Assembly: GCA_017643395.1 (NCBI GenBank)
Contig: JAEPNP010000006.1
Coordinates: forward strand, 1-64,000
DNA length: 64,000 nucleotides
Reading direction: 5' to 3'
Origin: Rhodothermales bacterium
GTDB lineage: Bacteria; Bacteroidota; Rhodothermia; Rhodothermales; UBA10348
Shown here: positions 1-64,000 of the stretch, one piece after another
How the letters are laid out: every line of letters starts with the position of its first letter
Numbering within the stretch: the stretch's first letter is position 1
Program-made: the position numbers and the translations under genes
Notes under the pieces: generated by a model
The model's input: only the letters and a program-made list of their open reading frames with translations
What the model was told of the DNA's origin: nothing
Databases searched by the model: none

Positions 1-129
1 TCCCCGACAACTGGGGCTTCCGGATCTAATGCAGCAACCCGCTCAGAGAGCAATTACACAAAAAGGGTTGCAGTCTCTAGGCCCTCCGGATTCCATCTAC
101 GCGCCGGGCGGGGCCCGCAGCACCGCCGA

Positions 130-292
130 ACCGACGCAGAACCGCCGAAATGCCGCAGAACCGCCGCGGCGCCGCCAGACCGCAGCCGCACCGCCCGACC
201 GCCGCGGCACCGCATAACCGCCGCGGCGCCGCCGAACCGCCGCAGCACCGCCAGACCGCCGCGGCACCGCCGAACCGCAGCAGCACCACCGC
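130..292. repeat. 19-bp GC-rich tandem repeat (minisatellite)
   Basis: Direct reading shows consecutive 19-bp units of the form ACCGCCGCGGCACCGCCGA. Units start at 130, 160, 179, 198, 217, 236, 255 and 274, with an 11-bp spacer at 149-159. Substitutions are mostly C/G or G/A at a few positions, so the array is degenerate. It lies in the gene-free start of the window, ahead of the gene at 377. Open frames on both strands here are repeat-driven peptides rich in A, P, R and G, and I do not believe they are genes. The rest of 1-376 shows nothing recognisable. Confidence 0.85.
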
Positions 293-376
293 CAGTTCCT
301 CCACCCCGAGTAAGGGATTTCCCCACGCCTTGCACCCGGCCGCCCCGTCGCGAGACGCGCCGTCGGCTCGCTATAC

Positions 377-2032
377 ATGGACATGATCCCGGAAAACGCA
401 GTCAGCAACTCGGACGTCCTTCGGGTCGGAGACCTGGTCCTGGACCATCCGGTGCGCTCATTCGACCGTTCCCTCGGCATGCCAGACCCACTGTCGGAGG
501 CCGAACGAGTGCTCTTTGCGGACTTGCAGAAACAGCTCGTCGATCAGGTCCGCGACGTCTTTCCCGATCCGCGCGCGCCGCGAACCGTGGTCGTGGTGCC
601 GTCCCTCAGCATCTCCCCGGACCTGCTCGAGAAGGTGGCCGGCGTCGAGTTCTACGAGGAGCGCATGCTCTTCACTCTGATGCTGCTCCGCCTTCCGGCG
701 ACGCGCCTGATCATGGTCACCAGCCAGCCGCTGGCGCCGTCAATCATCGACTACTATTTGAACCTCCTGCCAGGCGTACCGGTCAGTCATGCCAAGTCGC
801 GTCTGACACTCCTCTCCTGCTTCGATGGGTCGCCGCGTCCCTTGTCGCTCAAGATTCTGGAGCGACCGCGCCTGGTGCGGCGGATCCGGGATTCGATTGG
901 CGATGCGCAGGCTGCCCACCTCACGGTTTTCAATGCCACGTCGCTGGAGCGCACGTTGGCCGTGCGTCTGGGCATTCCTCTCTACGCGTGTGACCCAAGC
1001 GCCTGCCGCGCCGGCACAAAGAGCGGCGGACGGGAGGTGTTTCGGCTCGCAGGCGTTCCGCATCCACCCGGCTTTGAGAATCTGCATGGTGGTCCTGACA
1101 TCGTCGACGCCCTTGTGGAGCTCAAGAGTGCACATCCAGGGCTCCGCCGCGCAGCGATCAAACTGGACGAGGGCGTATCCGGGGAAGGAAACGCGGTGTT
1201 CGACTTTCCTGCCCTTCCCAAGCGCACCAATGTCCGCCAGGACTTTTCCTCCCGCGTTCCCGAGGAGATTCGCTTTGAGGCTGCCGGGGAAGACTGGCAG
1301 CACTTCACCTCGGAGATGACCCGCATGGGTGGAGTGGTCGAGGCCTGGATCGACGGACCGAACAAGGTTTCCCCCTCCATGCAGGGCCGCATCGACCCGC
1401 TCGGACGCACCGCTGTCGTGAGCACCCATGACCAGGTGCTGGGCGGCCCGGCTGGTCAGGTGTTCCTTGGCTGCACGTTCCCAGCCCGCGCCGACTATCG
1501 GCTGGATATCCAGCGCGCTGGATCCCGGGTTGGCGAGGTGCTGCAACAACAGGGTGTTCTCGGGCGATACGGCGTGGACTTCGTGTCGGTGCAGACACCG
1601 CATGGCTGGCGACACTACGCGCTCGAGATCAACGTGCGCAAGGGCGGGACCACCCACCCCTTTCTGATGCTGCAATTCCTGACGGACGGCCGCTATGAGG
1701 CCGACACAGGCATCTACCGGGCTCCCTCGGGGGCGCAGCTCGCATACTACGCCTCCGACAATGTGGTCAACCCGCTGTATCGTGGGTTCACGCCGGCTGA
1801 CCTGATAGACATCGCCGTCAACCACGGGCTACACTTCCACAGCGCCACCCAGGAAGGAGTCGTCTTCCACCTCATTGGAGCGCTGTCCGAATACGGCAAA
1901 CTCGGCGTACTGTGCATCGCCGATTCCACCACCAGCGCCTACGCCCTGTACGAGGAAACGGTCTCCGTGCTGGATAGCGAGGCCCAGGCGCAGGAAGCCG
2001 CGCGCGCCGCCTGCCGGGTATTCCTTAGCTGA
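377..2032 (+). CDS. PGM1-type ATP-grasp peptide ligase-like protein
   Basis: A 551-residue protein that I recognise as an ATP-grasp enzyme of the group annotated as peptide ligase PGM1-related, named after the pheganomycin ligase that joins an amino acid-like acid to peptides. The N-terminal ~190 residues fit the pre-ATP-grasp domain. The central part carries KLDEGVSGEGN, a typical ATP-grasp nucleotide-binding strand and loop, and further on ALEINVRKGGTTHPF supplies the acidic and Asn metal-binding residues of the C-terminal half. The C-terminal ~110 residues fit the extra domain of this group. There is no signal peptide, so it should act in the cytoplasm. No peptide precursor, transporter or tailoring gene lies beside it, so the substrate is unknown. 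The ATG at 377 leads directly into the conserved domain. A carboxylate-amine ligase of another specificity is the alternative. Confidence 0.8.
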   Translation: MDMIPENAVSNSDVLRVGDLVLDHPVRSFDRSLGMPDPLSEAERVLFADLQKQLVDQVRDVFPDPRAPRTVVVVPSLSISPDLLEKVAGVEFYEERMLFTLMLLRLPATRLIMVTSQPLAPSIIDYYLNLLPGVPVSHAKSRLTLLSCFDGSPRPLSLKILERPRLVRRIRDSIGDAQAAHLTVFNATSLERTLAVRLGIPLYACDPSACRAGTKSGGREVFRLAGVPHPPGFENLHGGPDIVDALVELKSAHPGLRRAAIKLDEGVSGEGNAVFDFPALPKRTNVRQDFSSRVPEEIRFEAAGEDWQHFTSEMTRMGGVVEAWIDGPNKVSPSMQGRIDPLGRTAVVSTHDQVLGGPAGQVFLGCTFPARADYRLDIQRAGSRVGEVLQQQGVLGRYGVDFVSVQTPHGWRHYALEINVRKGGTTHPFLMLQFLTDGRYEADTGIYRAPSGAQLAYYASDNVVNPLYRGFTPADLIDIAVNHGLHFHSATQEGVVFHLIGALSEYGKLGVLCIADSTTSAYALYEETVSVLDSEAQAQEAARAACRVFLS

Positions 2033-2205
2033 CCCCGTCCGACACCGGGCACGGGCCCGTTTCGCCGTTCGCCCACCGCCAGAACCGGCGTGTGCTCGAT
2101 CTCTGCCTGCAGCGAGGCGCGCAATCGGCCGCGTTCTGCCGACGCCCCGCTGGCCCCGTCCGACCCCGCACGGTACTTTAGCGCACTACCATTCGCACCC
2201 CTGCC

Positions 2206-3912
2206 ATGTCCCGTCGCCTCTCCGCGCTGCTCGCACTTCTGCTTATTCCGGTTGTGGCCAACGCCCAGTCCGGGCGCATACCCGTCGCTGCCGAAAACGG
2301 CATCGTCGTCACGAGCCAGTTCACGGCCAGCGACGTAGGCGTCGACATCCTCAAGCAGGGCGGAAACGCGGTCGATGCGGCCATCGCCACGGCCTTTGCA
2401 CTCGCCGTGACCTACCCGACCGCAGGCAACATAGGCGGCGGCGGCTTCCTGGTATACCACGGGGCCGACGGCCATGTGACGGCCTTCAACTTTCGGGAAA
2501 AGGCTCCGCTGGCGGCGACACAGGACATGTTTCTCGGCCCCGACGGTGAGATCCGGGACAACAGCAACCACGAAGGTCCACTCTCGGTCGGCGTGCCCGG
2601 CACCGTAGCGGGCCTATATCTGGCACACGAGCGACTGGGCTCCCTTCCGTGGGCAGACCTGGTTGCGCCGGCAGAACAGCTTGCGCGTGAGGGCATCCCG
2701 ATGACGCGGTACATGGAGGGCTTCATGAACCGCATGGCCCGCACCACGGAAGACATGTATGCGGCCTCCCGGGCCTCCTTCCTCAAGGACGGCACCACTC
2801 CCTACGCACCAGGCGAGAACTGGCAGCAGCCCGACCTGGCCGAAACCCTGCGTCGCATCAAGGAGGGCGGCCGGGACGGTTTCTACAAAGGCGAGACGGC
2901 GCGCCTGCTCGCCGAGTACATGGCGATACACGGCGGCATGATCACTGAAGAGGATCTGGCCGCGTACGAAGCAGAAGAACAGGAGCCGATTCACGGCACG
3001 TATCGCGGATATGACGTCTACGCGATGTCCCCGCCGAGCTCAGGCGGTATCGCCATCGTTGAGATGCTCAATATCCTGGAGGGTTTTGACCTCGAGGCCA
3101 TCGGACACAACTCCGCGCTCTACACCCACCTTCTTACGGAGTCCATGCGCCGGGCCTACGCGGACCGCGCCCAGCATGTCGGGGATCCGAACTTCAACCC
3201 GGACATGCCGGTGGAGCGCCTCACCTCCAAGGAGTACGCCGCCGAATTGCGGGCCGGAATCGATCTCTACCGCGCGTCCGAAAGCGACTCCGCGCGATTC
3301 AACAGCGCTCTGTTGCCCTACGAGAGCGAGGAGACGACGCATTTCTCCGTCGTCGATGCGGAAGGCAACATGGTCTCGCTCACCTATACCCTGGAATACA
3401 GCTATGGCTCGCGGTTGGTGGCGGACGGCACCGGCTTCCTGCTCAACAACGAGATGGGGGACTTCAATCCCATCCCGGGCCGTACCACAACGACCGGTCT
3501 GATTGGGACCGAGCCCAATCTGGTGCGGCCTGAGCAGCGCATGCTGTCATCCATGACACCGACGATCGTGGCACAGGGAGGCCGGCCCGTTCTTGCCATC
3601 GGCAGCCCGGGCGGTCGCACGATCATCAATACGGTGTTGCAGGTCGTGCTGAACACCATCGACTTCGACATGAACGTCGGTCAGGCGGTGGAAGCCCCGC
3701 GCATGCATCACCAGTGGCTGCCGGACCGGTCCACGTTTGAGCGCTTTGGCTTCTCGCCCGACACGATCCGGCTTTACGAATTGATGGGGCACGAAGTGCG
3801 GTTCCGCAGCCAGCAAGGCCACGCACACGGCGTCACGATCGACTACGCGACGGGCCTGCGGTATGGCGCTGCCGACTCGAGGGCCTACGACGGCAAGGCG
3901 TCCGGATACTAG
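2206..3912 (+). CDS. ggt: Gamma-glutamyltranspeptidase
   Basis: 568 residues, close to the usual length of GGT (~560-590). The enzyme cleaves gamma-glutamyl bonds of glutathione or transfers the group to amino acids. A Sec signal peptide covers about residues 1-21 (hydrophobic core, ending ANAQ), so it is exported. The family's early GGNAVDAAIA motif is present. The autoprocessing site is TTHFSVVD, with the nucleophilic Thr at about residue 377, so the proenzyme should split into large and small subunits there. The small-subunit region has DFNPIPG and a glycine-rich SPGG motif near the substrate site. The ATG at 2206 is set by the signal peptide. The gene stands alone, convergent with the next gene. 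Confidence 0.95.
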   Translation: MSRRLSALLALLLIPVVANAQSGRIPVAAENGIVVTSQFTASDVGVDILKQGGNAVDAAIATAFALAVTYPTAGNIGGGGFLVYHGADGHVTAFNFREKAPLAATQDMFLGPDGEIRDNSNHEGPLSVGVPGTVAGLYLAHERLGSLPWADLVAPAEQLAREGIPMTRYMEGFMNRMARTTEDMYAASRASFLKDGTTPYAPGENWQQPDLAETLRRIKEGGRDGFYKGETARLLAEYMAIHGGMITEEDLAAYEAEEQEPIHGTYRGYDVYAMSPPSSGGIAIVEMLNILEGFDLEAIGHNSALYTHLLTESMRRAYADRAQHVGDPNFNPDMPVERLTSKEYAAELRAGIDLYRASESDSARFNSALLPYESEETTHFSVVDAEGNMVSLTYTLEYSYGSRLVADGTGFLLNNEMGDFNPIPGRTTTTGLIGTEPNLVRPEQRMLSSMTPTIVAQGGRPVLAIGSPGGRTIINTVLQVVLNTIDFDMNVGQAVEAPRMHHQWLPDRSTFERFGFSPDTIRLYELMGHEVRFRSQQGHAHGVTIDYATGLRYGAADSRAYDGKASGY

Positions 3913-4009
3913 CGGCCCGCGCCCCCAGCCACCCAGCCCGCAACCGCGGGGCCGTCGCCGCAAACGCTGGCCAAGCCCCAGCCCTGCCAGCCACCCCGGC
4001 CAGCAGACC

Positions 4010-4702
4010 TCAGTCCACCTGCGGCACCACAATCAGCCGCAGGTCATACGCCCCCGACTCACCGGCAGAAACGGACGTCACATCAATCCGCCACTTCCCG
4101 GTGCCGGTGACCGGTCCGATTCGCGACAACTGCGTCGAGCCTGCATCGTCATTGCGCCAGATCTCACCGGTCGGTGAGGTCACAACCAGGTACCCGTCGA
4201 AGCCGAACGACACCAGCTCGAAGATGAACTGACCGTCGGAAGCCGAATCCCATGCATGGGTATCGAAGAACTCTCCCTTCAGGGCAACGGTGTCGGCGTA
4301 ATCCAGGCGACCCTGCCGGACCTCGACCTGAGCCTCGGCACCCTTGTCTATGAGAAGTGTGTAGGCACCCTCCCCTTCCGAGCTGTACTGACTGGCCCAG
4401 ACGACCCAGGTCCCGGGTTCGGTGGCCCACAGTTCGACCTGGGAAACGCGCTGGCCGTCAAAGTCGTCATTGACGGTCTCCATGCCGGACGGCGAACGCA
4501 CCACGAGGTACGTGTCGAACGCGTCCGACTCCATGCGCACGGTCACCTTGCGGCTTCCGACGACTTCAAAGGTGTGTTGGTCGTACCGCTCTCCCCCGCT
4601 CCGGGCGGGATCCGAGGACGACAGGGTTCCGGTGAACGTGGTTTGCGCCTGCGCGGCAACTACCGGCAGAATGAGCGCGACGGCGGCAATGAGAGCCTTC
4701 AT
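4010..4702 (-). CDS. Secreted protein with two pre-peptidase C-terminal (PPC)-like domains
   Basis: 230 residues. The signal peptide is clear (about 1-19, ending AAQAQ). The mature part consists of two similar beta-rich repeats, roughly 22-115 and 130-226. Each has the pattern hydrophobic-T-V-x-x-x-S-x-x-F-D-x-Y-L-V-V-x-S-P-[ST]-G followed by a Asn-Asp-Asp motif (VNDDFDG in the first, WRNDDAG in the second). That fits bacterial pre-peptidase C-terminal domains, which are calcium-binding beta-sandwiches found on exported proteins. No catalytic domain is attached, so the function is unknown. It is probably periplasmic or secreted. Convergent with ggt. Confidence 0.75.
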   Translation of the reverse strand: MKALIAAVALILPVVAAQAQTTFTGTLSSSDPARSGGERYDQHTFEVVGSRKVTVRMESDAFDTYLVVRSPSGMETVNDDFDGQRVSQVELWATEPGTWVVWASQYSSEGEGAYTLLIDKGAEAQVEVRQGRLDYADTVALKGEFFDTHAWDSASDGQFIFELVSFGFDGYLVVTSPTGEIWRNDDAGSTQLSRIGPVTGTGKWRIDVTSVSAGESGAYDLRLIVVPQVD

Positions 4703-4802
4703 GTCACTAACGGTTACGCATGAGGGAGGGACCGGTGCGTCCCCTTCCTATGCTACCGCGCGGTCGATGTTGCGGGCCGGACCAGAATCGGCAGTCCGCG
4801 CC

Positions 4803-5252
4803 TCAGTCCGTCGCAGGCGGCGACTGCCAGAGCACGTGACGGATCATCCAGCGCCCATCGATCTTTTCCAGCTGGAAATAATCAATGCCCCAGTGGGCCG
4901 TCAGCTTCGCGGCGGCGGTCTTGTCCAGCACATCCAGCACCACGATCTCCCGTGGTGAATCGGCCGTGATTCCCTGCCGATTGTCCACGTTCCAGCTTCC
5001 GGCCAGCGAGTGAAGCTGCTCGTAGTTCATCGGAGACGAGCGGTAGTCCGCGCTGGGGTCTCCCCGCCAATAGCCAAATTTGACCAGGTCCTTGCTCACG
5101 CTCCTTTCGATGCGCTCCGGCTCGACGTCGTAGATCCCCTCCAGGTAATCGAGGACTGCCATGCGCACACCCTCGTGGTCCTCGTGGTTGGCGTGCTGCG
5201 CGCTGGCAACTACAGGCATCAACAGAAACAGGATGGGGATCAGCAGGCGCAT
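4803..5252 (-). CDS. Secreted lumazine-binding-like (SnoaL/NTF2 fold) protein
   Basis: 149 residues from the ATG at 5252, which gives a clean signal peptide ending in ASAQ; the frame extends further upstream, but those residues do not look like protein. The mature part begins with an acidic His/Glu/Asp stretch and continues as a domain resembling the putative lumazine-binding family within the NTF2-like fold. Recognisable segments are VLDYLEGIYDVEPERIERSV near the start, then a DVLDKTAAAKL strand and WGIDYFQLEKIDGRWMIRHV at the end. Its role is unknown, but relatives are usually small exported accessory proteins. It follows the hydrolase gene in the same direction with only 4 bases between them, so the two are probably co-transcribed. 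Confidence 0.75.
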   Translation of the reverse strand: MRLLIPILFLLMPVVASAQHANHEDHEGVRMAVLDYLEGIYDVEPERIERSVSKDLVKFGYWRGDPSADYRSSPMNYEQLHSLAGSWNVDNRQGITADSPREIVVLDVLDKTAAAKLTAHWGIDYFQLEKIDGRWMIRHVLWQSPPATD

Positions 5253-5256
5253 GGGT

Positions 5257-6231
5257 CTACTCGGAAGCGTTGAGGAATGCCAGAATGTGGCTGACCGTGG
5301 GCACGGTGTTTTCGGGCGATAGGGCCTCGCCCACAATCACGTGGTTGTTGGGATCACCCACATCGCCCACCTCTACGAGATGTTTGCGGGTCTGGATGCG
5401 TTCAAAAAATGAGAGCGCCACAGGGATATCAACCACGGTGTCCCCGGCTGAGTAGATCATCAGTACCGGGGCGGTGATCGCGGCCGGGTCCTGCTGCCTG
5501 AGCAGCTTGACCGTGCCCATCAGCTCCGCGAGCACTTTTGTCGGGTATCCGTTGGTGGTGTAGGTGGAGTGGGCCTCATTGTACGATTCCCAATTGCGCG
5601 TCTCCCCGGTCACCATCTCGGCGATCTGCGTTCCCCAGGGCCAAAGCAAGATTTCCGAGAGCGGATCCGCAGGCTCGAGATGCGGGGAAAGCACCACCAG
5701 GGCGTCGATTTTCGATCCCAGTTCCTCGTGGGTCGCGGCCCAGTAAGACAGGGCAGCGCCATTGGAAAGACCGACCAGCAGCAGCTTCTCTCCCAGACGG
5801 CTGCCAATCTCAACCGCGTCTGCCGTGTCCTGCACCCAACCGGCCAATGTTGCGTCTCCAAACACTTCTGGCGGCCGGCCATGCCCGGACATGCGAGGCA
5901 TGTAGGCGTTGGCACCGAGGCGCGCGGACAGCGAGTCCACGAAAGGCCGGGACATCCCGATGGAGCCGGAGAACCCGTGGATGTACACAACCGCCCACTC
6001 GGTCCGCGCTCCCGACGAGTCCGCCCAGATCAACTGGTGCTCGGTGCCCGGCACGATATCGTCGAACTCGGCGGCCTTGACGGACACCCAGTCCTGGATA
6101 TCAAGAGGCTCCCGAAGCGTGGTGAAGGACTCGGTGGCCGCCGGCCGCGGACCCAGCAGCACGGCTGCTGCAAGCAAGGCGACCAGAGTCAGCGATACAC
6201 GCAGCACGGTCGGTCGGGCAAGGTTGGACAT
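5257..6231 (-). CDS. Membrane-anchored or exported alpha/beta hydrolase
   Basis: 324 residues using the ATG at 6231, which places a hydrophobic signal or anchor at about residues 9-27. The fold is alpha/beta hydrolase of the monoacylglycerol-lipase/carboxylesterase type: oxyanion segment HGFSGS at about 85-90, nucleophile elbow GLSNG with Ser156, an Asp in the late SAGDTVVD segment, and a His in the DPNNHVIVG region. The substrate cannot be told from sequence; esters or lipids are likely. The gene directly downstream (4803-5252) is separated by 4 bases, so an operon is likely. Confidence 0.85.
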   Translation of the reverse strand: MSNLARPTVLRVSLTLVALLAAAVLLGPRPAATESFTTLREPLDIQDWVSVKAAEFDDIVPGTEHQLIWADSSGARTEWAVVYIHGFSGSIGMSRPFVDSLSARLGANAYMPRMSGHGRPPEVFGDATLAGWVQDTADAVEIGSRLGEKLLLVGLSNGAALSYWAATHEELGSKIDALVVLSPHLEPADPLSEILLWPWGTQIAEMVTGETRNWESYNEAHSTYTTNGYPTKVLAELMGTVKLLRQQDPAAITAPVLMIYSAGDTVVDIPVALSFFERIQTRKHLVEVGDVGDPNNHVIVGEALSPENTVPTVSHILAFLNASE

Positions 6232-6306
6232 GGAGGATCGGTTTGGGGGTCGCAGAAACGCGTCGGCCGGCCAATCGTTCGCCGCAGGTCCCATCGCCCG
6301 AATCCC

Positions 6307-6504
6307 ATGCATCAGACACCGCGCCGCTTCACCATTCACTTCTCCCGGGATGTCGAGGAGGAGTTCGAGGTGCGGTTTACCGGCCCCATGGACCGCATCG
6401 TTCCGGAAGATCTGTACGATATCGAGGTCGAGTTCGAGGACGAGGATGGTGAAATCGTGACGATGCCCCTGTTTGCGTCCATCGAGGTCCATGAGCCCCG
6501 CTGA
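6307..6504 (+). CDS. Small acidic protein of unknown family
   Basis: 65 residues from the ATG at 6307. I recognise no family. It is strongly acidic (runs such as EVEFEDEDGE) and ends in a strand pattern DGEIVTMPLFASIEV. The same pattern (NGDVVEIPVFRSINF) ends the small protein at 10532-10690, so the two are probably paralogues. The start of the next gene (6491) overlaps this one by 14 bases in another frame, suggesting translational coupling. No signal peptide. The reading frame runs open upstream of 6307 opposite the hydrolase gene, but that part is shadow. Confidence 0.55.
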   Translation: MHQTPRRFTIHFSRDVEEEFEVRFTGPMDRIVPEDLYDIEVEFEDEDGEIVTMPLFASIEVHEPR

Positions 6505-6781
6505 GAACGACCATCCCGCGGGCGATGTGGTCGAGACGCTCGAGCACCTCAGGCCGGCACTCCGCGCGGCCGGATTGCACGTGGAGTTGACCACAAAGCG
6601 GCATAGACATGGTTTTTTGGTCTATTTCGTGCATGTGAACCGGGAGGTGCGCGAAATCTCCGGGCGCTCTGAAGTGATTGAATACCTGCACGGACTGGTG
6701 GACGGAATCCGTCTCAGCGAACAGGACCCACTGAAGCAGTTGGAGCGGGCCGTCAGGGCGGCTCAGCAGGGTAAAACCTGA
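6491..6781 (+). CDS. Small conserved-looking protein of unknown function
   Basis: 96 residues from the ATG at 6491, which overlaps the previous small gene by 14 bases. The composition is that of a soluble mixed alpha/beta protein: a short strand segment HGFLVYFVHV in the middle, then predicted helices to the C-terminus. No motif, signal peptide or membrane segment is seen. The tight overlap with 6307-6504 suggests that the two are made together. I do not recognise the family. Confidence 0.5.
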   Translation: MSPAENDHPAGDVVETLEHLRPALRAAGLHVELTTKRHRHGFLVYFVHVNREVREISGRSEVIEYLHGLVDGIRLSEQDPLKQLERAVRAAQQGKT

Positions 6782-6832
6782 AATTGGCACCGCCTTTGCA
6801 GCCGTGGCCGGCAACCAAAGCCTCTCACGGTC

Positions 6833-7111
6833 ATGTTTGTGTCCGATATCACTGTCTCCCGTAAGCTCGATCGCGCCGCGATGTACACCATTCTGGTGAA
6901 CCTGAAAAGCGAGCAGGAGGCGATCGACCTCGCCAAGCGCCTGGAAACCGAAGTCGCCGCCGAGGACGTGCGCTCCGAGTTGTTCATCTGGCGTCCCAGC
7001 GACAGCCCCACGGTGATCGACGCCTATACCTTCGAGCGCAGCACCGCCGAGGCCGCGCACGCATGGCTGACGACCGTGGCCGAGCAGGCCGCACAGGCCA
7101 AGGCTGCCTGA
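6833..7111 (+). CDS. Small protein of unknown function
   Basis: 92 residues if it starts at 6833. An ATG at 6881 would give 76 residues beginning MYTILVNLKSEQEAIDLA, which looks like the start of a compact alpha/beta domain, so the shorter form is quite possible. Neither start has a good ribosome binding site. Frame composition is protein-like throughout (alternating strands and helices, Ala-rich C-terminus). No family recognised. It is convergent with the permease gene, the two ending at 7111 and 7112. Confidence 0.5.
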   Translation: MFVSDITVSRKLDRAAMYTILVNLKSEQEAIDLAKRLETEVAAEDVRSELFIWRPSDSPTVIDAYTFERSTAEAAHAWLTTVAEQAAQAKAA

Positions 7112-9487
7112 CTATTCCGCGCGCAGCGTTCGGGCTGGATCCAGACGGGCCGCCCGCAGCGCCTGCAGACTGACGGTTGCCAGCGCGACCGAGCTCAGCA
7201 CCAGCGCCGTCAGGCCGAACACGGACCAGCCCAGCTCTGCGTGGTACGCAAAGCGATCCAGCCATCGTGCAGTCATCACCCAGGCAACAGGCATCGCAAC
7301 CACGAAGGCCACCAGCACCAGCCCTAGAAACTCGCGCGAGAGCAGCGCCACGATGCCCGGGACTGTCGCACCCAGCACCTTTCGCACGCCGATCTCCTTC
7401 CGACGCCGGGCCGCGGCGAAGGCGGCAAGCCCGAAGAGGCCCAGACACGCGACGACCACGGCCAGAAGCGTGAAACCGCGCGCAAGTGACTGTATCACCG
7501 CTTCACTGCGATAGTCGCGGTCAAAGCGATCGTCCAGGAAGGTTGTCTCCAGGGGTGTCGTGGGATTGAACGTGCGAAAGAGCTCCGAAAAGTGCGCAAG
7601 CGCCTGATCCGTGCCGCCCGGGGCCGGCCTCACGAAGAGCCAGGACGTGCCAGAAGGCTCAAGCCGCAGCACCAGCGGATCGATCTCCTGGTAGAGCGAC
7701 GTGAAGTGGAAATCCTCGACCACGCCCACGATCTGACCGGTTCGACCCCACACGGTGACGGTCTGACCAACGGGATTCTCAAAGCCCATCGCGGCCGCCG
7801 CGCGCTCATTGATCACCACGTTGGCTGAGTCGGTGGCGAACTCCCTTGAGAAGCCGCGGCCGGCGGCGAGCTCCATGCGCATCGTCTCCACAAAGTCGTG
7901 CCCGACAGTCAGAATGGAATAGAGGGTGTTGTCACCGTCGACCTTGCCGTCCCACCTCACGCCGTCTGAGGTCGATGAGTTCACAGCAATGGGAAGACTG
8001 GACGATGTGGTTATTGATGCAATCGACGGATCCGACATGGCCTGCGCCCTGAAGGCGTCATACTGATCCGACAGGCCTCCCGACTGCTGGCTGTAGAAGA
8101 CGTTTTCCCGGTCCAGCCCGAGATGCTTCGACCGGATGTAGTCCAGCTGCGTCGATACCGCCGCCGCACCGATGACCAGGAGCACACTCAGCGCGAACTG
8201 AAACACCACAAGGACGCGGCGCAGGTTTAGCCCACCGCCGCCACCGGGCGTGTTGCGGCGGAGCACGCCGATCACGGAGAACGAGGAGAGGTGCAGGGCC
8301 GGGTACCATCCTGCCGTCAATCCGGTCGTGAGTGCCACACCCAGAAACAGCAGCCACATGCCGGGCGTGATGTCCCCAAGCGCCATCTCTTTCGCCGTGA
8401 TCTCGTTAAACCACGGCAGAGCCAGCATCACGGCCGCGCCGGCCAGCACAAACGCCAGTAGCGCCAGAGCCGTCGATTCTGACAAGAACTGCCCCACCAG
8501 CAGACCACGTCCTGATCCGAACGTCTTGCGGACCCCAACCTCCCGAGCGCGCTGCGTAGCCCGGGCCGTTGCGAGGTTAGTGAAGTTGATGGCAGCGATG
8601 AGCAGGACAAAGACCCCAACCATCGCGAAGATGCGCAGATAGTCGATGCGCCCGCCGACCAGCACACCTCCCTCGTAGTTGTTGCGCAGGTACACGTCCT
8701 TCAGCGGCTGCAGAAAGAGCACCTGGTTCTCGTCGCCATTGTTCTGTGTTATCAGGTCCGCAATTTTGTCGCTTACCGCCTGCGTGCCGGCGTTCGGGGT
8801 CAGAGTCACCAGCATGCGCAGCCCGTTGTTGCCCCAGCTGTCCACCCAGTCGTTGCGGCGGGTGAACTCTTCCATGGAGAGCACGAAGTCCGGCCGATAG
8901 GTCGCCTGCGGCTTCGGATCCGCGTACACCATGGTCACCACGACATCCATGCGGTCCTCCAGTACGAGCGTACCGCCCAGCACCGCCTGCGGCCCTCCCG
9001 ACGCGTACTCCGCCGGGAAGTACTTCCGCGCCATCGATTCGGACAGGGCAATCGACTCCGGCGCCTTCAGCGCGTCGGCGGGGTCACCGGCCAGCACATC
9101 GTGCGAGAGAATGCGGAAGAAGTCGGGACCCGCGTGCAGACCTCCCTCCCGCGCCATCTGATCGCCCCGCCGAAAGGCCAGATGCTGGCTCCAACTGACC
9201 AGGCTCGCCTTTTCAATCTCCGCGTACTCCTCATCGAGCACCTCGTCCAGCTTCGCCGTAATCGCCGGCCAGGTGAAGATGCGGTCCCCGTAGTACGACG
9301 TGCGCATGACGCGGTGCACACGGTCCACCTCGTCGTAGTGCGTGTTGAACGCCATCTCATCATTGATCCACATCAGGATCAGGAAGGCGGCCACGAAGCC
9401 GAGCGCGAGCCCGGAAACGTTGAGGAGCGTGTAGGACCAGTCGCGCCGCATACCTCGCAGGGCGACGCGCAGGATGTTCTTCCACAT
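7112..9487 (-). CDS. ABC transporter permease, MacB/FtsX type
   Basis: 791 residues, the length of the duplicated FtsX-like permeases common in Bacteroidota/Rhodothermota. The order is: N-terminal membrane helix (about 20-40), a periplasmic MacB_PCD-type domain, a first FtsX core near residues 285-400 with the cytoplasmic-face motif REVGVRKTFGSGRG, a second periplasmic domain, and a second FtsX core at the C-terminus with RKEIGVRKVLGAT. Such proteins pair with a MacB/LolD-like ATPase and move lipoproteins, peptides or drugs, or act as mechanotransmission devices. No ATPase gene is adjacent, so the partner must be encoded elsewhere. Transcription starts from the gap near 9488-9616. Confidence 0.9.
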   Translation of the reverse strand: MWKNILRVALRGMRRDWSYTLLNVSGLALGFVAAFLILMWINDEMAFNTHYDEVDRVHRVMRTSYYGDRIFTWPAITAKLDEVLDEEYAEIEKASLVSWSQHLAFRRGDQMAREGGLHAGPDFFRILSHDVLAGDPADALKAPESIALSESMARKYFPAEYASGGPQAVLGGTLVLEDRMDVVVTMVYADPKPQATYRPDFVLSMEEFTRRNDWVDSWGNNGLRMLVTLTPNAGTQAVSDKIADLITQNNGDENQVLFLQPLKDVYLRNNYEGGVLVGGRIDYLRIFAMVGVFVLLIAAINFTNLATARATQRAREVGVRKTFGSGRGLLVGQFLSESTALALLAFVLAGAAVMLALPWFNEITAKEMALGDITPGMWLLFLGVALTTGLTAGWYPALHLSSFSVIGVLRRNTPGGGGGLNLRRVLVVFQFALSVLLVIGAAAVSTQLDYIRSKHLGLDRENVFYSQQSGGLSDQYDAFRAQAMSDPSIASITTSSSLPIAVNSSTSDGVRWDGKVDGDNTLYSILTVGHDFVETMRMELAAGRGFSREFATDSANVVINERAAAAMGFENPVGQTVTVWGRTGQIVGVVEDFHFTSLYQEIDPLVLRLEPSGTSWLFVRPAPGGTDQALAHFSELFRTFNPTTPLETTFLDDRFDRDYRSEAVIQSLARGFTLLAVVVACLGLFGLAAFAAARRRKEIGVRKVLGATVPGIVALLSREFLGLVLVAFVVAMPVAWVMTARWLDRFAYHAELGWSVFGLTALVLSSVALATVSLQALRAARLDPARTLRAE

Positions 9488-9616
9488 GGGGAGCGGACTG
9501 TCGATGGGCTTCTGTCAAGAGACAGTCGGCGCAAGCAGATGGTTGGCACGCGCGGCTTCTGTGGCCCTTGCGGCCTGCTTCCATCGCTTTATGGGGTAAG
9601 GCAATTCACTGCACCC

Positions 9617-9955
9617 ATGAAGCTTCCCTCCCATCAGGCCAATCGGATCCGCGGCCACGCCGAATGTGTGAACGGCTCAATCACCGGCGAAGTCCAGAAC
9701 TTCTCGGATTGGTGCGTCACGGTGCTTGCGCTCGAGGTCCACATTGACGGATACGAAGACCGTCCGGTGCGTGCTTCCGAGTATGTGGTTCGGCTGCCGG
9801 AGCCGGTGCCGCCCGGAGGCAGCTTCGTGTTTTCCAGGCCGGTAAGTGCCTGCAGTGGAAGCGGCCGCTGGACCTGGCGTCTGGCACGGGTCTATGGCTT
9901 CCCCAAGGTGCACATTCCGAGGGTCAGAGAGAGTGTGCCCACGGAGGCGGCGTAG
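9617..9955 (+). CDS. Hypothetical protein, possibly FxLYD-like
   Basis: 112 residues from the ATG at 9617. Upstream in-frame starts exist but add residues of poor quality. The middle reads as a beta-sandwich of the type ITGEVQNFSDWCVTVLALEV followed by a proline-glycine turn and a PGGSFVF strand. This resembles the FxLYD-type domains that describe differences between related states of exported proteins, but there is no signal peptide. Function unknown. The gene is divergent from the permease and is followed by a degenerate HNH-like fragment and the split tRNA. Confidence 0.45.
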   Translation: MKLPSHQANRIRGHAECVNGSITGEVQNFSDWCVTVLALEVHIDGYEDRPVRASEYVVRLPEPVPPGGSFVFSRPVSACSGSGRWTWRLARVYGFPKVHIPRVRESVPTEAA

Positions 9956-10048
9956 TCGCCGGAGCACCTGCGCAATCGACGTGCTGGTTGCGACGGCGTC
10001 TACGAACTCTTCGTTGGAAAACGATCGCGCTCTACCCACCGGCATCAC
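9938..10048 (-). pseudogene. Remnant of an HNH-endonuclease-type N-terminal helix-turn-helix
   Basis: On the minus strand from 10048 the translation begins PVGRARSFSNEEFVDAVATS and continues TSIAQVLRRL. This is very like the N-terminal DNA-recognition segment of small HNH endonucleases, which have a pattern of the type YT-x-E-x-L-x-x-A-V-x-x-S-x-S-x-x-Q-V-L-R-x-L-G-L. The similarity stops after about 35 residues, where the frame continues into sequence antisense to the end of the gene at 9617-9955. No HNH catalytic part is present. I read it as a decayed fragment beside a tRNA gene, a common landing site for mobile DNA. Confidence 0.4.
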
Positions 10049-10102
10049 TGGTTATTTCGGCTTCGAACAACTCTATATTGGGCCGTCAGCCGACCGCTGC
10101 TC

Positions 10103-10404
10103 GCCGGGATGGCGGAATTGGTAGACGCAACGGACTCAAGGATGGGTCTCCCGGGGGGAAACGCCCGGGTAACAAAGGAATCAAACTCGGTGAACCCTTA
10201 CCGGCTTCTGTCGCTGGCAACGCCGAGCCAAGCCCCTCCCGAGGGGAAGGTGTAGAGGCCAGACGGTTCCTGCCTACATCGGTCTTCCGACATGGTAAAG
10301 GCATGGTCCAGACCACAAACTCTTGCGAGGCCGCGAAAGCGGTAGTGGTACGTAAAATCCGTTGGGGCATATGTCCCGTGCGGGTTCGAGCCCCGCTCCC
10401 GGTA
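10103..10404 (+). tRNA. tRNA-Leu(UAA), interrupted by a group I intron
   Basis: The 5' exon (10103-10136) has acceptor strand GCCGGGA, the D arm GCGGAATTGGTAGACGC typical of leucine tRNAs, and anticodon-stem strand ACGGA followed by CT. The 3' exon (10353-10404) starts TAAAA, then TCCGT completes the anticodon stem. It is followed by a long class II variable arm (GGG...CCC), T arm GCGGG-TTCGAGC-CCCGC, acceptor strand TCCCGGT (one G.U pair with base 1) and discriminator A at 10404. CCA is not encoded. Joined, the exons give a seven-base loop CTTAAAA, that is, anticodon UAA. A 216-nt intron separates the exons. Confidence 0.92.
10137..10352 (+). ncRNA. Group I intron in tRNA-Leu(UAA), IC3-like
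   Basis: 216 nt. The 5' exon end GGACU can pair with GGUCU at 10145-10149 to form P1 with a U.G pair at the splice site, and the intron ends in G at 10352, as the terminal guanosine should. P2 is CCCGGG/CCCGGG around 10151-10168. P4 forms from CUCGG in ACUCGGUGAACCC and CCGAG in CGCCGAGCCAAGCCC, which match the P and Q core strands. P6 is CCCCUC/GAGGGG. GGUGUAGAGGCCAGACGG matches the R strand, and AAGGCAUGGUCC the S strand of P7. UCGG-UCUU-CCGA is a hairpin in the P8 area. CCGC-GAAA-GCGG is a P9 hairpin with a GNRA tetraloop. The size and the GAGCCAA and GUGUAGAG core strings resemble cyanobacterial tRNA-Leu introns. No endonuclease ORF lies inside. Confidence 0.9.
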
Positions 10405-10407
10405 CCG

Positions 10408-10438
10408 AAGGGGTGCCTTCCTCGTGAAGGTACCCCTT
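10408..10438 (+). terminator. Terminator-like hairpin after tRNA-Leu
   Basis: AAGGGGTGCCTTC and GAAGGTACCCCTT form a 13-bp stem with a single G.T pair around the loop CTCGT, starting 3 bases after the tRNA discriminator. There is no long T run, but the stem is strong and well placed to end the tRNA transcript. Confidence 0.75.
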
Positions 10439-10440
10439 CC

Positions 10441-10462
10441 TTGTGACACACTCTTGTCACAA
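10441..10462 (+). terminator. Second hairpin downstream of tRNA-Leu
   Basis: TTGTGACA and TGTCACAA form a perfect 8-bp stem around CACTCT, directly after the first hairpin. It may be a backup terminator, or an operator for the small gene at 10532. Confidence 0.5.
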
Positions 10463-10531
10463 GCCCGCGCCTACGTTGGCGCAACTTTCCCGAGGTCCGC
10501 TTTGCAGGAGACACTTCACGTCAACCTGTCG

Positions 10532-10690
10532 ATGAACAAGGAGGTCACCCGAATCGACCAGCCATGCACCATCCGGCTGTGTTTTGATGGGGACGGCACT
10601 GCCTGCGTACGCATCATCAAGCAGAACGGAGATGTGGTAGAGATTCCCGTCTTCCGGTCCATCAATTTCGCGAAGGAGCTCGTGGTGTGA
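10532..10690 (+). CDS. Small protein, paralogue of the 6307-6504 product
   Basis: 52 residues from the ATG at 10532; the frame stays open to 10424, where it crosses the terminator hairpins. The end NGDVVEIPVFRSINFA matches DGEIVTMPLFASIEV of the 6307 protein in order and spacing, so both belong to one small family that I cannot name. A GGAG sits about 22 bases before the ATG, too far to be a good ribosome site. No signal peptide. The next frame begins within the last codons. Confidence 0.5.
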   Translation: MNKEVTRIDQPCTIRLCFDGDGTACVRIIKQNGDVVEIPVFRSINFAKELVV

Positions 10691-10794
10691 GCCGACGGCC
10701 GCAAATCGCGCATTTTGCGCTCTGGCCCGTACTCATGAGTGGAACCGGGACGGCCGCATCCGTTGAAAGGCGTCCCGCTCACCCCTCGGTCCCC

Positions 10795-11073
10795 ATGCGC
10801 GCTCTTCTGATTTTCCTCGTCGCCGGCCTGGCGGTTGGATGCACATCCAACACGGAGGGCAACCTGCCCGAACAGGGCACGATCGTGGAATACAAGGACG
10901 CCCCGGACGAGCGGTATCAGGTCACATGGGCCGGCATCTCGGACTATGACCAGGGCGCCTGCGAGGTGAATGTGCCCTGCGTGCACCTGCGACACACCGG
11001 CAGTGCCGCCACCCGCACTGAAGTGGCCGTCACCCTCGCCGAATACAACCAGCAGTTCCGCGAATTGAAGTGA
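10795..11073 (+). CDS. Small lipoprotein of unknown function
   Basis: 92 residues from the ATG at 10795. The start is chosen because it gives a typical lipoprotein signal: MRALLIFLVAGLAVGC, with the lipidated Cys at about residue 16. The mature part is short, acidic and beta-rich and ends QQFRELK; two Cys in EVNVPCVHL and GACEV could form a disulphide. No family recognised. It ends 3 bases before the GTG of the SecA-like gene, so the two are probably co-transcribed and may work together at the envelope. Confidence 0.7.
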   Translation: MRALLIFLVAGLAVGCTSNTEGNLPEQGTIVEYKDAPDERYQVTWAGISDYDQGACEVNVPCVHLRHTGSAATRTEVAVTLAEYNQQFRELK

Positions 11074-11076
11074 CCG

Positions 11077-13362
11077 GTGGCCCGGTCCAACCTGGTCAAG
11101 GGACTCTTCGCCCGCCGGGCGGAAAGAGCCGCAGTCAAGCGCTTTGCCCGCTGTGAGCAGCGTACGGGCGATGTACTTGCGATAGCCCCCACCCTGCGGA
11201 CCCAGGCGCAAGGCGCCCTGGTCGATATTGCGCGATCCCCGGAGGCAACCCTGGAGCGCCGAGTAGCCGCCATGCTCGAGCTCACCGAGCGCACGCTCGG
11301 CATGCGCCCCTACCCGGTCCAGATCGCCGCAGGCCTGGCCCTCCTCGAAGGCCACATGGTGCAGATGGACACGGGCGAAGGAAAGACGCTGGCCGCGGTC
11401 ATCCCTGCCGCCCTCCTGGCCATGGAACATGGCGCCACCCATGTGCTCACGTTCAACACCTATCTGGCCGAGCGTGACGCGGCGTGGATGGGCGCCTTTT
11501 ACCGTGCACTCGGACTGACGGTCGGTGCGGTCTCCGGCGACCCCGATGCCCGCCGACATGCCTACGCCTGCGACATCACGTACGCCACCGCGAAAGAAGC
11601 GTGCTTCGACCTGCTCAGAGACCATCGAGCCTTCTCCCAGGCGGAACGTCTGCACCGCCCACTGCGCGCGGCCATCGTGGACGAAGCCGACTCCATCCTG
11701 ATTGACGAGGCGAGGATTCCGCTGGTCCTGGCCGCCGATCGCGAACGCTCGGGCACGGATCCGGCGCGCATCGCCCGACTGGTCGCTGACCTGGAACCCG
11801 GCAGCCACTACGAGCAGGATGCCACCGCGATGACCGTAGACCTCACGGACCGGGGGCTGCAGCATCTGGAACGACAACTGGGCATCGACAGCCTGCACGA
11901 TCCGTCGCGCTACCTGCTGCTCACCGAGCTGAATCAGGCCCTGCACGCCGCAGCGCTGCTCACCCGGGATGAAGACTACATCGTGCGCGATGCACGCATT
12001 GAGATTGTGGATCCCCTGACCGGACGTGTCGTGCCGGATCGGCGATGGCCAGACGGCCTGCAGGCTGCCGTCGAAGCCAAGGAGGGCGTACCGATTCAGC
12101 CCGGTGGCCGCATCCTGGAGCGGATCACCATGCAGCATTTTCTCGAGCACTATCCCGCGCGCGCCGGCATGACGGCAACGGCCGTCGATGCGGCCGAGGA
12201 ATTCGAGGAGGGCTACGGGATGCCGGTCGTCGTGGTGCCACCGCATCGCCCGAGCGGACGGGATGACCTGGTCGATTCGATTTTTGCCACAACCGGGGCC
12301 AAGGAGCGGGCCCTGGCAGACCGGGTCCACGCCATGACCCGTCGCGAACGACCGGTGCTCGTGGGCACGGCCTCCGTGGCCGAGTCGGAGCGCATTCAAA
12401 CGCTGCTGAGGGACCGCGGCACGGACTGCGCCGTGCTCAATGCCCGCAATGACCGCGAAGAGGCCGCGATCATCGCCGACGCCGGTCTGCCCGGCAGGGT
12501 GACGGTCTCGACCAACATGGCGGGTCGCGGCACGGACATTCGCCTGGGTGGACACGATGAGGCCTTGAGGGAACAGGTTGTGCGGGCGGGCGGCCTGCAT
12601 GTCATCGGAACTACTCGACACGAATCCAGACGAATCGATCGCCAGCTCCGCGGCCGCGCCGGCCGCCAGGGAGACCCGGGAAGCAGCGAATTCCTCATTT
12701 GTCTCGAGGACGCCATGATGGAGCGATTCGAGATCGACGAACTGGTGCCGAAACAGCTGCGGTCGACCCTGCAGCGCACGCGCCTGCAACACCCCATGGT
12801 GCAGCGGGAGGTAGACCGCGTTCAACGCATCGCAGACTCCCGAAACCGGGAAATCCGCGGAACGACTGCCCGATACTCTGCAGTCCTGGAGCAGCAGCGC
12901 AAACAGGCGTCCCGGATTCGGGAGCCGTTCGTGCACGAAGCGCCTGAGCCCATCGGCCGCCTGACCGCAGAACACACGAGGCGGCTCTACCTGGACACGT
13001 TCGATACGCTCTGGGCGGACCATCTGGCCCTGGCAGCCGACATTGAAGAAGGCGTGCACCTGGTTCGGCTCGGGGGTCTGGATCCTCTGCGCGAATACAA
13101 CAAGCAACTGGCGGAGGCATTCCGTGATTTCGAAGAGCGCCTGCACCAGGAGGTCGCCGAGCGGGCCGCAAGGGCTGCGCAGGATCCGCCGCCGGGCCCC
13201 GGCTCGACGTGGGCCTATCTGGTCAGCGATCGAGCCGGGTCACCGCTGCAAAACATGTTGTTCGGATCGGGCGCGGGTGCGATCTCGGCTGTCGGAGCGG
13301 CGATGTTGTGGCCGGTGCTCATGATGTGGGGCTGGCGGGAGCGTCGGCGCCGGCGGGACTGA
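11077..13362 (+). CDS. SecA paralogue (accessory SecA-like ATPase) with C-terminal membrane segment
   Basis: 761 residues, shorter than housekeeping SecA (~850-1100). Helicase motifs in order: Walker A MDTGEGKT (about 97-104), Walker B VDEADSILIDEARIPL (from ~201; SecA normally has DEVD), a motif V TNMAGRGTD (from ~479) and motif VI QLRGRAGRQGDPGSS (from ~523). The C-terminal part keeps the shortened scaffold (ERLHQEVAERA), but the SecA zinc-binding tail is missing. In its place is a hydrophobic segment, SAVGAAMLWPVLMMWGW, followed by RERRRRRD, which looks like a membrane anchor with a basic cytoplasmic end. The GTG at 11077 lies 3 bases after a lipoprotein gene. It is likely a specialised preprotein motor rather than the main SecA. 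Confidence 0.85.
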   Translation: MARSNLVKGLFARRAERAAVKRFARCEQRTGDVLAIAPTLRTQAQGALVDIARSPEATLERRVAAMLELTERTLGMRPYPVQIAAGLALLEGHMVQMDTGEGKTLAAVIPAALLAMEHGATHVLTFNTYLAERDAAWMGAFYRALGLTVGAVSGDPDARRHAYACDITYATAKEACFDLLRDHRAFSQAERLHRPLRAAIVDEADSILIDEARIPLVLAADRERSGTDPARIARLVADLEPGSHYEQDATAMTVDLTDRGLQHLERQLGIDSLHDPSRYLLLTELNQALHAAALLTRDEDYIVRDARIEIVDPLTGRVVPDRRWPDGLQAAVEAKEGVPIQPGGRILERITMQHFLEHYPARAGMTATAVDAAEEFEEGYGMPVVVVPPHRPSGRDDLVDSIFATTGAKERALADRVHAMTRRERPVLVGTASVAESERIQTLLRDRGTDCAVLNARNDREEAAIIADAGLPGRVTVSTNMAGRGTDIRLGGHDEALREQVVRAGGLHVIGTTRHESRRIDRQLRGRAGRQGDPGSSEFLICLEDAMMERFEIDELVPKQLRSTLQRTRLQHPMVQREVDRVQRIADSRNREIRGTTARYSAVLEQQRKQASRIREPFVHEAPEPIGRLTAEHTRRLYLDTFDTLWADHLALAADIEEGVHLVRLGGLDPLREYNKQLAEAFRDFEERLHQEVAERAARAAQDPPPGPGSTWAYLVSDRAGSPLQNMLFGSGAGAISAVGAAMLWPVLMMWGWRERRRRRD

Positions 13363-13380
13363 GCGTGGTGGACCCCCGCC

Positions 13381-13455
13381 CCGCTCGACGACAAATCCCC
13401 GGCGACGCTCGACGACGGACCGGCCCGCCACACTCAACGACGGATCCCCCGCCCC
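13381..13455. repeat. Three 25-bp degenerate tandem repeats
   Basis: Units start at 13381, 13406 and 13431. They share the core CGCTCGACGAC (CACTCAACGAC in the third), followed by a C-rich half. They fill most of the 114-bp gap between the SecA-like gene and the cytidine deaminase. Confidence 0.65.
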
Positions 13456-13476
13456 ACAGACCGGTTCTCTGCCGCG

Positions 13477-14238
13477 ATGAGCCCCGAAAACACCACTGAG
13501 GCCCTGCTAGATGTAGCGCGGGAATTCGCCTCCCGCGCCCACGTGCCCTACTCCCGCCGTGCGGCTTCCGCGGCCGTGCTTCTCCCGGACGGGGGGATTG
13601 TCGCGGGCGTTCGGGTGGAGAGCGCCTCGTTCCCGCTCACAATCCCGGCCGCGTTGAACGCCGTCACGACGGCCGTCGCCATGGGCCATCGGGAACTGGT
13701 GGCTCTCGCCGTGGCCGGACCCGTGCCCGCATCGACGACCGCCCTGGCATCCGGCTTCGGCCTCCTGCCTGCCGGGGATCGGTTCTGGTGCTGGAACGGA
13801 GCCGTGCCCACACCACGGGACGTGCGCAGCCCGTTCATTGTGCAGGCGAACGGTGACATGATCGCGCTCGCCCGCGAGGCCGCGCGCAGGGCGCATATCC
13901 CGGAATCCGAGTTCCCTGTCGGCGCGGTATTGCGTACGCGCGACGGCCGACTCATCCCGGGCTGCAACGTGGAACACCCCGATTGGACGTGCATTCTCTG
14001 CGCCGAGCGCAACGCTCTGGGCACCGCAGTTACGTACGATGCCCTCCCCGCCGAAATGCTGGCGCTGAGTTGCCCGACGGCGCCCGATGCATCACCCTGC
14101 GGTGCCTGTCGCCAGTTGATATTTGAGCTGATCCGGGACGCGACCATCACGATCGACCGGGGCGCCAAACCCGCCGAACGTATATCGCCCTCCTCCCTGT
14201 TGCCGGGAGCCTTCTCCGGAAGCGCGCTGAGCTCCTAG
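13477..14238 (+). CDS. cdd: Two-domain cytidine deaminase, N-terminal domain inactive
   Basis: 253 residues made of two cytidine-deaminase-like halves. The C-terminal half (about 120-245) has all active-site parts: GCNVEHPDW, then CAER with Cys175 as zinc ligand and Glu177 as proton shuttle, then PCGACRQ with Cys208 and Cys211. It should convert cytidine or deoxycytidine to the uridine form in pyrimidine salvage. The N-terminal half (about 5-105) keeps the fold signatures VPYSR...AAVLLPDGGIVAGVRVESAS, but has PAALNA where CAERNA is expected and no PCxxC, so it cannot bind zinc. E. coli Cdd also has one dead half, but there the dead half is C-terminal. The ATG at 13477 follows a short repeat array. 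Confidence 0.9.
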   Translation: MSPENTTEALLDVAREFASRAHVPYSRRAASAAVLLPDGGIVAGVRVESASFPLTIPAALNAVTTAVAMGHRELVALAVAGPVPASTTALASGFGLLPAGDRFWCWNGAVPTPRDVRSPFIVQANGDMIALAREAARRAHIPESEFPVGAVLRTRDGRLIPGCNVEHPDWTCILCAERNALGTAVTYDALPAEMLALSCPTAPDASPCGACRQLIFELIRDATITIDRGAKPAERISPSSLLPGAFSGSALSS

Positions 14239-14260
14239 AAGACCACCTGATTCCGCCTTC

Positions 14261-15244
14261 ATGCTCTACCTGATCCTGCTCTTTATCCTTGGGTTGGGCG
14301 CACTGTATCTGGGGGCAGACTGGTTGGTTCGAGGCGCCAGCGCCATCGCCCTCCGCCTGGGCATCAGACCCATGGTGATCGGCCTGACCATTGTGGCTGT
14401 GGGCACGTCGATGCCCGAACTCCTGCTGAACGTGGTCGCCGTGCTCGACGGGCAGGATGCGCTGGCGATCGGCAATATCGTCGGCAGCAACATCGCCAAC
14501 ATCGCACTGATCCTGGGCATCACGGCGCTCCTGCTCCCGCTCACCGTCGAGCCGGAAGCACTGAAGAAGGAATACCCGATGATGCTCGGAATCACCCTTC
14601 TGTTCTGGTTTCTGGCGTCCAACGGGCGCATCGGCCGCATTGACGGCATCATTCTCGTCGCGTGCCTGTTTGCCTTCATGGCCTACATCCTGATCGCGAA
14701 TCGCAGGAGTTCGGCTCCGCCTGTGGACCTCCCGCTCGAAGAGGAAAAGGAAGGCGCCGTTGGCGACACGCTGATAGCCCGGTTGCGGTCCAGCACCTGG
14801 GGACGCGTTGCCTATGTCGTGTTCGGCATGGTGATGCTTGCCATCGGTGCCGACCTGCTTGTGGACTCGGCCGTCGGCATGGCGGATATCCTGGGCATCC
14901 ATCCCGGGGTGATTGGCCTCACGGCGTTGGCCGTCGGCACCAGCCTTCCCGAACTCGCCGCCTCCCTGGTCTCGGCCCTTCGCGGCGAATCCGACCTATC
15001 GGTCGGCAACGTTCTCGGGTCGAATATGCTGAACATCATGTTCGTCGTGGGACTCGTGGCCCTGATTCAGCCGATGACCATTGATCCGGACGCCCTGCGA
15101 CTGCACTTCCCGATCATGGTCGGGTTCACGCTGCTGCTGTTCCCGCTCGCGTGGACACACCAGCGCATCAATCGCTACGAAGGCGGTCTGCTGCTGTCAG
15201 GATTCGTCGCCTATTTCGCCTACCTCCTGGTCCCGTATTTCTAA
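14261..15244 (+). CDS. Calcium/sodium antiporter (CaCA family, YrbG-like)
   Basis: 327 residues, about 10 membrane helices in two inverted halves. Each half carries an alpha-repeat: GTSMPELLLN with GNIVGSNIANIALILG in the first, and GTSLPELAAS with GNVLGSNMLNIMFVVG in the second. The Glu of GTS-x-PE binds the ions. The halves are joined by a short cytoplasmic loop rich in Glu and Lys (about 155-175). It is an inner-membrane cation exchanger, most likely Ca2+ or Na+ for H+. The stop overlaps the ATG of the protease gene by one base (TAATG), so the two are coupled. Confidence 0.93.
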   Translation: MLYLILLFILGLGALYLGADWLVRGASAIALRLGIRPMVIGLTIVAVGTSMPELLLNVVAVLDGQDALAIGNIVGSNIANIALILGITALLLPLTVEPEALKKEYPMMLGITLLFWFLASNGRIGRIDGIILVACLFAFMAYILIANRRSSAPPVDLPLEEEKEGAVGDTLIARLRSSTWGRVAYVVFGMVMLAIGADLLVDSAVGMADILGIHPGVIGLTALAVGTSLPELAASLVSALRGESDLSVGNVLGSNMLNIMFVVGLVALIQPMTIDPDALRLHFPIMVGFTLLLFPLAWTHQRINRYEGGLLLSGFVAYFAYLLVPYF

Positions 15245-16881
15245 TGCGACTTCGGCTCATCCCCCTGCTGCTTCTGCTGGCGATTCCCGCCCGGGCCCAG
15301 CAGCCCGACATCAAGTACTGGGTCTTCTTTGCCGACAAGGACGCCGTGGCCGCGAAAGCCGCCCCCATCAGCGATCGCGCCCTGCACAGGAGGGCCATAC
15401 GGGCGATGGACACTCCGGCGAGCCTGGACCTGCAGGTGACCCCACGGTATGTGGAAGGGGTCGAAGCTGCCGGAGGTCGCGTCGCACATCGCAGCCGGTG
15501 GTTGAACGCGGTCTCTGTCTGGCTCAGCCCGGACGAGCTGGAAGCCGTGCGACGGCTGCCTTTCGTCACCGGCACGCGCCCGGTCGGACAGGCGCTTCCC
15601 CCCGAAGCTCTGGTGGAGCCTGCGTTTCCGCGCCTTGAGCCCGCCGCGCCCCTCGCCGTCGCCTCTTTGGACTACGGCTCGTCCCATCGGCAACTGGAGA
15701 TCATCAACGCGATCGCGGGGATCGAGGCCGGCCTCAACGGCGCAGGGGTCATTCTCGGCATCGTGGATACCGGGGCCGGCGACCTCCAGCACCCGGCCAC
15801 GCAGCACATTCTGGATGCAGGTCGCCTGCTGGACCAACGTGACTTCACCGGGCAGCCGGACGACAACAACAGGCACGCGCTCGCCGTGCTGAGCGTAGCG
15901 GCCGGCTATGCGCCAGGCCGCCTGATCGGTCCGGCCTACGCCGCCGACATCCTTCTTGCCCGCACGGAATACGCTCCCACCGAGACCAACCAGGAAGAAG
16001 ACAACTTTGTGGCCGGCATGGAGTGGATGGAAAGCCGAGGAGCGGACGTGGTGAACATCTCGCTCGGCTACTCGGAGTTCGACCCCGGCCAGAACAGCTA
16101 CACGGTGGACCAGATGGACGGGGACACGCCCATCACCACGCAGGCGGCCGACCTGGCGGCTCAGTTGGGTGTGACGGTCGTCAACAGTGCAGGCAATGCG
16201 GGCTCGAGCGCATGGGGCAAGATTACCTCCCCCGCTGACGGCGACTCTGTCATCGCGGTCGGCGCTGTCGGTCCAAACGGCATCCTCACCTCGTTCAGCG
16301 GACGCGGCCCGTCGGCAGATGGACGCATCAAGCCGGATGTATCGGCTATGGGATCCAGCGTTACGGTAGCCACCCGAAACGGGTACTCGACCGGTGGCAA
16401 CGGCACCTCGTTCTCCGCGCCAATGGTTGCCGGCATTGCGGCGCAATTGCTTCAGGTGAATCCCACCCTGCAGCCCATGCAGATTCGTGAGATCCTGCAA
16501 CGCACCGCCAGCCATCATCACGAGCCGAACAACGGCACGGGCCATGGAGTGATTGATGCCGGAGCCGCCCTGGCTCTGGCGGCCACCTGGACCACAGACG
16601 TCGAATCTGACACGCCCTCCGGCAGCTTCAGCGCAGAGGCCTTCCCCAACCCGTCCCGGACCAGTCCGCGTCTGGCCGTGCAGCTTCCCGAGGCCGGCCC
16701 CGTGGAGATTACGGTCTTTGATCTGCTGGGACGCGAGGTGGCGCGCAGCACCCTGCCAGGACTCAGTGCCGGAGGCCATGTCCTGGATCTGCCTACCCCA
16801 CCCGGAGCCAACGGCTGGCTGGGTTATCGCCTCACTGCGGGCGCTCGGGTTACCACCGGCAGCGTCATCCTCATCCGCTAG
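15244..16881 (+). CDS. Exported subtilisin-like serine protease (S8) with T9SS-like C-terminal domain
   Basis: 545 residues. The signal peptide is at about 1-17 (ends ARAQ). A propeptide region follows to about 140. The S8 catalytic triad is Asp175 in GIVDTGAG, His211 in NNRHALAV, and Ser389 in GTSFSAPMVAG; the His context differs from the usual HGTHVAG, but the residue is in place. The last ~85 residues (FPNPSRTSP...VFDLLGREVARS...) fit the type IX secretion C-terminal sorting domain, so it may be secreted across the outer membrane and anchored or released. Start chosen by the signal peptide and the one-base overlap with the antiporter. The vWA gene follows after 3 bases. Confidence 0.92.
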   Translation: MRLRLIPLLLLLAIPARAQQPDIKYWVFFADKDAVAAKAAPISDRALHRRAIRAMDTPASLDLQVTPRYVEGVEAAGGRVAHRSRWLNAVSVWLSPDELEAVRRLPFVTGTRPVGQALPPEALVEPAFPRLEPAAPLAVASLDYGSSHRQLEIINAIAGIEAGLNGAGVILGIVDTGAGDLQHPATQHILDAGRLLDQRDFTGQPDDNNRHALAVLSVAAGYAPGRLIGPAYAADILLARTEYAPTETNQEEDNFVAGMEWMESRGADVVNISLGYSEFDPGQNSYTVDQMDGDTPITTQAADLAAQLGVTVVNSAGNAGSSAWGKITSPADGDSVIAVGAVGPNGILTSFSGRGPSADGRIKPDVSAMGSSVTVATRNGYSTGGNGTSFSAPMVAGIAAQLLQVNPTLQPMQIREILQRTASHHHEPNNGTGHGVIDAGAALALAATWTTDVESDTPSGSFSAEAFPNPSRTSPRLAVQLPEAGPVEITVFDLLGREVARSTLPGLSAGGHVLDLPTPPGANGWLGYRLTAGARVTTGSVILIR

Positions 16882-16884
16882 CGC

Positions 16885-19005
16885 ATGTCCCTGTCTTTCG
16901 GGCTTTCTCCCTGGATCCTGATCCTGCTCGGCCTGCTGGCCGTCGCCGGGGCGATCTGGCTGTACCGCAATACGGTACCGCGGGTAGAGAGCTCGGGACG
17001 CATCGTGCTGTCCGGACTGCGCATGGCCAGTCTGCTACTGCTGATTTTTCTGCTGGTCGAACCCCTCATTACCCGGGAGCGCACCGCCGCGGATCCGCCC
17101 GTTGTGGCTCTGCTCATCGACGACTCCCAAAGCATGGTCGCGGACGGCGATACGACCGCAATCCGCGCAGCCGCAGCGGGGATAACGCCCCCGGGAGCCG
17201 ACGTGCGGGCCTTCCGCTTTGCCACCGACCTCCAGGTCGATGTGCCGGACTCCATGCACTTCTCCCGAGGCCGCACTGACATCTCGGCGGCATTGGAGCA
17301 GACCCTGGCCGAGCTCGAAGGTGAAAACCTGAGGGCGGTCGTCCTGGTGTCGGACGGCCGGTACAACACGGGCCGCAATCCCCTGCACATTGCCGACCGC
17401 TTCCCCGTGCCTGTGCACACGGTGGTGCTCGGTGACACCACCTCTCGACAGGATGTGCAAGTGCGCCGTGTGCTGACGAACGAGGTGGCCTACCGCGGCA
17501 CCGCTCTGCCCATGGAAGTCGGCATTCGCCACGAGGGCTTTGGCAACGCCCGAGTCACCGTACGTGTGCTGGAGGGAGGCCGCGTCCTGGATCAGGAGCA
17601 GGTCACACTGCCCGCGGAGGCCGGTGAGGTGCCTGTCACGCTGGAGGTCGTACCCGACACCACGGGGCTGGTCCGCTACGATATCAGTGTCTCCCGATCC
17701 GTCGACGAGTTCACCTACCGCAACAATGTCGCATCGGTCGCAGTGCAGGTCCTGGAATCCCGACGCCGGGTGCTTCTGCTCGGCGGCGCTCCGAGTCCCG
17801 ACCTGACCGCCATCCGGGCCGCGCTCGGCACGGACGATGAGCTCGCCGTCGATCTGTTCGTTCGGCGCTCGTCCGGCGGCTATTTCCAGGGGCCGCTGCC
17901 CGACCTCACGGAGTACGATCTGCTCATACTGTCCGGTTGGCCTTCCCAGGGCACGGACGCGGGCGATGTGGATCGTGTAGCCTCAGCCGTCGCCGAAGAG
18001 TCCATTCCGCTGCTGCTGACCCTGGGCCAACGCACCGATTTTCGCCTCATGCAGCGACTGGGGCCCATCCTTCCGGTCCAGCCCCGCGTCATCCGGAGTG
18101 GACGGACCGAAGGTCGACCCGTTCGCACCGGAGCGGGGCTACGACATCCCGCGCTTGCCCTTCCGGCCAATGCCCCGGGGGATGCCTGGAACGCCCTGCC
18201 CCCCATGGCAGTCACCGACGTGACGTGGCAGACGGCCGCAGATGCCCAGGTGCTGGCGACGACCGCCATCCGGGGCGTCACGCTCGACGACCCGTCCCTG
18301 GTCTTGCGCAGGCGCTCCGGCGCGCGGGCCGCCGTGCTGCTCGCGTCAGGATTCTGGCAATGGAGCAACCTGCCACCAAGTCTGGAGGCCTACCAGGAAG
18401 TTTGGCCCACCCTGACTGGCAATCTCGTGCAGTGGCTCGCTGCGCCCGAGGATGACAGACCCGTGCGTGTGCGCCCGCTGACCACGTCGTTCGAAGGCGG
18501 GGAACGGGTGGAGTTCTTTGGGCAGGTCTATGATGAGTCAGCCCAACCGGTGCCCGGCGCTACCGTCGATCTTCAGATTCGCACCCCGGACGGAACGACC
18601 CTCCCGTTTGCCATGCGCTCGATCGGGTCAGGCCGCTACCGGGCGGACGCCGGCACCCTTCCCGAGGGCCGATACGCCTACACCGCGGCCGCCTCGTTGG
18701 CGAATGAGCAGCTGGGCGAAGACTCGGGCGTCTTTTCGGTGGGGCCATTGGCCCTCGAATACCAAGACACCCGGGCCGACGCCGCGCTAATGCGCCAGAT
18801 TGCGCTCAGGACAGGAGGACAGGCCCTCGACCTGTCATCCCTTGGCGCGCTCTCCCAGCCTGCGGCCCAGGCCTCCTGGCTTCATCCCAGGGACCGCGTC
18901 GTGCGCTCTTCCATCCGCCTTTGGCAGCGATACCCGTTCCTCGTACTGGTCCTGGTATTGCTGACAGCCGAATGGTTTCTGCGAAAACGGCGCGGACTTG
19001 TCTGA
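16885..19005 (+). CDS. Membrane-anchored von Willebrand factor A domain protein
   Basis: 706 residues. Two membrane helices lie at about 8-26 and 38-58, then a vWA domain (about 70-200) with a metal-site-like DDSQSM and a later SDGRYNTGRNP. Next come beta-sandwich segments (CARDB/Ig-like, about 200-290), a central class I glutamine-amidotransferase-like region without visible catalytic triad (around 295-400), another beta region and a C-terminal helix (about 682-698) followed by RKRRG. This layout is known from large BatA/BatB-like membrane proteins of Bacteroidota. Function unknown, but a periplasmic scaffold is likely. It lies 3 bases after the protease gene. Confidence 0.8.
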   Translation: MSLSFGLSPWILILLGLLAVAGAIWLYRNTVPRVESSGRIVLSGLRMASLLLLIFLLVEPLITRERTAADPPVVALLIDDSQSMVADGDTTAIRAAAAGITPPGADVRAFRFATDLQVDVPDSMHFSRGRTDISAALEQTLAELEGENLRAVVLVSDGRYNTGRNPLHIADRFPVPVHTVVLGDTTSRQDVQVRRVLTNEVAYRGTALPMEVGIRHEGFGNARVTVRVLEGGRVLDQEQVTLPAEAGEVPVTLEVVPDTTGLVRYDISVSRSVDEFTYRNNVASVAVQVLESRRRVLLLGGAPSPDLTAIRAALGTDDELAVDLFVRRSSGGYFQGPLPDLTEYDLLILSGWPSQGTDAGDVDRVASAVAEESIPLLLTLGQRTDFRLMQRLGPILPVQPRVIRSGRTEGRPVRTGAGLRHPALALPANAPGDAWNALPPMAVTDVTWQTAADAQVLATTAIRGVTLDDPSLVLRRRSGARAAVLLASGFWQWSNLPPSLEAYQEVWPTLTGNLVQWLAAPEDDRPVRVRPLTTSFEGGERVEFFGQVYDESAQPVPGATVDLQIRTPDGTTLPFAMRSIGSGRYRADAGTLPEGRYAYTAAASLANEQLGEDSGVFSVGPLALEYQDTRADAALMRQIALRTGGQALDLSSLGALSQPAAQASWLHPRDRVVRSSIRLWQRYPFLVLVLVLLTAEWFLRKRRGLV

Positions 19006-19072
19006 ACGGCAGATCCCGCCGCCGGACTCGCCGTTTATTCCGGCTTAGTACGCGACAGACCCGAGACCGCCT

Positions 19073-20293
19073 GTGAACGAACTCCAGATTGCTCCCGAAG
19101 CCGTTGAGATCCCGCTGGATCTTACCCTGGAGCATGCCGGGTTTGAAGCGTTTCTGACCGACATCCGCCGCCACCTGCACCGGCACCCGGAAATCGGGCT
19201 GCACGAATACGACACGGCCCGGTTTATCCGCGACCTGTTCGAGCGACGTGGTCTGGAGGTGGTCGGTCCGCTGGCCCGAACAGGCCTGTATGTGGATATC
19301 GTCGGTGCTGCCGATGGTCCCACCGTTGCGTACCGGGCTGACATCGACGCCCTGCCCATCGACGACCGAAAGGATGTCGAATACCGCTCGACTCGTGAGG
19401 GCCTGGCGCATTTGTGCGGCCACGATGCGCACACCACGATTGCCATCGGCACCGCGCTGCTGCTGGCGGAACGTCGCGACAGACTGAAGGGCACGGTGCG
19501 TGTCTTTTTCCAGCCCAACGAAGAGGGCATTCCCAGCGGCGCGCCGCTCATGATTCGCGACGGCGTACTGGAGGGCGTTTCGGCGGCGTTCGCCTCCCAT
19601 GTGGATCCCACCCTGCCGACCGGGGTGTTTGGGCTTATCACAGGAGCGGCCACAGCTTCTGCCGACCGTTTCCGCGTCATTGTGCGCGGACCGTCGACGG
19701 GCCACTCCGCCCGACCGCACCAGTCGGCAGACACGGTCTGGATCGCGACCAACGTGATGAACACGCTCTACCAGGTGGTCGGCCGCCGTACGGACGCGCG
19801 TCATGGTACTGTGCTGGCGGTCTGTCGGCTACGCGGCGGCGATGCCTATAACGTCATCCCGCAGGAAGTGGAGTTTGGTGGCACTGTGCGCTGCACGGCC
19901 CGGGAGGACCGCGATACGGTGCGCACACTGATCGCAGAAACCGCTCAGCGTACGGCTGCGCAGTTCGGTGCCGAAACGGTCGTCGACTTCGATCACGGAG
20001 CGCCCCCCGTGCTGAATGACCACAAGCTGGTGGGACTGGTCCGCGAAACCATCACGGGCATGTTTGGAGAGGACGCGATCTTCGACATCCCGGCACCCAG
20101 CATGGGCGCTGAAGACTTTGCGCACTATCTGACGCACGTGCCCGGCATGTTGCTGCGCGTGGGCACCTCCGACGGGCCTGCGACCAGCTATCCCCTGCAT
20201 GACTCCTGCTTCGACATTGACGAAGCGGTGTTCGGCAAGGCACCTCGCATGCTGGCTGCCATGCTGGAAGCGTACCTGGAGCGCGCCCGCTAG
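19073..20293 (+). CDS. M20 family amidohydrolase
   Basis: 406 residues, typical for N-acyl-amino acid / hippurate / IAA-amino acid amidohydrolases. Metal-binding features: CGHDAHTT (His and Asp region, about 118-125), FFQPNEEGIPSG (Glu pair, about 146-157), and a late SMGAEDFAHY. The central lid domain (about 200-310) carries the conserved GHSARPHQSADTVWIA. It hydrolyses amide bonds of acylated amino acids in the cytoplasm. The start is GTG at 19073, with no ATG nearby. Its stop overlaps the stop of the convergent DUF2339 gene by 4 bases. Confidence 0.9.
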   Translation: MNELQIAPEAVEIPLDLTLEHAGFEAFLTDIRRHLHRHPEIGLHEYDTARFIRDLFERRGLEVVGPLARTGLYVDIVGAADGPTVAYRADIDALPIDDRKDVEYRSTREGLAHLCGHDAHTTIAIGTALLLAERRDRLKGTVRVFFQPNEEGIPSGAPLMIRDGVLEGVSAAFASHVDPTLPTGVFGLITGAATASADRFRVIVRGPSTGHSARPHQSADTVWIATNVMNTLYQVVGRRTDARHGTVLAVCRLRGGDAYNVIPQEVEFGGTVRCTAREDRDTVRTLIAETAQRTAAQFGAETVVDFDHGAPPVLNDHKLVGLVRETITGMFGEDAIFDIPAPSMGAEDFAHYLTHVPGMLLRVGTSDGPATSYPLHDSCFDIDEAVFGKAPRMLAAMLEAYLERAR

Positions 20294-21909
20294 GGCTGCT
20301 CGGCGACCGGCGACTCCTCGAGGTCTTCCTCCCAGAAATCGGGGAACAGATAGCTGGCTCCGAGCAGGGCCGCGCCGATCCCAAGGAACAGCAGAATGCG
20401 CCACACCGCATCCATCTGCTCGAGATCGAAGAAGAGCAGCTTCCCCACAACCAGTCCCACTGTGGAGATTCCGGCCAGGCGCACGATGCGCTCCCGGAGG
20501 CGGAAGCCTGTTGCCAGGAGCGTCACCGCCAGCAGGGCCCATGCGATCGTCGCCAGGACGGGTCCGATATCCAGGTAGTCTCCCAGCGCACCGAAGACGG
20601 CGTTGAGGTAGAGCAGGCCGAGCACCCACGCGATGGCGTAGTGTCGTCCCGCTTCGGCGGTGGCGGAGGCGACGGCCGGCAGCGCGATGATGCCGAGCCC
20701 GTCGAAGACCACGCCTTGCCACCAGATCGACGTTCCATCCAGAAGCTGAAGGGCCATGCCCACGCTGCCCACGAGCACCAGCAGCCGCGCGACCCATCCG
20801 GCCGCCTCTGCCGGGTAGCGCGCGTGCACTACGTGCAGCACCGCAGCGAGAATCAGTAGCGGTCCGAACGACTCTCCGTCCAACAAGGCCAGCGAGCCCA
20901 CCGAGGCCAGCAAGGCGGCGGCCGACAGGGGTCCCGCGCGGAACAGCAGGTTCCTACCCTCCCGGATGGAGACCGCGCTATACCCGGCCGCCCCGGCCAG
21001 GGCCAGCCACCCCACCGGCAAGCGGCTCAAATCGAGCGCAATCATGAGCAGGCCCAGCGTCAGCAGCGGCACGCCGATTGCCTGGAGGGTGGTAATTGCG
21101 TGTGCCCACCGGCGCTCATCGCACCACATCATTGGCAGCACACCAAACACGCCGAAGAACACCAGAATGGCTCCGGTCACCGTGGACCGCACCGCCAGGG
21201 TGTGCTCAGGACGCAATTCTCCGGCCGCCAACGCGAGTGCGACGGTCATGCCGGCAGCAAGCAGTGCGTGGGTCAGCACCCAACCTCGAGATCGGTAGAC
21301 AATGCCCGCGGTGACCATGACCGCCGCGAGATACACGGTCAGGGCCACCAGCGACCCTTCTCCCCCGGAAAGCACAAACGGCGCCGCCGTAGCCGCACCG
21401 AACGCCACGGAAGCGAGCGCACCTGCCCCACCCACCAGACTGAGGGCCAGACACACGCCGCTGACTGCCGTCGCCAGGACAAGCGCCGGGATCAGGCCGA
21501 TCATGCCGTAGAAGACGTGCGCAGAGAACACGGCTACGTACCACGCTCCGACCCCGCCACCAGCAAGCACGTGGGCCAGCATGCGACGCTCGCGCAGGCG
21601 GCCGGCCAGTGCCAGCAGCACCCCTCCCGCTACAACCGCCAGTGCTACGCGCACCAACTCGTTGATCCAGCCACGCTCAATGCCGTAACGCACCAGAAAC
21701 AGGATGCCGGCCAGGAAGAGCAGCATGCCCAGGCGGGCCAGGGCCCCATCGCCTGTCAGGAACGCTACCAGTCGCGCACCAGCCTCCCGGAGGCGATCGG
21801 GCGGTTTGGGCCGGGGGGTGGGTGACGCCGGGGCGACCCGATTCGCGAGGCGCTCCTCCAACGCGGCTACCCGTGCCTCCAGATCGGCTATGCGGCTCTC
21901 CTGATCCAC
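20290..21909 (-). CDS. DUF2339 multi-pass membrane protein
   Basis: 539 residues starting at the GTG at 21909, so the protein opens with MDQESRIADLEARVAALEER (Met for GTG), a short coiled coil typical of this family's N-terminus. A Pro-rich linker follows, then at least 14 hydrophobic helices to the C-terminus and a short acidic tail EEDLEESPVAEQ. The end FLGIGAALLGASYLF fits DUF2339. An inner-membrane protein of unknown role. The frame continues upstream to 22071, but there it lies opposite the lamin-tail gene. It is divergent from that gene, with 28 bases between their starts. Confidence 0.85.
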   Translation of the reverse strand: MDQESRIADLEARVAALEERLANRVAPASPTPRPKPPDRLREAGARLVAFLTGDGALARLGMLLFLAGILFLVRYGIERGWINELVRVALAVVAGGVLLALAGRLRERRMLAHVLAGGGVGAWYVAVFSAHVFYGMIGLIPALVLATAVSGVCLALSLVGGAGALASVAFGAATAAPFVLSGGEGSLVALTVYLAAVMVTAGIVYRSRGWVLTHALLAAGMTVALALAAGELRPEHTLAVRSTVTGAILVFFGVFGVLPMMWCDERRWAHAITTLQAIGVPLLTLGLLMIALDLSRLPVGWLALAGAAGYSAVSIREGRNLLFRAGPLSAAALLASVGSLALLDGESFGPLLILAAVLHVVHARYPAEAAGWVARLLVLVGSVGMALQLLDGTSIWWQGVVFDGLGIIALPAVASATAEAGRHYAIAWVLGLLYLNAVFGALGDYLDIGPVLATIAWALLAVTLLATGFRLRERIVRLAGISTVGLVVGKLLFFDLEQMDAVWRILLFLGIGAALLGASYLFPDFWEEDLEESPVAEQP

Positions 21910-21937
21910 GCCGCACAGTACGAACGGCAGGATTGCG

Positions 21938-23830
21938 TTGCATGGGGCTCCTTCCGCGCCTCTACCTCCAAAAAGAGCCGTGCTGCTTCTCTGTTGCCTT
22001 GTGATCAACGAAATCGCCTTCGCTCCGGCGGACCCGGCCCTGGAATACGTGGAGCTCCTCAACGTCGGCATCGAGACGGTTGAAATGGCACAGATAGAGT
22101 TTTACGATTCGCGTCTGCGTCCGGTCAGGGTGTCGTCGCGATCCCTTCTGCTAGAACCCGGGGGTTACCTGGTTCTGGTGCGGGACGCCGACGCGTTTGC
22201 GACGGCGTTCCCCGGGGTGCCATTTGTGGCCGTTTCGCCATGGCCGGCGCTGAACAACGGGGGCGACCGGCCGGCGGTGGGTGCAGGCGGCAGGGAGATC
22301 GATGCGGTGCCGTACGATGGCGACTGGGGCGGGCCCGTGCTGGAGCGACATGACCCGCGAGGGCCTTCAGACCATCGGGTGAACTGGACATCAGCAGCGG
22401 GCTCACCCGGACAGCGCAACGCGGCCTACCGGCCAGACCGAGAGCCGCCGGAGATCGTCTTCTCGGACAGGCTGCATACCGACACTGTCTGGGTGCAGGC
22501 GTCGGAACCGGTGCTCCCCGTGGGCCGGCTGGCCGGATCTCCGCTGAGCTGGGTCACCGACCGCACCGGGTGGGCGTTCCGGCCTCCGGGTTTGACCCTG
22601 AGCGGTCTGGAAGACCTGTTCGGAAACACGGCGCCCACGGTGATGCTGAGCCCGGTCCCCGGGCCGATGGCGGGGGACGTGCTCGTGAGCGAGCGACTGG
22701 TTCGGCCGAGTCCGCTGATTGAGCTCTGGAATCGATCCGACCAGGCACGCAGCCTGCGGCGCACTCGGGTTGGCGATCGCACGCTCGGACCCGTCTCGCT
22801 GCGGCCCGGCGCCGCCATGTTGGTCGCCGACCCGCCGGGGGGCAGCGAAGAGGTGGAGATCAGGGATGCCTATGGCGCCCTGGTCGACACAGCCAGTTTC
22901 GATGCGGACCTGCTCGACCCCGCCCTGCCACCCTCCGGCACGTCCTTGCACCGGCTGCCGGACGGGCGGTGGTACGCCGATCAACCGACGCCGGGTACCC
23001 ACTCACCGCTTGTCGAGGTTGCCGCGCCCGCGGAGGGCACGCTCGTGATCAATGAGGTGCTGTTCCACGCCGAGCCGGGTGGGGTCGAGTTCGTGGAGCT
23101 CCTGGCCCTCGAGCTGGTCGAGCTCAATGAAGTCTACCTGCGGATTGATCGGTATCCGGCCACGCCCGACTCGGTGCGGATCGCTTGGCGACCCACCGCG
23201 GCTGCAGCGGGCACGTTGATCACGCTTGTTTTTCCCGTTTCGGGCGTCGCCGCGGCGGACCTGCCGTGGTTCGCGCAGCGGGCCTATCCCGATGGTGGTG
23301 GTATCTGGCTGCACGCAGCCGGAGCCCCTTCGCTCCGCAACGATGGGGTGCGGCTGTCCCTTCACCGGCGTGACGGCCTCCTGCTGGACCATGTCGAACT
23401 GACCCCGGATCTGCACGCCGCGGATCTGCGTGACCCCGCGGGGATCTCCCTGGAACGGGTGGATGCGCGCGCGCCCGCAGATGCGCCAGGCAACTGGCGG
23501 TCCAGCGCGGCGACCCGTGGTGCCTCTCCGGGTGAGGGGCGGGCACAGAGTCCATCGCCCGAATCCGGCGGACTCCAGCTTGTCCCGCAGGTGTTCGATC
23601 CTTCCGAGACGTCGGTCCGGATCACGGTGCCGGGGGCTGCGAGTGTGCACGCCCGCGTGTTTGACCGACGCGGGCGGGCCGTACGCACCCTGGCCGGACT
23701 GGGACAGGCCGTGTTCTGGGACGGGCGGGACGAGTCAGGGCGGCGGGTGCGGAACGGGATCCACATTGTGCTCGCGCGCGGCGAATCCGGGCGATCCTAC
23801 CGCGGAGTCGTCGTGGTGGCTTCCCGCTGA
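21938..23830 (+). CDS. Exported lamin-tail-domain (LTD) protein with FlgD/T9SS-like C-terminus
   Basis: 630 residues if the TTG at 21938 is used. The N-terminus has basic residues followed by a short hydrophobic stretch (KRAVLLLCCLVINEIAFA), which may be a signal peptide running straight into the first lamin-tail domain: LVINEIAFAP...LEYVELLNV. A second domain begins near residue 367 with LVINEVLFHAEPGGVEFVELL. The end (about 545-628) has VHARVFDRRGRAVRTLAGL and a WDGRDESGRRVRNG turn, as in FlgD-like and T9SS C-terminal Ig domains. Such proteins are secreted or surface bound; the role is unknown. The exact start is uncertain because no ATG is in frame nearby. Confidence 0.75.
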   Translation: MHGAPSAPLPPKRAVLLLCCLVINEIAFAPADPALEYVELLNVGIETVEMAQIEFYDSRLRPVRVSSRSLLLEPGGYLVLVRDADAFATAFPGVPFVAVSPWPALNNGGDRPAVGAGGREIDAVPYDGDWGGPVLERHDPRGPSDHRVNWTSAAGSPGQRNAAYRPDREPPEIVFSDRLHTDTVWVQASEPVLPVGRLAGSPLSWVTDRTGWAFRPPGLTLSGLEDLFGNTAPTVMLSPVPGPMAGDVLVSERLVRPSPLIELWNRSDQARSLRRTRVGDRTLGPVSLRPGAAMLVADPPGGSEEVEIRDAYGALVDTASFDADLLDPALPPSGTSLHRLPDGRWYADQPTPGTHSPLVEVAAPAEGTLVINEVLFHAEPGGVEFVELLALELVELNEVYLRIDRYPATPDSVRIAWRPTAAAAGTLITLVFPVSGVAAADLPWFAQRAYPDGGGIWLHAAGAPSLRNDGVRLSLHRRDGLLLDHVELTPDLHAADLRDPAGISLERVDARAPADAPGNWRSSAATRGASPGEGRAQSPSPESGGLQLVPQVFDPSETSVRITVPGAASVHARVFDRRGRAVRTLAGLGQAVFWDGRDESGRRVRNGIHIVLARGESGRSYRGVVVVASR

Positions 23831-23918
23831 TCGGAACATGTTGCCGTCGCGCCACGCGGTGGAACAGCCCCAAACACCCTTCGTTGCAAAGCGCGAGTGC
23901 AATCCGCCACGCACGTAT

Positions 23919-24266
23919 ATGATCGGAACCGACGCCACTACTCCCCTTCAGCTCTCGGATCGAGCCGCCAATGAGATCCGGAACATCATGGAGACCAAGA
24001 GCCTCCCTGAGGGGTTCGGCCTGCGGGTAGGCGTTCGAGGAGGCGGCTGTTCCGGAATGAGCTACATGCTCGGTTTTGACCGAAAGCGTGACCACGACCT
24101 GCAGTTTGAAGTAGACGGTATCGCAGTCTACATGGACAAGCGGCACGGTCTCTATTTGATGGGCACGATGATCGACTATCAGGACGGTCTGAACGCGCGA
24201 GGCTTCACGTTTGAAAACCCCAACGCCACGCAGACGTGTGGCTGTGGGTCCAGCTTCGCCGCATGA
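23919..24266 (+). CDS. A-type iron-sulfur carrier (IscA/ErpA/HesB family)
   Basis: 115 residues from the ATG at 23919. The family's three Cys are present: GGGCSGMSY near the middle, and TCGCGSSF near the C-terminus. It takes Fe-S clusters from the SUF scaffold and passes them to target enzymes. A second A-type protein is encoded at 37506-37838 beside the SUF operon. This one has an N-terminal extension of about 10 residues and stands alone, followed by a hairpin. Confidence 0.93.
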   Translation: MIGTDATTPLQLSDRAANEIRNIMETKSLPEGFGLRVGVRGGGCSGMSYMLGFDRKRDHDLQFEVDGIAVYMDKRHGLYLMGTMIDYQDGLNARGFTFENPNATQTCGCGSSFAA

Positions 24267-24275
24267 GGGATGCGG

Positions 24276-24305
24276 ACCAGACCGTGGCTGTCCGCTTGGT
24301 CTGGT
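24276..24305 (+). terminator. Terminator-like hairpin after the A-type carrier gene
   Basis: ACCAGACC (24276-24283) and GGTCTGGT (24298-24305) form a perfect 8-bp stem 10 bases after the stop codon, followed by TCTTG. The loop is 14 bases. It separates the carrier gene from clpC. Confidence 0.6.
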
Positions 24306-24421
24306 TCTTGCCCTGTGACGGTCTGCTGGCCGAGGTCCGCATCGCAGGATGCATACCACCGGCTGCAACCACGCCCACCGGGCATCCCCCCGCCTGCCGC
24401 TTCTGGCGCAACCAATAGAAC

Positions 24422-27052
24422 ATGGAAGGCAACTTTTCCAATCGGGTTCGTGACGTGATTTCCTTCTCCCGGGAGGAGGCTATTCGTCTGGGCCACGATT
24501 ATATCGGCACCGAACACCTCCTTCTGGGAATCATTCGCGAGGGCGAGGGCATCGCCGTCAAGATCCTTCGCAACCTGGGTTGTGACCTCTTCAAACTGAA
24601 GAAGTCGATCGAGGAGACCGTGCGGTCGACCGGCGGCACCTTGACGGTGGGCAACATCCCCCTCACGAAACAGGCCGAGAAGGTGCTCAAGATCACCTAT
24701 CTCGAGGCCAAGCTGTACAAGAGCGACGTCATCGGCACCGAGCACCTGCTTTTGAGCCTGCTCCGCGATGACGAGAATCTGGCCGCGCAGATCCTGCAGC
24801 AGGGCTTTTCCATTACCTATGACGCTGTGCGGTCAGAGCTCGATACGATCGTCAGCGGTACGGCATCCTCACGCGGCGGCAGCTCCGGCGGCGGTCGGCA
24901 GTCGAGCGGCCGTTCCTCGTCCTCCGGCAAACAGGATCGTGGTGGCAAGATGGACAAGAGCAAAACTCCCGTACTCGACAATTTTGGACGCGATCTGACT
25001 CGCCTGGCCGAAGAGGGCAAGCTCGACCCCGTTGTGGGCCGGGAACGCGAGATCGAGCGCGTGGCGCAGGTCCTCAGCCGGCGCAAGAAGAACAACCCGG
25101 TGCTCATTGGCGAGCCCGGCGTGGGCAAGACGGCCATCGCCGAGGGCCTGGCCATGCGCATCGTGCAGCGCAAGGTCAGCCGCGTGCTCTACGACAAACG
25201 CATCGTGACGCTGGATCTGGCCGCGCTGGTGGCCGGCACCAAGTACCGCGGCCAGTTCGAGGAGCGCATGAAAGCGGTGATGAACGAGCTCGAGAAGAGC
25301 CCGGACGTCATTCTCTTCATTGACGAACTCCACACCATCGTCGGCGCCGGCGGCGCATCCGGTTCACTGGACGCCTCCAACATGTTCAAGCCCGCGCTAG
25401 CGCGCGGAGAGATCCAGTGCATCGGTGCTACGACGCTGGACGAATACCGTCAGCACATCGAGAAGGACGGCGCGCTTGACCGTCGCTTCCAGAAGATTCT
25501 GGTCGACCCCTCCACCCCGGAGGAGACCGTGCTGATCCTGCAGAATATCAAGGACCGCTACGAATCGCATCACAACGTCAGCTACTCGGACGAGGCCCTC
25601 GAGCTTACCGTCAAGCTAGCCGAGCGCTACATCACCGACCGATTCCTTCCGGACAAGGCCATCGACGTGCTCGACGAGGCCGGCGCCCGCGTGCACCTCA
25701 ACAACATTCGCGTTCCCAAGGAGATCGTGAAGCTTGAGGAGGACATCGAGGCGGTCCGCGAAGAGAAGAACCAGGTCGTCAAGAGCCAGAAGTTCGAGGA
25801 GGCCGCGCGTCTGCGTGACTCCGAGAAGAAGCTCATCGAGGAGCTGGAGAAGGCCAAGAAGGAGTGGGAGGAAAAGGCCGAGTCGGAGATCCATGACGTG
25901 GCCGTCAACGACATCTCCGAAGTCGTGGCCATGATGACCGGTATTCCGGTGGATCGCATCTCCGAGCCGGAGACCGAGAAGCTGCTCCGCATGGAGGAAG
26001 AGCTGAAAGGCACGGTCATCGGTCAGGAAGAGGCCATCCGGAAGCTCTCGAAGTCCATTCGGCGCACGCGTGCGGGTCTCAAGGATCCCAAGCGGCCGAT
26101 TGGCTCATTCATCTTCCTCGGCCCGACTGGTGTAGGCAAGACCGAACTGGCCAAGCAGCTGACCGAATACCTGTTCGACAACCAGGAAGCACTCATCCGC
26201 GTGGACATGTCGGAGTACATGGAGAAGTTCTCCGTGTCCCGCCTCGTCGGTGCGCCTCCCGGATACGTCGGCTACGAAGAGGGCGGCCAGCTCACCGAAA
26301 AAGTGCGCCGCAAGCCCTACTCCGTGGTGCTGCTCGACGAGATCGAGAAAGCACACCCGGACGTCTTCAACATCCTGCTCCAGGTTCTGGACGATGGGCA
26401 GCTCACCGATGGCCTCGGCCGCAAGGTGGACTTCCGCAATACCATCATCATCATGACGTCCAACATCGGGGCGCGTGATATCAAGAACCTCGGCAAAGGC
26501 ATCGGCTTCAGCCAGGGCGAGCAGAAGGACTTTGACTACAAGGCGCTCAAGAGCACGGTCGAGGATGCGCTGAAGCGGGTCTTCAATCCGGAGTTTCTGA
26601 ACCGCATTGATGACGTCATCGTCTTCCACCCGCTCGAGAAAGAGCACATCCACGAGATCATCCATCTCATGGCCGGAGACCTGTTCCGCCGCGCCGAAGA
26701 GCTGGGCATCACGGTGGACCTGGACGACAAGGCCAAGAATTTCCTTGTCGAGAAGGGCTATGACGCCAAGTTCGGCGCGCGTCCGCTTCGTCGCGCCATT
26801 CAGAAGTACATCGAGGATCCGATGGCGGAAGCTATCCTGGGGCACAGTCTCGGGGACGGCGACACGCTGATCATCACGTACGACGAAAAGGCCGACAAGG
26901 GCGAGCTCTCTTTCAAGACCAAGAAGCCTCGGAAGAAGAAGGCTACCTCTGCCAAGGCGAAGAAAGCAGCGTCTGCATCTGCGAAGAAGGACGATGCGGA
27001 GGCTGCTGCGGACGCGGTTGGTAGCGACGACGGGGAAGCTTCGGCGGAATAG
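24422..27052 (+). CDS. clpC: ATP-dependent Clp protease ATP-binding subunit ClpC
   Basis: 876 residues. Two Clp N-terminal repeats cover about 1-145. A Ser/Gly-rich linker follows, then AAA+ domain 1 with Walker A GEPGVGKT (Lys236), a UVR motif in the middle domain ([18 protein letters not shown]), and AAA+ domain 2 with GPTGVGKT (Lys573) and the D2 C-terminal domain to about 830. It unfolds substrates for ClpP. The last ~45 residues are an added tail, very rich in Lys, Ala and Ser and then Asp/Glu, not usual in ClpC. A 109-bp palindromic repeat begins 18 bases after the stop and may act as terminator. Confidence 0.97.
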
Positions 27053-27070
27053 GGTTGTGGTGCCGGGGGG

Positions 27071-27179
27071 TTCGGGCAGACGTCTGACGCGATTCGCCTT
27101 GGGCCGGGAGGCCTTGCAGGCGCGTTGGAATCGTTGTGTGCCGGCCCCGGCAGAAAATCGCGGCAGACGTCCGCCCGAA
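27071..27179. repeat. Palindromic 109-bp intergenic repeat, copy 1
   Basis: The ends TTCGGGCAGACGTCTGACGC and GCGGCAGACGTCCGCCCGAA are inverted repeats of each other. The full 24-nt arms differ at two positions, so the element can fold into one long hairpin with an internal segment of about 60 bases. The whole element reappears in the opposite orientation at 28596-28703. It begins 18 bases after the clpC stop. Confidence 0.85.
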
Positions 27180-27222
27180 CACGGTTCACGCCTGTTCAGG
27201 CCGGGGATTCTTGGGGGTCCTG

Positions 27223-27552
27223 GTGGATCCTGATCGGTTTCGGCAGGCGCTGGAGGGGCTTCGCTTCGCTTTGCTCGCTCGGTTGGGCGGGGAGGTTGCT
27301 GCTGATTCCTCGATCGTTCCTGATGATGCGATTGGTCGGTTGACCCGTATGGAGGCTTTGCAGGCTCAGCAGATTGGGCAGGCTGGGCGGCGGCGGCTGG
27401 AGGGGCGGTTGAAGAACGTGGAGAAGGCGCTGAAGGCGTTGGACGACGGGACTTACGGTACTTGCGTCGTTTGTGGCGGGGAGATTTTGGCGGGGCGGTT
27501 GGAGATCATGCCGGAGGCTCGGAGTTGTGTGAAGTGCGCGGCTCGGCGGTGA
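27223..27552 (+). CDS. DksA/TraR-type zinc-finger protein
   Basis: About 109 residues from the GTG at 27223; a TTG at 27211 in the same frame is also possible. A first helical half (RFRQALEGLRFALLARL) is followed by MEALQAQQIGQAGRRR, a coiled-coil-like segment, then the four-Cys zinc finger CVVCGGEI...CVKC (about 86-106). That is the DksA/TraR fold, which binds in the secondary channel of RNA polymerase. The Asp-Asp tip of DksA is not clearly present; DDGTYG precedes the finger. The coding strand is unusually G- and T-rich compared with the neighbours. Confidence 0.75.
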   Translation: MDPDRFRQALEGLRFALLARLGGEVAADSSIVPDDAIGRLTRMEALQAQQIGQAGRRRLEGRLKNVEKALKALDDGTYGTCVVCGGEILAGRLEIMPEARSCVKCAARR

Positions 27553-27819
27553 GAGGCTGAGGGTCGGCGTCGCTTCGCTCGCCTCGGGGTTGCTGGGGTG
27601 CGCGGCTTCGCCGGGGGGCGGCTTCGCTGCGCTCGCCTTGGCGTGGGCGTCGCCGGGCCTGGCGGGGCGTTTGTGGACTTTGGGGGGTGGATTCCATGTC
27701 TCGGCGATTTCTTGGGCGCTGGAAGTCGAATTCGGGGGTGCGTTTCCACGTTCGGGTCGGTTGGCGTGCAGGCTGAGGTCGAAAATGGGGTGCGGATTCC
27801 ATGATTGAGGCCTCCGGGG

Positions 27820-27966
27820 GCACGCCCGGGCGGCGGGCTGGGACGTGACGGCGGCGCCCGGACGGCGGACGACGGCGGCACTCCCGGCCGGCGGCGGGGA
27901 CGTGAACGGCGGCACGCCCGGGCGGCGGCGGGGACGTGACGTGCGGCACTCCGGCGTGAGCGGCGG
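27820..27966. repeat. 34-bp GC-rich tandem repeats
   Basis: Units at 27820, 27878 and 27912 share the pattern GCACGCCCGGGCGGCGG followed by GGGGACGTGACGGCG. A shortened 24-bp unit lies at 27854 and a partial one starts at 27946. The array is nearly pure G+C and makes no sense as protein. Confidence 0.75.
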
Positions 27967-28125
27967 TGGGCGGCGCCGACTGTCCGCGGGCCGGGGGCAT
28001 GGAGAAACCGGGCGAGTTCGACGGTTCGCAGGGTTGCCCTTTGCTGGCGTGTGGCTTTGGGCGATAGAATCGGCCTGGAACGCCTGCGCTGACGCGGCGC
28101 ACAGGCATCATCTTAAGGAGGCGTG

Positions 28126-28184
28126 GGTCGACTCGGTCGTGTTTGCGCGTAGGGGCCACGACGTCCGGTTCGACCGACTCGACC
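28126..28184. repeat. Imperfect inverted repeat (14-bp arms)
   Basis: GGTCGACTCGGTCG at 28126-28139 faces CGACCGACTCGACC at 28171-28184; the arms are complementary except for one position. The loop is 31 bases. It lies just upstream of the 52-bp stem-loop array and could be a diverged, related structure. Confidence 0.6.
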
Positions 28185-28205
28185 AAATTGCACGAAGCCG
28201 TGCTG

Positions 28206-28546
28206 AGCGCGATTCGCCCTGCAAGCTTTCGGGCCGTTCTTGGGGACCAGAGGCGAATCGGGGGCTCCGATTGAACCTTTTGGGCCGTCCCCGGGGGCCA
28301 AAGGTTGCATAGGCAGCCCCGATTGAACCTTTCGGGCCGTTCTTGGGGGCCAAAGGTTGCATTGGGAGCCCCGATTGAACCTTTCGGGCCGTTCTTGGGG
28401 GCCAAAGGTTGCATTGGGGCTCCGATTGAACTTTTTGGGCCGTCACCGGGGGCCAAAGGTTGCATTGGGAGCCCCGATTGAACCTTTCGGGCCGTCCCCG
28501 GGGGCCAGAGGTTGAGAATCAGGCCTCGGTTCAACCTTCCGGGCTA
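28206..28546. repeat. 52-bp tandem array of stem-loop units
   Basis: Units start at about 28206, 28263, 28316, 28368, 28419, 28471 and a partial at 28523, with a period of 51-53 bases in the central copies. The consensus opens GCCCCGATTGAACCTTTCGG and closes GGGGGCCAAAGGTTGCATT. Within each unit, AACCTTT pairs with AAAGGTT, and GGCC with GGCC inside. The first unit has other arms (GATTCGCC with GGCGAATC) and the last boundary others again (GGTTGA with TCAACC), yet these still pair. This suggests that pairing itself is kept. Confidence 0.85.
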
Positions 28547-28595
28547 ATTGTGCACGGGCGCCGAGAGGTTTCGCCCGCAGCCGGCCCTCACCGCC

Positions 28596-28703
28596 TTCGG
28601 GCGGACGTCTGCCGCGATTTTCTGCGAGGGCCGGCGCACACCGCCCCCAACGCACCTGCCAGCCCCCCCGGCCCACGCTAGTCGCGTCAGACGTCTGCCC
28701 GAA
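28596..28703. repeat. Palindromic 109-bp intergenic repeat, copy 2 (inverted)
   Basis: The reverse complement of this segment matches copy 1 (27071-27179) along its length. The inner part is more diverged than the arms: GGGCCGG, GTGCGTTGG and CAGAAAATCGCGGCAGACGT are shared. The segment reaches 17 bases into the 3' end of the gene at 28687-29148, supplying its last codons and stop. Confidence 0.85.
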
Positions 28704-29148
28704 GCTCCAACGCCCCAGCTCGCCGAAACAGCAAAGCCCCCCCGGCCCAAATCGCGCACCAGAACGCAGTCAGCCACACCATGTCGGCAGACCAGTGCGT
28801 GGTCAGATCCACCTGGGCGGCAACGGCAATCGCAGGCACAAGCGCCTGGGCCACGGCCATTCCGCCGAGGGCCGCTACCATGCCCATCGCCCGAAACCGG
28901 GTGATGCCCGCAATCAACGCCCCGACTACGAAGACCACCCCGTAGAGCATGTTGGCGTCGTTGTCCGCGTGGCCGATGATGCCGACAGCCCCGTTCACCC
29001 AGAACAGCAGGAACGCGCCGATCAGGGTGACGCGCACCCCCCAGACGTACCAGGGGTTGCCCCCGGCCCGGGAAACAAGAAACTTGTAAAGGGCGACGAC
29101 GCCTGCGATGAAGGCGCCAAGTATCAGAAATTGCAGTAGTATGTCCAT
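28687..29148 (-). CDS. Four-helix membrane protein of unknown function
   Basis: 153 residues from the ATG at 29148; the frame extends to 29232 but the added part is not protein-like. Four hydrophobic helices are visible (about 5-22, 35-57, 64-85 and 92-115), with a possible fifth (about 122-142). The C-terminus RRAGALELRADV is soluble, and its last residues are encoded inside a palindromic repeat, so the end of the gene may have been rewritten when the repeat arrived. No family recognised. Divergent from the ToxR/CadC-like regulator. Confidence 0.65.
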   Translation of the reverse strand: MDILLQFLILGAFIAGVVALYKFLVSRAGGNPWYVWGVRVTLIGAFLLFWVNGAVGIIGHADNDANMLYGVVFVVGALIAGITRFRAMGMVAALGGMAVAQALVPAIAVAAQVDLTTHWSADMVWLTAFWCAIWAGGALLFRRAGALELRADV

Positions 29149-29160
29149 GTCAGTGCTCAG

Positions 29161-29179
29161 GTCACGGGTCCAGCGTGAC
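29161..29179. promoter_or_regulatory. Inverted repeat upstream of the winged-helix regulator
   Basis: GTCAC and GTGAC flank GGGTCCAGC in the gap between two divergent genes. A site for the regulator encoded next to it is a reasonable guess, no more. Arms of 5 bases are short enough to occur by chance. Confidence 0.3.
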
Positions 29180-29252
29180 CACTGCGTGTCGTGAGGAGCG
29201 CATAATCTCCGTATAACCCCTATGAGCGCCATGAGCGGCGCCTGAGGAAACT

Positions 29253-30374
29253 ATGAGCACTGATGAGCAGACCGTGAGCGCGGACGAGGTCCGGTACCGA
29301 TTCGGGCCGTTTGTGCTTGACGTCGCGGACCGGCAGTTGTGGCGGGGCAACGACCGCATTGAACTCAACGCCCGCTATCTGGACGCACTCACCCTCCTCG
29401 TGCGCGAGGCCGATCAACTCGTCGAGAAGGACCGCTTCTTTGATGAGGTATGGCATGACGTCGTCGTGAGCGACTCGGCGCTGGCGCAGGCCATCAAGGA
29501 AATCCGCAAGGAGCTCGACGACGACGCCTCCAACCCCACCTGGATCCAAACCGTGCCCCGACACGGCTACCGGTTCGTCGGCCAGGTCACGAGCGATGTG
29601 GTCGTGCCGGCGCCAACCGCCCCGCCTGCACAAGCCTCTACCACCCTGCCCTGGAAGCCTGCCGTGACCGAACTCTGGTCTGGCACCCTGGGCGGCGGAT
29701 TCGCCGGGGTGCTGGGCGGCATCCTTTACGGATTCGGGCTGGCCTCCCCGGAGGGCGGCGTCGGCACGATTTCGACGCTACTGGTACTGGTCAGCCTGAG
29801 CGGATTGATCGGACTGACCGGCGGCTTCGGCGTCAGCGCGGGACTTGCGTCAGGCGGCATCCTGGCGCACTTCTCCCCTGGCCTCCGCACGCTATACCGC
29901 ATCGGTGGGGCCGCGTTCGGGGGACTTGTCGTCGGTGCCTTGGCCAAGCTTCTTGGTGTGGACGCTTTCAACCTGCTCGTCGGCCGTGCGCCCGCCGGCA
30001 TCACGGGAGGACCGGAAGGCGCCATGCTCGGTGTCGGCATCGGCATCGGCGCACTGGTCGGTGGGCTGGCCGGCCCGTACGCTGCCCGGTGGCGGGTGGC
30101 AACGGGCGCCGCTGTGGGTGGTGCCCTGGCGGGTGCGATTATCCCGCTGACCGGCGGCGCGCTGCTTGGTGGCAGCCTGCACATCCTTGCCCAGTCCTTC
30201 GTCGACTCCCAGCTGGAGCTGGAGCGCATCGGGGCGCTATTCGGCGAGCTGGACTTCGGGCCGGCTACGCAGATTGCGCTGGCCTCCATCGAAGGCCTGC
30301 TGTTTGGAGCCGGGCTTGTCGGGGCGATGTCCTTGGCCGCCCGGATGACGCGCGGAGCCGACTGGCGGCTATAG
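29253..30374 (+). CDS. Winged-helix transcription regulator (OmpR/CadC type) with glycine-rich membrane domain
   Basis: 373 residues. The N-terminal ~112 residues are a trans_reg_C winged helix: RFGPFVLDVADRQLWRG, a recognition region DSALAQAIKEIRKEL, and the wing PRHGYRFVGQV. A Pro/Ala-rich linker follows (about 115-135). The rest (about 140-370) is a chain of hydrophobic, glycine-rich segments, probably six or more membrane helices, ending RMTRGADWRL. CadC- and ToxR-like proteins bind DNA from the membrane, but they usually have one helix and a periplasmic sensor. Here the sensing part is within the membrane. The upstream gap carries the inverted repeat GTCAC/GTGAC (29161-29179) that it might bind. 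Confidence 0.85.
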   Translation: MSTDEQTVSADEVRYRFGPFVLDVADRQLWRGNDRIELNARYLDALTLLVREADQLVEKDRFFDEVWHDVVVSDSALAQAIKEIRKELDDDASNPTWIQTVPRHGYRFVGQVTSDVVVPAPTAPPAQASTTLPWKPAVTELWSGTLGGGFAGVLGGILYGFGLASPEGGVGTISTLLVLVSLSGLIGLTGGFGVSAGLASGGILAHFSPGLRTLYRIGGAAFGGLVVGALAKLLGVDAFNLLVGRAPAGITGGPEGAMLGVGIGIGALVGGLAGPYAARWRVATGAAVGGALAGAIIPLTGGALLGGSLHILAQSFVDSQLELERIGALFGELDFGPATQIALASIEGLLFGAGLVGAMSLAARMTRGADWRL

Positions 30375-30412
30375 GTTACGCGCCGGGCCGGTTGGGGCGC
30401 GTTGGACCGGTT

Positions 30413-30507
30413 GCGCCCCGGGCCCGCGGTTGCGCCCCGGGCCTGCGGTTGCTCCCAGGGCCCGCGGTCGCGCCCCGGGTCTGCGGTTGCGCCCAGGGCC
30501 CGCGGTG
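30413..30507. repeat. Second 19-bp GC-rich tandem repeat
   Basis: Five head-to-tail units of exactly 19 bp, of the form GCGCCCCGGGCCCGCGGTT, start at 30413, 30432, 30451, 30470 and 30489. The period equals that of the array at 130-292, and the reverse complement also opens ACCGC. The gap to the rhomboid gene (30375-30584) holds nothing else recognisable. Confidence 0.85.
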
Positions 30508-30584
30508 GATCGCCGCGCCGGTTGGGGCGCGCGGGGTCATGGTTGTGCCCAGTGCCCGAGGTGGATCGCCCACCCGCGGCACCG

Positions 30585-31349
30585 CTACCACATGCGATCC
30601 CCTCGCTTGTGCACGGTCACCTCGAACACGTTCTGGCGCTCTTTCTTGATGAAGACCCGCATGATCGTCGCAAGCACCACGCCGGCGACGAATCCGCCGA
30701 TGTGCGCCGCGTACGCCACGCCACCTGCCTGCTCGGTGGCCGCGGTGATGCTGCCCCAGCCCGAGACAAACTGGGTCACGATCCAGAATCCGATCGCCAC
30801 CAACGCGGGCACCGAAATCACCCACAGGAAGAACAGGAAGTGCACCTTGTTGCGCGGAAACAACACGAGGTAGGCCCCCAGCACGCCCGCTATCGCCCCT
30901 GACGCCCCAAGCGTAGGAATCACGGACGATGGCTTCAGTGCCACCTGCGCAGCGGTTGCGGCGAGGCCGGAGACCAAATAGAAGGCCAAAAAGGCCCTGT
31001 GGCCGAACCGGTTTTCGACGTTGTCGCCGAAGATCCACAGGTACAGCATATTGCCGGCCAGGTGGCCGAGACCGCCATGCATGAACATGGCCGTGATGGC
31101 GGTCAGCCAGATCGGCGTGGGACCGGGCGCGTGCGGAATCTCGATGGACTGACCCTGCACGCGCAGGGTCTCCGGAGAGACCAGATCAACACCCGTGGTC
31201 AGCTCCAGCGGAACGGCCGCGAACCCGTACGTGAACGCGGCGCTGCCTTGCAGGAAGAAGTACACCACCAGATTCCCCACGAGCAGGGTAATCGTGACGT
31301 AGGCGGTGCGGTGCAGGCCCCGATTGTCGTCGCCTATCGGGAATAGCAT
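30585..31349 (-). CDS. Rhomboid family intramembrane serine protease
   Basis: 254 residues with about six membrane helices. The catalytic Ser150 is in GASGAIAG and His216 in AHIGGFVAG. The HGGLGHLAGN motif (about 91-100) supplies the oxyanion-site His and Asn of helix 2. The long first loop (about 40-80) is typical. It cleaves membrane proteins within the membrane. It is the last gene in the direction of fixABCX, 39 bases after fixX, and may be read from the same transcript. Confidence 0.93.
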   Translation of the reverse strand: MLFPIGDDNRGLHRTAYVTITLLVGNLVVYFFLQGSAAFTYGFAAVPLELTTGVDLVSPETLRVQGQSIEIPHAPGPTPIWLTAITAMFMHGGLGHLAGNMLYLWIFGDNVENRFGHRAFLAFYLVSGLAATAAQVALKPSSVIPTLGASGAIAGVLGAYLVLFPRNKVHFLFFLWVISVPALVAIGFWIVTQFVSGWGSITAATEQAGGVAYAAHIGGFVAGVVLATIMRVFIKKERQNVFEVTVHKRGDRMW

Positions 31350-31388
31350 CGGAATGGCGTCTGAGACGCGTGCATCACCCTTGCCAAC

Positions 31389-31691
31389 CTAGCCCAGATT
31401 CCAGTTGACGCCGCGCCCGATCTCCGGATCGGGGAAACTCCACTCTACCGCGCCTTGGTCACAGGCATACAGGCACGTGCCGCACTCTATACAGTCCTCG
31501 AACTGAAAGTGCACCTGCCCCATCTCATCCAGGGTGTAGCAGTTGGCCGGGCACACATACGTGGTGCACTTGTGGAGACAGCCGCTGTTGCAGATGGCTG
31601 TGTCCACCACGATATGCGGCTTGGCCTCTGTTCGACCCTGGTTGCGATAGGCGACCATGCCGAGCCGTTCCGATATCGAAAGTGCTTTCAT
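31389..31691 (-). CDS. fixX: Ferredoxin-like protein FixX
   Basis: 100 residues. Cys-rich region CNSGCLHKCTTYVCPANC followed by a bacterial ferredoxin motif CIECGTCLYACDQGAVEW. This is the small Fe-S partner of FixC, which together feed electrons from the flavoprotein FixAB to quinone or, in electron-bifurcating complexes, to ferredoxin. The start overlaps the end of fixC by 4 bases (ATGA). C-terminus GVNWNLG is intact. Confidence 0.93.
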   Translation of the reverse strand: MKALSISERLGMVAYRNQGRTEAKPHIVVDTAICNSGCLHKCTTYVCPANCYTLDEMGQVHFQFEDCIECGTCLYACDQGAVEWSFPDPEIGRGVNWNLG

Positions 31692-33013
31692 AGCGCGCGG
31701 GCTGCTTTGGCTCCGAGTTTGACGAGCTCCCAGTACGACGCGTGCCGCTTCACCGCGGTTCGCATCATCTTGCCGGCCTTTGGTGTGGGCGCGTTGCCGA
31801 CCGTAAAGAACTGGCGGCCGAAGTCACACACGACCTTCGGCACTTTTTGTCCCATGGTTTCGCTGTGCAGCAGGTGCACGGCGTCCTGGAAACTACGCAT
31901 GTCCTGCATGACGTAACTGGCCTCCAGGGCATCGCGATACTGTTTCAGCACGGCACTGGACGCATCGCCCGTATCGGCGGCCGCAATGGCGGTCTCCGCC
32001 GCCAGCATGCCGCTGCGCATGGCGTAGTCCATGCCCTGAATGGCCTTTCCAGCGTTTAGAAGCAGGTGTGCAGCCTCTCCGACCACCATCACACCGTCGG
32101 CGTAGATCTCCCTGGGCATGCCCCGGATATCACCGGTGGACACGACGTGAGCGGAGTACTCAACCGGCTCGCCCCCCTGCAGCATGTCCGCCACAGTTGG
32201 ATGTGCCTTGAACGTGTTCAGGATGTCGTAAGGCTTCAGGCCCTTGTCTCGCAGGTCGGCCATGCCGAGCACGAGACCGATCGACACGGACTCCTCATTC
32301 GTATACAGGAATCCGCCGCCGTCCACGCCCTCCGAGCACGCGCCCACGAATTCGTTGGTCATGCCGCTGCGACCCCGCAGCTGGAAACGGTCCTCCAGCA
32401 CCTTGCGGTCAAACCGGATGACCTCTTTCACGCCGACGGCCACGTGATCGGCCGGCACGTACTTCTCCTCCAGGCCGATCTGGCGGGTCAAGAGGTTGTT
32501 GACGCCCTCGGCCAGAATCACCGAATGCGCAAAAAACTGCTCTTCCCCGGCCCGAATGCCTACGACCTTGCCGCTGTCGTCCTGGATGAGCTCCTCAACA
32601 AGAATATTTGTGGCGAGGAAGCTCTCCTCGGCGGCCGGACCGGCTTCAATCACCTCTTCGACTTTCTCTGCCAGCCAGGCGTCGAACCGCGCCCGGAGCA
32701 CCATCACGCCCTGGTAGGGCGGCGTGTCGAAGTGGTTGCTCTTGAAGTCCACCGAGAAGCACGACCCCGGATCCATGAAGGACAGCCGGCGGTGGTTCAC
32801 GAACCGCTCCCAACCGGCTTCTTCCTCCCAGTACCCGGGCACCAGTCGCTCGAGATCGGTACCCCAGAGCACCCCGCCGGAAACGTTTTTGGACCCGCAG
32901 AACTCGCCGCGCTCGATCAGCAGAAACCGGCGTCCCGCCCGGGCCAGGACCATCGCGGCGCTCAGGCCGGCAATGCCACCACCGACGACGATGCAGTCAA
33001 AGGGTTCTTCCAT
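31688..33013 (-). CDS. fixC: FAD-dependent ETF-quinone oxidoreductase, FixC
   Basis: 441 residues. N-terminal dinucleotide-binding motif VVGGGIAGLSAAMVLARAG, then ERGEFCGSKNVSGG, which is characteristic of FixC. The middle has an FAD-site segment VVGEAAHLLLNAGKAIQGMD (about 300-325), also diagnostic. The protein should carry FAD and accept electrons from FixAB. It overlaps fixX by 4 bases and fixB by 1 base. Confidence 0.95.
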   Translation of the reverse strand: MEEPFDCIVVGGGIAGLSAAMVLARAGRRFLLIERGEFCGSKNVSGGVLWGTDLERLVPGYWEEEAGWERFVNHRRLSFMDPGSCFSVDFKSNHFDTPPYQGVMVLRARFDAWLAEKVEEVIEAGPAAEESFLATNILVEELIQDDSGKVVGIRAGEEQFFAHSVILAEGVNNLLTRQIGLEEKYVPADHVAVGVKEVIRFDRKVLEDRFQLRGRSGMTNEFVGACSEGVDGGGFLYTNEESVSIGLVLGMADLRDKGLKPYDILNTFKAHPTVADMLQGGEPVEYSAHVVSTGDIRGMPREIYADGVMVVGEAAHLLLNAGKAIQGMDYAMRSGMLAAETAIAAADTGDASSAVLKQYRDALEASYVMQDMRSFQDAVHLLHSETMGQKVPKVVCDFGRQFFTVGNAPTPKAGKMMRTAVKRHASYWELVKLGAKAARAL

Positions 33014-33993
33014 CAGCCGGCGGCCTGGGCCGCCTTCAGTTCCTGAATGAGGGGAGGCATGATCTTGTACAGGTCGCCGACCAGGCCATACGTAGCATAC
33101 TGGAATATCGGGGCATCTGCATCCTTGTTGATGGCCACGATCACCTTGCTGTTGGCCATGCCCGCCACGTGCTGAATGGCACCGCTGATGCCGACGGCGA
33201 AGTAGAGCTCCGGCGAGACCACCTTGCCGGTCTGTCCGATCTGCGCGGTGGCCGGAAACAGCCCGTTCTCCACAACGGCCCGCGATGCGCCGACGGCGCC
33301 CCCAAACAGGTCCGCCAGTTCCTGGACCAGGGCCTTGCCTTCGTCATCCTTGACGCCTCGCCCCGCGGCCACCACCACACGTGCCTCGTTCAGGTCCACG
33401 GCGTCGCCACCCGATGTCAGCAGTTCACGCAGCACCACGGCCGGATTGGACGCGTCGTAGTCGAACGGCACGGCTTCCACGGCGGGTGATCCGGCTTCCG
33501 GCACCGCATCGTAGGAGCCCGAGCGCACGGAGACCAGGACTCGCTGGCCGCTTGCGCTGGTCCGGGCCAGATGCTTGGCCGCCATGACCGGCCGGAGGGC
33601 CTCGACCCCATCGTCCGTGAGTTCAAACGACGCCACGTCCGGGATCGCCGCCGAACCGGAGCGCACGGCAAGTGCGCCCAGCACGTCCTTGACGGCCTCG
33701 GTGGAAGCAAGCGCCACTACGGCGGGGTCGCACGCCTGTACGGCCGTCGAGAGCGCCGCGAGCAACGCCTGCGTGCTGTGCGTCCCCAGGGCCTCATGCT
33801 CGATGGTCAGCACGCGATCCGGACCGAAGGCGGCAAGCTCTCCGGCCAGCGAAGACGCAGACGGAGAGGCAAGCAGCGCATCGACCGTCCAGCCACGGGA
33901 GTGGGCCTGGGAGCGGGCATGACTGAGCACTTCAAGCGACGAACGCTTGAGACGTCCGCCGTCGGCGGCCACGTAGACGAGAATCCGACTCAC
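33013..33993 (-). CDS. fixB: Electron-transfer flavoprotein alpha subunit, FixB
   Basis: 326 residues, full length for ETF alpha. The C-terminal FAD domain has AGRGVKDDEGKALVQELADL, VGASRAVVENG, QIGQTGKVVSPELYFAVGIS and GAIQHVAGM, all hallmarks of the family. It binds FAD and pairs with FixA. Neighbours overlap on both sides (1 base with fixC, 4 bases with fixA), showing one operon. Confidence 0.95.
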   Translation of the reverse strand: MSRILVYVAADGGRLKRSSLEVLSHARSQAHSRGWTVDALLASPSASSLAGELAAFGPDRVLTIEHEALGTHSTQALLAALSTAVQACDPAVVALASTEAVKDVLGALAVRSGSAAIPDVASFELTDDGVEALRPVMAAKHLARTSASGQRVLVSVRSGSYDAVPEAGSPAVEAVPFDYDASNPAVVLRELLTSGGDAVDLNEARVVVAAGRGVKDDEGKALVQELADLFGGAVGASRAVVENGLFPATAQIGQTGKVVSPELYFAVGISGAIQHVAGMANSKVIVAINKDADAPIFQYATYGLVGDLYKIMPPLIQELKAAQAAG

Positions 33994-34715
33994 AGTTCCA
34001 CCTTGGCTTCGTTCACGAGACGGTTCACCACGTCCGACGCCAGCTCGGAGGGCTCACCCTCGAGCGTCTGGCCAGGCTCCCGCGCAGGCACGGGCTCGAG
34101 ACCGGACACGGTCGTCAGGACAGCACCTGCGCCCGACTCCGATTGCTCGACGGGCTTACGCTTGGCGGCCATGATGCCCTTCAGACTCGGGATACGCGGG
34201 TTGTTCATGTCATTCGAGCAGGTGACAAGGCAGGGCGTGCTGACTTCGAGCACCTCCTGTCCCGCATCGCCCTGGCGCGTCACGACCAGCTTGTCGCCGT
34301 CGATATCCAGCCCGACCGCGTTGCTGGCGTATGGCATCCCGAGTCGCTCGGCTAGCATGCTGCCGGCCAAACCGGCGTCGGTGTCCTGCGACTGTTTGCC
34401 GGTCGCCACGACATCGAACGACTGACCTGAGAAAAACTCGGCCAGGATCTCCGAGACCGCGTTCGAGTCCAGATCGGACGCGTCGTCGCGCACAATGTGA
34501 TGGGCCGCATCGGCGCCCATCGCCAGTGCCTTTCGAATGGTTTCCCGGGCACCCTCAGGGCCGATGAGCACGAGGTCCACGGACCCGCCATGCTTCTCCT
34601 TGAGGACCAGCGCTTCCTCGACGGCAGAGGCGTCGTAGGCATTGAGCACCATTCGACCAGTTTGAACCGCCGCCGAAATGTCCGGGACTTGCTTGATACA
34701 GACGCAGAATCGCAT
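33990..34715 (-). CDS. fixA: Electron-transfer flavoprotein beta subunit, FixA
   Basis: 241 residues. It begins MRFCVCIKQVPD and has the NAYDASAVEEALVLKE and GKQSQDTDAGLAGSMLAE motifs of ETF beta. First gene of the fixABCX operon, transcribed leftwards from a promoter in 34716-34874. In nitrogen fixers FixABCX drives ferredoxin reduction; no nif gene is present here, so a role in beta-oxidation or in redox balance is more likely. Confidence 0.95.
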   Translation of the reverse strand: MRFCVCIKQVPDISAAVQTGRMVLNAYDASAVEEALVLKEKHGGSVDLVLIGPEGARETIRKALAMGADAAHHIVRDDASDLDSNAVSEILAEFFSGQSFDVVATGKQSQDTDAGLAGSMLAERLGMPYASNAVGLDIDGDKLVVTRQGDAGQEVLEVSTPCLVTCSNDMNNPRIPSLKGIMAAKRKPVEQSESGAGAVLTTVSGLEPVPAREPGQTLEGEPSELASDVVNRLVNEAKVEL

Positions 34716-34874
34716 CAGTTAATCCACCACGCTTACTATCTTCCGCCGCGGATAGGCCTAAACGGGCCAAAAACCGCCTCTGCGGACCTGAAACACGACC
34801 GGGATGCACCTCCCGGCAAGCGGCGCGCAAGCTACGAACCCCCCTCCCGCCTTCAAACCAAATTTCGACCAACC

Positions 34875-35378
34875 ATGCCCCGGATGCGCCACCTACTAGG
34901 CCTGATCCTGCTCGCGACGCTGCCCGTCGGCACTGCATCCGCACAGGCGACCCCTCCGGCACTGGGCCTCGGGTTTCAGACGACGCTCAGTTCTACCGAG
35001 GGTTTGGGCGTGGGCTTGCGCGGTCGGGCGTCATGGGCCGTGAATGCAGATCTGTCGATGGCGCTTGGAGCAGGCATGACCGGATTCGTGCTCGAAGGCC
35101 GGGACGAGGCCACCTACCTGCTGGATCCGCAGGCATCGGTGATCGTGACCCTCAACGACTCCGGCAACCGGACGCCGTACATACTGGGAGGCATCGGCGC
35201 GGCCATCCCCGTCAATAGCGGGTCCAATGCCGAGAATGGCCCTACCCTGCATTTCGGGATGGGCTACGTGCAGGGCCTCCGGGATACGATTCTCTTCTAT
35301 GAGATCAACCCGGCGATGATCGTGGGAGAGAACGAGATCTCCTTCAATATCCCGTTCCGCATCGGCGTCATTTTCTAG
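34875..35378 (+). CDS. Small outer-membrane beta-barrel protein
   Basis: 167 residues from the ATG at 34875. The signal peptide is at about 1-23 (ends ASAQ). The mature chain shows eight or so alternating strands of the barrel type (GLGFQTTL, GVGLRGRASWAV, DLSMALGAGMTGFV, PYILGGIGAAIPV, LHFGMGYVQGL) and ends IPFRIGVIF with a terminal Phe, the outer-membrane insertion signal. Function unknown. Divergent from fixA. Confidence 0.75.
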   Translation: MPRMRHLLGLILLATLPVGTASAQATPPALGLGFQTTLSSTEGLGVGLRGRASWAVNADLSMALGAGMTGFVLEGRDEATYLLDPQASVIVTLNDSGNRTPYILGGIGAAIPVNSGSNAENGPTLHFGMGYVQGLRDTILFYEINPAMIVGENEISFNIPFRIGVIF

Positions 35379-35419
35379 CGCGCCGGGCCGAGCCGACGTC
35401 GGCCCATCGAACCAAGACC

Positions 35420-36568
35420 TTGGCCGGGATCTACATCCACGTGCCGTTCTGTGAGCGGCGCTGCACGTACTGCGACTTCTACTTCGTGACGACGGCGCGA
35501 TCGCATGCGCCGTTCGTGCGGGCCGTCACGGCGGAGATCGCCCACTATGGCGGCGAGTACGCCAGCCGCGAGCCCATCGAAACGATCTACTTCGGAGGGG
35601 GCACGCCGAGTCGGCTGAACGCCCAGGATGTGGAGGCCATTCTGCGCGCACTGAATGACGCCTTCGACACGTCCGCTGTGCGGGAAGTGACGTTCGAAAT
35701 GAACCCGGACGACGCAGGCCTGACCTACCTGCGTCAGCTCAAGGCATTGGGCATCAACAGGTTGAGCATCGGCATCCAGAGTTTTTTCGAGGCCGATCTG
35801 ACGTTCATGAACCGCAGCCATTCGGAGCTCCAGGCCCGGCAGGTGGTGGACACGGTTCGGGAGGCGGGCTTCGAGAACTTCTCCATCGACCTCATTTTCG
35901 GCGTGCCGGATCAGCCTGAAGAGTACTGGGCCGCCAACCTTGAGCGCGCGGTTACGATGGAGGTACCGCATATCTCTACCTACTCTCTCACCGTGGAAGA
36001 GGGCACGGTACTGGCCAACCAGGTGCGCCGCGGGATCGTACAGCCGCGTGAGGATGAGGACACGTCCGACCAGTACCTGTTTACGATGGAGTACCTGGAG
36101 TCCCGCGGCATGGAGCACTACGAGATCTCGAGCTTCGCCCGCCCGGGGTTCCGCTCGCAGCACAACGCGAGCTACTGGCGACACGCCAACTATCTGGGGT
36201 TCGGTCCATCGGCCCACTCGTTCTGGTGGAAGGGTCTGCCGGCACGACGCTGGGCCAACATCCGAAACCTGCGCGCGTACGAAGCTTTCGTCGACGGCGG
36301 CCAACTGCCGCTCGACTACCGTGAGGACCTCCTCCTGGATGACCTGGCGGATGAATACATCATGCTTGCCCTGCGCACACGCGAGGGCATTGATCTGGAA
36401 CTGCTCGAGCAGCGCTACGGCGTTGATCTGCTCGACGAGAACCTGGAAAACATCGCATGGCTGGAAGAGGCCGGACACATCGAACCGGTATCAGGACGGC
36501 GACTTCGCCTGACCCCTCAGGGACGCACGGTGTGCGATTCCGTGGTGCGGCGGCTTGCGCTCTCCTGA
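35420..36568 (+). CDS. hemW: Radical SAM haem chaperone, HemW
   Basis: 382 residues. The radical SAM motif is C-x3-C-x2-C at Cys11, Cys15 and Cys18 (PFCERRCTYCDFYF). The Phe after CD is where coproporphyrinogen dehydrogenases have a fourth Cys, so HemW is the better name. The family motifs YFGGGTPSRL and the C-terminal HemN domain (about 290-375) are present. It binds haem and passes it to acceptor proteins. The start is TTG at 35420. The following lipoprotein gene overlaps its end. Confidence 0.92.
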   Translation: MAGIYIHVPFCERRCTYCDFYFVTTARSHAPFVRAVTAEIAHYGGEYASREPIETIYFGGGTPSRLNAQDVEAILRALNDAFDTSAVREVTFEMNPDDAGLTYLRQLKALGINRLSIGIQSFFEADLTFMNRSHSELQARQVVDTVREAGFENFSIDLIFGVPDQPEEYWAANLERAVTMEVPHISTYSLTVEEGTVLANQVRRGIVQPREDEDTSDQYLFTMEYLESRGMEHYEISSFARPGFRSQHNASYWRHANYLGFGPSAHSFWWKGLPARRWANIRNLRAYEAFVDGGQLPLDYREDLLLDDLADEYIMLALRTREGIDLELLEQRYGVDLLDENLENIAWLEEAGHIEPVSGRRLRLTPQGRTVCDSVVRRLALS

Positions 36569-37017
36569 TGCTGCTGGGCCTCGCGGCCTGCGCCAACGAG
36601 CAGACCGAGAGCATTCCACAGGACATTGAGTTCCGGGGCGATGGGGTCCTGGACTTCCTCCGGCCCGACTCCACGGTCATCACGCGCATCGCCATCGAGA
36701 TCGCCGTCAGCGATTCGGCGCAGGCCCGTGGCATGATGGATCGCCGCAGCATGCCTGACCGGGGCGGCATGCTGTTCTACTACGACGAGACGGGCGAGCG
36801 CAGCTTCTGGATGCGCAACACGCCGCTGAGTCTGGATATCATTTTTGTGGGCGAGGACGACCGTATCGTCAACATCGCCAAGAGGGCCACCCCCTATTCC
36901 GAGGCCCGCATCAACTCGGACGGGCCGGTTCGTCACGTTCTGGAGGTGCGGGCCGGCTTTACAGACCGATACGGCATCGAACCCGGAACCCTGATCCGAT
37001 GGAGACGCTCCGAATGA
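36532..37017 (+). CDS. DUF192 lipoprotein, copy 1
   Basis: 161 residues from the GTG at 36532, which gives a lipoprotein signal MRFRGAAACALLMLLGLAAC (Cys20 lipidated). Any upstream start would add poor sequence. DUF192 features: ARGMMDRRSMPDRGGMLFYY, FWMRNTPLSLDIIFVGED, and a C-terminal DRYGIEPGTLIRW. The start lies inside the end of hemW (37-base overlap) and its stop overlaps the ATG of copy 2. Function of DUF192 is unknown. Confidence 0.85.
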   Translation: MRFRGAAACALLMLLGLAACANEQTESIPQDIEFRGDGVLDFLRPDSTVITRIAIEIAVSDSAQARGMMDRRSMPDRGGMLFYYDETGERSFWMRNTPLSLDIIFVGEDDRIVNIAKRATPYSEARINSDGPVRHVLEVRAGFTDRYGIEPGTLIRWRRSE

Positions 37018-37499
37018 CCCGCATCCTGCTCCTGGCGCTGATTCTGGCAGCCTGCGCATCGCCAGAATCTGCGCCCGAATCTGCTCCTGAACCCGCCACG
37101 GAAGCTGAAATCCCGTTCCGCAAGGACGGCGAACTGACCCTGATGCGGGGTGACGAGGACGTTGTCACGCTCGACATCGAGATCGCGGATACCGACTCGT
37201 CACGCAACCGTGGGCTCATGGAGCGCACCTCTCTCCCCGACCGCTCCGGCATGCTGTTCGTGTTCGACGAACCGGGCATGCAGGGCTTCTACATGGCGAA
37301 TACGCCCATGTCACTGGACTTCTTCTTTATCGGAGAGGACTCGGTGATCGTGAACACGGTCAAATACGCTCCCCCTCTCAGCCTTGAGACCATCGCCAGC
37401 ACCGGACCCGTGATCTGGGTGCTCGAGGTGCCCGCAGGATTTATCGACACCTGGGGACTTGTGGCCGGCGACCGGGTGCGCTGGAGCCGGACCGAGTAG
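37014..37499 (+). CDS. DUF192 lipoprotein, copy 2
   Basis: 161 residues from the ATG at 37014, with lipoprotein signal MTRILLLALILAAC (Cys14). The core again has RNRGLMERTSLPDRSGMLF, FYMANTPMSLDFFFIGEDS and a C-terminal DTWGLVAGDRVRW. The two copies align over their whole mature length, so a tandem duplication is likely. Both are coupled to hemW by overlaps. The end is 6 bases from the convergent SUF A-type carrier. Confidence 0.87.
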   Translation: MTRILLLALILAACASPESAPESAPEPATEAEIPFRKDGELTLMRGDEDVVTLDIEIADTDSSRNRGLMERTSLPDRSGMLFVFDEPGMQGFYMANTPMSLDFFFIGEDSVIVNTVKYAPPLSLETIASTGPVIWVLEVPAGFIDTWGLVAGDRVRWSRTE

Positions 37500-37505
37500 G
37501 ACGTC

Positions 37506-37838
37506 CTAGAGCCCGAACGACTCGCCGCAGGCGCATGTGCGCGAGGCCTGCGGGTTGTTGAAATGAAAGCCCTGGCCGTCCAGGCCGTCGGTGAAATCGA
37601 GCATGGTGCCCTCGAGGTACAGCGCGCTCTTGCGGTCTACCACCACGCGCAGTCCTTCCCCGTGAGAGACGTGGTCTGAGTCCTGCACCGTGGTGTCCCA
37701 GCCAAGCTCGTAACTGAGGCCGGAGCAACCACCAGGCACAACCGCAACGCGCAGCATGACCTGCTGCAGGTCGACGGACTCAGCAGCCGCTGTTCGACGG
37801 ATCTGGTCCGCTGCTCGATCACTGATTTCGATCGTCAT
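37506..37838 (-). CDS. A-type iron-sulfur carrier (SufA/IscA-like)
   Basis: 110 residues. Three conserved Cys: PGGCSGLSY, and TCACGESF at the C-terminus. It starts directly with the fold ([15 protein letters not shown]). It is encoded divergently from sufB, with 203 bases between the starts, so it probably shares the control region of the SUF operon and acts as its cluster carrier. Confidence 0.93.
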
Positions 37839-38008
37839 GCAATCTTCCCGTTCTTGGGTTGCCTTCTGGGACGGTAATCAACCATTCTCCCGCCCCGAGA
37901 GTTTCCGCCGCGGACCTCTGTGAACCTGCCGTAAAGGCGGCCTCTGCAAGGGCTTGCGCCTATCACTTGTTGGAACAAGCGACAGGTGCAAACGTGGCAC
38001 TATCCTTC

Positions 38009-38025
38009 TTTAGATTCAGTCTAAA
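38009..38025. promoter_or_regulatory. 17-bp palindrome upstream of sufB, probable operator
   Basis: TTTAGATTCAGTCTAAA is a perfect inverted repeat of 6-bp arms (TTTAGA/TCTAAA) with a 5-base spacer, ending 16 bases before the sufB start. It sits in the divergent control region of the SUF locus, where an Fe-S or iron sensor (Rrf2/IscR, DtxR or Fur type) would act. No such regulator gene lies in the window. The site is AT-rich compared with its surroundings, so it could also overlap the promoter. Confidence 0.6.
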
Positions 38026-38041
38026 CACCACCCCACCGCGC

Positions 38042-39502
38042 ATGAGCACGACGGGCACAGAGTACCTCCACGAAGTCGCTGACAGTGACTACGAGTGGGG
38101 CTTCGTCACGGAGATCGAGTCGGATACTGTACCGAAAGGACTTTCGGAGGACGTCATCCGGCTAATTTCTTCCAAGAAGGAGGAGCCGCAGTGGCTGCTT
38201 GACTGGCGTCTGCGCGCCTTCCGGTACTTTGAGAAGCTGCTGGCCGAGAAGGGCATGCCGCGCTGGGCTCACCTGGACTTCCCGGAAGTGGACTTCCAGG
38301 ACATCAGCTACTACTCGGCTCCCAACAGCAAGCCGAAGTACGAGAGCCTCGACGAAGTCGATCCCAAGCTGCTGGAAACGTTCGAGCGTCTTGGCATTCC
38401 GATCCAGGAGCAGAAAATGCTCGCGGGTGTGGCGGTCGATGTGGTCATGGACTCGGTTTCGGTCGCGACCACATTCAAGGACGAGTTGGCCAAGCAGGGC
38501 GTGGTGTTCTGCTCATTCAGCGAGGCGGTCGAAAAGCATCCGGACCTGGTCAAGAAATACATGGGTTCGGTGGTCCCTCACACGGACAACCTTTTCGCGG
38601 CCCTGAACTCCGCCGTGTTCACCGACGGTTCCTTTGCGTACATCCCCAAGGGGGTACGCTGCCCCATGGAGCTGTCCACCTACTTCCGCATCAATGAGGC
38701 GGGTACCGGCCAGTTCGAGCGCACGCTGATTGTGGCCGAGGACGATTCCTACGTCTCCTACCTGGAGGGCTGCACGGCTCCGCGCCGTGACGAGAATCAG
38801 CTGCACGCGGCGGTTGTGGAGATCGTGGCCAAGAAGGGCGCTGAGGTCAAGTACTCAACCGTGCAGAACTGGTATCCCGGAGACGCGGAGGGCAAGGGCG
38901 GCGTCTTCAACTTTGTCACCAAGCGCGGCATCTGCGAGGGAGACGACTCCAAGATCTCCTGGACCCAGCTGGAAACCGGCAGCGCCATCACCTGGAAGTA
39001 TCCGAGTGTCATCCTGAAGGGTGATCGCTCGGTTGGCGAGTTCTACTCGGTGGCGTTCACCAAGGGTCGCCAGCAGGCTGACACCGGCACGAAGATGATC
39101 CACCTGGGCAAGAACACGTCCAGCACGATCATTTCGAAGGGCATCTCCGCCGGGTTCAGCCAGAACAGCTATCGCGGTCTGGTCAAGATCGCCCCGAAGG
39201 CGGCTGGCGCACGCAACTTTTCGCAGTGCGATTCCATGCTGCTCGGAGATCGCTGCGGCGCACACACGTTCCCCTACCTGGAGATCGCCCATCCGGGAGC
39301 GAAAGTGGAGCACGAAGCGACCACCTCGAAGGTGGGGGAAGACCAGATTTTCTACTGCAACCAGCGCGGCATTTCCGAGCAGGACGCGATCAAACTGATC
39401 GTCAACGGTTTCTGCAAGGAGATCCTGGCCAAACTCCCGATGGAGTTTGCCGTGGAGGCGCAGAAGCTGCTCGCCATCGAACTGGAAGGAAGCGTCGGCT
39501 AG
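38042..39502 (+). CDS. sufB: Fe-S cluster assembly protein SufB
   Basis: 486 residues, the usual length, from the ATG at 38042 (the frame is open upstream but crosses the operator). Known SufB segments are present: [34 protein letters not shown] and [11 protein letters not shown]. SufB is the scaffold on which SufBC2D builds Fe-S clusters. First gene of sufBCDSE-T; sufC follows after 38 bases. Confidence 0.97.
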
Positions 39503-39540
39503 GACCGGCCACCCACAACGACTGATAACGACTCCCTGAT

Positions 39541-40302
39541 ATGCTCGACATCAAGAATCTTCACGCCGAGATTGAAGAGGACGGCACGGAGATCCTCAAA
39601 GGAATCGACCTGAACGTCGGATCCGGCGAAGTGCACGCCATCATGGGGCCCAATGGCTCCGGAAAAAGCACGCTGGCCTCCGTACTGGCCGGCCGTGACG
39701 GCTACGAAGTCACCGAAGGTTCGGTGGACTTCGACGGCGAGGACCTGCTGGACATGGACCCGGATGAACGCGCCCGCGAAGGGGTGTTTCTGGCCTTCCA
39801 GTACCCGGTTGAACTTCCGGGCGTCAACATGTCGACTTTCCTTCGCCACGCGGTCAACTCCGTTCGTGAGCACCGCGGTGAAGACGAGTTGAGTGCGGTC
39901 GACTTCCTGAAGCTGATGAAGGAGAAGGCTGCCCTGGTGAATCTGGATCCCAGCCTGAAGCAACGCGCAGTCAACGAAGGTTTCTCCGGCGGCGAAAAGA
40001 AGCGGAACGAGATTTTCCAGCTTGCCATGCTTGAGCCCAAGCTCGCCGTGCTGGACGAGACCGATTCAGGCCTCGATATCGACGCGCTCCGCATTGTGGC
40101 AGACGGCGTGAACCGTCTTCGCAATCAGAATCGCTCGTTCGTGGTCATTACCCACTACCAGCGTCTTCTGGAGTACATCGTACCGGACTATGTACATGTG
40201 CTCATGGACGGAAAGATCGTCAAGTCCGGGGGCCGCGAGTTGGCGCTCAAGCTCGAAGAGCAGGGCTACGACTGGATCAAAGACGAAGCAGTGCCCGCCT
40301 GA
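39541..40302 (+). CDS. sufC: Fe-S cluster assembly ATPase SufC
   Basis: 253 residues. Walker A GPNGSGKST with Lys42, signature SGGEKKR, Walker B LAVLDETDSGLDIDAL and the switch His in VVITHYQRLL. A soluble ABC-type ATPase of the SufBC2D complex. The stop overlaps the ATG of sufD by one base. Confidence 0.97.
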   Translation: MLDIKNLHAEIEEDGTEILKGIDLNVGSGEVHAIMGPNGSGKSTLASVLAGRDGYEVTEGSVDFDGEDLLDMDPDERAREGVFLAFQYPVELPGVNMSTFLRHAVNSVREHRGEDELSAVDFLKLMKEKAALVNLDPSLKQRAVNEGFSGGEKKRNEIFQLAMLEPKLAVLDETDSGLDIDALRIVADGVNRLRNQNRSFVVITHYQRLLEYIVPDYVHVLMDGKIVKSGGRELALKLEEQGYDWIKDEAVPA

Positions 40303-41615
40303 TGGCTGACAACACATCCATAGAAGCCCGCCTCGTTGAGGTCTGGGAAGAGCGTTCCGGCGTGACCATGAACGGCCGCCTGCAGGACGGTCGCTCGAAG
40401 GCCATCGAACGGTTCCGCACCCAGGGTATTCCGGCTGCGCGCAGCGAGGCCTGGAAGTACACACCCATTCGCAAGGTGCTGGAGTCGCTGCCGCCGCTCG
40501 AAGTCGGCGCAGGCAGTTCCGCCGACGCGGTGACGGCCGATGCGGTCCGTGCCCTGGATATCTCCGGGCTGGACGGGTTTCGTGCCGTGCTGGTGGACGG
40601 CCGCTTTCGCGCCGACCTGAGCGACCTGGACGGTCTGCCCCGTGGCGTTCGCGTGCTCGACCTTGGAGAAAGTGCGTCTGACCCGGTTGTGCTGGAGCAC
40701 CTGGACCAGTCAGGCACCGCCAGCCGGGATGCCTTCACCGAGCTCAATTCCGCCTTCGTGCAGGACGGTCTCTTTGTGCACCTGGCCAAGGGCGTGGTCA
40801 TGGAGCGGCCGCTGGTGATTCTTCAGGTTATATCCGGAGCCAAGCCGTCCCTGGTACAGCCTCGTGTGTTGGGCGTGTTCGAGCGCGGCAGCCAGGCCCG
40901 CCTGGTTGAGGTGTGTCGGGGTCTGGGCTCGGAGCGGGTCCTGATCAACGCCGTGTCCGAGTACTTCACGGCAACGGACGCGCTCATCGATCACGTGCGC
41001 CTCATTGACGAGCCGGCAGAGACCGTGCACGTAAACAGCCTGCGCAGCTACCAGGAGGAGAAGTCCAATTTCTCCACCAACGTCATCACGCTGTCCGAGG
41101 GCCTTGTACGCAATCAGGCGTATTTCCTGCCTGACGGGGAATACTGCGAAACGCACCTGTCGGGCTTCTATCTCGCACAGAACGGGGCTCACGTCGATAA
41201 CCACACGCTGGTTGACCACGCGAAGCCCGAGTGTTACTCGAACGAGCTGTTCAAGGGCATTCTGGCCTCGAATTCCGTTGGTGTATTCAACGGCAAGGTT
41301 CTGGTCCGGCAGGACGCGCAGAAGACGAACGCGTACCAGTCGAACAAGAGTGTTCTGCTGGACGAGTCGGCTCGCACCTACTCGAAGCCCGAGCTGGAGA
41401 TCTACGCCGACGACGTCAAGTGCTCCCACGGCGCCACGACCGGCGAGCTGGATCAGGACGCCATGTTTTACCTGCGCACCAGGGGTATCCGTCCGGAGCA
41501 GGCCAGGTTGATTCTCCTCGAGGCGTTCGCGTCCGATGTGCTGGATCGCATCGCACTGGACCCTGTCAGGGAGCACATCGACCAGCTGGTTCGCACCCGA
41601 CTCTCCAGAAACTGA
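40302..41615 (+). CDS. sufD: Fe-S cluster assembly protein SufD
   Basis: 437 residues, paralogous to SufB in its C-terminal beta-helix (NSVGVFNGKVLVRQDAQKT, EIYADDVKCSHGAT). N-terminal helical part about 1-120. It partners with SufB. It overlaps sufC by one base, and sufS follows after 8 bases. Confidence 0.96.
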   Translation: MADNTSIEARLVEVWEERSGVTMNGRLQDGRSKAIERFRTQGIPAARSEAWKYTPIRKVLESLPPLEVGAGSSADAVTADAVRALDISGLDGFRAVLVDGRFRADLSDLDGLPRGVRVLDLGESASDPVVLEHLDQSGTASRDAFTELNSAFVQDGLFVHLAKGVVMERPLVILQVISGAKPSLVQPRVLGVFERGSQARLVEVCRGLGSERVLINAVSEYFTATDALIDHVRLIDEPAETVHVNSLRSYQEEKSNFSTNVITLSEGLVRNQAYFLPDGEYCETHLSGFYLAQNGAHVDNHTLVDHAKPECYSNELFKGILASNSVGVFNGKVLVRQDAQKTNAYQSNKSVLLDESARTYSKPELEIYADDVKCSHGATTGELDQDAMFYLRTRGIRPEQARLILLEAFASDVLDRIALDPVREHIDQLVRTRLSRN

Positions 41616-41623
41616 ACGCGCCC

Positions 41624-42874
41624 ATGCAGCCGGCACCGCCCCGCATAGCGACCAGATCGTTTGACGTGGCCGAGGTGCGCGCGGACTTCCCGGTGCTGTC
41701 CCGGCGCATTCACGGGCACCCGCTCGTGTATCTGGACAACGCAGCGACCACGCAGAAGCCGCTTACCGTGCTGGATCGGCTGGATGCGTACTACCGCAGC
41801 GAAAATGCGAACGTGCACCGTGGGGTGCACACGCTATCGCAGGAAGCCACCGACGCCTACGAATCGGTCCGCGGCGTCATGCAGCGGTTCCTCGGGGCCG
41901 CAAGCCCGAACGAGATCGTCTTCACCAAGGGCACGACCGACTCGGTGAATGTGGTAGCCGGTTCCATGGCCCGTGGTCACCTGCGCCGGGGCGATGAGAT
42001 TCTGCTGACCGGCATGGAGCACCACTCCAACATTGTGCCCTGGCAACTGGCCGCGGAGGCCACGGGCGCAGTGATCAAGGTGGTACCGGTGGATGACCGG
42101 GGGCAAATGGACATGGGGGCGTTTCAGGCGCTCTTGACCCCACGAACGGCCGTCGTCGCCGTGGTGCACGTCTCCAACAGCCTTGGTACCATCAATCCGG
42201 TGGAGCAGATCATCTCCGACGCCCACAGCATGGGCGCCGTGGTGCTTGTGGACGGGGCGCAGGCGGTGGCGCACGGCCCTGTCGATGTGCGCGCCCTGGA
42301 CGCCGACTTCTACTGCATGTCCGCGCACAAGGTGTTTGGTCCGACCGGGACCGGGGTCCTGTACGGAAAAGCCGAGTGGCTGGACCGGTTGCCCCCCTAC
42401 CAGGGTGGCGGAGACATGATCTCGGCGGTGTCCTTCGAGCAGACCACGTACAACGAGGTCCCACACAAATTTGAGGCGGGCACGCCCAACATTGCCGGCG
42501 TAATCGGCATGGGCGCCGCCATTGAATACCTGCGGCAGTTCGACATCGACGAGATCCAGGAGCACGAGGACCAGTTGGTCACGGCCACAATGGCAGGCCT
42601 TGAGGACCTCGGTGGAGTGCGCCTGATAGGCACGGCCGCCCGCAAGACGGCGGTGGTCTCCTTCCTGCTGGAAGGACTGCACCCGTACGATGTCGCCACC
42701 GTGATGGACCGATACGGCGTTGCCGTCCGGAGCGGCCATCATTGTACCCAGCCGCTGATGGACCATTACGGCGTTCCGGGCACCTTGCGGGCAAGCTTTG
42801 CGCTCTACAATACCCTCGATGAAGTCGAGCGCCTCCTGGCATCTGTCGAAAAAGCCCGTGCATTCCTGTCGTGA
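41624..42874 (+). CDS. sufS: Cysteine desulfurase SufS
   Basis: 416 residues from the ATG at 41624. PLP-binding Lys236 is in SAHKVFGPTGTG, and the persulfide Cys374 in RSGHHCTQPLM, in the short-loop context of type II desulfurases, which need a SufE partner. Other fixed motifs: YLDNAATTQKP and TGMEHHSNIVPWQ. It takes sulfur from cysteine for cluster assembly. It overlaps the next gene (sufE) by 4 bases. Confidence 0.96.
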   Translation: MQPAPPRIATRSFDVAEVRADFPVLSRRIHGHPLVYLDNAATTQKPLTVLDRLDAYYRSENANVHRGVHTLSQEATDAYESVRGVMQRFLGAASPNEIVFTKGTTDSVNVVAGSMARGHLRRGDEILLTGMEHHSNIVPWQLAAEATGAVIKVVPVDDRGQMDMGAFQALLTPRTAVVAVVHVSNSLGTINPVEQIISDAHSMGAVVLVDGAQAVAHGPVDVRALDADFYCMSAHKVFGPTGTGVLYGKAEWLDRLPPYQGGGDMISAVSFEQTTYNEVPHKFEAGTPNIAGVIGMGAAIEYLRQFDIDEIQEHEDQLVTATMAGLEDLGGVRLIGTAARKTAVVSFLLEGLHPYDVATVMDRYGVAVRSGHHCTQPLMDHYGVPGTLRASFALYNTLDEVERLLASVEKARAFLS

Positions 42875-43296
42875 CGGCCATCGGCACCATCGACGAGCGT
42901 GCTGACGAGGTGGTCGAGGAGTTTGAGCTCTTTGACGACTGGATGGGCCGCTACGAGCATCTGATCGAGCTGGGCAAGGGGCTGCCGGCCCTGGACGAAG
43001 CCTATCGCACGGAAGGACATCGGGTGCGTGGCTGCCAGAGTCAGGTATGGCTTGCGGCAGAACGCACGGATCGCGGGACCATCCACTACCAGGCGGACAG
43101 CGATGCGCTCATCACCAAGGGCCTTGTGGCACTGCTCCTTCGGGTGTTGGACGAGCAGCCACCGGCAGACGTAGCTGATGCCAGCATGGAATTTCTGGAC
43201 CGCATCGGCATGAAAGAGCATCTGTCACCCACTCGCAAGAACGGGCTGGATGCGATGATAAAACGGATGAAGGCGTACGCGGAGGCGGCACGATGA
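42871..43296 (+). CDS. sufE: Sulfur acceptor SufE
   Basis: 141 residues, GTG start inside the last codon of sufS. The acceptor Cys55 is in RVRGCQSQVWL. SufE receives the persulfide from SufS and hands it to SufB. The C-terminal region FLDRIGMKEHLSPTRKNGL is typical. It overlaps the sufT-like gene by 4 bases. Confidence 0.94.
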   Translation: MTAIGTIDERADEVVEEFELFDDWMGRYEHLIELGKGLPALDEAYRTEGHRVRGCQSQVWLAAERTDRGTIHYQADSDALITKGLVALLLRVLDEQPPADVADASMEFLDRIGMKEHLSPTRKNGLDAMIKRMKAYAEAAR

Positions 43297-43742
43297 GCGA
43301 GGAGATCAAGCCCGGAGAAGACGTGGAGCAGAGCACCGAAGCTGTCGCCGAGGAGGTGCCTCCTGTATCCGATGTCTCCACGGAGGAGGCCACTGCAGCC
43401 GCCTCAGAGACACCCACGGCCGGTTCAGACCTGTCTGACGAGGAGCTGGAGACGAACATCGTCGAGATGATCAAGACGGTCTACGACCCGGAAATCCCGG
43501 TCAATGTCTACGACCTGGGCCTCATCTATGCCATCCGGATCAACCCGGACCGCACGGTGAACATCCGGATGACCCTCACGGCGCCGAATTGCCCGGCCGC
43601 CGGATTCCTTCCCGGTCAGGTGGAACAGCGGGTGCGCACGATGGATGAAGTCACCGATGCCGAGGTGGAACTGACCTTCGATCCCCCCTATCACCCGGAC
43701 ATGATGTCCGAAGAAGCCAAGCTCGAGCTCGGCTTCCTGTAG
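43293..43742 (+). CDS. sufT: SufT/MIP18 family (DUF59) protein with acidic N-terminal extension
   Basis: 149 residues. The DUF59/MIP18 domain covers about 52-149: VYDPEIPVNVYDLGLIYAI, LTAPNCPAAGFLPGQV and the ending SEEAKLELGFL. Cys in PNCPA is conserved in the family. It helps mature Fe-S proteins, and its place after sufE in the SUF operon fits. The first ~50 residues are an added stretch rich in Glu, Ala, Thr and Ser, without counterpart in short relatives; probably disordered. Convergent with the TPM gene. Confidence 0.9.
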   Translation: MSEEIKPGEDVEQSTEAVAEEVPPVSDVSTEEATAAASETPTAGSDLSDEELETNIVEMIKTVYDPEIPVNVYDLGLIYAIRINPDRTVNIRMTLTAPNCPAAGFLPGQVEQRVRTMDEVTDAEVELTFDPPYHPDMMSEEAKLELGFL

Positions 43743-43747
43743 GCCTC

Positions 43748-44404
43748 TCAGTCTGGGTCGATGCGCAGCCCGTCGGGCAACTCGTTCGTGTCGTCCGGCT
43801 TGATCTCCACGCCCTGCCTCGTCAGCAGATCGCCGCACAGTCGAATTCCGTCCACGATGCCCTGAGCGGCCTCCCCGCGCACGATGCCCTGCCGGATGGT
43901 ATCAATGACGTCGCCCCAATCGTCCGGAGAGACGCGGGCGTTGATCCCGGCATCCCCCATCACCTCAATGCGACGCTCGAAGAGGGATACAAACAGCAGA
44001 ATGCCCGTGCGGTCGCGCGTGTCGAAGACCTCTTCGTCCAGAAACGCCTCACGTGCCCGCCGATGCACGGCGACGGCCATGCGCTGTTCTCCCGCCAACT
44101 GGCGTCGAAGCCCCGGGATGGCGTAGGCGCTGAGCCAGGCCAGGCCGCCGAACAGCAAACCGGCCGCGGCCACCGAAACCGGACTGGCGGTCCAGGCTCC
44201 TTCCCACCCGTCAGCAAGCTGACCGGCAACGAGCACGATGCCGACGCCCAGTAGCGCGCCGATCATGGCGGTACGCAGCAGCACGTCGGGATAGGCATCG
44301 CTGCGTGCGGCCACGAACGGAACGATCTCTCCCGAGGTACTTCCTTCGGCCGCATGAACCGCCTGTTGGATGCGGTCCAGGTCCTCCTTGCTGAAAGATA
44401 TCAT
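43748..44404 (-). CDS. TPM-domain membrane protein
   Basis: 218 residues. An N-terminal part of a TPM domain (SKEDLDRIQQAVHAAEGSTSGEIVPFVA) is split by two helices at about 45-62 and 75-95, then continues with RTGILLFVSLFERRIEVMGD and WGDVIDTIRQGI. This matches the proteins annotated as TPM domain / YgcG-related. The C-terminal ~30 residues are acidic and soluble. Function unknown; some TPM proteins are acid phosphatases or photosystem assembly factors. Confidence 0.82.
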   Translation of the reverse strand: MISFSKEDLDRIQQAVHAAEGSTSGEIVPFVAARSDAYPDVLLRTAMIGALLGVGIVLVAGQLADGWEGAWTASPVSVAAAGLLFGGLAWLSAYAIPGLRRQLAGEQRMAVAVHRRAREAFLDEEVFDTRDRTGILLFVSLFERRIEVMGDAGINARVSPDDWGDVIDTIRQGIVRGEAAQGIVDGIRLCGDLLTRQGVEIKPDDTNELPDGLRIDPD

Positions 44405-44441
44405 GTCCGGTCAGGGGGTGTGCCGGCATGATACGGGAGGC

Positions 44442-44876
44442 TCACCGGCCGAACACCAAGCGGTTGCCCGCCTCCGTCGTCATTTCAAGTTGCACGCCGT
44501 CCACCTCCAGATCGCTCACCTCCGGCAGGTGTTCCAGAAACAGGCTGCGGAGGTCGTCATCCTGGCACCCGAAGGTGCTGGTCCTGAAGCGGTTGATGCG
44601 AATCTCCTGGTCGGCCAGGTCATATCCCGCGGTAAATGATGCACAGCCTGCGGTACCGGTCAACTCGTTCTCGGAGGCAAAGCTCAGCGCATAGTCCTGC
44701 TGCTGTACGCGATGCGAGTGGCCGTGTATCCAGATGATCTCCAGATACCAGCTGGACCCGTGCAGTTCGGAGTAGTAGTCGTCGTCTTCTTCAACAACGA
44801 TGATGCAGCCGGCAGCGGCAACGGCCAGGACAACGGCGGTCAAAAGATGCACAAACGGGGTCCTCATGGCGCTCAT
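44442..44876 (-). CDS. META-domain lipoprotein
   Basis: 144 residues from the ATG at 44876; an ATG 9 bases further on is equally likely. Lipoprotein signal ending VAAAGC, then an acidic stretch EEDDDYY. The mature part resembles the META/HslJ domain: LHGSSWYLE, ENELTGTAGCASFTAGY and FLEHLPEVSDLEVDG. Outer-membrane lipoprotein of unknown role. Confidence 0.75.
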   Translation of the reverse strand: MSAMRTPFVHLLTAVVLAVAAAGCIIVVEEDDDYYSELHGSSWYLEIIWIHGHSHRVQQQDYALSFASENELTGTAGCASFTAGYDLADQEIRINRFRTSTFGCQDDDLRSLFLEHLPEVSDLEVDGVQLEMTTEAGNRLVFGR

Positions 44877-44969
44877 GTCGGATCAGGTTTGGGGTTCGTA
44901 CACCCAATGCCGCGCCCAAGACGCCGAGGGTAACAGGGGGCAGGCGGTGATGCCTGGTCAGGGCGGCGT

Positions 44970-44989
44970 GCCCGGCCGCAGAGCCGGGC
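44970..44989 (-). terminator. Hairpin just after the zinc-ribbon/TPR gene
   Basis: GCCCGGC and GCCGGGC form a perfect 7-bp stem with loop CGCAGA, beginning at the stop codon of the gene read leftwards. There is no T run, so termination is only a guess. Confidence 0.35.
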
Positions 44990-46078
44990 CTACGTCCCCT
45001 GCCCGCTCATGGCCGCCTCAATCTGATCAATCGCGCTCTGCGCGCGCTGCCAGAGAGCGTCCTCCGGATTTCCGACAATGCGCTGGACCTTCAGGAATTG
45101 ATCCCGGGCCTGCTCCATGCGATTGATCTGAAACAGCATAATGCCCCGGTTGAAATTGGCCTGCACGTGCAGCGAATCACGTCGCAACACCTCCTGGGTC
45201 TCCTGAATCGCCGCCATGGGATTGTCCGGATCTGACAGATAGGCGACCGCCATGTCCGTGCGTACATCCAGGTTGTCGGGGTTGAGCCTCAGGACCTCCT
45301 GGTAGGCCGCAACGGCGGCCTTGGCGAGTGTGGCGCGCAAGTCCGACTGTTCCACTGCACGCTCCATCGAATCATAGAAGAGGTTGCCGGCAAACGCCCA
45401 GTCCAGTTCCTGGTCCGTTTCCGCAGCCACCTGACGCTGATATTCTCCGGCGAGGTCGTACCTGCCTGCCCCGATGTACAATTCCACGGTGCGACGCAGG
45501 AAGCCGACGCGTTCTTCGCCAGTGGATGCCTCCACCGAGTCCTGGAGCGCTTCAGCTGCCTGGGCAATACCGGGCGCCACATCCGCGAAGGCGTCGGCCG
45601 TCAATGGTACCGCAGGCTGCGGTCCGGAAGCGATCGGCGGGTCGGCAGACATGGCATACAGCAGGAACGCCGCAAGCACCATCAGCACGGCAGATCCCAC
45701 GATGATTCCCACACGCAGCCCGACCCCCTGCTCCACCGAGGATCCGGAACCTTCAGTGCGCGACACCGGAGGCCTGGTCACCACGCGGGCCGGCGCCGCG
45801 CCAACCTGCTGGAGCGGTTTGCCACAGCGGGAGCAGAAGTTTGCCCCCGCGGGATTCTTCCAGCCACAGTCGTTGCAGAAAACGTCCTGCCCCTCCGTCT
45901 CGGCGAAGTCTTCGGATTCGCCCGGCATCAGAACCGGAGAAGGATTGTCGGCAATCCCCCCGGTCAGCTCGACATACTCGAGTTCATCCGGGTCCACGCC
46001 CGCCGGAGTGCCGCAAAGCGAGCAGCGTTCGTCTTCAGGATTCAGGCCGCCGCCGCAAGCCTTGCAGAAAAGCTTCAT
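44990..46078 (-). CDS. Double zinc-ribbon, single-membrane-helix, TPR protein
   Basis: 362 residues from the ATG at 46078. Two zinc ribbons open the protein: CKACG...CSLCG (Cys5, 8, 19, 22) and CNDCGWKNPAGANFCSRCG (about 68-86). One helix (about 122-145) anchors it. The periplasmic or cytoplasmic C-terminal half (about 170-350) is helical and TPR-like: LNPDNLDVRTDMAVAYL and VQANFNRGIMLFQINRMEQA. It may measure or organise other envelope proteins; no partner is visible. It overlaps the HU/IHF gene by one base, so they are coupled. Confidence 0.83.
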   Translation of the reverse strand: MKLFCKACGGGLNPEDERCSLCGTPAGVDPDELEYVELTGGIADNPSPVLMPGESEDFAETEGQDVFCNDCGWKNPAGANFCSRCGKPLQQVGAAPARVVTRPPVSRTEGSGSSVEQGVGLRVGIIVGSAVLMVLAAFLLYAMSADPPIASGPQPAVPLTADAFADVAPGIAQAAEALQDSVEASTGEERVGFLRRTVELYIGAGRYDLAGEYQRQVAAETDQELDWAFAGNLFYDSMERAVEQSDLRATLAKAAVAAYQEVLRLNPDNLDVRTDMAVAYLSDPDNPMAAIQETQEVLRRDSLHVQANFNRGIMLFQINRMEQARDQFLKVQRIVGNPEDALWQRAQSAIDQIEAAMSGQGT

Positions 46079-46368
46079 CAGCTGTTGTTCACGCGCAGGT
46101 CCACCTGCTTGCGAAACTCCTTCGAGGGCTTGAACACAGGGACGGCGCTTGCCGGGACCGCGATGGGCTGATTCGTCCGCGGATTGCGGGCTGAGCGGGG
46201 AGCACGCTCCTGAACCAGAAAGCAGCCGAACCCGCGAAGATCGACCCGTTCGTTGTGCAACATGGCGTCCTTGACCGTATGAATGAAGCCGTTCACGACG
46301 GCCTCCGTTTCCAGTTTGGTCAGTCCGGTGCCGGCCGCAATGCGCTCGACGATGTCCGCTTTTGTCAC
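46078..46368 (-). CDS. HU/IHF-type DNA-binding protein
   Basis: 96 residues from the GTG at 46368 (MTKADIVERIAAGTGLTK). The family motif GFGCFLVQERAPRSARNPRTN is clear, with the bending Pro segment VPASAVPVFKPSKEFRKQV near the C-terminus. A histone-like dimer that bends DNA. No better start is in frame. The stop overlaps the start of the zinc-ribbon/TPR gene by one base. It is divergent from the acyltransferase gene. Confidence 0.92.
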   Translation of the reverse strand: MTKADIVERIAAGTGLTKLETEAVVNGFIHTVKDAMLHNERVDLRGFGCFLVQERAPRSARNPRTNQPIAVPASAVPVFKPSKEFRKQVDLRVNNS

Positions 46369-46435
46369 GAAAAGAGGGGGGTGGTTTCGATTCGGTCGCC
46401 ATACGCCCCCCTCCCTGCCATGATCCGGGTCTATC

Positions 46436-47605
46436 TTGCACGGCTGCCCCCTGTCGCGCGTGACGCTTACCCCCACCCACATTATCAGCGAAGTCAGCCT
46501 GCGCGCCGCGTTGCTGCCACTGGTGCGGGGACTGTGGCGATGTGAGGTAGTCGAGGGCCGCGAAAAGCTGCTGGCGGAGCCGTGCTTTCTGTACGGCAAC
46601 CACTCGAACGACTACGACCCGTTCATGGTGAACTGGCCGCTGCCCATCGGTCGATGCTCCTCCGGCGTCCTGACCGCCGAGTACATGCAGGAGGGCATTG
46701 TCGCTGCCGCCCTGAAGGGCATCGGTCTGTTGTCGACCCGCAAGCGGGTGCCGGAGCCCCATCTCATCGCACGCATTCTGAGATTGCTGCGCGCAGGCCG
46801 CAACGTGCTCATCTACCCGGAAGGTGGCCGTCGCTGGGCCGGAAGACCGACGCGCTGGATACCGTCGACAGCAAAGCTGTTCTCCCGCGCCGGCTATCCC
46901 GTGCGGCCCGTCGTCACCGAGGGATCCTACATCGCGTGGCCACGCTGGGCCGACTGGCCCCGGCCTGCCCGAATCCGCGTACGGGTACTGGACCCGGTAT
47001 CGCTGGACGGCCTGTCCCAGGAGGACGCGATTGCGCAGCTCGCAGCCCCCATCGATTTCGACGAGAACGTGGCACCGGAGGAGACCCGCCCACTGCGCGC
47101 GTTCCGGCCGGCCGACGGCATCCACCGACTCCTGTATCGGGACCCGGTGACTGGTGAACACGGCGGCCTCAGAACCACAGACGGTCACCGAATCACCAAC
47201 GTGGACGGCTCCGTGCAGTGGGAGATGCTGCCGGACAGCCGCATCCGGGATGAGCGCACCGGGGACATCCTGTTGACCGGCGATCTGTACGACACCGTGC
47301 GCGCGATGCCGCTTGAGCCTGGTCCCGACGGTGCCATCGTGCGCAATCTGGTCACCGTAAGCCGGGGGCCGGACCTGCGATCGATGGGGTCCCGCCAACT
47401 ACGTCGCGTAGCGTTGCATACCGATTCCGTTGCCCTGGGCACAGACCGCATCGCCCATGAAGAAATCCTATTCTCCGGCGTGGAGAAGAACTTCAAGCTG
47501 CAGTTGACCACCCGGGATGAGATCATCAACCTGGAGTTTCGCGACGACGGCAGTGCCCTGCAGTGGGAGGATGCTCTGTTCGCTCTGACGGAGGGGCGCG
47601 TGTGA
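46436..47605 (+). CDS. PlsC-type acyltransferase with a novel C-terminal extension
   Basis: 389 residues from a TTG at 46436; a GTG at 46460 is also possible. The PlsC fold covers about 20-215: NHSNDYDPF is the HX4D catalytic motif, and YPEGGRRW the second substrate motif, so it should acylate lysophosphatidate or a similar glycerolipid. The last ~170 residues are not part of PlsC. They contain a Gly/Asp-rich segment (YRDPVTGEHGGLRTTDGHRI) and a C-terminal beta-rich part (HEEILFSGVEKNFKLQLTT) that resembles a PH-type domain, but I cannot name it. The stop overlaps the next ATG (TGATG). Confidence 0.8.
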   Translation: MHGCPLSRVTLTPTHIISEVSLRAALLPLVRGLWRCEVVEGREKLLAEPCFLYGNHSNDYDPFMVNWPLPIGRCSSGVLTAEYMQEGIVAAALKGIGLLSTRKRVPEPHLIARILRLLRAGRNVLIYPEGGRRWAGRPTRWIPSTAKLFSRAGYPVRPVVTEGSYIAWPRWADWPRPARIRVRVLDPVSLDGLSQEDAIAQLAAPIDFDENVAPEETRPLRAFRPADGIHRLLYRDPVTGEHGGLRTTDGHRITNVDGSVQWEMLPDSRIRDERTGDILLTGDLYDTVRAMPLEPGPDGAIVRNLVTVSRGPDLRSMGSRQLRRVALHTDSVALGTDRIAHEEILFSGVEKNFKLQLTTRDEIINLEFRDDGSALQWEDALFALTEGRV

Positions 47606-48966
47606 TGGAGGCCTGGAGGCTGGAGATGTCGTTCGGCGAGGTGTTGCACGATTTCACCGTGCTCAGCCTGGCGTTGCTGGTGGCCACGCTTCTGCGCGCT
47701 CATGTCGGTTTCCTGCAGCGGTACCTCATTCCGAACGCTCTGCTCGCGGGAGTGCTGGGACTGTTGGTCGGACCGGAGATTCTGGCCTGGCTGCCCATCT
47801 CCGTGGAGCGCATGGGGATCTGGGTATATCACCTGCTGGCCCTGACGTTCATTTGCGTGGGCCTCAAAGGCGGTCCAGCCGATCGCTCGCCTGCCGCCAT
47901 CCATCTCGGATTCATGCAAATCATGTGCATGACCCTGCAGGCGATCGTCGGGATCGGTGTGATGCTGCTCGCCTGTACGCTGCTGGACCCAACGCTGAAT
48001 CCAGCGGCCGGCATGCTGTTGACACTGGGGTTTGCCATGGGTCCGGGCGTGGCCTACTCGCTTGGGGAAGCCTGGAGCGCGTACGGATTTCTTGAGGGCG
48101 GCTCGGTCGGGCTGACCATCGCGGCCGCGGGATTCCTGATTGCCTATCTGGTGGGTGTGGCGACGGTAAATCGGTCTGGGTTCTCGTCCCAGGATCTGCC
48201 GGCGTCCGAAAGGACGGGAGTTCGTGGGGAGCAGGAGCGTAGTCCGGCGGGCATGCTGACGTTCTCCCCTGGAGCCATCGAGCCGCTTGGCTTCCATCTT
48301 GCGTTGATCGTGCTCGTCTATGCGTTGACCCTGCTGGCAGCCTCCGGCATTGCAGAATTTCTGGAGGCCGTCGGCCGAGGCGCCGAGGTACCGATCGTAT
48401 GGAGCTTCCATTTCATCCTCGCGAACCTGCTCGCGCTGCTGACCCGGCATCTGCTGGGGCGGTTTGGTGCGCGTCACGTCACCGATCCAGGACTGCTGGA
48501 CCGCATGACCGGGCTCTTCGCGGACTACCTGATCGCGGCATCAATCATGGCGATCGCGGTCGGCCTGGTGATCCGGTACGCCGTGCCGATTGCGGTCATG
48601 GCCGTGCTCGGTGGGTTCGCGACGTTCTTCGTGCTGCGAAAAGCGGCCTCCTGGGTGTTCAGCACCCACCGGTTCGCACGATTTATCGGCATGTTTGGTG
48701 AGATGACCGGCACCCTCGCCTCGGGTCTTGCGCTGATCCGCATTCTCGATCCCGAGTACCGCTCTCCGGTTGCACAAGACCTCGTGCTGTCCAGTGCGGT
48801 GGCTCTGGTGCTTGGTTTTCCGCTTTTGGCCGTCATCAATCTTCCGCTCACGGTGTTTGACGGCGAGGAGGTTGGTTACCTGGTGCTGATGGGCATCATG
48901 GCGGGCTACCTGCTCCTGACGCTCGGAGCCTGGCGACTCTACTTCCGGCGAAGCGGCAGCGTGTAG
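47605..48966 (+). CDS. Sodium/glutamate symporter-like carrier (GltS/ESS family)
   Basis: 453 residues with about 11-12 membrane helices. Family-type segments: NALLAGVLGLLVGPE, FICVGLKGG, GFAMGPGVAYSLGEAW (the GPG re-entrant type motif) and a second half with GLFADYLIAASIMAIAVG and EMTGTLASGLALIRILDPE. A cytoplasmic loop (about 185-215) separates the halves. A Na+-driven uptake carrier for an anionic amino acid or other carboxylate. One base overlap with the acyltransferase gene. Confidence 0.8.
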   Translation: MEAWRLEMSFGEVLHDFTVLSLALLVATLLRAHVGFLQRYLIPNALLAGVLGLLVGPEILAWLPISVERMGIWVYHLLALTFICVGLKGGPADRSPAAIHLGFMQIMCMTLQAIVGIGVMLLACTLLDPTLNPAAGMLLTLGFAMGPGVAYSLGEAWSAYGFLEGGSVGLTIAAAGFLIAYLVGVATVNRSGFSSQDLPASERTGVRGEQERSPAGMLTFSPGAIEPLGFHLALIVLVYALTLLAASGIAEFLEAVGRGAEVPIVWSFHFILANLLALLTRHLLGRFGARHVTDPGLLDRMTGLFADYLIAASIMAIAVGLVIRYAVPIAVMAVLGGFATFFVLRKAASWVFSTHRFARFIGMFGEMTGTLASGLALIRILDPEYRSPVAQDLVLSSAVALVLGFPLLAVINLPLTVFDGEEVGYLVLMGIMAGYLLLTLGAWRLYFRRSGSV

Positions 48967-49005
48967 CGTACCGTAACACCTCCCCGCATTGCGTTACCCA
49001 GTCCC

Positions 49006-49746
49006 ATGCGTTTCCTCCTGATTCTGCTGTTCCTGCTCGCCGGCTGTTCGGCACCCGCCGCCGATCCACAACAACTGGTAGATGGATCGATTGCCTGGCA
49101 AAACGGCACCGTGCTCAACAAGGCAGAACTGTCGTTTGATTTCCGGGATCGTCAGTTCCGCGTCCTTCGAAACGACGGCCTCTTCGAATACGAACGGCGG
49201 TACGTTGACACCACCGGAGCGGCCATCCGGGACCTGCTCACGAACGATGGGCTGATTCGTGAGGTGGACGGAATGCGCGTTGAGCTGGACTCGGCGGCCT
49301 ACAACTCGGCCGAGACCGGCGTGAACTCGGTGGTGTATTTCGCGCTGTTGCCGCTACCACTGAATGACCCGGCGGCACGCAAGCAGCTGTTGGGCACCGT
49401 CGAGCTGGACGGCCGCGAGTACCACAAGGTGGAGGTGACGTTTGTCCCGGAGGGTGGTGGCCGCGACTACGACGACCGCTTCATCTACTGGATGGACGCA
49501 GAATCCGGGGCACTGGACTACCTGGCGTACTACTTCCATGTGAACGACGGAGGCTCTCGGTTCCGGAAGGCCTACAACATCAGGGAGATCGCCGGCGTGC
49601 GCATCGCGGATTACTACAACTACAAGGGAGAAGTCGACCTGGAAATCGACCAGATCCAGCGCTACGACAGTCTGTATGCAAACGGCATGCTCGAGCTTGT
49701 GAGCGAGGTCAACCTCGAGAACGTCAGGATCGTGCCACTGGACTGA
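49006..49746 (+). CDS. Lipoprotein, DUF6503-like
   Basis: 246 residues. Lipoprotein signal MRFLLILLFLLAGC (Cys14). The mature chain is beta-rich, with RQFRVLRNDGLFEYERRY, LDGREYHKVEVTFVPEGGG, FIYWMDAESGALDYLAYYFHV and a final NVRIVPLD. This fits a Bacteroidota outer-membrane lipoprotein family (DUF6503) whose fold resembles LolA/LolB-like lipid-binding barrels; the resemblance is my inference. Function unknown. Confidence 0.7.
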   Translation: MRFLLILLFLLAGCSAPAADPQQLVDGSIAWQNGTVLNKAELSFDFRDRQFRVLRNDGLFEYERRYVDTTGAAIRDLLTNDGLIREVDGMRVELDSAAYNSAETGVNSVVYFALLPLPLNDPAARKQLLGTVELDGREYHKVEVTFVPEGGGRDYDDRFIYWMDAESGALDYLAYYFHVNDGGSRFRKAYNIREIAGVRIADYYNYKGEVDLEIDQIQRYDSLYANGMLELVSEVNLENVRIVPLD

Positions 49747-49777
49747 TACGCCACGCCCGCAGTTCAGGGCGATGGGA

Positions 49778-52414
49778 TCAGAACCGGATGGAGAGCTCGA
49801 ATGATGGGTGCAGGCCCAGGTCGTATACGTCGACCCCCTCCACATCGGTCACCATCAGGTTGTCCGTGGGTCCGGAGATCGCAGTAGGCACGAGCGTGCG
49901 ATACCACACATTGTTGCGGTCGGTCAGGTTGTAGACCGAAAAGCCGACCATAACGGCGCGTGAGCCGAATTGCCGCTGCCAGCTCACGCCGCCGTCCAGC
50001 CGGCTGAAGCTCGGCAGCCGCTCGGCCTCCGCTTGGTTCACGAACCGCAGCGGGTTGGGGATTCCCGAAGCCAGGTACCACGTAAGGCTCGTGCTGAACC
50101 CCCTCCAGCCCGTTTCGACGGACGCCGTGTACTGGTTTCGGCGATCCCAGGACACTGCAAACTCACGTCCGTCCAGCACGCGCGGGTTGGTATAGACGGT
50201 CTTGCTGCGGGTGTACCCGTGACTCCAGAGCAACGGTCCGGTGCGGTGCCGCAGCATGACCTCCACGCCTTTTGCGGAGCCGTCCACGTTGGGCAGGTAG
50301 GGGTTGTTGAGCTCACCCTGCAGGCTCACGTTGCCGTCCGGGTTGGCAGACTCATGAAGCCGGAGGTTCTGGTATTCCTTCAGAAACCCTTCGGCCTGCA
50401 GAAATACACGTGACGAAGGCCGCAGGTAGATCCCTCCGGTGAAGTAGTCCACCCGACCCGGCGACTCGGTATCGGAGCTCAGGATCCAGACATCGGGAGC
50501 ACTCTCGAGCACCGGCTGCACCTCCAACTGGTGCACAAACTGGTGATTGCGACTGAAGCCCACCGACATCGAGACCGGTCCCTCACCACCGACCCGCATT
50601 TCCGCTCGCGGACTGAGCCGAAGGTGATCGCCCCAGGTGAAGTAATGGGAGCGCAGACCCAGGTTGAAACGAGCAGGGCCGGTCCGGGCTGATGCCCAGG
50701 CCACGTAGGCATCCAGCTGCCCCGCATTGCCGGCAAGACGATAGTCGGCCCTTCTGGAGGTGGACTCCTCGTATTCCGCCGACAACAGATTCAGATCTGC
50801 GCCCAGCGACCATAGCCCGGCGCGTTCATAACTCCATTCCGGAGCCAGCCGCATCTGGACCAACAGGTTGTCGTTGGCAAACTGGTCCAGGCGGACTTCC
50901 GGAGCGGCTGCCCCAGCGTCATTGCGTCGGACTCGCGCCACCAGCGAGGAATTGCTGTAAGCGCCGTCATACCGAGAGGCTCCCGCAATGACGGAGAGGA
51001 ACCCACGTCCCTGCAGACTGCGCTGGTACTGGAGCCCGCCCACCATGGTGCCCCACTCGCTCAGCCCCTGGGTCAGATGACCGGCAGCCTGGTTGGGTCC
51101 CCGAAAACGGCGTTCGCCCTCCTGGCTCGCGCGGTCTCCCCCCAAATAACCACTGGCGGTCAGTCGCCCGCCGTCGGCGCCCTCGAACAGCAGCTTCGCG
51201 TGTACATCATGGTAATTGGCGCTGCCGTTGAGCACCTGCGCCCGTGCCGGTCCTGCCGGCTCCAGACTGGTTTCGCGACCAATGTCCAGGCCCTGGGCCA
51301 CAAGCACATCGTTGTTGAACCAGTCCAGATCATCCAGATACGACAGCCGACCTGAAACCAGCCAACTGCCGCGACCTCCGAGGGCTGGCCCCTCCAGCGT
51401 ACCCTTGAACGAGGTGTTGGATGCGCCGATGGTGCCTGCCACCCGTTCCTGCGAGCCGGTGCGTGTCAGGAATGCCAATGTGCCCCCCGGTGGCGCCTGG
51501 TAGGAGGCCGGCGCTATCCCGTAGTAGAAGCCGACGGCCTGCAGTGCGTCTTCATTGAACGCATCGAACAACCCGAACATGTGGCTTCGGCTGTACACCG
51601 GCAGGCCGTCCAGGAGCACCTGGAATCCATCCGATTTCGACCCTCGCACCGAGACGCCGTCAGACAGAGCCGCAGACAGCGATACGGAAGGAAGTGTGGA
51701 AAGCGAACGCAATACGGACGATTCCCCGAGCGGCGCCATCACCCCGGGCTGAATCAGGTGCTGCCATGTGGTGTCGAGGTCCGTATGGAGGATGGTGCCT
51801 GCAACGACCACTTCCCTGCTCTGAAGTGGTTGCGGGGCGAGGCGTATGGAAATCTCCAGGGGCCCATCGCCCATGGATACGGAGACCGTTCTGCTCTCAA
51901 ATCCAAGGTATGAGACCGTCAGCTGCTCCTCCGACGCCGAGGGCAGCGTGGTTTCAAAGTATCCTGCTTCATTGCATGCCACGCCCCGGAGTTCGCCCTG
52001 GTCATCCAGCCAGGTGACCGTGGCATGGGGCAGTCGGGCTCCCGACTGATCATCGAGCACGAAGCCCTCCAGCCGTACCTCGGGAGCAGGCGATGCAGGT
52101 TCGGAAAGCGGGTACACCAGGACCTGCTCCCGGTCCGCGTCCACCCGTACGCCGAGCCCGATCGCCGTCAGGGCAGCAGCCACTTCGCCAACCGGATCCG
52201 AACCGAGAGTGACCGAGACCTTGCGCCCGGCCAGGAGCGCATCCCGGTAGAGAAAGCGGAACTGACTGCTCTCCTCCACGGATCGCAGCACATCCCGGAC
52301 CTCGGCATCGCGGAATACCTGGCCGCGTGAGTCGACCGCCGAGAATGCCAGAAGGCCCACAAGCACCATTGCCTGCAGGCCCCGTTCCGACCATGCCCTC
52401 CGGCGGATCCTCAT
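49778..52414 (-). CDS. TonB-dependent outer-membrane receptor with STN-like and CarbopepD_reg domains
   Basis: 878 residues from the ATG at 52414. After a signal peptide (about 1-31) come a secretin/TonB short N-terminal-like domain (about 35-100, FRDAEVRDVLRSVEESSQFRFLYR), a CarboxypepD_reg beta-sandwich (about 105-190, VRLEGFVLDDQSGARL), the plug (from ~200), and the 22-strand barrel ending ELSIRF with terminal Phe. The N-terminal signalling module is as in FecA-type receptors, which speak to the FecR and sigma factor encoded upstream. The gene is one base after the fecR stop. Ligand unknown. Confidence 0.92.
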   Translation of the reverse strand: MRIRRRAWSERGLQAMVLVGLLAFSAVDSRGQVFRDAEVRDVLRSVEESSQFRFLYRDALLAGRKVSVTLGSDPVGEVAAALTAIGLGVRVDADREQVLVYPLSEPASPAPEVRLEGFVLDDQSGARLPHATVTWLDDQGELRGVACNEAGYFETTLPSASEEQLTVSYLGFESRTVSVSMGDGPLEISIRLAPQPLQSREVVVAGTILHTDLDTTWQHLIQPGVMAPLGESSVLRSLSTLPSVSLSAALSDGVSVRGSKSDGFQVLLDGLPVYSRSHMFGLFDAFNEDALQAVGFYYGIAPASYQAPPGGTLAFLTRTGSQERVAGTIGASNTSFKGTLEGPALGGRGSWLVSGRLSYLDDLDWFNNDVLVAQGLDIGRETSLEPAGPARAQVLNGSANYHDVHAKLLFEGADGGRLTASGYLGGDRASQEGERRFRGPNQAAGHLTQGLSEWGTMVGGLQYQRSLQGRGFLSVIAGASRYDGAYSNSSLVARVRRNDAGAAAPEVRLDQFANDNLLVQMRLAPEWSYERAGLWSLGADLNLLSAEYEESTSRRADYRLAGNAGQLDAYVAWASARTGPARFNLGLRSHYFTWGDHLRLSPRAEMRVGGEGPVSMSVGFSRNHQFVHQLEVQPVLESAPDVWILSSDTESPGRVDYFTGGIYLRPSSRVFLQAEGFLKEYQNLRLHESANPDGNVSLQGELNNPYLPNVDGSAKGVEVMLRHRTGPLLWSHGYTRSKTVYTNPRVLDGREFAVSWDRRNQYTASVETGWRGFSTSLTWYLASGIPNPLRFVNQAEAERLPSFSRLDGGVSWQRQFGSRAVMVGFSVYNLTDRNNVWYRTLVPTAISGPTDNLMVTDVEGVDVYDLGLHPSFELSIRF

Positions 52415-52415
52415 G

Positions 52416-53339
52416 CTATTGTTCGATAAACCGTACGCCGTTTCCGGAAGGCACGAATCGTCCGCCGAGAACCAGGCCGAAATCCTCCAGCGCTTGGGCC
52501 TGACTCTGCAGGAGCAGCGTTCCCGACATCGATTCTCCGCGCAACGTGCCCGGCAAGTCGATGCGGATCTGATAGTGGCGCGCGAGTTCGGACGCAATGC
52601 TGCCTGCGGGCCGGGAGTCAAAGCTCAGTTCTCCCCGAATCCAGTCCGTCTCCTCGAGCCCATCGCTCGCCTCAGGGTCCGACAGCGGCGTTCCCGAGCG
52701 ATGGGCCAATTGCTGACCCGGCACCAGTTCACGTGCTTCCTCCCCCGTATCGAAACGAACCCGTCCACTCTCCAGATAGACGGAGGTTTGCTCCCCGATG
52801 GCGGCCACGTTGAATCGGGTTCCGAGGACCTGCACCGTGCCGGCCTCAGTGGCGACGGCGAATACGCGGTCCGGATTGTGGGTGACGTCAAAGAACGCCT
52901 CCCCCTCCAGCCTGTACGTCTGGTCGTCGACCTGGAATAGCGAAGAGTGCGGCCGGAGCACAACCGTGCTGCCATCCGCAGTCTCAAAGGTGCCCTGCTC
53001 CTGAGCGGCGCTGGCTACCAACTGCCCCGAGGCGGGACTGAGCACGCGAGGCACCAGAACCAGGACCAGCACGGCGGCGGCCACGCTTACGGAACCCCAG
53101 ACAAGGCGCATCACCGTCAATCGCCGAACCGGCGCACGGTCCGAGCCCGCTCTTGTGGCGCGCTCGATGCCGGCCCACATCCGGGCTCCTGCGCGCTCAT
53201 CTGCCTGGACTTCTACACTGTCCTTCCACGCCCGGATCGCATCGATCACCGGGTCCTGGCCGGCCGCAGGAAGCCCACCTTCATGCCCGATGCGGGCAGC
53301 GAGCTCTTGATCGTTCTGGTTTGGTAGCGAGGGGCTCAT
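52416..53339 (-). CDS. FecR-family anti-sigma regulator
   Basis: 307 residues. The N-terminal cytoplasmic part (about 1-75) is followed by one membrane helix (about 78-100) and the FecR domain (about 118-220, FETADGSTVVLRPHSSL...LEGEAFFDVTHNPDRVFAV...VQVLGTRFNVAA), then a C-terminal STN-contacting domain (about 240-305, FDSRPAGSIASELARHYQI). It transmits the signal from the receptor to the ECF sigma factor. It lies one base before the receptor gene. Confidence 0.94.
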   Translation of the reverse strand: MSPSLPNQNDQELAARIGHEGGLPAAGQDPVIDAIRAWKDSVEVQADERAGARMWAGIERATRAGSDRAPVRRLTVMRLVWGSVSVAAAVLVLVLVPRVLSPASGQLVASAAQEQGTFETADGSTVVLRPHSSLFQVDDQTYRLEGEAFFDVTHNPDRVFAVATEAGTVQVLGTRFNVAAIGEQTSVYLESGRVRFDTGEEARELVPGQQLAHRSGTPLSDPEASDGLEETDWIRGELSFDSRPAGSIASELARHYQIRIDLPGTLRGESMSGTLLLQSQAQALEDFGLVLGGRFVPSGNGVRFIEQ

Positions 53340-53428
53340 GGTGCGTGAAAGAATAGAGGCTCCGGGGGTTTCATGCCGGATCGCGGGGCCCGTCGGGACC
53401 CCGCGTTACCGGCACACGAGCCTTTGGA

Positions 53429-54454
53429 TCAGCCGTTTGACCCCCCACCGGTCTGGCGGCCTCCGAAGGCGGCCCGGCACCGGGCCTTGAGGTGTTTGCG
53501 AGCGCGGTGCGAGAGCACCTGGTGGATCTGCCAGATCTCAAACGCCGCGTCGTTGCTGATCGTGGCAGAGACGGCAGCCTCCAGATCAGTGCGCAGGGCG
53601 CCTACCTGATCGCGGAAATCGGTCGCGGAACGATCCAGCCCCTGCAGAGCCTCGCGGAAGGCCTGTTCGGCGGCGAGGATTTCATCCGCCTGGGCCTCAG
53701 TGATTCCGAGCACCTCGATCATCACCGCACGCTCCGCAGCCTGGCGCTCGGCACGGGCAGCTTCGCGCTCGGCCTCAGCGGCGGCAATCGCGTCCTTCTG
53801 CTCCTGCGTGAGATTGGCGTCCAGCCAGGCGTCTACTTCCGCCTTGAGGGCTTCATGGATAGCCTTGATGGCATCATGTGCGGCCTGAACGGCAGCGGAG
53901 TCTCCCGCCTCGCGAGCAGCCTTCAGATCTGCAAGCAGTGCCTCCAGCTCGGCGCGGCGGGATTCGCGGATCTCCTTGACGGCGTCTCGCTGCTCATCGG
54001 TTAGGATGGAGCGCAAACCAGCCCCGGAACCGCCCTGATTGGCGTGCGCGGCACGGCAACGCTTCTTGCCTTTGGCTCGCTGACCGTCCTGAGGACGATC
54101 CGACGGAGCGGGACGATCCTGGCCGAGAACGCCACGCAAATCTCTGAACTGTCCGGCGAGCAGCGAATCCTTCTGCGCGTCGGTGAGCGTGGTGGCCAGT
54201 TCGGCGGCCAGCCTCCAAAGGAAACCAGGATCGTCCGCGCCGTCGTTGGCAAAGCGGGCGGCGGTGGTGTTGAGCGCAGACTGCTGGCTCGAGGAGAGCG
54301 CCAGGTCGGCCGTGAGCTCTGCGGTGAAGGCGGTCAGGACCTCCTCATCGAAAGAATCTTCGGTCAGGGCCGTCGTGCTGTCGCAGGCGGCCAGGGTGCC
54401 CGCAATAATCAGCGCAAGGAAGGCGCCGCGGACCAGATGCAGGGTGGATTTCAT
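53429..54454 (-). CDS. Helical lipoprotein with LTxxQ motifs
   Basis: 341 residues. Lipoprotein signal ending LAAC (Cys24). The rest is a long helical chain with repeated LTxxQ-type motifs: LTDAQKDSL (about 90), LTDEQRDAV (about 151), LTQEQKDAI (about 216) and ITEAQADEI (about 255). They are separated by Ala/Glu-rich coiled coil and one Gly/Pro/Asp/Arg-rich linker (about 112-148). This recalls the CpxP/Spy chaperone family, whose LTxxQ motif sits in a helical cradle, but the protein is three times longer. It lies between the sigma factor gene and fecR, so it may belong to the signalling unit. Confidence 0.7.
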   Translation of the reverse strand: MKSTLHLVRGAFLALIIAGTLAACDSTTALTEDSFDEEVLTAFTAELTADLALSSSQQSALNTTAARFANDGADDPGFLWRLAAELATTLTDAQKDSLLAGQFRDLRGVLGQDRPAPSDRPQDGQRAKGKKRCRAAHANQGGSGAGLRSILTDEQRDAVKEIRESRRAELEALLADLKAAREAGDSAAVQAAHDAIKAIHEALKAEVDAWLDANLTQEQKDAIAAAEAEREAARAERQAAERAVMIEVLGITEAQADEILAAEQAFREALQGLDRSATDFRDQVGALRTDLEAAVSATISNDAAFEIWQIHQVLSHRARKHLKARCRAAFGGRQTGGGSNG

Positions 54455-54587
54455 GACTGTGATGTATACAGGTTGTCTTGGGAACTGTCTTGATCGGGTC
54501 GCTCGATGGCGCCCTCCCTCTCGACCTGACTACACAGCCCACGACCGCCTCCCCCCAAGGAAGCACGAACTTTTTTGCGGGCACTGC

Positions 54588-55148
54588 TCAGGGGCGCAGT
54601 TCCTTCAGTTCCTCGCGCACCGCCTTGAGCGCGTACCCCATGTGGTTTTCAACGGTTTTGGGGGTGATCTCAAGCGCTTCGGCCGCCTCCCGGTAGGTGA
54701 GTCCCTGAAGCACACACAGCTCAAACACGGCTCGTCGCCGCTCGGGCAGGCGTGCGACGGCACGTGCTACCTGTTCCTGCACGTCCATGCGCTCTCCGGG
54801 GTCCGCCTCCGGCGCCGCCTCGTCGGGCAGGTCCCCGGTGAGTCGGGCCGTGTCCCGGAAATGATTCAGGGCCCGCGTGTAGCCGATCCGGAAGAGCAGC
54901 CCTCTGAGCGAGCCGTCATCCCGGATCTGGTGTCGCTGCTCCCAGATGTAGACGAACGCATTCTGCACCAGATCCTCCGCGACGTCAGGGGCAACCTGCT
55001 TGTGTACCAGGTAGCGCAGCAAGGCCTGATGATGGGCCTCGAAAAAGGTGCGGAAGGCGGTGCGATCTCCGGCCCGAATGGCACGCGCCAGTCCTGCTTC
55101 ATCGTCGTCAGACAGAGTGACTGCCAGGAGGAGAACCAGCTCCAGCAA
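54588..55148 (-). CDS. ECF sigma-70 factor
   Basis: 186 residues. Region 2 is about 28-98 (AFRTFFEAHHQALLRYL, DLVQNAFVYIWEQR, LFRIGYTRALNHFR) and region 4 about 125-182 (LPERRRAVFELCVLQGLTYR, ITPKTVENHMGYALKAVRE), so the family is the Bacteroidota-type sigma-70 that acts with FecR. It directs RNA polymerase to the receptor operon. Divergent from ppc; the first residues (MLELVLLLAVTLSDDDE) are a little unusual and a later start is possible. Confidence 0.92.
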   Translation of the reverse strand: MLELVLLLAVTLSDDDEAGLARAIRAGDRTAFRTFFEAHHQALLRYLVHKQVAPDVAEDLVQNAFVYIWEQRHQIRDDGSLRGLLFRIGYTRALNHFRDTARLTGDLPDEAAPEADPGERMDVQEQVARAVARLPERRRAVFELCVLQGLTYREAAEALEITPKTVENHMGYALKAVREELKELRP

Positions 55149-55218
55149 GGTGCAATTCGAGGGATTTCTTGACGACGGCCCGCGAAGATACGACGGGTTG
55201 CCCGGCTATATTCCCCTC

Positions 55219-57942
55219 ATGTCTACGACCCTTCCCTGGCCGCTCGGAGCGGCCTCGGGCGGCAGCACGGAGTCGCTGGCCGCCACCATAGATCGCCTCG
55301 CCACAGACCTTTCCAAAGCCGTCTCGCCGGAGCTGCGGGCTTGCCTGTCGGCATTGCACCAGTCCGACGACCCGGCAGCATGGCTGGCAGAGCAGGATGA
55401 CGAAACTCTGGAGCAGCTGCTCCGAGCCGATACCGCACTGTTTCATCTTCTGAATCAGTCCGAGAAGTCCGAGATCGTTCGCATCAACCGGGAGCGGGCC
55501 CTGGCCGCTGCGCCGGGCGAAGGCAGACCGGAGTCGGTCATGGCCGGTGTCGCCCGCATGAAAGCCGAAGGCATTGATGCGGAGACGTTTGAGCGACTGG
55601 TCGCGCGGCTTGATATTCGGCCTACATTGACCGCCCACCCCACCGAGGCCCGACGGCGCTCGATCCTGTACCGGCAGCAGGCAGTGGGTGCTTCGTTGAC
55701 GCGTCTCAACCGCGACCGGTTGACGCATGCCGAAAGGGACGCGCTCGAGGAGGATCTGGAGCGGGATATTCACCTGCTCCACGTCACGGATGAAGTGCGA
55801 CCCAGGCGTCTGACTGTGGCCGACGAGGTGGAATACGGGCTCTACTTCCTGACCCATACCATCTGGGATACGCTACCTGGCATCGCCAGCGACCTGCGTC
55901 GGGCCGCCTTGAAGCACTACGGGCTGCACCTGCGCAGTGCGACACCCGTTCGCTTTCGAAGCTGGATCGGCTCGGACCGCGACGGAAACCCGTTCGTGAC
56001 GCCGGAAACGACGCTTCGCACGTTCGCCAGACAGCGTGCAGCTGTGCTCGACCAGTTCACGAAGGAGCTGCGCTCGGTTCGGCGCACGCTGAGCATCTCC
56101 AGGGAGCAGCTGCACACGCCACGCATCCTGCTGGACAGCCTTGAGCGGGATGCGCGTGAGGTCAGTCTGCCCGACATCGTGCATCAGCACTTTGAGCGAG
56201 AGCCGTTTCGGCTGAAGCTTTCGTTCATGATGGCGCGCCTCCATGCCATCCGGGAGTCGGAACGGGACCTTGCTGCGCCGGTCGCCTCATCGTACACCGG
56301 TCAGGCTTTCTGCGAGGACATCGCCCTCCTGCAGACTGCACTGGAGGAAGCCGGCCTGAGTGAGGCCGCCTGGTCGGGGTCACTGCAGCGCCTTGCAGAT
56401 CGGGCATCGGCGTTCGGACTGCACCTGGCCGCGCTGGACGTGCGACAGCACAGCCGTGTGCACGCAGAAGCGGTTGGAGCCATCCTTCGGGCGGCCGGCG
56501 TGGTCGAGGACTACGGATCACTGGACGAGCCCGAGAAGCAGCGCGTGCTGACCGCGGAACTGCAGAACCCCCGCCCACTGCTGCCTCCGGGGCAGGACCT
56601 CGACGAAACGGCGGAGATGGTGCTCGCCACGTTCCGGGCTATCGGGCACATCCTGGAATGCGACCGGGACGCCTTTGGCACGTTCATCGTGTCCATGACC
56701 CACACCGTGTCCGACCTCCTGGAGGTCATGCTGCTGGCCAAGGAGGTGGGTCTGGCGCGACTGGACAGGGACGGGTTCGACTGCCCCCTGGATATCGCCC
56801 CGCTATTCGAGACGGTGGACGATCTGGCCCACTGCGGCACCTTCATGGAGACGCTGTTCGCGCATCCGGTGTACCGCGCGCATCTCGAGCGACGCGGCCG
56901 CTTCCAGGAGATCATGCTGGGTTATTCGGACTCGAACAAGGACGGAGGCTTCTGGATGGCGAATTGGGCACTGCACCGTGCCCAGCGCACCCTTGGGCAG
57001 GTGTGCAGGAAGGCGGACGTCGACTTTCGGCTCTTTCACGGGCGGGGCGGTACGGTTGGTCGCGGAGGCGGCCGCGCAAACAGAGCGATTTCGGCGATGC
57101 CTGCGGACTGCCGTAACGGTCGAATCCGCTTTACCGAGCAGGGAGAGGTTATCTCGTTCCGGTATGCGCAGCCCGACATCGCACACCGCCACCTGGAGCA
57201 GATCGTGAGCGCGACCCTGTCGACGGCAACGCTGGAGCCGGACGACGAGGATTATCCGACCGCCTGGACGGATGCCATGGAGCGTATCGCCGATCACGCC
57301 ATGGCGGCCTACCGGGGTCTGATTGACGACCCGGATTTCTGGGGCTGGTACACGTCGATCACTCCCATCGAACACATTTCCCGTCTTCCCATTGCCTCAC
57401 GCCCTGTTTCGCGAAAGGCGGCGGGTCAGGTGGATTTCGATGGACTCCGTGCCATCCCGTGGGTATTCGCGTGGACCCAGACGCGGTATACGATTCCAGG
57501 CTGGTACGGAACGGGTGCGGGTCTCGGCCACGTCGCGGAAGATGCGTTCGAGACGCTCCGCGAGATGTACCGGGACTGGCCGTTCTTTGCGGCGGTCATG
57601 GACGCGGTGCAGTTGGAGATGGCCCGGGCCAGGCTGGAGGTGGCAGAACGGTATGCCCGCCTCGCGAAGGATGAGGCGTTCCACCAGCGCATCGTCGGAG
57701 ACTTCGAGTCCGGACGGGCAGCGGTCGAATCCGTGACGGGGGGCCCACTCCTGGCCCACAGCGGTGCTGTCAGGGCCTCGCTTCGATACCGAAATCCCCT
57801 GACGGACCCGTTGAACGACATCCAGATCGAGCTCATCAAGCGGTACCGCACGGCGGAGTCCGAGGAGCATCGGGTGTTTCTCGGTCAATTGCTCTTCCTG
57901 AGCATCAACGGGATTGCCGCTGCCATGCAAAGCACCGGCTGA
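55219..57942 (+). CDS. ppc: Phosphoenolpyruvate carboxylase
   Basis: 907 residues, full length, from the ATG at 55219. Active-site His140 in TAHPTEARRR, the GYSDSNKDGGF motif from about 568 and the mobile loop FHGRGGTVGRGGG (about 612-624). The end is MQSTG, where most PEPCs have QNTG. It carboxylates PEP to oxaloacetate and so refills the TCA cycle. The frame is open upstream to 55048 opposite the sigma gene, but the family N-terminus fits 55219. Confidence 0.97.
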   Translation: MSTTLPWPLGAASGGSTESLAATIDRLATDLSKAVSPELRACLSALHQSDDPAAWLAEQDDETLEQLLRADTALFHLLNQSEKSEIVRINRERALAAAPGEGRPESVMAGVARMKAEGIDAETFERLVARLDIRPTLTAHPTEARRRSILYRQQAVGASLTRLNRDRLTHAERDALEEDLERDIHLLHVTDEVRPRRLTVADEVEYGLYFLTHTIWDTLPGIASDLRRAALKHYGLHLRSATPVRFRSWIGSDRDGNPFVTPETTLRTFARQRAAVLDQFTKELRSVRRTLSISREQLHTPRILLDSLERDAREVSLPDIVHQHFEREPFRLKLSFMMARLHAIRESERDLAAPVASSYTGQAFCEDIALLQTALEEAGLSEAAWSGSLQRLADRASAFGLHLAALDVRQHSRVHAEAVGAILRAAGVVEDYGSLDEPEKQRVLTAELQNPRPLLPPGQDLDETAEMVLATFRAIGHILECDRDAFGTFIVSMTHTVSDLLEVMLLAKEVGLARLDRDGFDCPLDIAPLFETVDDLAHCGTFMETLFAHPVYRAHLERRGRFQEIMLGYSDSNKDGGFWMANWALHRAQRTLGQVCRKADVDFRLFHGRGGTVGRGGGRANRAISAMPADCRNGRIRFTEQGEVISFRYAQPDIAHRHLEQIVSATLSTATLEPDDEDYPTAWTDAMERIADHAMAAYRGLIDDPDFWGWYTSITPIEHISRLPIASRPVSRKAAGQVDFDGLRAIPWVFAWTQTRYTIPGWYGTGAGLGHVAEDAFETLREMYRDWPFFAAVMDAVQLEMARARLEVAERYARLAKDEAFHQRIVGDFESGRAAVESVTGGPLLAHSGAVRASLRYRNPLTDPLNDIQIELIKRYRTAESEEHRVFLGQLLFLSINGIAAAMQSTG

Positions 57943-57961
57943 TCGGTCCGGAACTGCCGGG

Positions 57962-59872
57962 CTACAGTTCGGCGCCAGTGACCCGCATCATCTCCTCGAC
58001 ACTGGTGTCGGTCAGCATGACCAGTTCCTTTGCGGAATCCGGCAGCGTGAGCATGCCCTCGGAGACGGCTGTGTCCTTGAGCGCCTCTTCGTCAACCATG
58101 GTCTCGGACTCCATCACAATCTTTCGGATGGCGGGCGTGAAGGGCAACACCTCGGCGATGGCCCGACGGCCCTTGTACCCGACGCCCTTGCAGACCGGGC
58201 AGTTGGGGTCGCTGCCGGGGATGTAGATGGCTCCCGATTCGCTGGCCTCGGGTGGGAATCCGAGGAACTGCAGCAGGTCCTCATCCGGGGCGGGGTCCGG
58301 GCGCTTGCAATCCGGGCAGAGGCGGCGCACCAGGCGCTGGGCCACGACGAGGTTGATGGCATACGCGATGAGGAACGGCTCCACGCCCATCTTGAACAAA
58401 CGGGAGACGGCGCTAGGGGCATCGTTGGTGTGCAGCGTCGAAAAGCAGAGGTGGCCGGTGTTGGCCAGTTTCACCGCGAGTTCAGCGGTCTGCCGGTCAC
58501 GCATCTCTCCGACCATCACGATGTCGGGGTCGTGTCGCAGGATGGCCCGGAGCGCGCCCTCCAGGTCCAGTTTGTGACTCAGCTTGATCTGGCGCACGCC
58601 GCGAATGATGTACTCGACCGGGTCCTCGACGGTGAGCACGTTCACCTTGGGCGTGACCACCTGATGCAGGGCTGCGACCAGCGTGGTGGACTTGCCCGAT
58701 CCAGTGGGCCCGGTCAGGATGACCATGCCGTTGGGCTGGCGGATGGCCATCTCAAACCGCTTCATGGCGGTCTCGAGCAGGCCGATCTTGCGCAGGTCGG
58801 TCAGCACCTTGCGGTCGTCAAGCACTCGGATCACGATGCTTTCGGCGGAGATCTCCTGCCGGGCCGTGGCAATCGGCAGGACACTGACGCGGAAACGAAT
58901 CAGCGTTTCGTCAATCCAGCGCTGAATGAAGCCGTCCTGGGCCCGGTCGCGCTCGAAACGGTCTACGTTGACGGCGTTGTCCTTGACCACTGCCAGGAAT
59001 GCCTCTGCGCGTACCGTCTCTTCGCGGTACCACATGGTCAGTTCGCCATCGACCCGAAAGTGGATTTCGATCTTACCGTCGGGATTCGGGAATATGTGCA
59101 GGTCCGAGGTACCGATTTTAACCGCCTCGATCAGGGCAGCCTCAAACAGGTTGATGAGCTTGGAACCCTTGATCTCCTGCTCCAGGGCCTGGTCGGTGAC
59201 CAGATCCTCGCCCACATCGGCCTGGTGGCCGATGTCGAAGAAGTCCTGGGCGTTCTCGAGTCGCTCGAGGTATTCGTTCCTGCTGACGAAGCTTTCCGTT
59301 ACCAGGGTGGCCAGTTCGGCTTCCGGGCAGTACCGGACCTCAAACCGGCGCACGTCCATGCGCTTCAGGAGCTGATGGATCTCCGGCCTGGTCGGGTCGT
59401 GCGTTGCGAACGTCCAGCGAGTCTCACCGGAAAGGGGCTCCGTATCCAGGGCGATCGGCAGCAGGAACAGCTCCAACATGCCATCCCATGCCTCCTCATC
59501 GAACGATTCCCGGTGCTCCTCGAGGAACTTGAGCACCTGCTTTTCTTCGATTTCAGCCTCCTCGAAGGCGTACACCTTGGAGGCTTCGAAGTAGATGGTT
59601 TCCGTATCCAGCTCGGTGGCCAGCGTCAGCATGCGCCAGAGCGGCACGCGCACGCCGTTTTCCCGGCCGATGGTCCATTCGCCATAGGCAGCGCGCACGT
59701 CGTTTTCGGTGATAACGCCCTTGTCGATCAGGCGGTACACCACGCGGTCGTTCCGGCAGGCGGCCTCGAAGGTCACCTCCGGAAGCGAACCGTCTTCCTG
59801 CGCGTTTGCCCGCTCCCGCGTTCCGCGGTTGCGGGCAAACTTGCTACCCATACCGAACTCGCCGTTCGCCAT
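57962..59872 (-). CDS. GspE/PilB-type secretion ATPase
   Basis: 636 residues. The N-terminal ~220 residues are a partly degenerate GspE N-domain region. The core ATPase begins around 235 (SDLHIFPNPDGKIEIHFRVDG). Walker A GPTGSGKST has Lys394, an Asp box and Walker B (ILRHDPDIVMVGEMRD) follow, then HTNDAPSAVSRL and a zinc site CPDCKRPD...CPVCKGVGYKGRRAI. It drives assembly of a type IV pilus or type II secretion pseudopilus. No pilin, PilC or secretin gene is near. The gene upstream carries a related N-domain (59878-60627) and ends 5 bases before this gene starts. Confidence 0.92.
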   Translation of the reverse strand: MANGEFGMGSKFARNRGTRERANAQEDGSLPEVTFEAACRNDRVVYRLIDKGVITENDVRAAYGEWTIGRENGVRVPLWRMLTLATELDTETIYFEASKVYAFEEAEIEEKQVLKFLEEHRESFDEEAWDGMLELFLLPIALDTEPLSGETRWTFATHDPTRPEIHQLLKRMDVRRFEVRYCPEAELATLVTESFVSRNEYLERLENAQDFFDIGHQADVGEDLVTDQALEQEIKGSKLINLFEAALIEAVKIGTSDLHIFPNPDGKIEIHFRVDGELTMWYREETVRAEAFLAVVKDNAVNVDRFERDRAQDGFIQRWIDETLIRFRVSVLPIATARQEISAESIVIRVLDDRKVLTDLRKIGLLETAMKRFEMAIRQPNGMVILTGPTGSGKSTTLVAALHQVVTPKVNVLTVEDPVEYIIRGVRQIKLSHKLDLEGALRAILRHDPDIVMVGEMRDRQTAELAVKLANTGHLCFSTLHTNDAPSAVSRLFKMGVEPFLIAYAINLVVAQRLVRRLCPDCKRPDPAPDEDLLQFLGFPPEASESGAIYIPGSDPNCPVCKGVGYKGRRAIAEVLPFTPAIRKIVMESETMVDEEALKDTAVSEGMLTLPDSAKELVMLTDTSVEEMMRVTGAEL

Positions 59873-59877
59873 GCAGA

Positions 59878-60627
59878 CTAGGCGGCTTTACGAACTGTGA
59901 TTTCAGAATCTGTGGTCTGGCTGCCGATGGCGTGGATCGTGCCCGGAATCACCTTGGGCAGGAAGTCGGACACGGCCTTGACCACCTTCTCCATGTTGCT
60001 CTTCGACAGGAATCGAATCGAGTGCGTGTTCTCTGCCACGGTTTCGATGGCCCGACGCACTTCGCGACGGGACGGGTCGTAGGCAGCGAAGGTCACAACG
60101 CCCTTGCGCTTCCTTCCGTCCGCAGGCACCACGGGCAACACGCCAAGGCCCAGCAGGCGCGGGATGACCGTGTTCGGCCACGACTTCGAGAGGTGATCCA
60201 CCAGGCCCACGGTTTCAAGCATGGACACCTCGACCGGAGCGAACCCGAAGGAAACGGCTGCGGCCTCATAGATTTTGTCAGCGGGGATCTCCTCGGTGCG
60301 CAACAACACCCTCCAGAGGCGTTCCCGGCGACCGGTAGCCCTCCACAGTCTTTTGGCGCGCTGGAGCGTGCCCGGTTGTAGTTCTCCGGTTGCCTGCAGA
60401 TAGGCGATTACCCGGTCGGTTTCGGCACGTTTTTCCTCCATGGGATATAGCGACGGATCTTCGTATACACGGTGGACGCGGCCGCGACGAGGCTCGAGGC
60501 GCACGATGTTCAAATGAGGCGCAGCCACGGGCTCCTCGGTGGGCAGCTGCTCGGCCACCACCGCAATCGGCCCGGAATCCTCTTCTGCGCGGGTTTGCCG
60601 ATCGAGTCGGCGGAACAAATGAATCAT
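59878..60627 (-). CDS. Stand-alone GspE N-terminal (MshEN)-like protein
   Basis: 249 residues. After a low-complexity first part (about 1-70) come helical segments (ETDRVIAYLQATGEL...LKRAKR-like) and a region resembling the MshEN/GspE N-domain: IYEAAAVSFGFAPVEVSML, NTVIPRLLGLGVLPVVPAD and VVTFAAYDPSRREVRRAIET. MshEN domains bind cyclic di-GMP in pilus ATPases; I cannot confirm the binding residues. It has no ATPase core and is followed after 5 bases by the ATPase gene, so the usual single protein appears to be split or duplicated here. Confidence 0.7.
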   Translation of the reverse strand: MIHLFRRLDRQTRAEEDSGPIAVVAEQLPTEEPVAAPHLNIVRLEPRRGRVHRVYEDPSLYPMEEKRAETDRVIAYLQATGELQPGTLQRAKRLWRATGRRERLWRVLLRTEEIPADKIYEAAAVSFGFAPVEVSMLETVGLVDHLSKSWPNTVIPRLLGLGVLPVVPADGRKRKGVVTFAAYDPSRREVRRAIETVAENTHSIRFLSKSNMEKVVKAVSDFLPKVIPGTIHAIGSQTTDSEITVRKAA

Positions 60628-60719
60628 CCTTCAGGGTTGCTCGGTACGGGTGCGGCAGATGGTGTACCAGGCCTGCTTATGATGCGCAGGACACCGCAGG
60701 ACTGTACCTTCGCCGCGTG

Positions 60720-61469
60720 ATGAGTGAAGGCAAAGACCGGACCATCCGGGATGAGACGTTCCGGGTGCGGGCCTACGAGGCGGGACCCGACGGGATGGCA
60801 CGACCGGACGTGCTCTGCAACTACCTGCAGGAAGCGGCCGCCAACCACGCCGCCCTGCTGGGTGTGTCCGGGGAGGCACTGGCCGGCATGAACCTCACCT
60901 GGGTGCTTTCCCGCCTGGTTATCGAGATCGAGCAGTTCCCTGCGTGGCAGGACACCGTGCAGGTGCGCACGTGGCCTGCGGGACTTCAGGGCATCTTCGC
61001 CATCCGCGACTTCGAGCTAACGGCGAGTTCCGGCGCAGTCGCACGAGCGACCACGGCCTGGTTCCTCATCGACACGGCCCGCCGCAGACCAGCCCGACTA
61101 CCCGAGCAGGTGACCGGAATCCAGCTCCCTGAGCGGGCTCGCTCCCTGGTGGACGACTTCAGCAGACTGCCCCCTGTGGAGGACGATGGGGTCCGTATGC
61201 CGCTCGTGGCAGCGCCATCCGACATGGACTTGAATCAGCATGTGAATCACGTTCGCTACCTCGCCTGGATGCTGGACTCGATGGAGTCCGATTGGCTCGA
61301 CAGGCACCGTTTGCGACGACTGCAGATCCAGTTTCGCAGCGAGTCTCGGGCCGGGGATGCGCTTGTAGTACGTTCGGCGGCGCGATCCGAATTTGGCTGG
61401 GCACACGAGGTTCTGAACGAATCCGGCCAGGGTCTCAGTCAGGCTCACTCGGAGTGGTTGCCCCGATGA
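60720..61469 (+). CDS. Acyl-ACP thioesterase (FatA/FatB family)
   Basis: 249 residues from the ATG at 60720 (a GTG three bases earlier would do equally). Two hot-dog domains: the first at about 10-130, and the second starting at about 160. The catalytic Asn172 and His174 are in DMDLNQHVNHVRYL. It releases fatty acids from acyl carrier protein in the cytoplasm. No other fatty-acid genes are adjacent. Convergent with the oxidoreductase gene. Confidence 0.9.
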   Translation: MSEGKDRTIRDETFRVRAYEAGPDGMARPDVLCNYLQEAAANHAALLGVSGEALAGMNLTWVLSRLVIEIEQFPAWQDTVQVRTWPAGLQGIFAIRDFELTASSGAVARATTAWFLIDTARRRPARLPEQVTGIQLPERARSLVDDFSRLPPVEDDGVRMPLVAAPSDMDLNQHVNHVRYLAWMLDSMESDWLDRHRLRRLQIQFRSESRAGDALVVRSAARSEFGWAHEVLNESGQGLSQAHSEWLPR

Positions 61470-61480
61470 AACGCGGGCAG

Positions 61481-61503
61481 GCTCACGCTGAGGCGGCGTG
61501 AGC
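61481..61503. terminator. Hairpin between two convergent genes
   Basis: GCTCACGC and GCGTGAGC form a perfect 8-bp stem around TGAGGCG, 11 bases after the thioesterase stop and overlapping the last codons of the oxidoreductase gene on the other strand. A bidirectional terminator is plausible, without T run. Confidence 0.5.
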
Positions 61504-62658
61504 GGTAAGCTCCGGGCGGTCCGGGGCAAACAGATCGCCGGCCTCGTCAACCGCGCCCGTCAGACCGCGGGCCAGCAGCTGCCCGGCCCGGAATCCATAC
61601 GCCATGCCGTGACCGGTGAAGCCGGTTGCCATCCAAATTCCATCGCCCACCGGTCCCACGACCGGGAGCCCGTCTGGCGAGAAGCCCATGATGCCTGACC
61701 AGCGGCGCACTACCTCGGCTCCGGCGAGGGACGGGAAGTGTGCATGCGCATAGGCCTCCAGGTCTGCCTGAAGCTTGACCGACGTGCCCTCGAGGAACCC
61801 CGCCTCTTCGGTCCGATGCCGGTGACGCGCCCCTCCAACAAGGACGCGCCCGTCATAGTCGCTGCGCAGATAATAGTACCCCTCGTGGCTATAGACCGGC
61901 GCGGGAATGCGCGCCGGAACGCGTGGTTTGAGCGCCAGCATCTGGGCCCTGTGCGGCTCCACCCAGGCCGCGGCGGCAGGCCATAGATCGGGGGCCCACG
62001 GACCGGCGGCGATGACAATCTGGTCGGCGCGTACCTCGAAGCCATCGCCAACCACGCGGCCTTGATGGACCGCGACCGCACGGTGATTCCTACGCACGAG
62101 GGCCCCTGAACGTGCAACGAGTTGGTTGACCAGCTCGAACGGGTCCAGCATGCCACCTGTCTCGGTGAACAGGCCTCCGAGGAATCCGACCGACCCAATG
62201 CGGGCATTCAGCGCGTCGGACTCCAGAAAGGAACCCGCAAAACCGTCTTCGCGCATGCGCCCGGCCGACCGGCGCAGGCGTTCTTCCTCGGCACCGTCCC
62301 CGGCGACGGTCAGACTGCCGGAGGGCACGAAGCGGAAGGCGGCACCGGGAATCTCGTCAAGCAGGCGATCGCGGTTCTCGTGCGTAAACCGGCGCAGGCG
62401 ACGGGCGCGATCCAGTCCATAGAGTTCAATGTCCGTGACGTAGTCAGTAACCGCTCCCTGTAGCAAAAAACCGGCATTCCGGCCGCTGGCGCCCCAGGCC
62501 GGCCATCGTGCGTCGAGCACCGTCACGCGCAGCGCAGGCGCGACCCGGCGCAGCCAGAAGGCCGTGGAACACCCCAGAATTCCCGCGCCGACAATGCAGA
62601 CGTCCGCCTCCAGCCGGGCCGGTGAAGCTGTATGCCACACGGATCGGGTCATGCGCAC
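61483..62658 (-). CDS. FAD-dependent amino-acid oxidase-like protein (DadA/DAO family)
   Basis: 391 residues from the GTG at 62658; the ATG at 62652 is 6 bases later and may be the true start. The FAD-binding motif VCIVGAGILGCSTAFWLRR is near residue 20, followed by GASGRNAGFLLQG, which recalls glycine and D-amino-acid oxidases. The late WSGIMGFSPDGLPVVGPVG is also typical. It oxidises a secondary or primary amine; the substrate is unknown. It overlaps the end of the AcuI-like gene read in the same direction. Confidence 0.9.
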   Translation of the reverse strand: MRMTRSVWHTASPARLEADVCIVGAGILGCSTAFWLRRVAPALRVTVLDARWPAWGASGRNAGFLLQGAVTDYVTDIELYGLDRARRLRRFTHENRDRLLDEIPGAAFRFVPSGSLTVAGDGAEEERLRRSAGRMREDGFAGSFLESDALNARIGSVGFLGGLFTETGGMLDPFELVNQLVARSGALVRRNHRAVAVHQGRVVGDGFEVRADQIVIAAGPWAPDLWPAAAAWVEPHRAQMLALKPRVPARIPAPVYSHEGYYYLRSDYDGRVLVGGARHRHRTEEAGFLEGTSVKLQADLEAYAHAHFPSLAGAEVVRRWSGIMGFSPDGLPVVGPVGDGIWMATGFTGHGMAYGFRAGQLLARGLTGAVDEAGDLFAPDRPELTAHAASA

Positions 62659-63626
62659 CGAACCACGGTTCGCCCACGCTTCTTGCCGCCGAGTAGCGCC
62701 ACGGCCTCTCCATGCACGCCGGCCAGGTCCGTTTCCGCGGCCAGCAGCGCGTACAACTCTCCGTCCATGAGATCACGCAGACGGGACCAGGCCTCCCGCC
62801 TCAGGGCATCCGGACACGTATTTGAGTCGATGCCGAGCAGTCCCACACCCCGCAAAATGAACGGAAACACGGTGGTGTTGAGCTCATGCCCCCCTGCCAG
62901 CCCGCAGGCGGCGATCGCTCCCCGGGTCATGGTCTGACTGATGAGCGCCTCGAGGGTCGAACCGCCCACGCTGTCCACGGCACCACCCCATCGCCCGGAA
63001 TCCAGCGCACGATGCGCTCCCGAGGCCAGGTCGTCGCGCCCGATGATGCGGGAGGCACCCAACTCCTGGAGGTAACCGGGATCTCCCGAGCCGGTGGATG
63101 CCACGACCTCGTGGCCCAGGCGGGCGAGCAGCGCCACCGATATGCTGCCGACCCCACCGGACGCTCCCGTAACGGCGATGGGCCCATCGGCCACACCATG
63201 CGCTTGTATCGCCATGCAGGCGAGCATGGCGGTGAAGCCGGCGGTGCCGACAATCATCGCCTCGCGAGCCGACATGCCCTCTGGAAGTGGGACCACATGC
63301 TCCGATCTAAGGCAGGCTCTCCCGGCATAGCCACCCCAGCGGTTCTCGCCGAGTCCCCACCCGGTCTGCAGCACCATGTCACCAGGCGCAAACGTCGGGG
63401 ACCGTGATGCCAGCACCCGGCCGGCGAGATCGATCCCCGGGACAAACGGAAACGGTGCACGCACAATGGGGCTTCTGCCGGTCAGGGCCAGGGCATCCTT
63501 GTAGTTGAGGCTCGACCAAAGCACCTCTACGTCCAGATCACCCTCCGGCAGCGAATCCAGCGGCACCTCTCGCAGGTTTACTGCCGGGTTTTTGCCTTTC
63601 TCCTCGATGAACAGTGCTGTTACCAT
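62649..63626 (-). CDS. Acrylyl-CoA reductase-like quinone oxidoreductase (AcuI/YhdH family)
   Basis: 325 residues from the ATG at 63626; the frame runs on to 63698 but without the family N-terminus. N-terminal GroES-like domain with LWSSLNYKDALALTG and PFPFVPGIDLAGRV, then a Rossmann fold with VTGASGGVGSISVALLA and WGGAVDSVGG. MDR enzymes of this type reduce acryloyl-CoA or quinones with NADPH and need no zinc; none of the zinc ligands are there. It is upstream of the DAO-like gene and overlaps it, so they are coupled. Confidence 0.92.
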   Translation of the reverse strand: MVTALFIEEKGKNPAVNLREVPLDSLPEGDLDVEVLWSSLNYKDALALTGRSPIVRAPFPFVPGIDLAGRVLASRSPTFAPGDMVLQTGWGLGENRWGGYAGRACLRSEHVVPLPEGMSAREAMIVGTAGFTAMLACMAIQAHGVADGPIAVTGASGGVGSISVALLARLGHEVVASTGSGDPGYLQELGASRIIGRDDLASGAHRALDSGRWGGAVDSVGGSTLEALISQTMTRGAIAACGLAGGHELNTTVFPFILRGVGLLGIDSNTCPDALRREAWSRLRDLMDGELYALLAAETDLAGVHGEAVALLGGKKRGRTVVRCA

Positions 63627-63703
63627 GCTGCAAGATCCGTGCTCTCGGTCATTGCAACCTATGCAGTTCTTGAACGTGCAGTGAAGGATCGGACCCACGA
63701 CGC

Positions 63704-64000
63704 ATGAATCCCCCCGAGCATCGTCCCTCCGTACGGGATCGCAATGAGGCTTACCTGAGCCGCGTCCTGGTAGCGCTCGTCACGGTGCTTCTGACCGGAA
63801 TTGTACTGGTTCGACTTCCGTGGGCGCCAGAAGCGCAGAATCGCGTAGGCTGGCAGGTCATCACGAGCGATGAGGTGATTGCACTGGAAAACGTGCGATT
63901 CGAAGAGGGGCTTTCTGCTGCGCCCGGCATCGTCTTTGAGCAGCCCCAGGAACGGACCGTGGCCCCCGTGATGGCGGATGAGCCGGTGGCCGGAACCGAG
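63704..64000 (+). CDS. Start of a membrane-anchored protein, possibly TonB-like (partial, runs off the window)
   Basis: At least 99 residues, open at the window end. The order is: a short charged cytoplasmic start (MNPPEHRPSVRDRNEAYLSR), a membrane helix at about 21-37 (VLVALVTVLLTGIVLVRLPW), then a periplasmic stretch rich in Pro, Glu and Val (from ~85: QPQERTVAPVMADEPVAGTE). That layout is seen in energy-transducing TonB-family proteins, but no diagnostic C-terminal domain is within reach. Confidence 0.5.
   Translation, partial: MNPPEHRPSVRDRNEAYLSRVLVALVTVLLTGIVLVRLPWAPEAQNRVGWQVITSDEVIALENVRFEEGLSAAPGIVFEQPQERTVAPVMADEPVAGTE

Follow-up and report, generated by a model that had tools for sequence, protein, structure and literature searches.

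A small group I intron at a predicted 33/34 site, one base before the usual one, in a tRNA-Leu(UAA) gene of a Rhodothermales bacterium

We analysed a stretch of 64,000 nucleotides from a Rhodothermales bacterium (the window), in which a tRNA-Leu(UAA) gene is split by an insert of 216 nt (Table 1). With introns allowed, ARAGORN called a tRNA-Leu(taa) with a 216-nt intron at 10103-10404, and it found no tRNA in this span when run without them. Once joined, the exons fold into a regular cloverleaf with the anticodon UAA and a long variable arm, and their anticodon arm, ACGGACUUAAAAUCCGU, is the same as in the uninterrupted tRNA-Leu(UAA) genes of relatives. The 5′ exon ends in GGACU and the 3′ exon begins with UAAAAUCC, directly after G10352 of the intron. 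The first-pass annotation of this DNA had read the span as a complete leucine tRNA made of two exons around an insert of this length, and both its coordinates and the cloverleaf agree with our results. A consensus scan around the gene revealed neither a sigma-70 promoter nor a U-run terminator; a G+C-rich hairpin seen by eye lies 3′ of the gene (10410-10420 with 10426-10436). Beside the tRNA lies a gene that we named by eye as a SecA-like ATPase (11077-13362), a homologue of which is found near the tRNA in one congener (locus L032).

Table 1. Features of the interrupted tRNA-Leu(UAA) gene and of its surroundings, in window coordinates.
Feature	Position	Strand	Remarks
tRNA-Leu(UAA) 5′ exon	10103..10136	+	acceptor strand to U33; from the joined-exon cloverleaf
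Group I intron, 216 nt	10137..10352	+	between positions 33 and 34; last base G
tRNA-Leu(UAA) 3′ exon	10353..10404	+	U34 to discriminator A
P1	10133..10148	+	exon GACU (10133-10136) and C10137 pair with guide GGGUC (10144-10148); by eye
5′ splice site mark	U10136.G10145	+	U.G wobble within P1
P2 hairpin	10150-10155 with 10164-10169	+	by eye; also in the minimum-energy fold
P3	10177-10182 with 10265-10270	+	paired in 32/32; two-sided changes in 4/6 pairs
P4	10187-10192 with 10221-10226	+	32-sequence alignment
P5, inside P4	10196-10197 with 10216-10217	+	32-sequence alignment
P6	10227-10229 with 10249-10251	+	invariant, hence no covariation evidence
P6a	10233-10236 with 10243-10246	+	32-sequence alignment
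P7	10257-10261 with 10304-10308	+	all cells paired; two-sided changes in two pairs
P8	10272-10274 with 10294-10296 and 10279-10282 with 10287-10290	+	distal part paired in 66.7% of cells
P9 outer helix	10312-10316 with 10345-10349	+	by eye
P9 hairpin, GAAA tetraloop	10331-10334/10339-10342	+	by eye
Deaminase-like and exchanger-like genes	13477-15244		named by eye

The insert has the layout of a group I intron. The elements described in the first-pass annotation, namely a P1 closed by a U.G pair, P2, the P/Q and R/S strands, P8, a P9 hairpin with a GAAA loop and a terminal G, are all present. The pairing of P1, its U.G wobble, which falls at U33, and the terminal G are identical in the congeneric loci L032 and L033, and the GAAA loop of P9 is found both in the congeners and in the introns of the Salinibacter type. 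P7 has an oddity of this genus, the wobble G10258.U10307, at a pair that is A-U in 29 of the 32 introns that we aligned; it presumably adjoins the guanosine-binding pair. We take the subgroup of the intron to be IC3-like.

To assess its class we aligned 32 intron cores under a structure that we drew up manually from the established layout and from these same sequences. Pairing was found in 93.1% of the cells compared with 77.8% in shuffles, cells with changes on both sides numbered 161 compared with 54.7, and with the partners slid by 1-3 columns pairing fell to between 27.6 and 46.4%. Further pair types were no more numerous in these 32 cores than in the shuffles. The crossing helices P3 and P7 are both paired in every one of the cores, each with compensatory changes, and the result holds on the 30 sequences that exclude the window's genus. 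A covariance model built from 30 introns, again without this genus (R2; its calibration was short and its E values are rough), matched 10172-10315 of the window intron with 107.1 bits and an E value of 3e-25, compared with 10.4 bits for the next-best place in the window, and gave 112.5 and 115.1 bits to the introns of the two congeners.

The general Rfam model RF00028, on the other hand, had no match in the window at its gathering score, none on a 721-base stretch at E ≤ 10 and none in the whole genome at E ≤ 0.001; no ordinary tRNA family of Rfam matched at the locus either, at the gathering score or at E ≤ 10. When we ran RF00028 on 12 intron loci as a control, 11 were reported, four of them above the gathering score, and the one missed was the congeneric L032. 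Since RF00028 misses both the window and L032 while R2 finds the window intron clearly, the genus escapes the public model and is yet a clear group I member: the miss reflects the limited reach of RF00028 and does not speak against subgroup membership. The covariance-model check that the first-pass annotation had proposed thus came out negative with the public model and strongly positive with the dedicated one. The folding energy of the intron did not differ significantly from shuffles (z -0.92). Taken together, these results identify the insert as a group I intron of a known class, which is very probably self-splicing.

The textbook trnL intron lies between U34 and A35 of tRNA-Leu(UAA). Judging from the sequence, the intron of the window is placed one base upstream of this common site, between positions 33 and 34, because the guide sequence and the 3′ boundary of the intron are each shifted by one base in that direction; the first-pass annotation had the class of the intron right and overlooked that its site is 33/34 rather than 34/35. 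All three genomes of the genus that we examined have the tRNA-Leu(UAA) intron at 33/34, in G002 by rule placement and in G001 (locus L033, which has no ARAGORN call and whose contig stops within the 3′ exon) by eye, and the introns of these two congeners are 82-83% identical to that of the window over the part compared. Our site rule gives credit for a U at the end of the exon and for a G at the end of the intron, and so leans to such sites; it put the low-scoring introns L088 and L097 at 36/37 and 38/39, where by eye we read 34/35. The sequence GGACU also stands directly ahead of base 34 in several tRNAs. According to a review, most bacterial and plastid tRNA introns lie at 37/38 (PMC4033280).

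Among the introns that we examined outside the genus, one tRNA-Leu(UAA) intron lies at 33/34, in a distant member of the phylum (locus L402, genome G277, G277:C1 at about 434993-435149). It is 725 nt long and contains a stop-free frame of 173 codons, 156 of them from the first ATG, the end of which resembles HNH endonucleases; its match to Pfam HNH_3 (E 4e-5) reaches 23.6 bits, just short of the cut-off of 24.8. In an alphaproteobacterial metagenome-assembled genome (MAG), a tRNA-Leu(CAA) intron (L156) lies by eye at 33/34 if it ends in G, a placement that the site rule scored low. These two cases indicate that 33/34 is rare but not private to the genus. Among 394 genomes of the phylum, the P1 pattern turned up in that of the window and in 12 more; as the reversed pattern matched about 27 times, we took the 12 as chance. 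A stricter P1 pattern matched 26 stretches in viral contigs, none of them with the core, and in the literature, judged by titles, we found nothing on the site 33/34.

The genome of the window has 42 tRNA genes above the cut-off, with the leucine anticodons TAG, CAA, CAG and GAG, and none with TAA, in an assembly that is 98% complete and consists of 21 contigs. This list also has no tRNA-Ile(GAT) and no tRNA-Ala(TGC), and is therefore incomplete. An uninterrupted UAA gene was not found by pattern in any of the three genomes of the genus, in agreement with the outcome of the search for a second, uninterrupted copy in the window's own genome that had been put forward earlier. Thus, the interrupted gene seems to be the only detected decoder of UUA, which would make the reading of this codon dependent on splicing. 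The earlier claim extended such dependence to UUG as well; its UUA part stands, while UUG drops out since the genome has a tRNA-Leu(CAA). The codon at stake is very rare in the window: in 35 ORFs chosen by length, each with 200 codons or more, UUA accounts for 5 of the 1859 leucine codons. Because the search for an uninterrupted UAA gene came out empty, we agree with the first-pass annotation that the intron is probably active. In the mechanism that we propose, the precursor would be transcribed, an external G would attack after U33, held by the U.G pair of P1, the freed U33 would attack after the last G of the intron, and the exons would join to give the anticodon loop CUUAAAA.

Two other readings of the gene have to be weighed against this mechanism. 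If the real splicing took place at 34/35, C34 would be left in the product, the gene would yield a second tRNA-Leu(CAA) and UUA would be without a dedicated decoder. The first base of the intron is indeed a C, and 34/35 is the site of at least 59 placed tRNA-Leu(UAA) introns and of at least 62 more in viral contigs. However, the intron would then end in U and not in G, the U.G pair of P1 falls at U33, a G stands directly before UAAAAUCC in all three members of the genus, and the genome already has a CAA tRNA, all of which makes splicing at 34/35 extremely unlikely. We consider it very improbable, too, that the intron is a dead relic and the gene a pseudogene, with UUA either hardly needed or read by a tRNA missing from the assembly. 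The rarity of UUA and an assembly in 21 contigs without some expected tRNAs would fit such a relic, as would the G.U wobble in P7 and the failure of RF00028 to match, but both exons are intact, the helices of the core are preserved in three genomes, the two other introns being 82-83% identical to that of the window over the part compared, and the pattern for an uninterrupted copy had no match in any of these three. We therefore keep splicing at 33/34 in an active intron as our reading. That the insert is a small ORF-less tRNA-type (IC3) intron, with the proposed splicing at 33/34 and a probable gain in the ancestor of the genus, is, as a whole, highly likely.

The distribution within the order bears on this gain. 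With a core model (R1) at E ≤ 0.001 we matched 39 of 114 genomes of the order Rhodothermales, two of which (G008 and G011) rest on weak matches of about 31 bits only. Introns in tRNA-Leu(UAA) are found in at least 11 genomes of the order: three at 33/34, all from this genus, and eight at 34/35 (G012, G038, G048, G057, G069, G086, G091 and G112). Further introns of the order interrupt CAU tRNAs and tRNAs read as Arg(UCU). An uninterrupted Leu(UAA) gene was recognised by pattern in 73 of the 114 genomes (the pattern matched 78, of which five carry only a CAA gene), and in 21 of the 24 other members of the family, the three without it being at most 74% complete. One family member, G012, has both an uninterrupted (C33:41588) and a 34/35-interrupted (L219) tRNA-Leu(UAA). 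In a sample of 394 genomes of the phylum, 30 matched the core, most of them from this order. A survey of relatives for the same insert, as suggested earlier, showed the 33/34 intron in the congeners and, by pattern, an uninterrupted gene in most of the order. In the congener G001, two more tRNA genes have inserts that resemble introns but are large and divergent (L248 and L252, with R1 scores of 48.7 and 28.6 bits). Judged by titles, we found no paper on a Salinibacter or Rhodothermus tRNA intron.

We also compared the surroundings of the gene. Homologues of the deaminase-like or exchanger-like genes of the window lie within 1.5 kb of 19 of 22 verified intronless loci; a 23rd locus (L055), whose uninterrupted gene is unverified, is without them. 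With intronless orthologues at the same locus, the locus appears to be old and mostly intronless, and a gain within the genus is the simplest account. Comparison of these sequences thus suggests that the intron was probably gained in the ancestor of the genus, and favours the first-pass proposal that the lineage had received it.

Introns of this class occur in many other hosts. A scan of a species-genome collection, restricted to cores of the U-variant in which the P6 loop is short, returned at least 119 stretches with the core, and ARAGORN with introns allowed, together with the site rule, placed at least 96 introns with a high score. Among the 96 listed, 52 interrupt tRNA-Leu(UAA), all at 34/35 and none at 33/34, while the remainder lie in tRNAs read as Arg(CCU) (20), CAU (15), Thr (5) and Lys (3), plus one odd case. 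The hosts of the 52 listed are Pseudomonadota (46), Acidobacteriota (3), Vulcanimicrobiota (1), Bacteroidota (1) and one unassigned record. In the species-genome and order loci, 17 core matches have no placement, and low-scoring placements were left out of the counts. A Coriobacteriia MAG has an intron-bearing tRNA (L092) best read by eye as Leu(CAA), with the intron after C34. At L086, two intron-bearing tRNA-Leu genes lie on opposite strands of one contig, the second seemingly without the usual 3′ half. A tRNA-Leu(UAA) intron was reportedly described from a gammaproteobacterium in 2002.

Viral contigs yielded at least 120 stretches with the core; among the matches listed, 82 were placed, 78 of them with a high score, and 38 core matches have no placement. 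At least 62 of the high-score introns lie at 34/35 of tRNA-Leu(UAA). A protein scan of three contigs identified phage tail genes on two (L261 and L293) and a RIIA gene on the third (L262). A gene like those of homing endonucleases lies near the intron-bearing tRNA of L293. A passage in PMC3984707 states that all phage introns observed to date are in protein-coding genes; the tRNA-Leu(UAA) introns in phage contigs go beyond this statement.

Among 72,556 plasmid records, 1271 match the gene with its intron at 60-80% identity; we inspected two of these 1271 and read one as an intact intron-bearing gene. This is pCTX-M3 (L400, NC_004464.2), a conjugative plasmid with an unannotated, complete-looking tRNA-Leu(UAA) at 61830-62076, near aac(3)-IId, whose 34/35 intron is like the alphaproteobacterial ones. 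Plasmids with similar DNA are mostly those of Enterobacteriaceae.

The first-pass view that the intron lies outside its usual hosts is therefore mostly wrong, as many Pseudomonadota, some Acidobacteriota and members of other groups have the same class in tRNA-Leu(UAA), and so do phage contigs and plasmids. Of its alternative suggestion, that such introns are older and wider spread than assumed, the wider spread is shown by their presence in genomes of several phyla, viral contigs and plasmids. Introns in tRNA-Leu(UAA) are thus frequent well beyond the usual hosts, and as ARAGORN without introns, and RF00028 for this genus, overlook the gene, genomes can seem to lack a UUA decoder. A passage in PMC8450103 reports 36 genomes with fMet or Ile2 genes hidden by such introns.

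To place the introns of the genus among these we built two trees of intron cores, omitting low-scoring or unplaced introns, identical cores, two introns whose core our cutting rule did not find and, on the same ground, L403 and L404, and dropping four long-branch rows from the second. The three introns of the genus form one group in both (100/99 and 100/98), and the trees disagree on its neighbours, the bootstrap not having converged. L156 is the closest row to the genus in the first tree, whereas L402 is separate from it in the free version of the second and has other rows as its nearest. Joining the genus with the 34/35 introns of the Salinibacter type was not rejected in either tree (p-AU 0.42 in the first and 0.50 in the second). 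Joining it with L402 gave a p-AU of 0.78 and a likelihood 32 log units better than the free tree, and joining it with L219, the family's own 34/35 intron, gave a p-AU of 0.60 and a likelihood 13 log units better. Since these constrained trees beat the free tree, the free search had not converged.

These results leave room for two accounts of the origin of the site. The introns at 33/34 may represent a second home, separately invaded, with an HNH-driven lineage of its own such as L402 would exemplify, in which case the intron of the window could be an ORF-less descendant or a parallel case; we put this forward tentatively, as a possibility on the doubtful side. Alternatively, a Salinibacter-type intron already present at 34/35 could have slid within the order, both splice sites shifting by one base, with no separate insertion. 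This would concern the origin only. It draws on introns of the same gene in the same order and on the unions with the Salinibacter-type introns and with L219 that the constraint tests do not reject, the latter with a likelihood better than the free tree. Sliding, however, needs matched changes at both ends of the intron and in the guide sequence. A branch of the first tree (99/88), which joins the genus with tRNA-Arg(UCU) and tRNA-Ile-type introns, also speaks against it, but this argument is weak since the second tree places the genus elsewhere; overall we regard sliding as rather unlikely. If separate invasion of 33/34 is true, one tRNA gene was invaded at two neighbouring phosphates within a single order, and introns would change their host tRNA by guide-sequence matching. 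With introns at two sites that differ by a single base, this gene offers within one order a natural test of how group I introns select and shift their sites.

We finally compared the intron of the window with known systems. The trnL intron of cyanobacteria and plastids shares with it the tRNA-Leu(UAA) host, a small group I core and a terminal G, but has the 34/35 site as its defining trait, where the window has 33/34. The window intron may be akin to those of Anabaena and Azoarcus. The Azoarcus-type introns in tRNA-Ile(CAU) of Betaproteobacteria, which we take to be the MCAT_36 rows of our alignments (ARAGORN calls their host tRNA Met), have the same core and grouped with the genus in one of the two trees; unlike that of the window they lie at 36/37 of another tRNA, and the grouping is unstable. 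The alphaproteobacterial L156 has the P1 pairing of the window, GACUC/GGGUC, but in a host tRNA with CAA instead, and the introns whose identity to its core is highest are alphaproteobacterial ones at 34/35. L402 shares both the tRNA-Leu(UAA) host and the 33/34 site, but with 725 nt and an HNH-like frame it contrasts with the ORF-less 216 nt of the window. Finally, the introns of the Salinibacter type (L034, L035, L037, L041, L079, L224 and L226) interrupt the same gene in the same order; four of them, when aligned, have the core helices of the window and are 67-68% identical to it over gene and intron. They are 188-222 nt long and lie at 34/35, with guides that start with GAG where that of the window is GGGUC.
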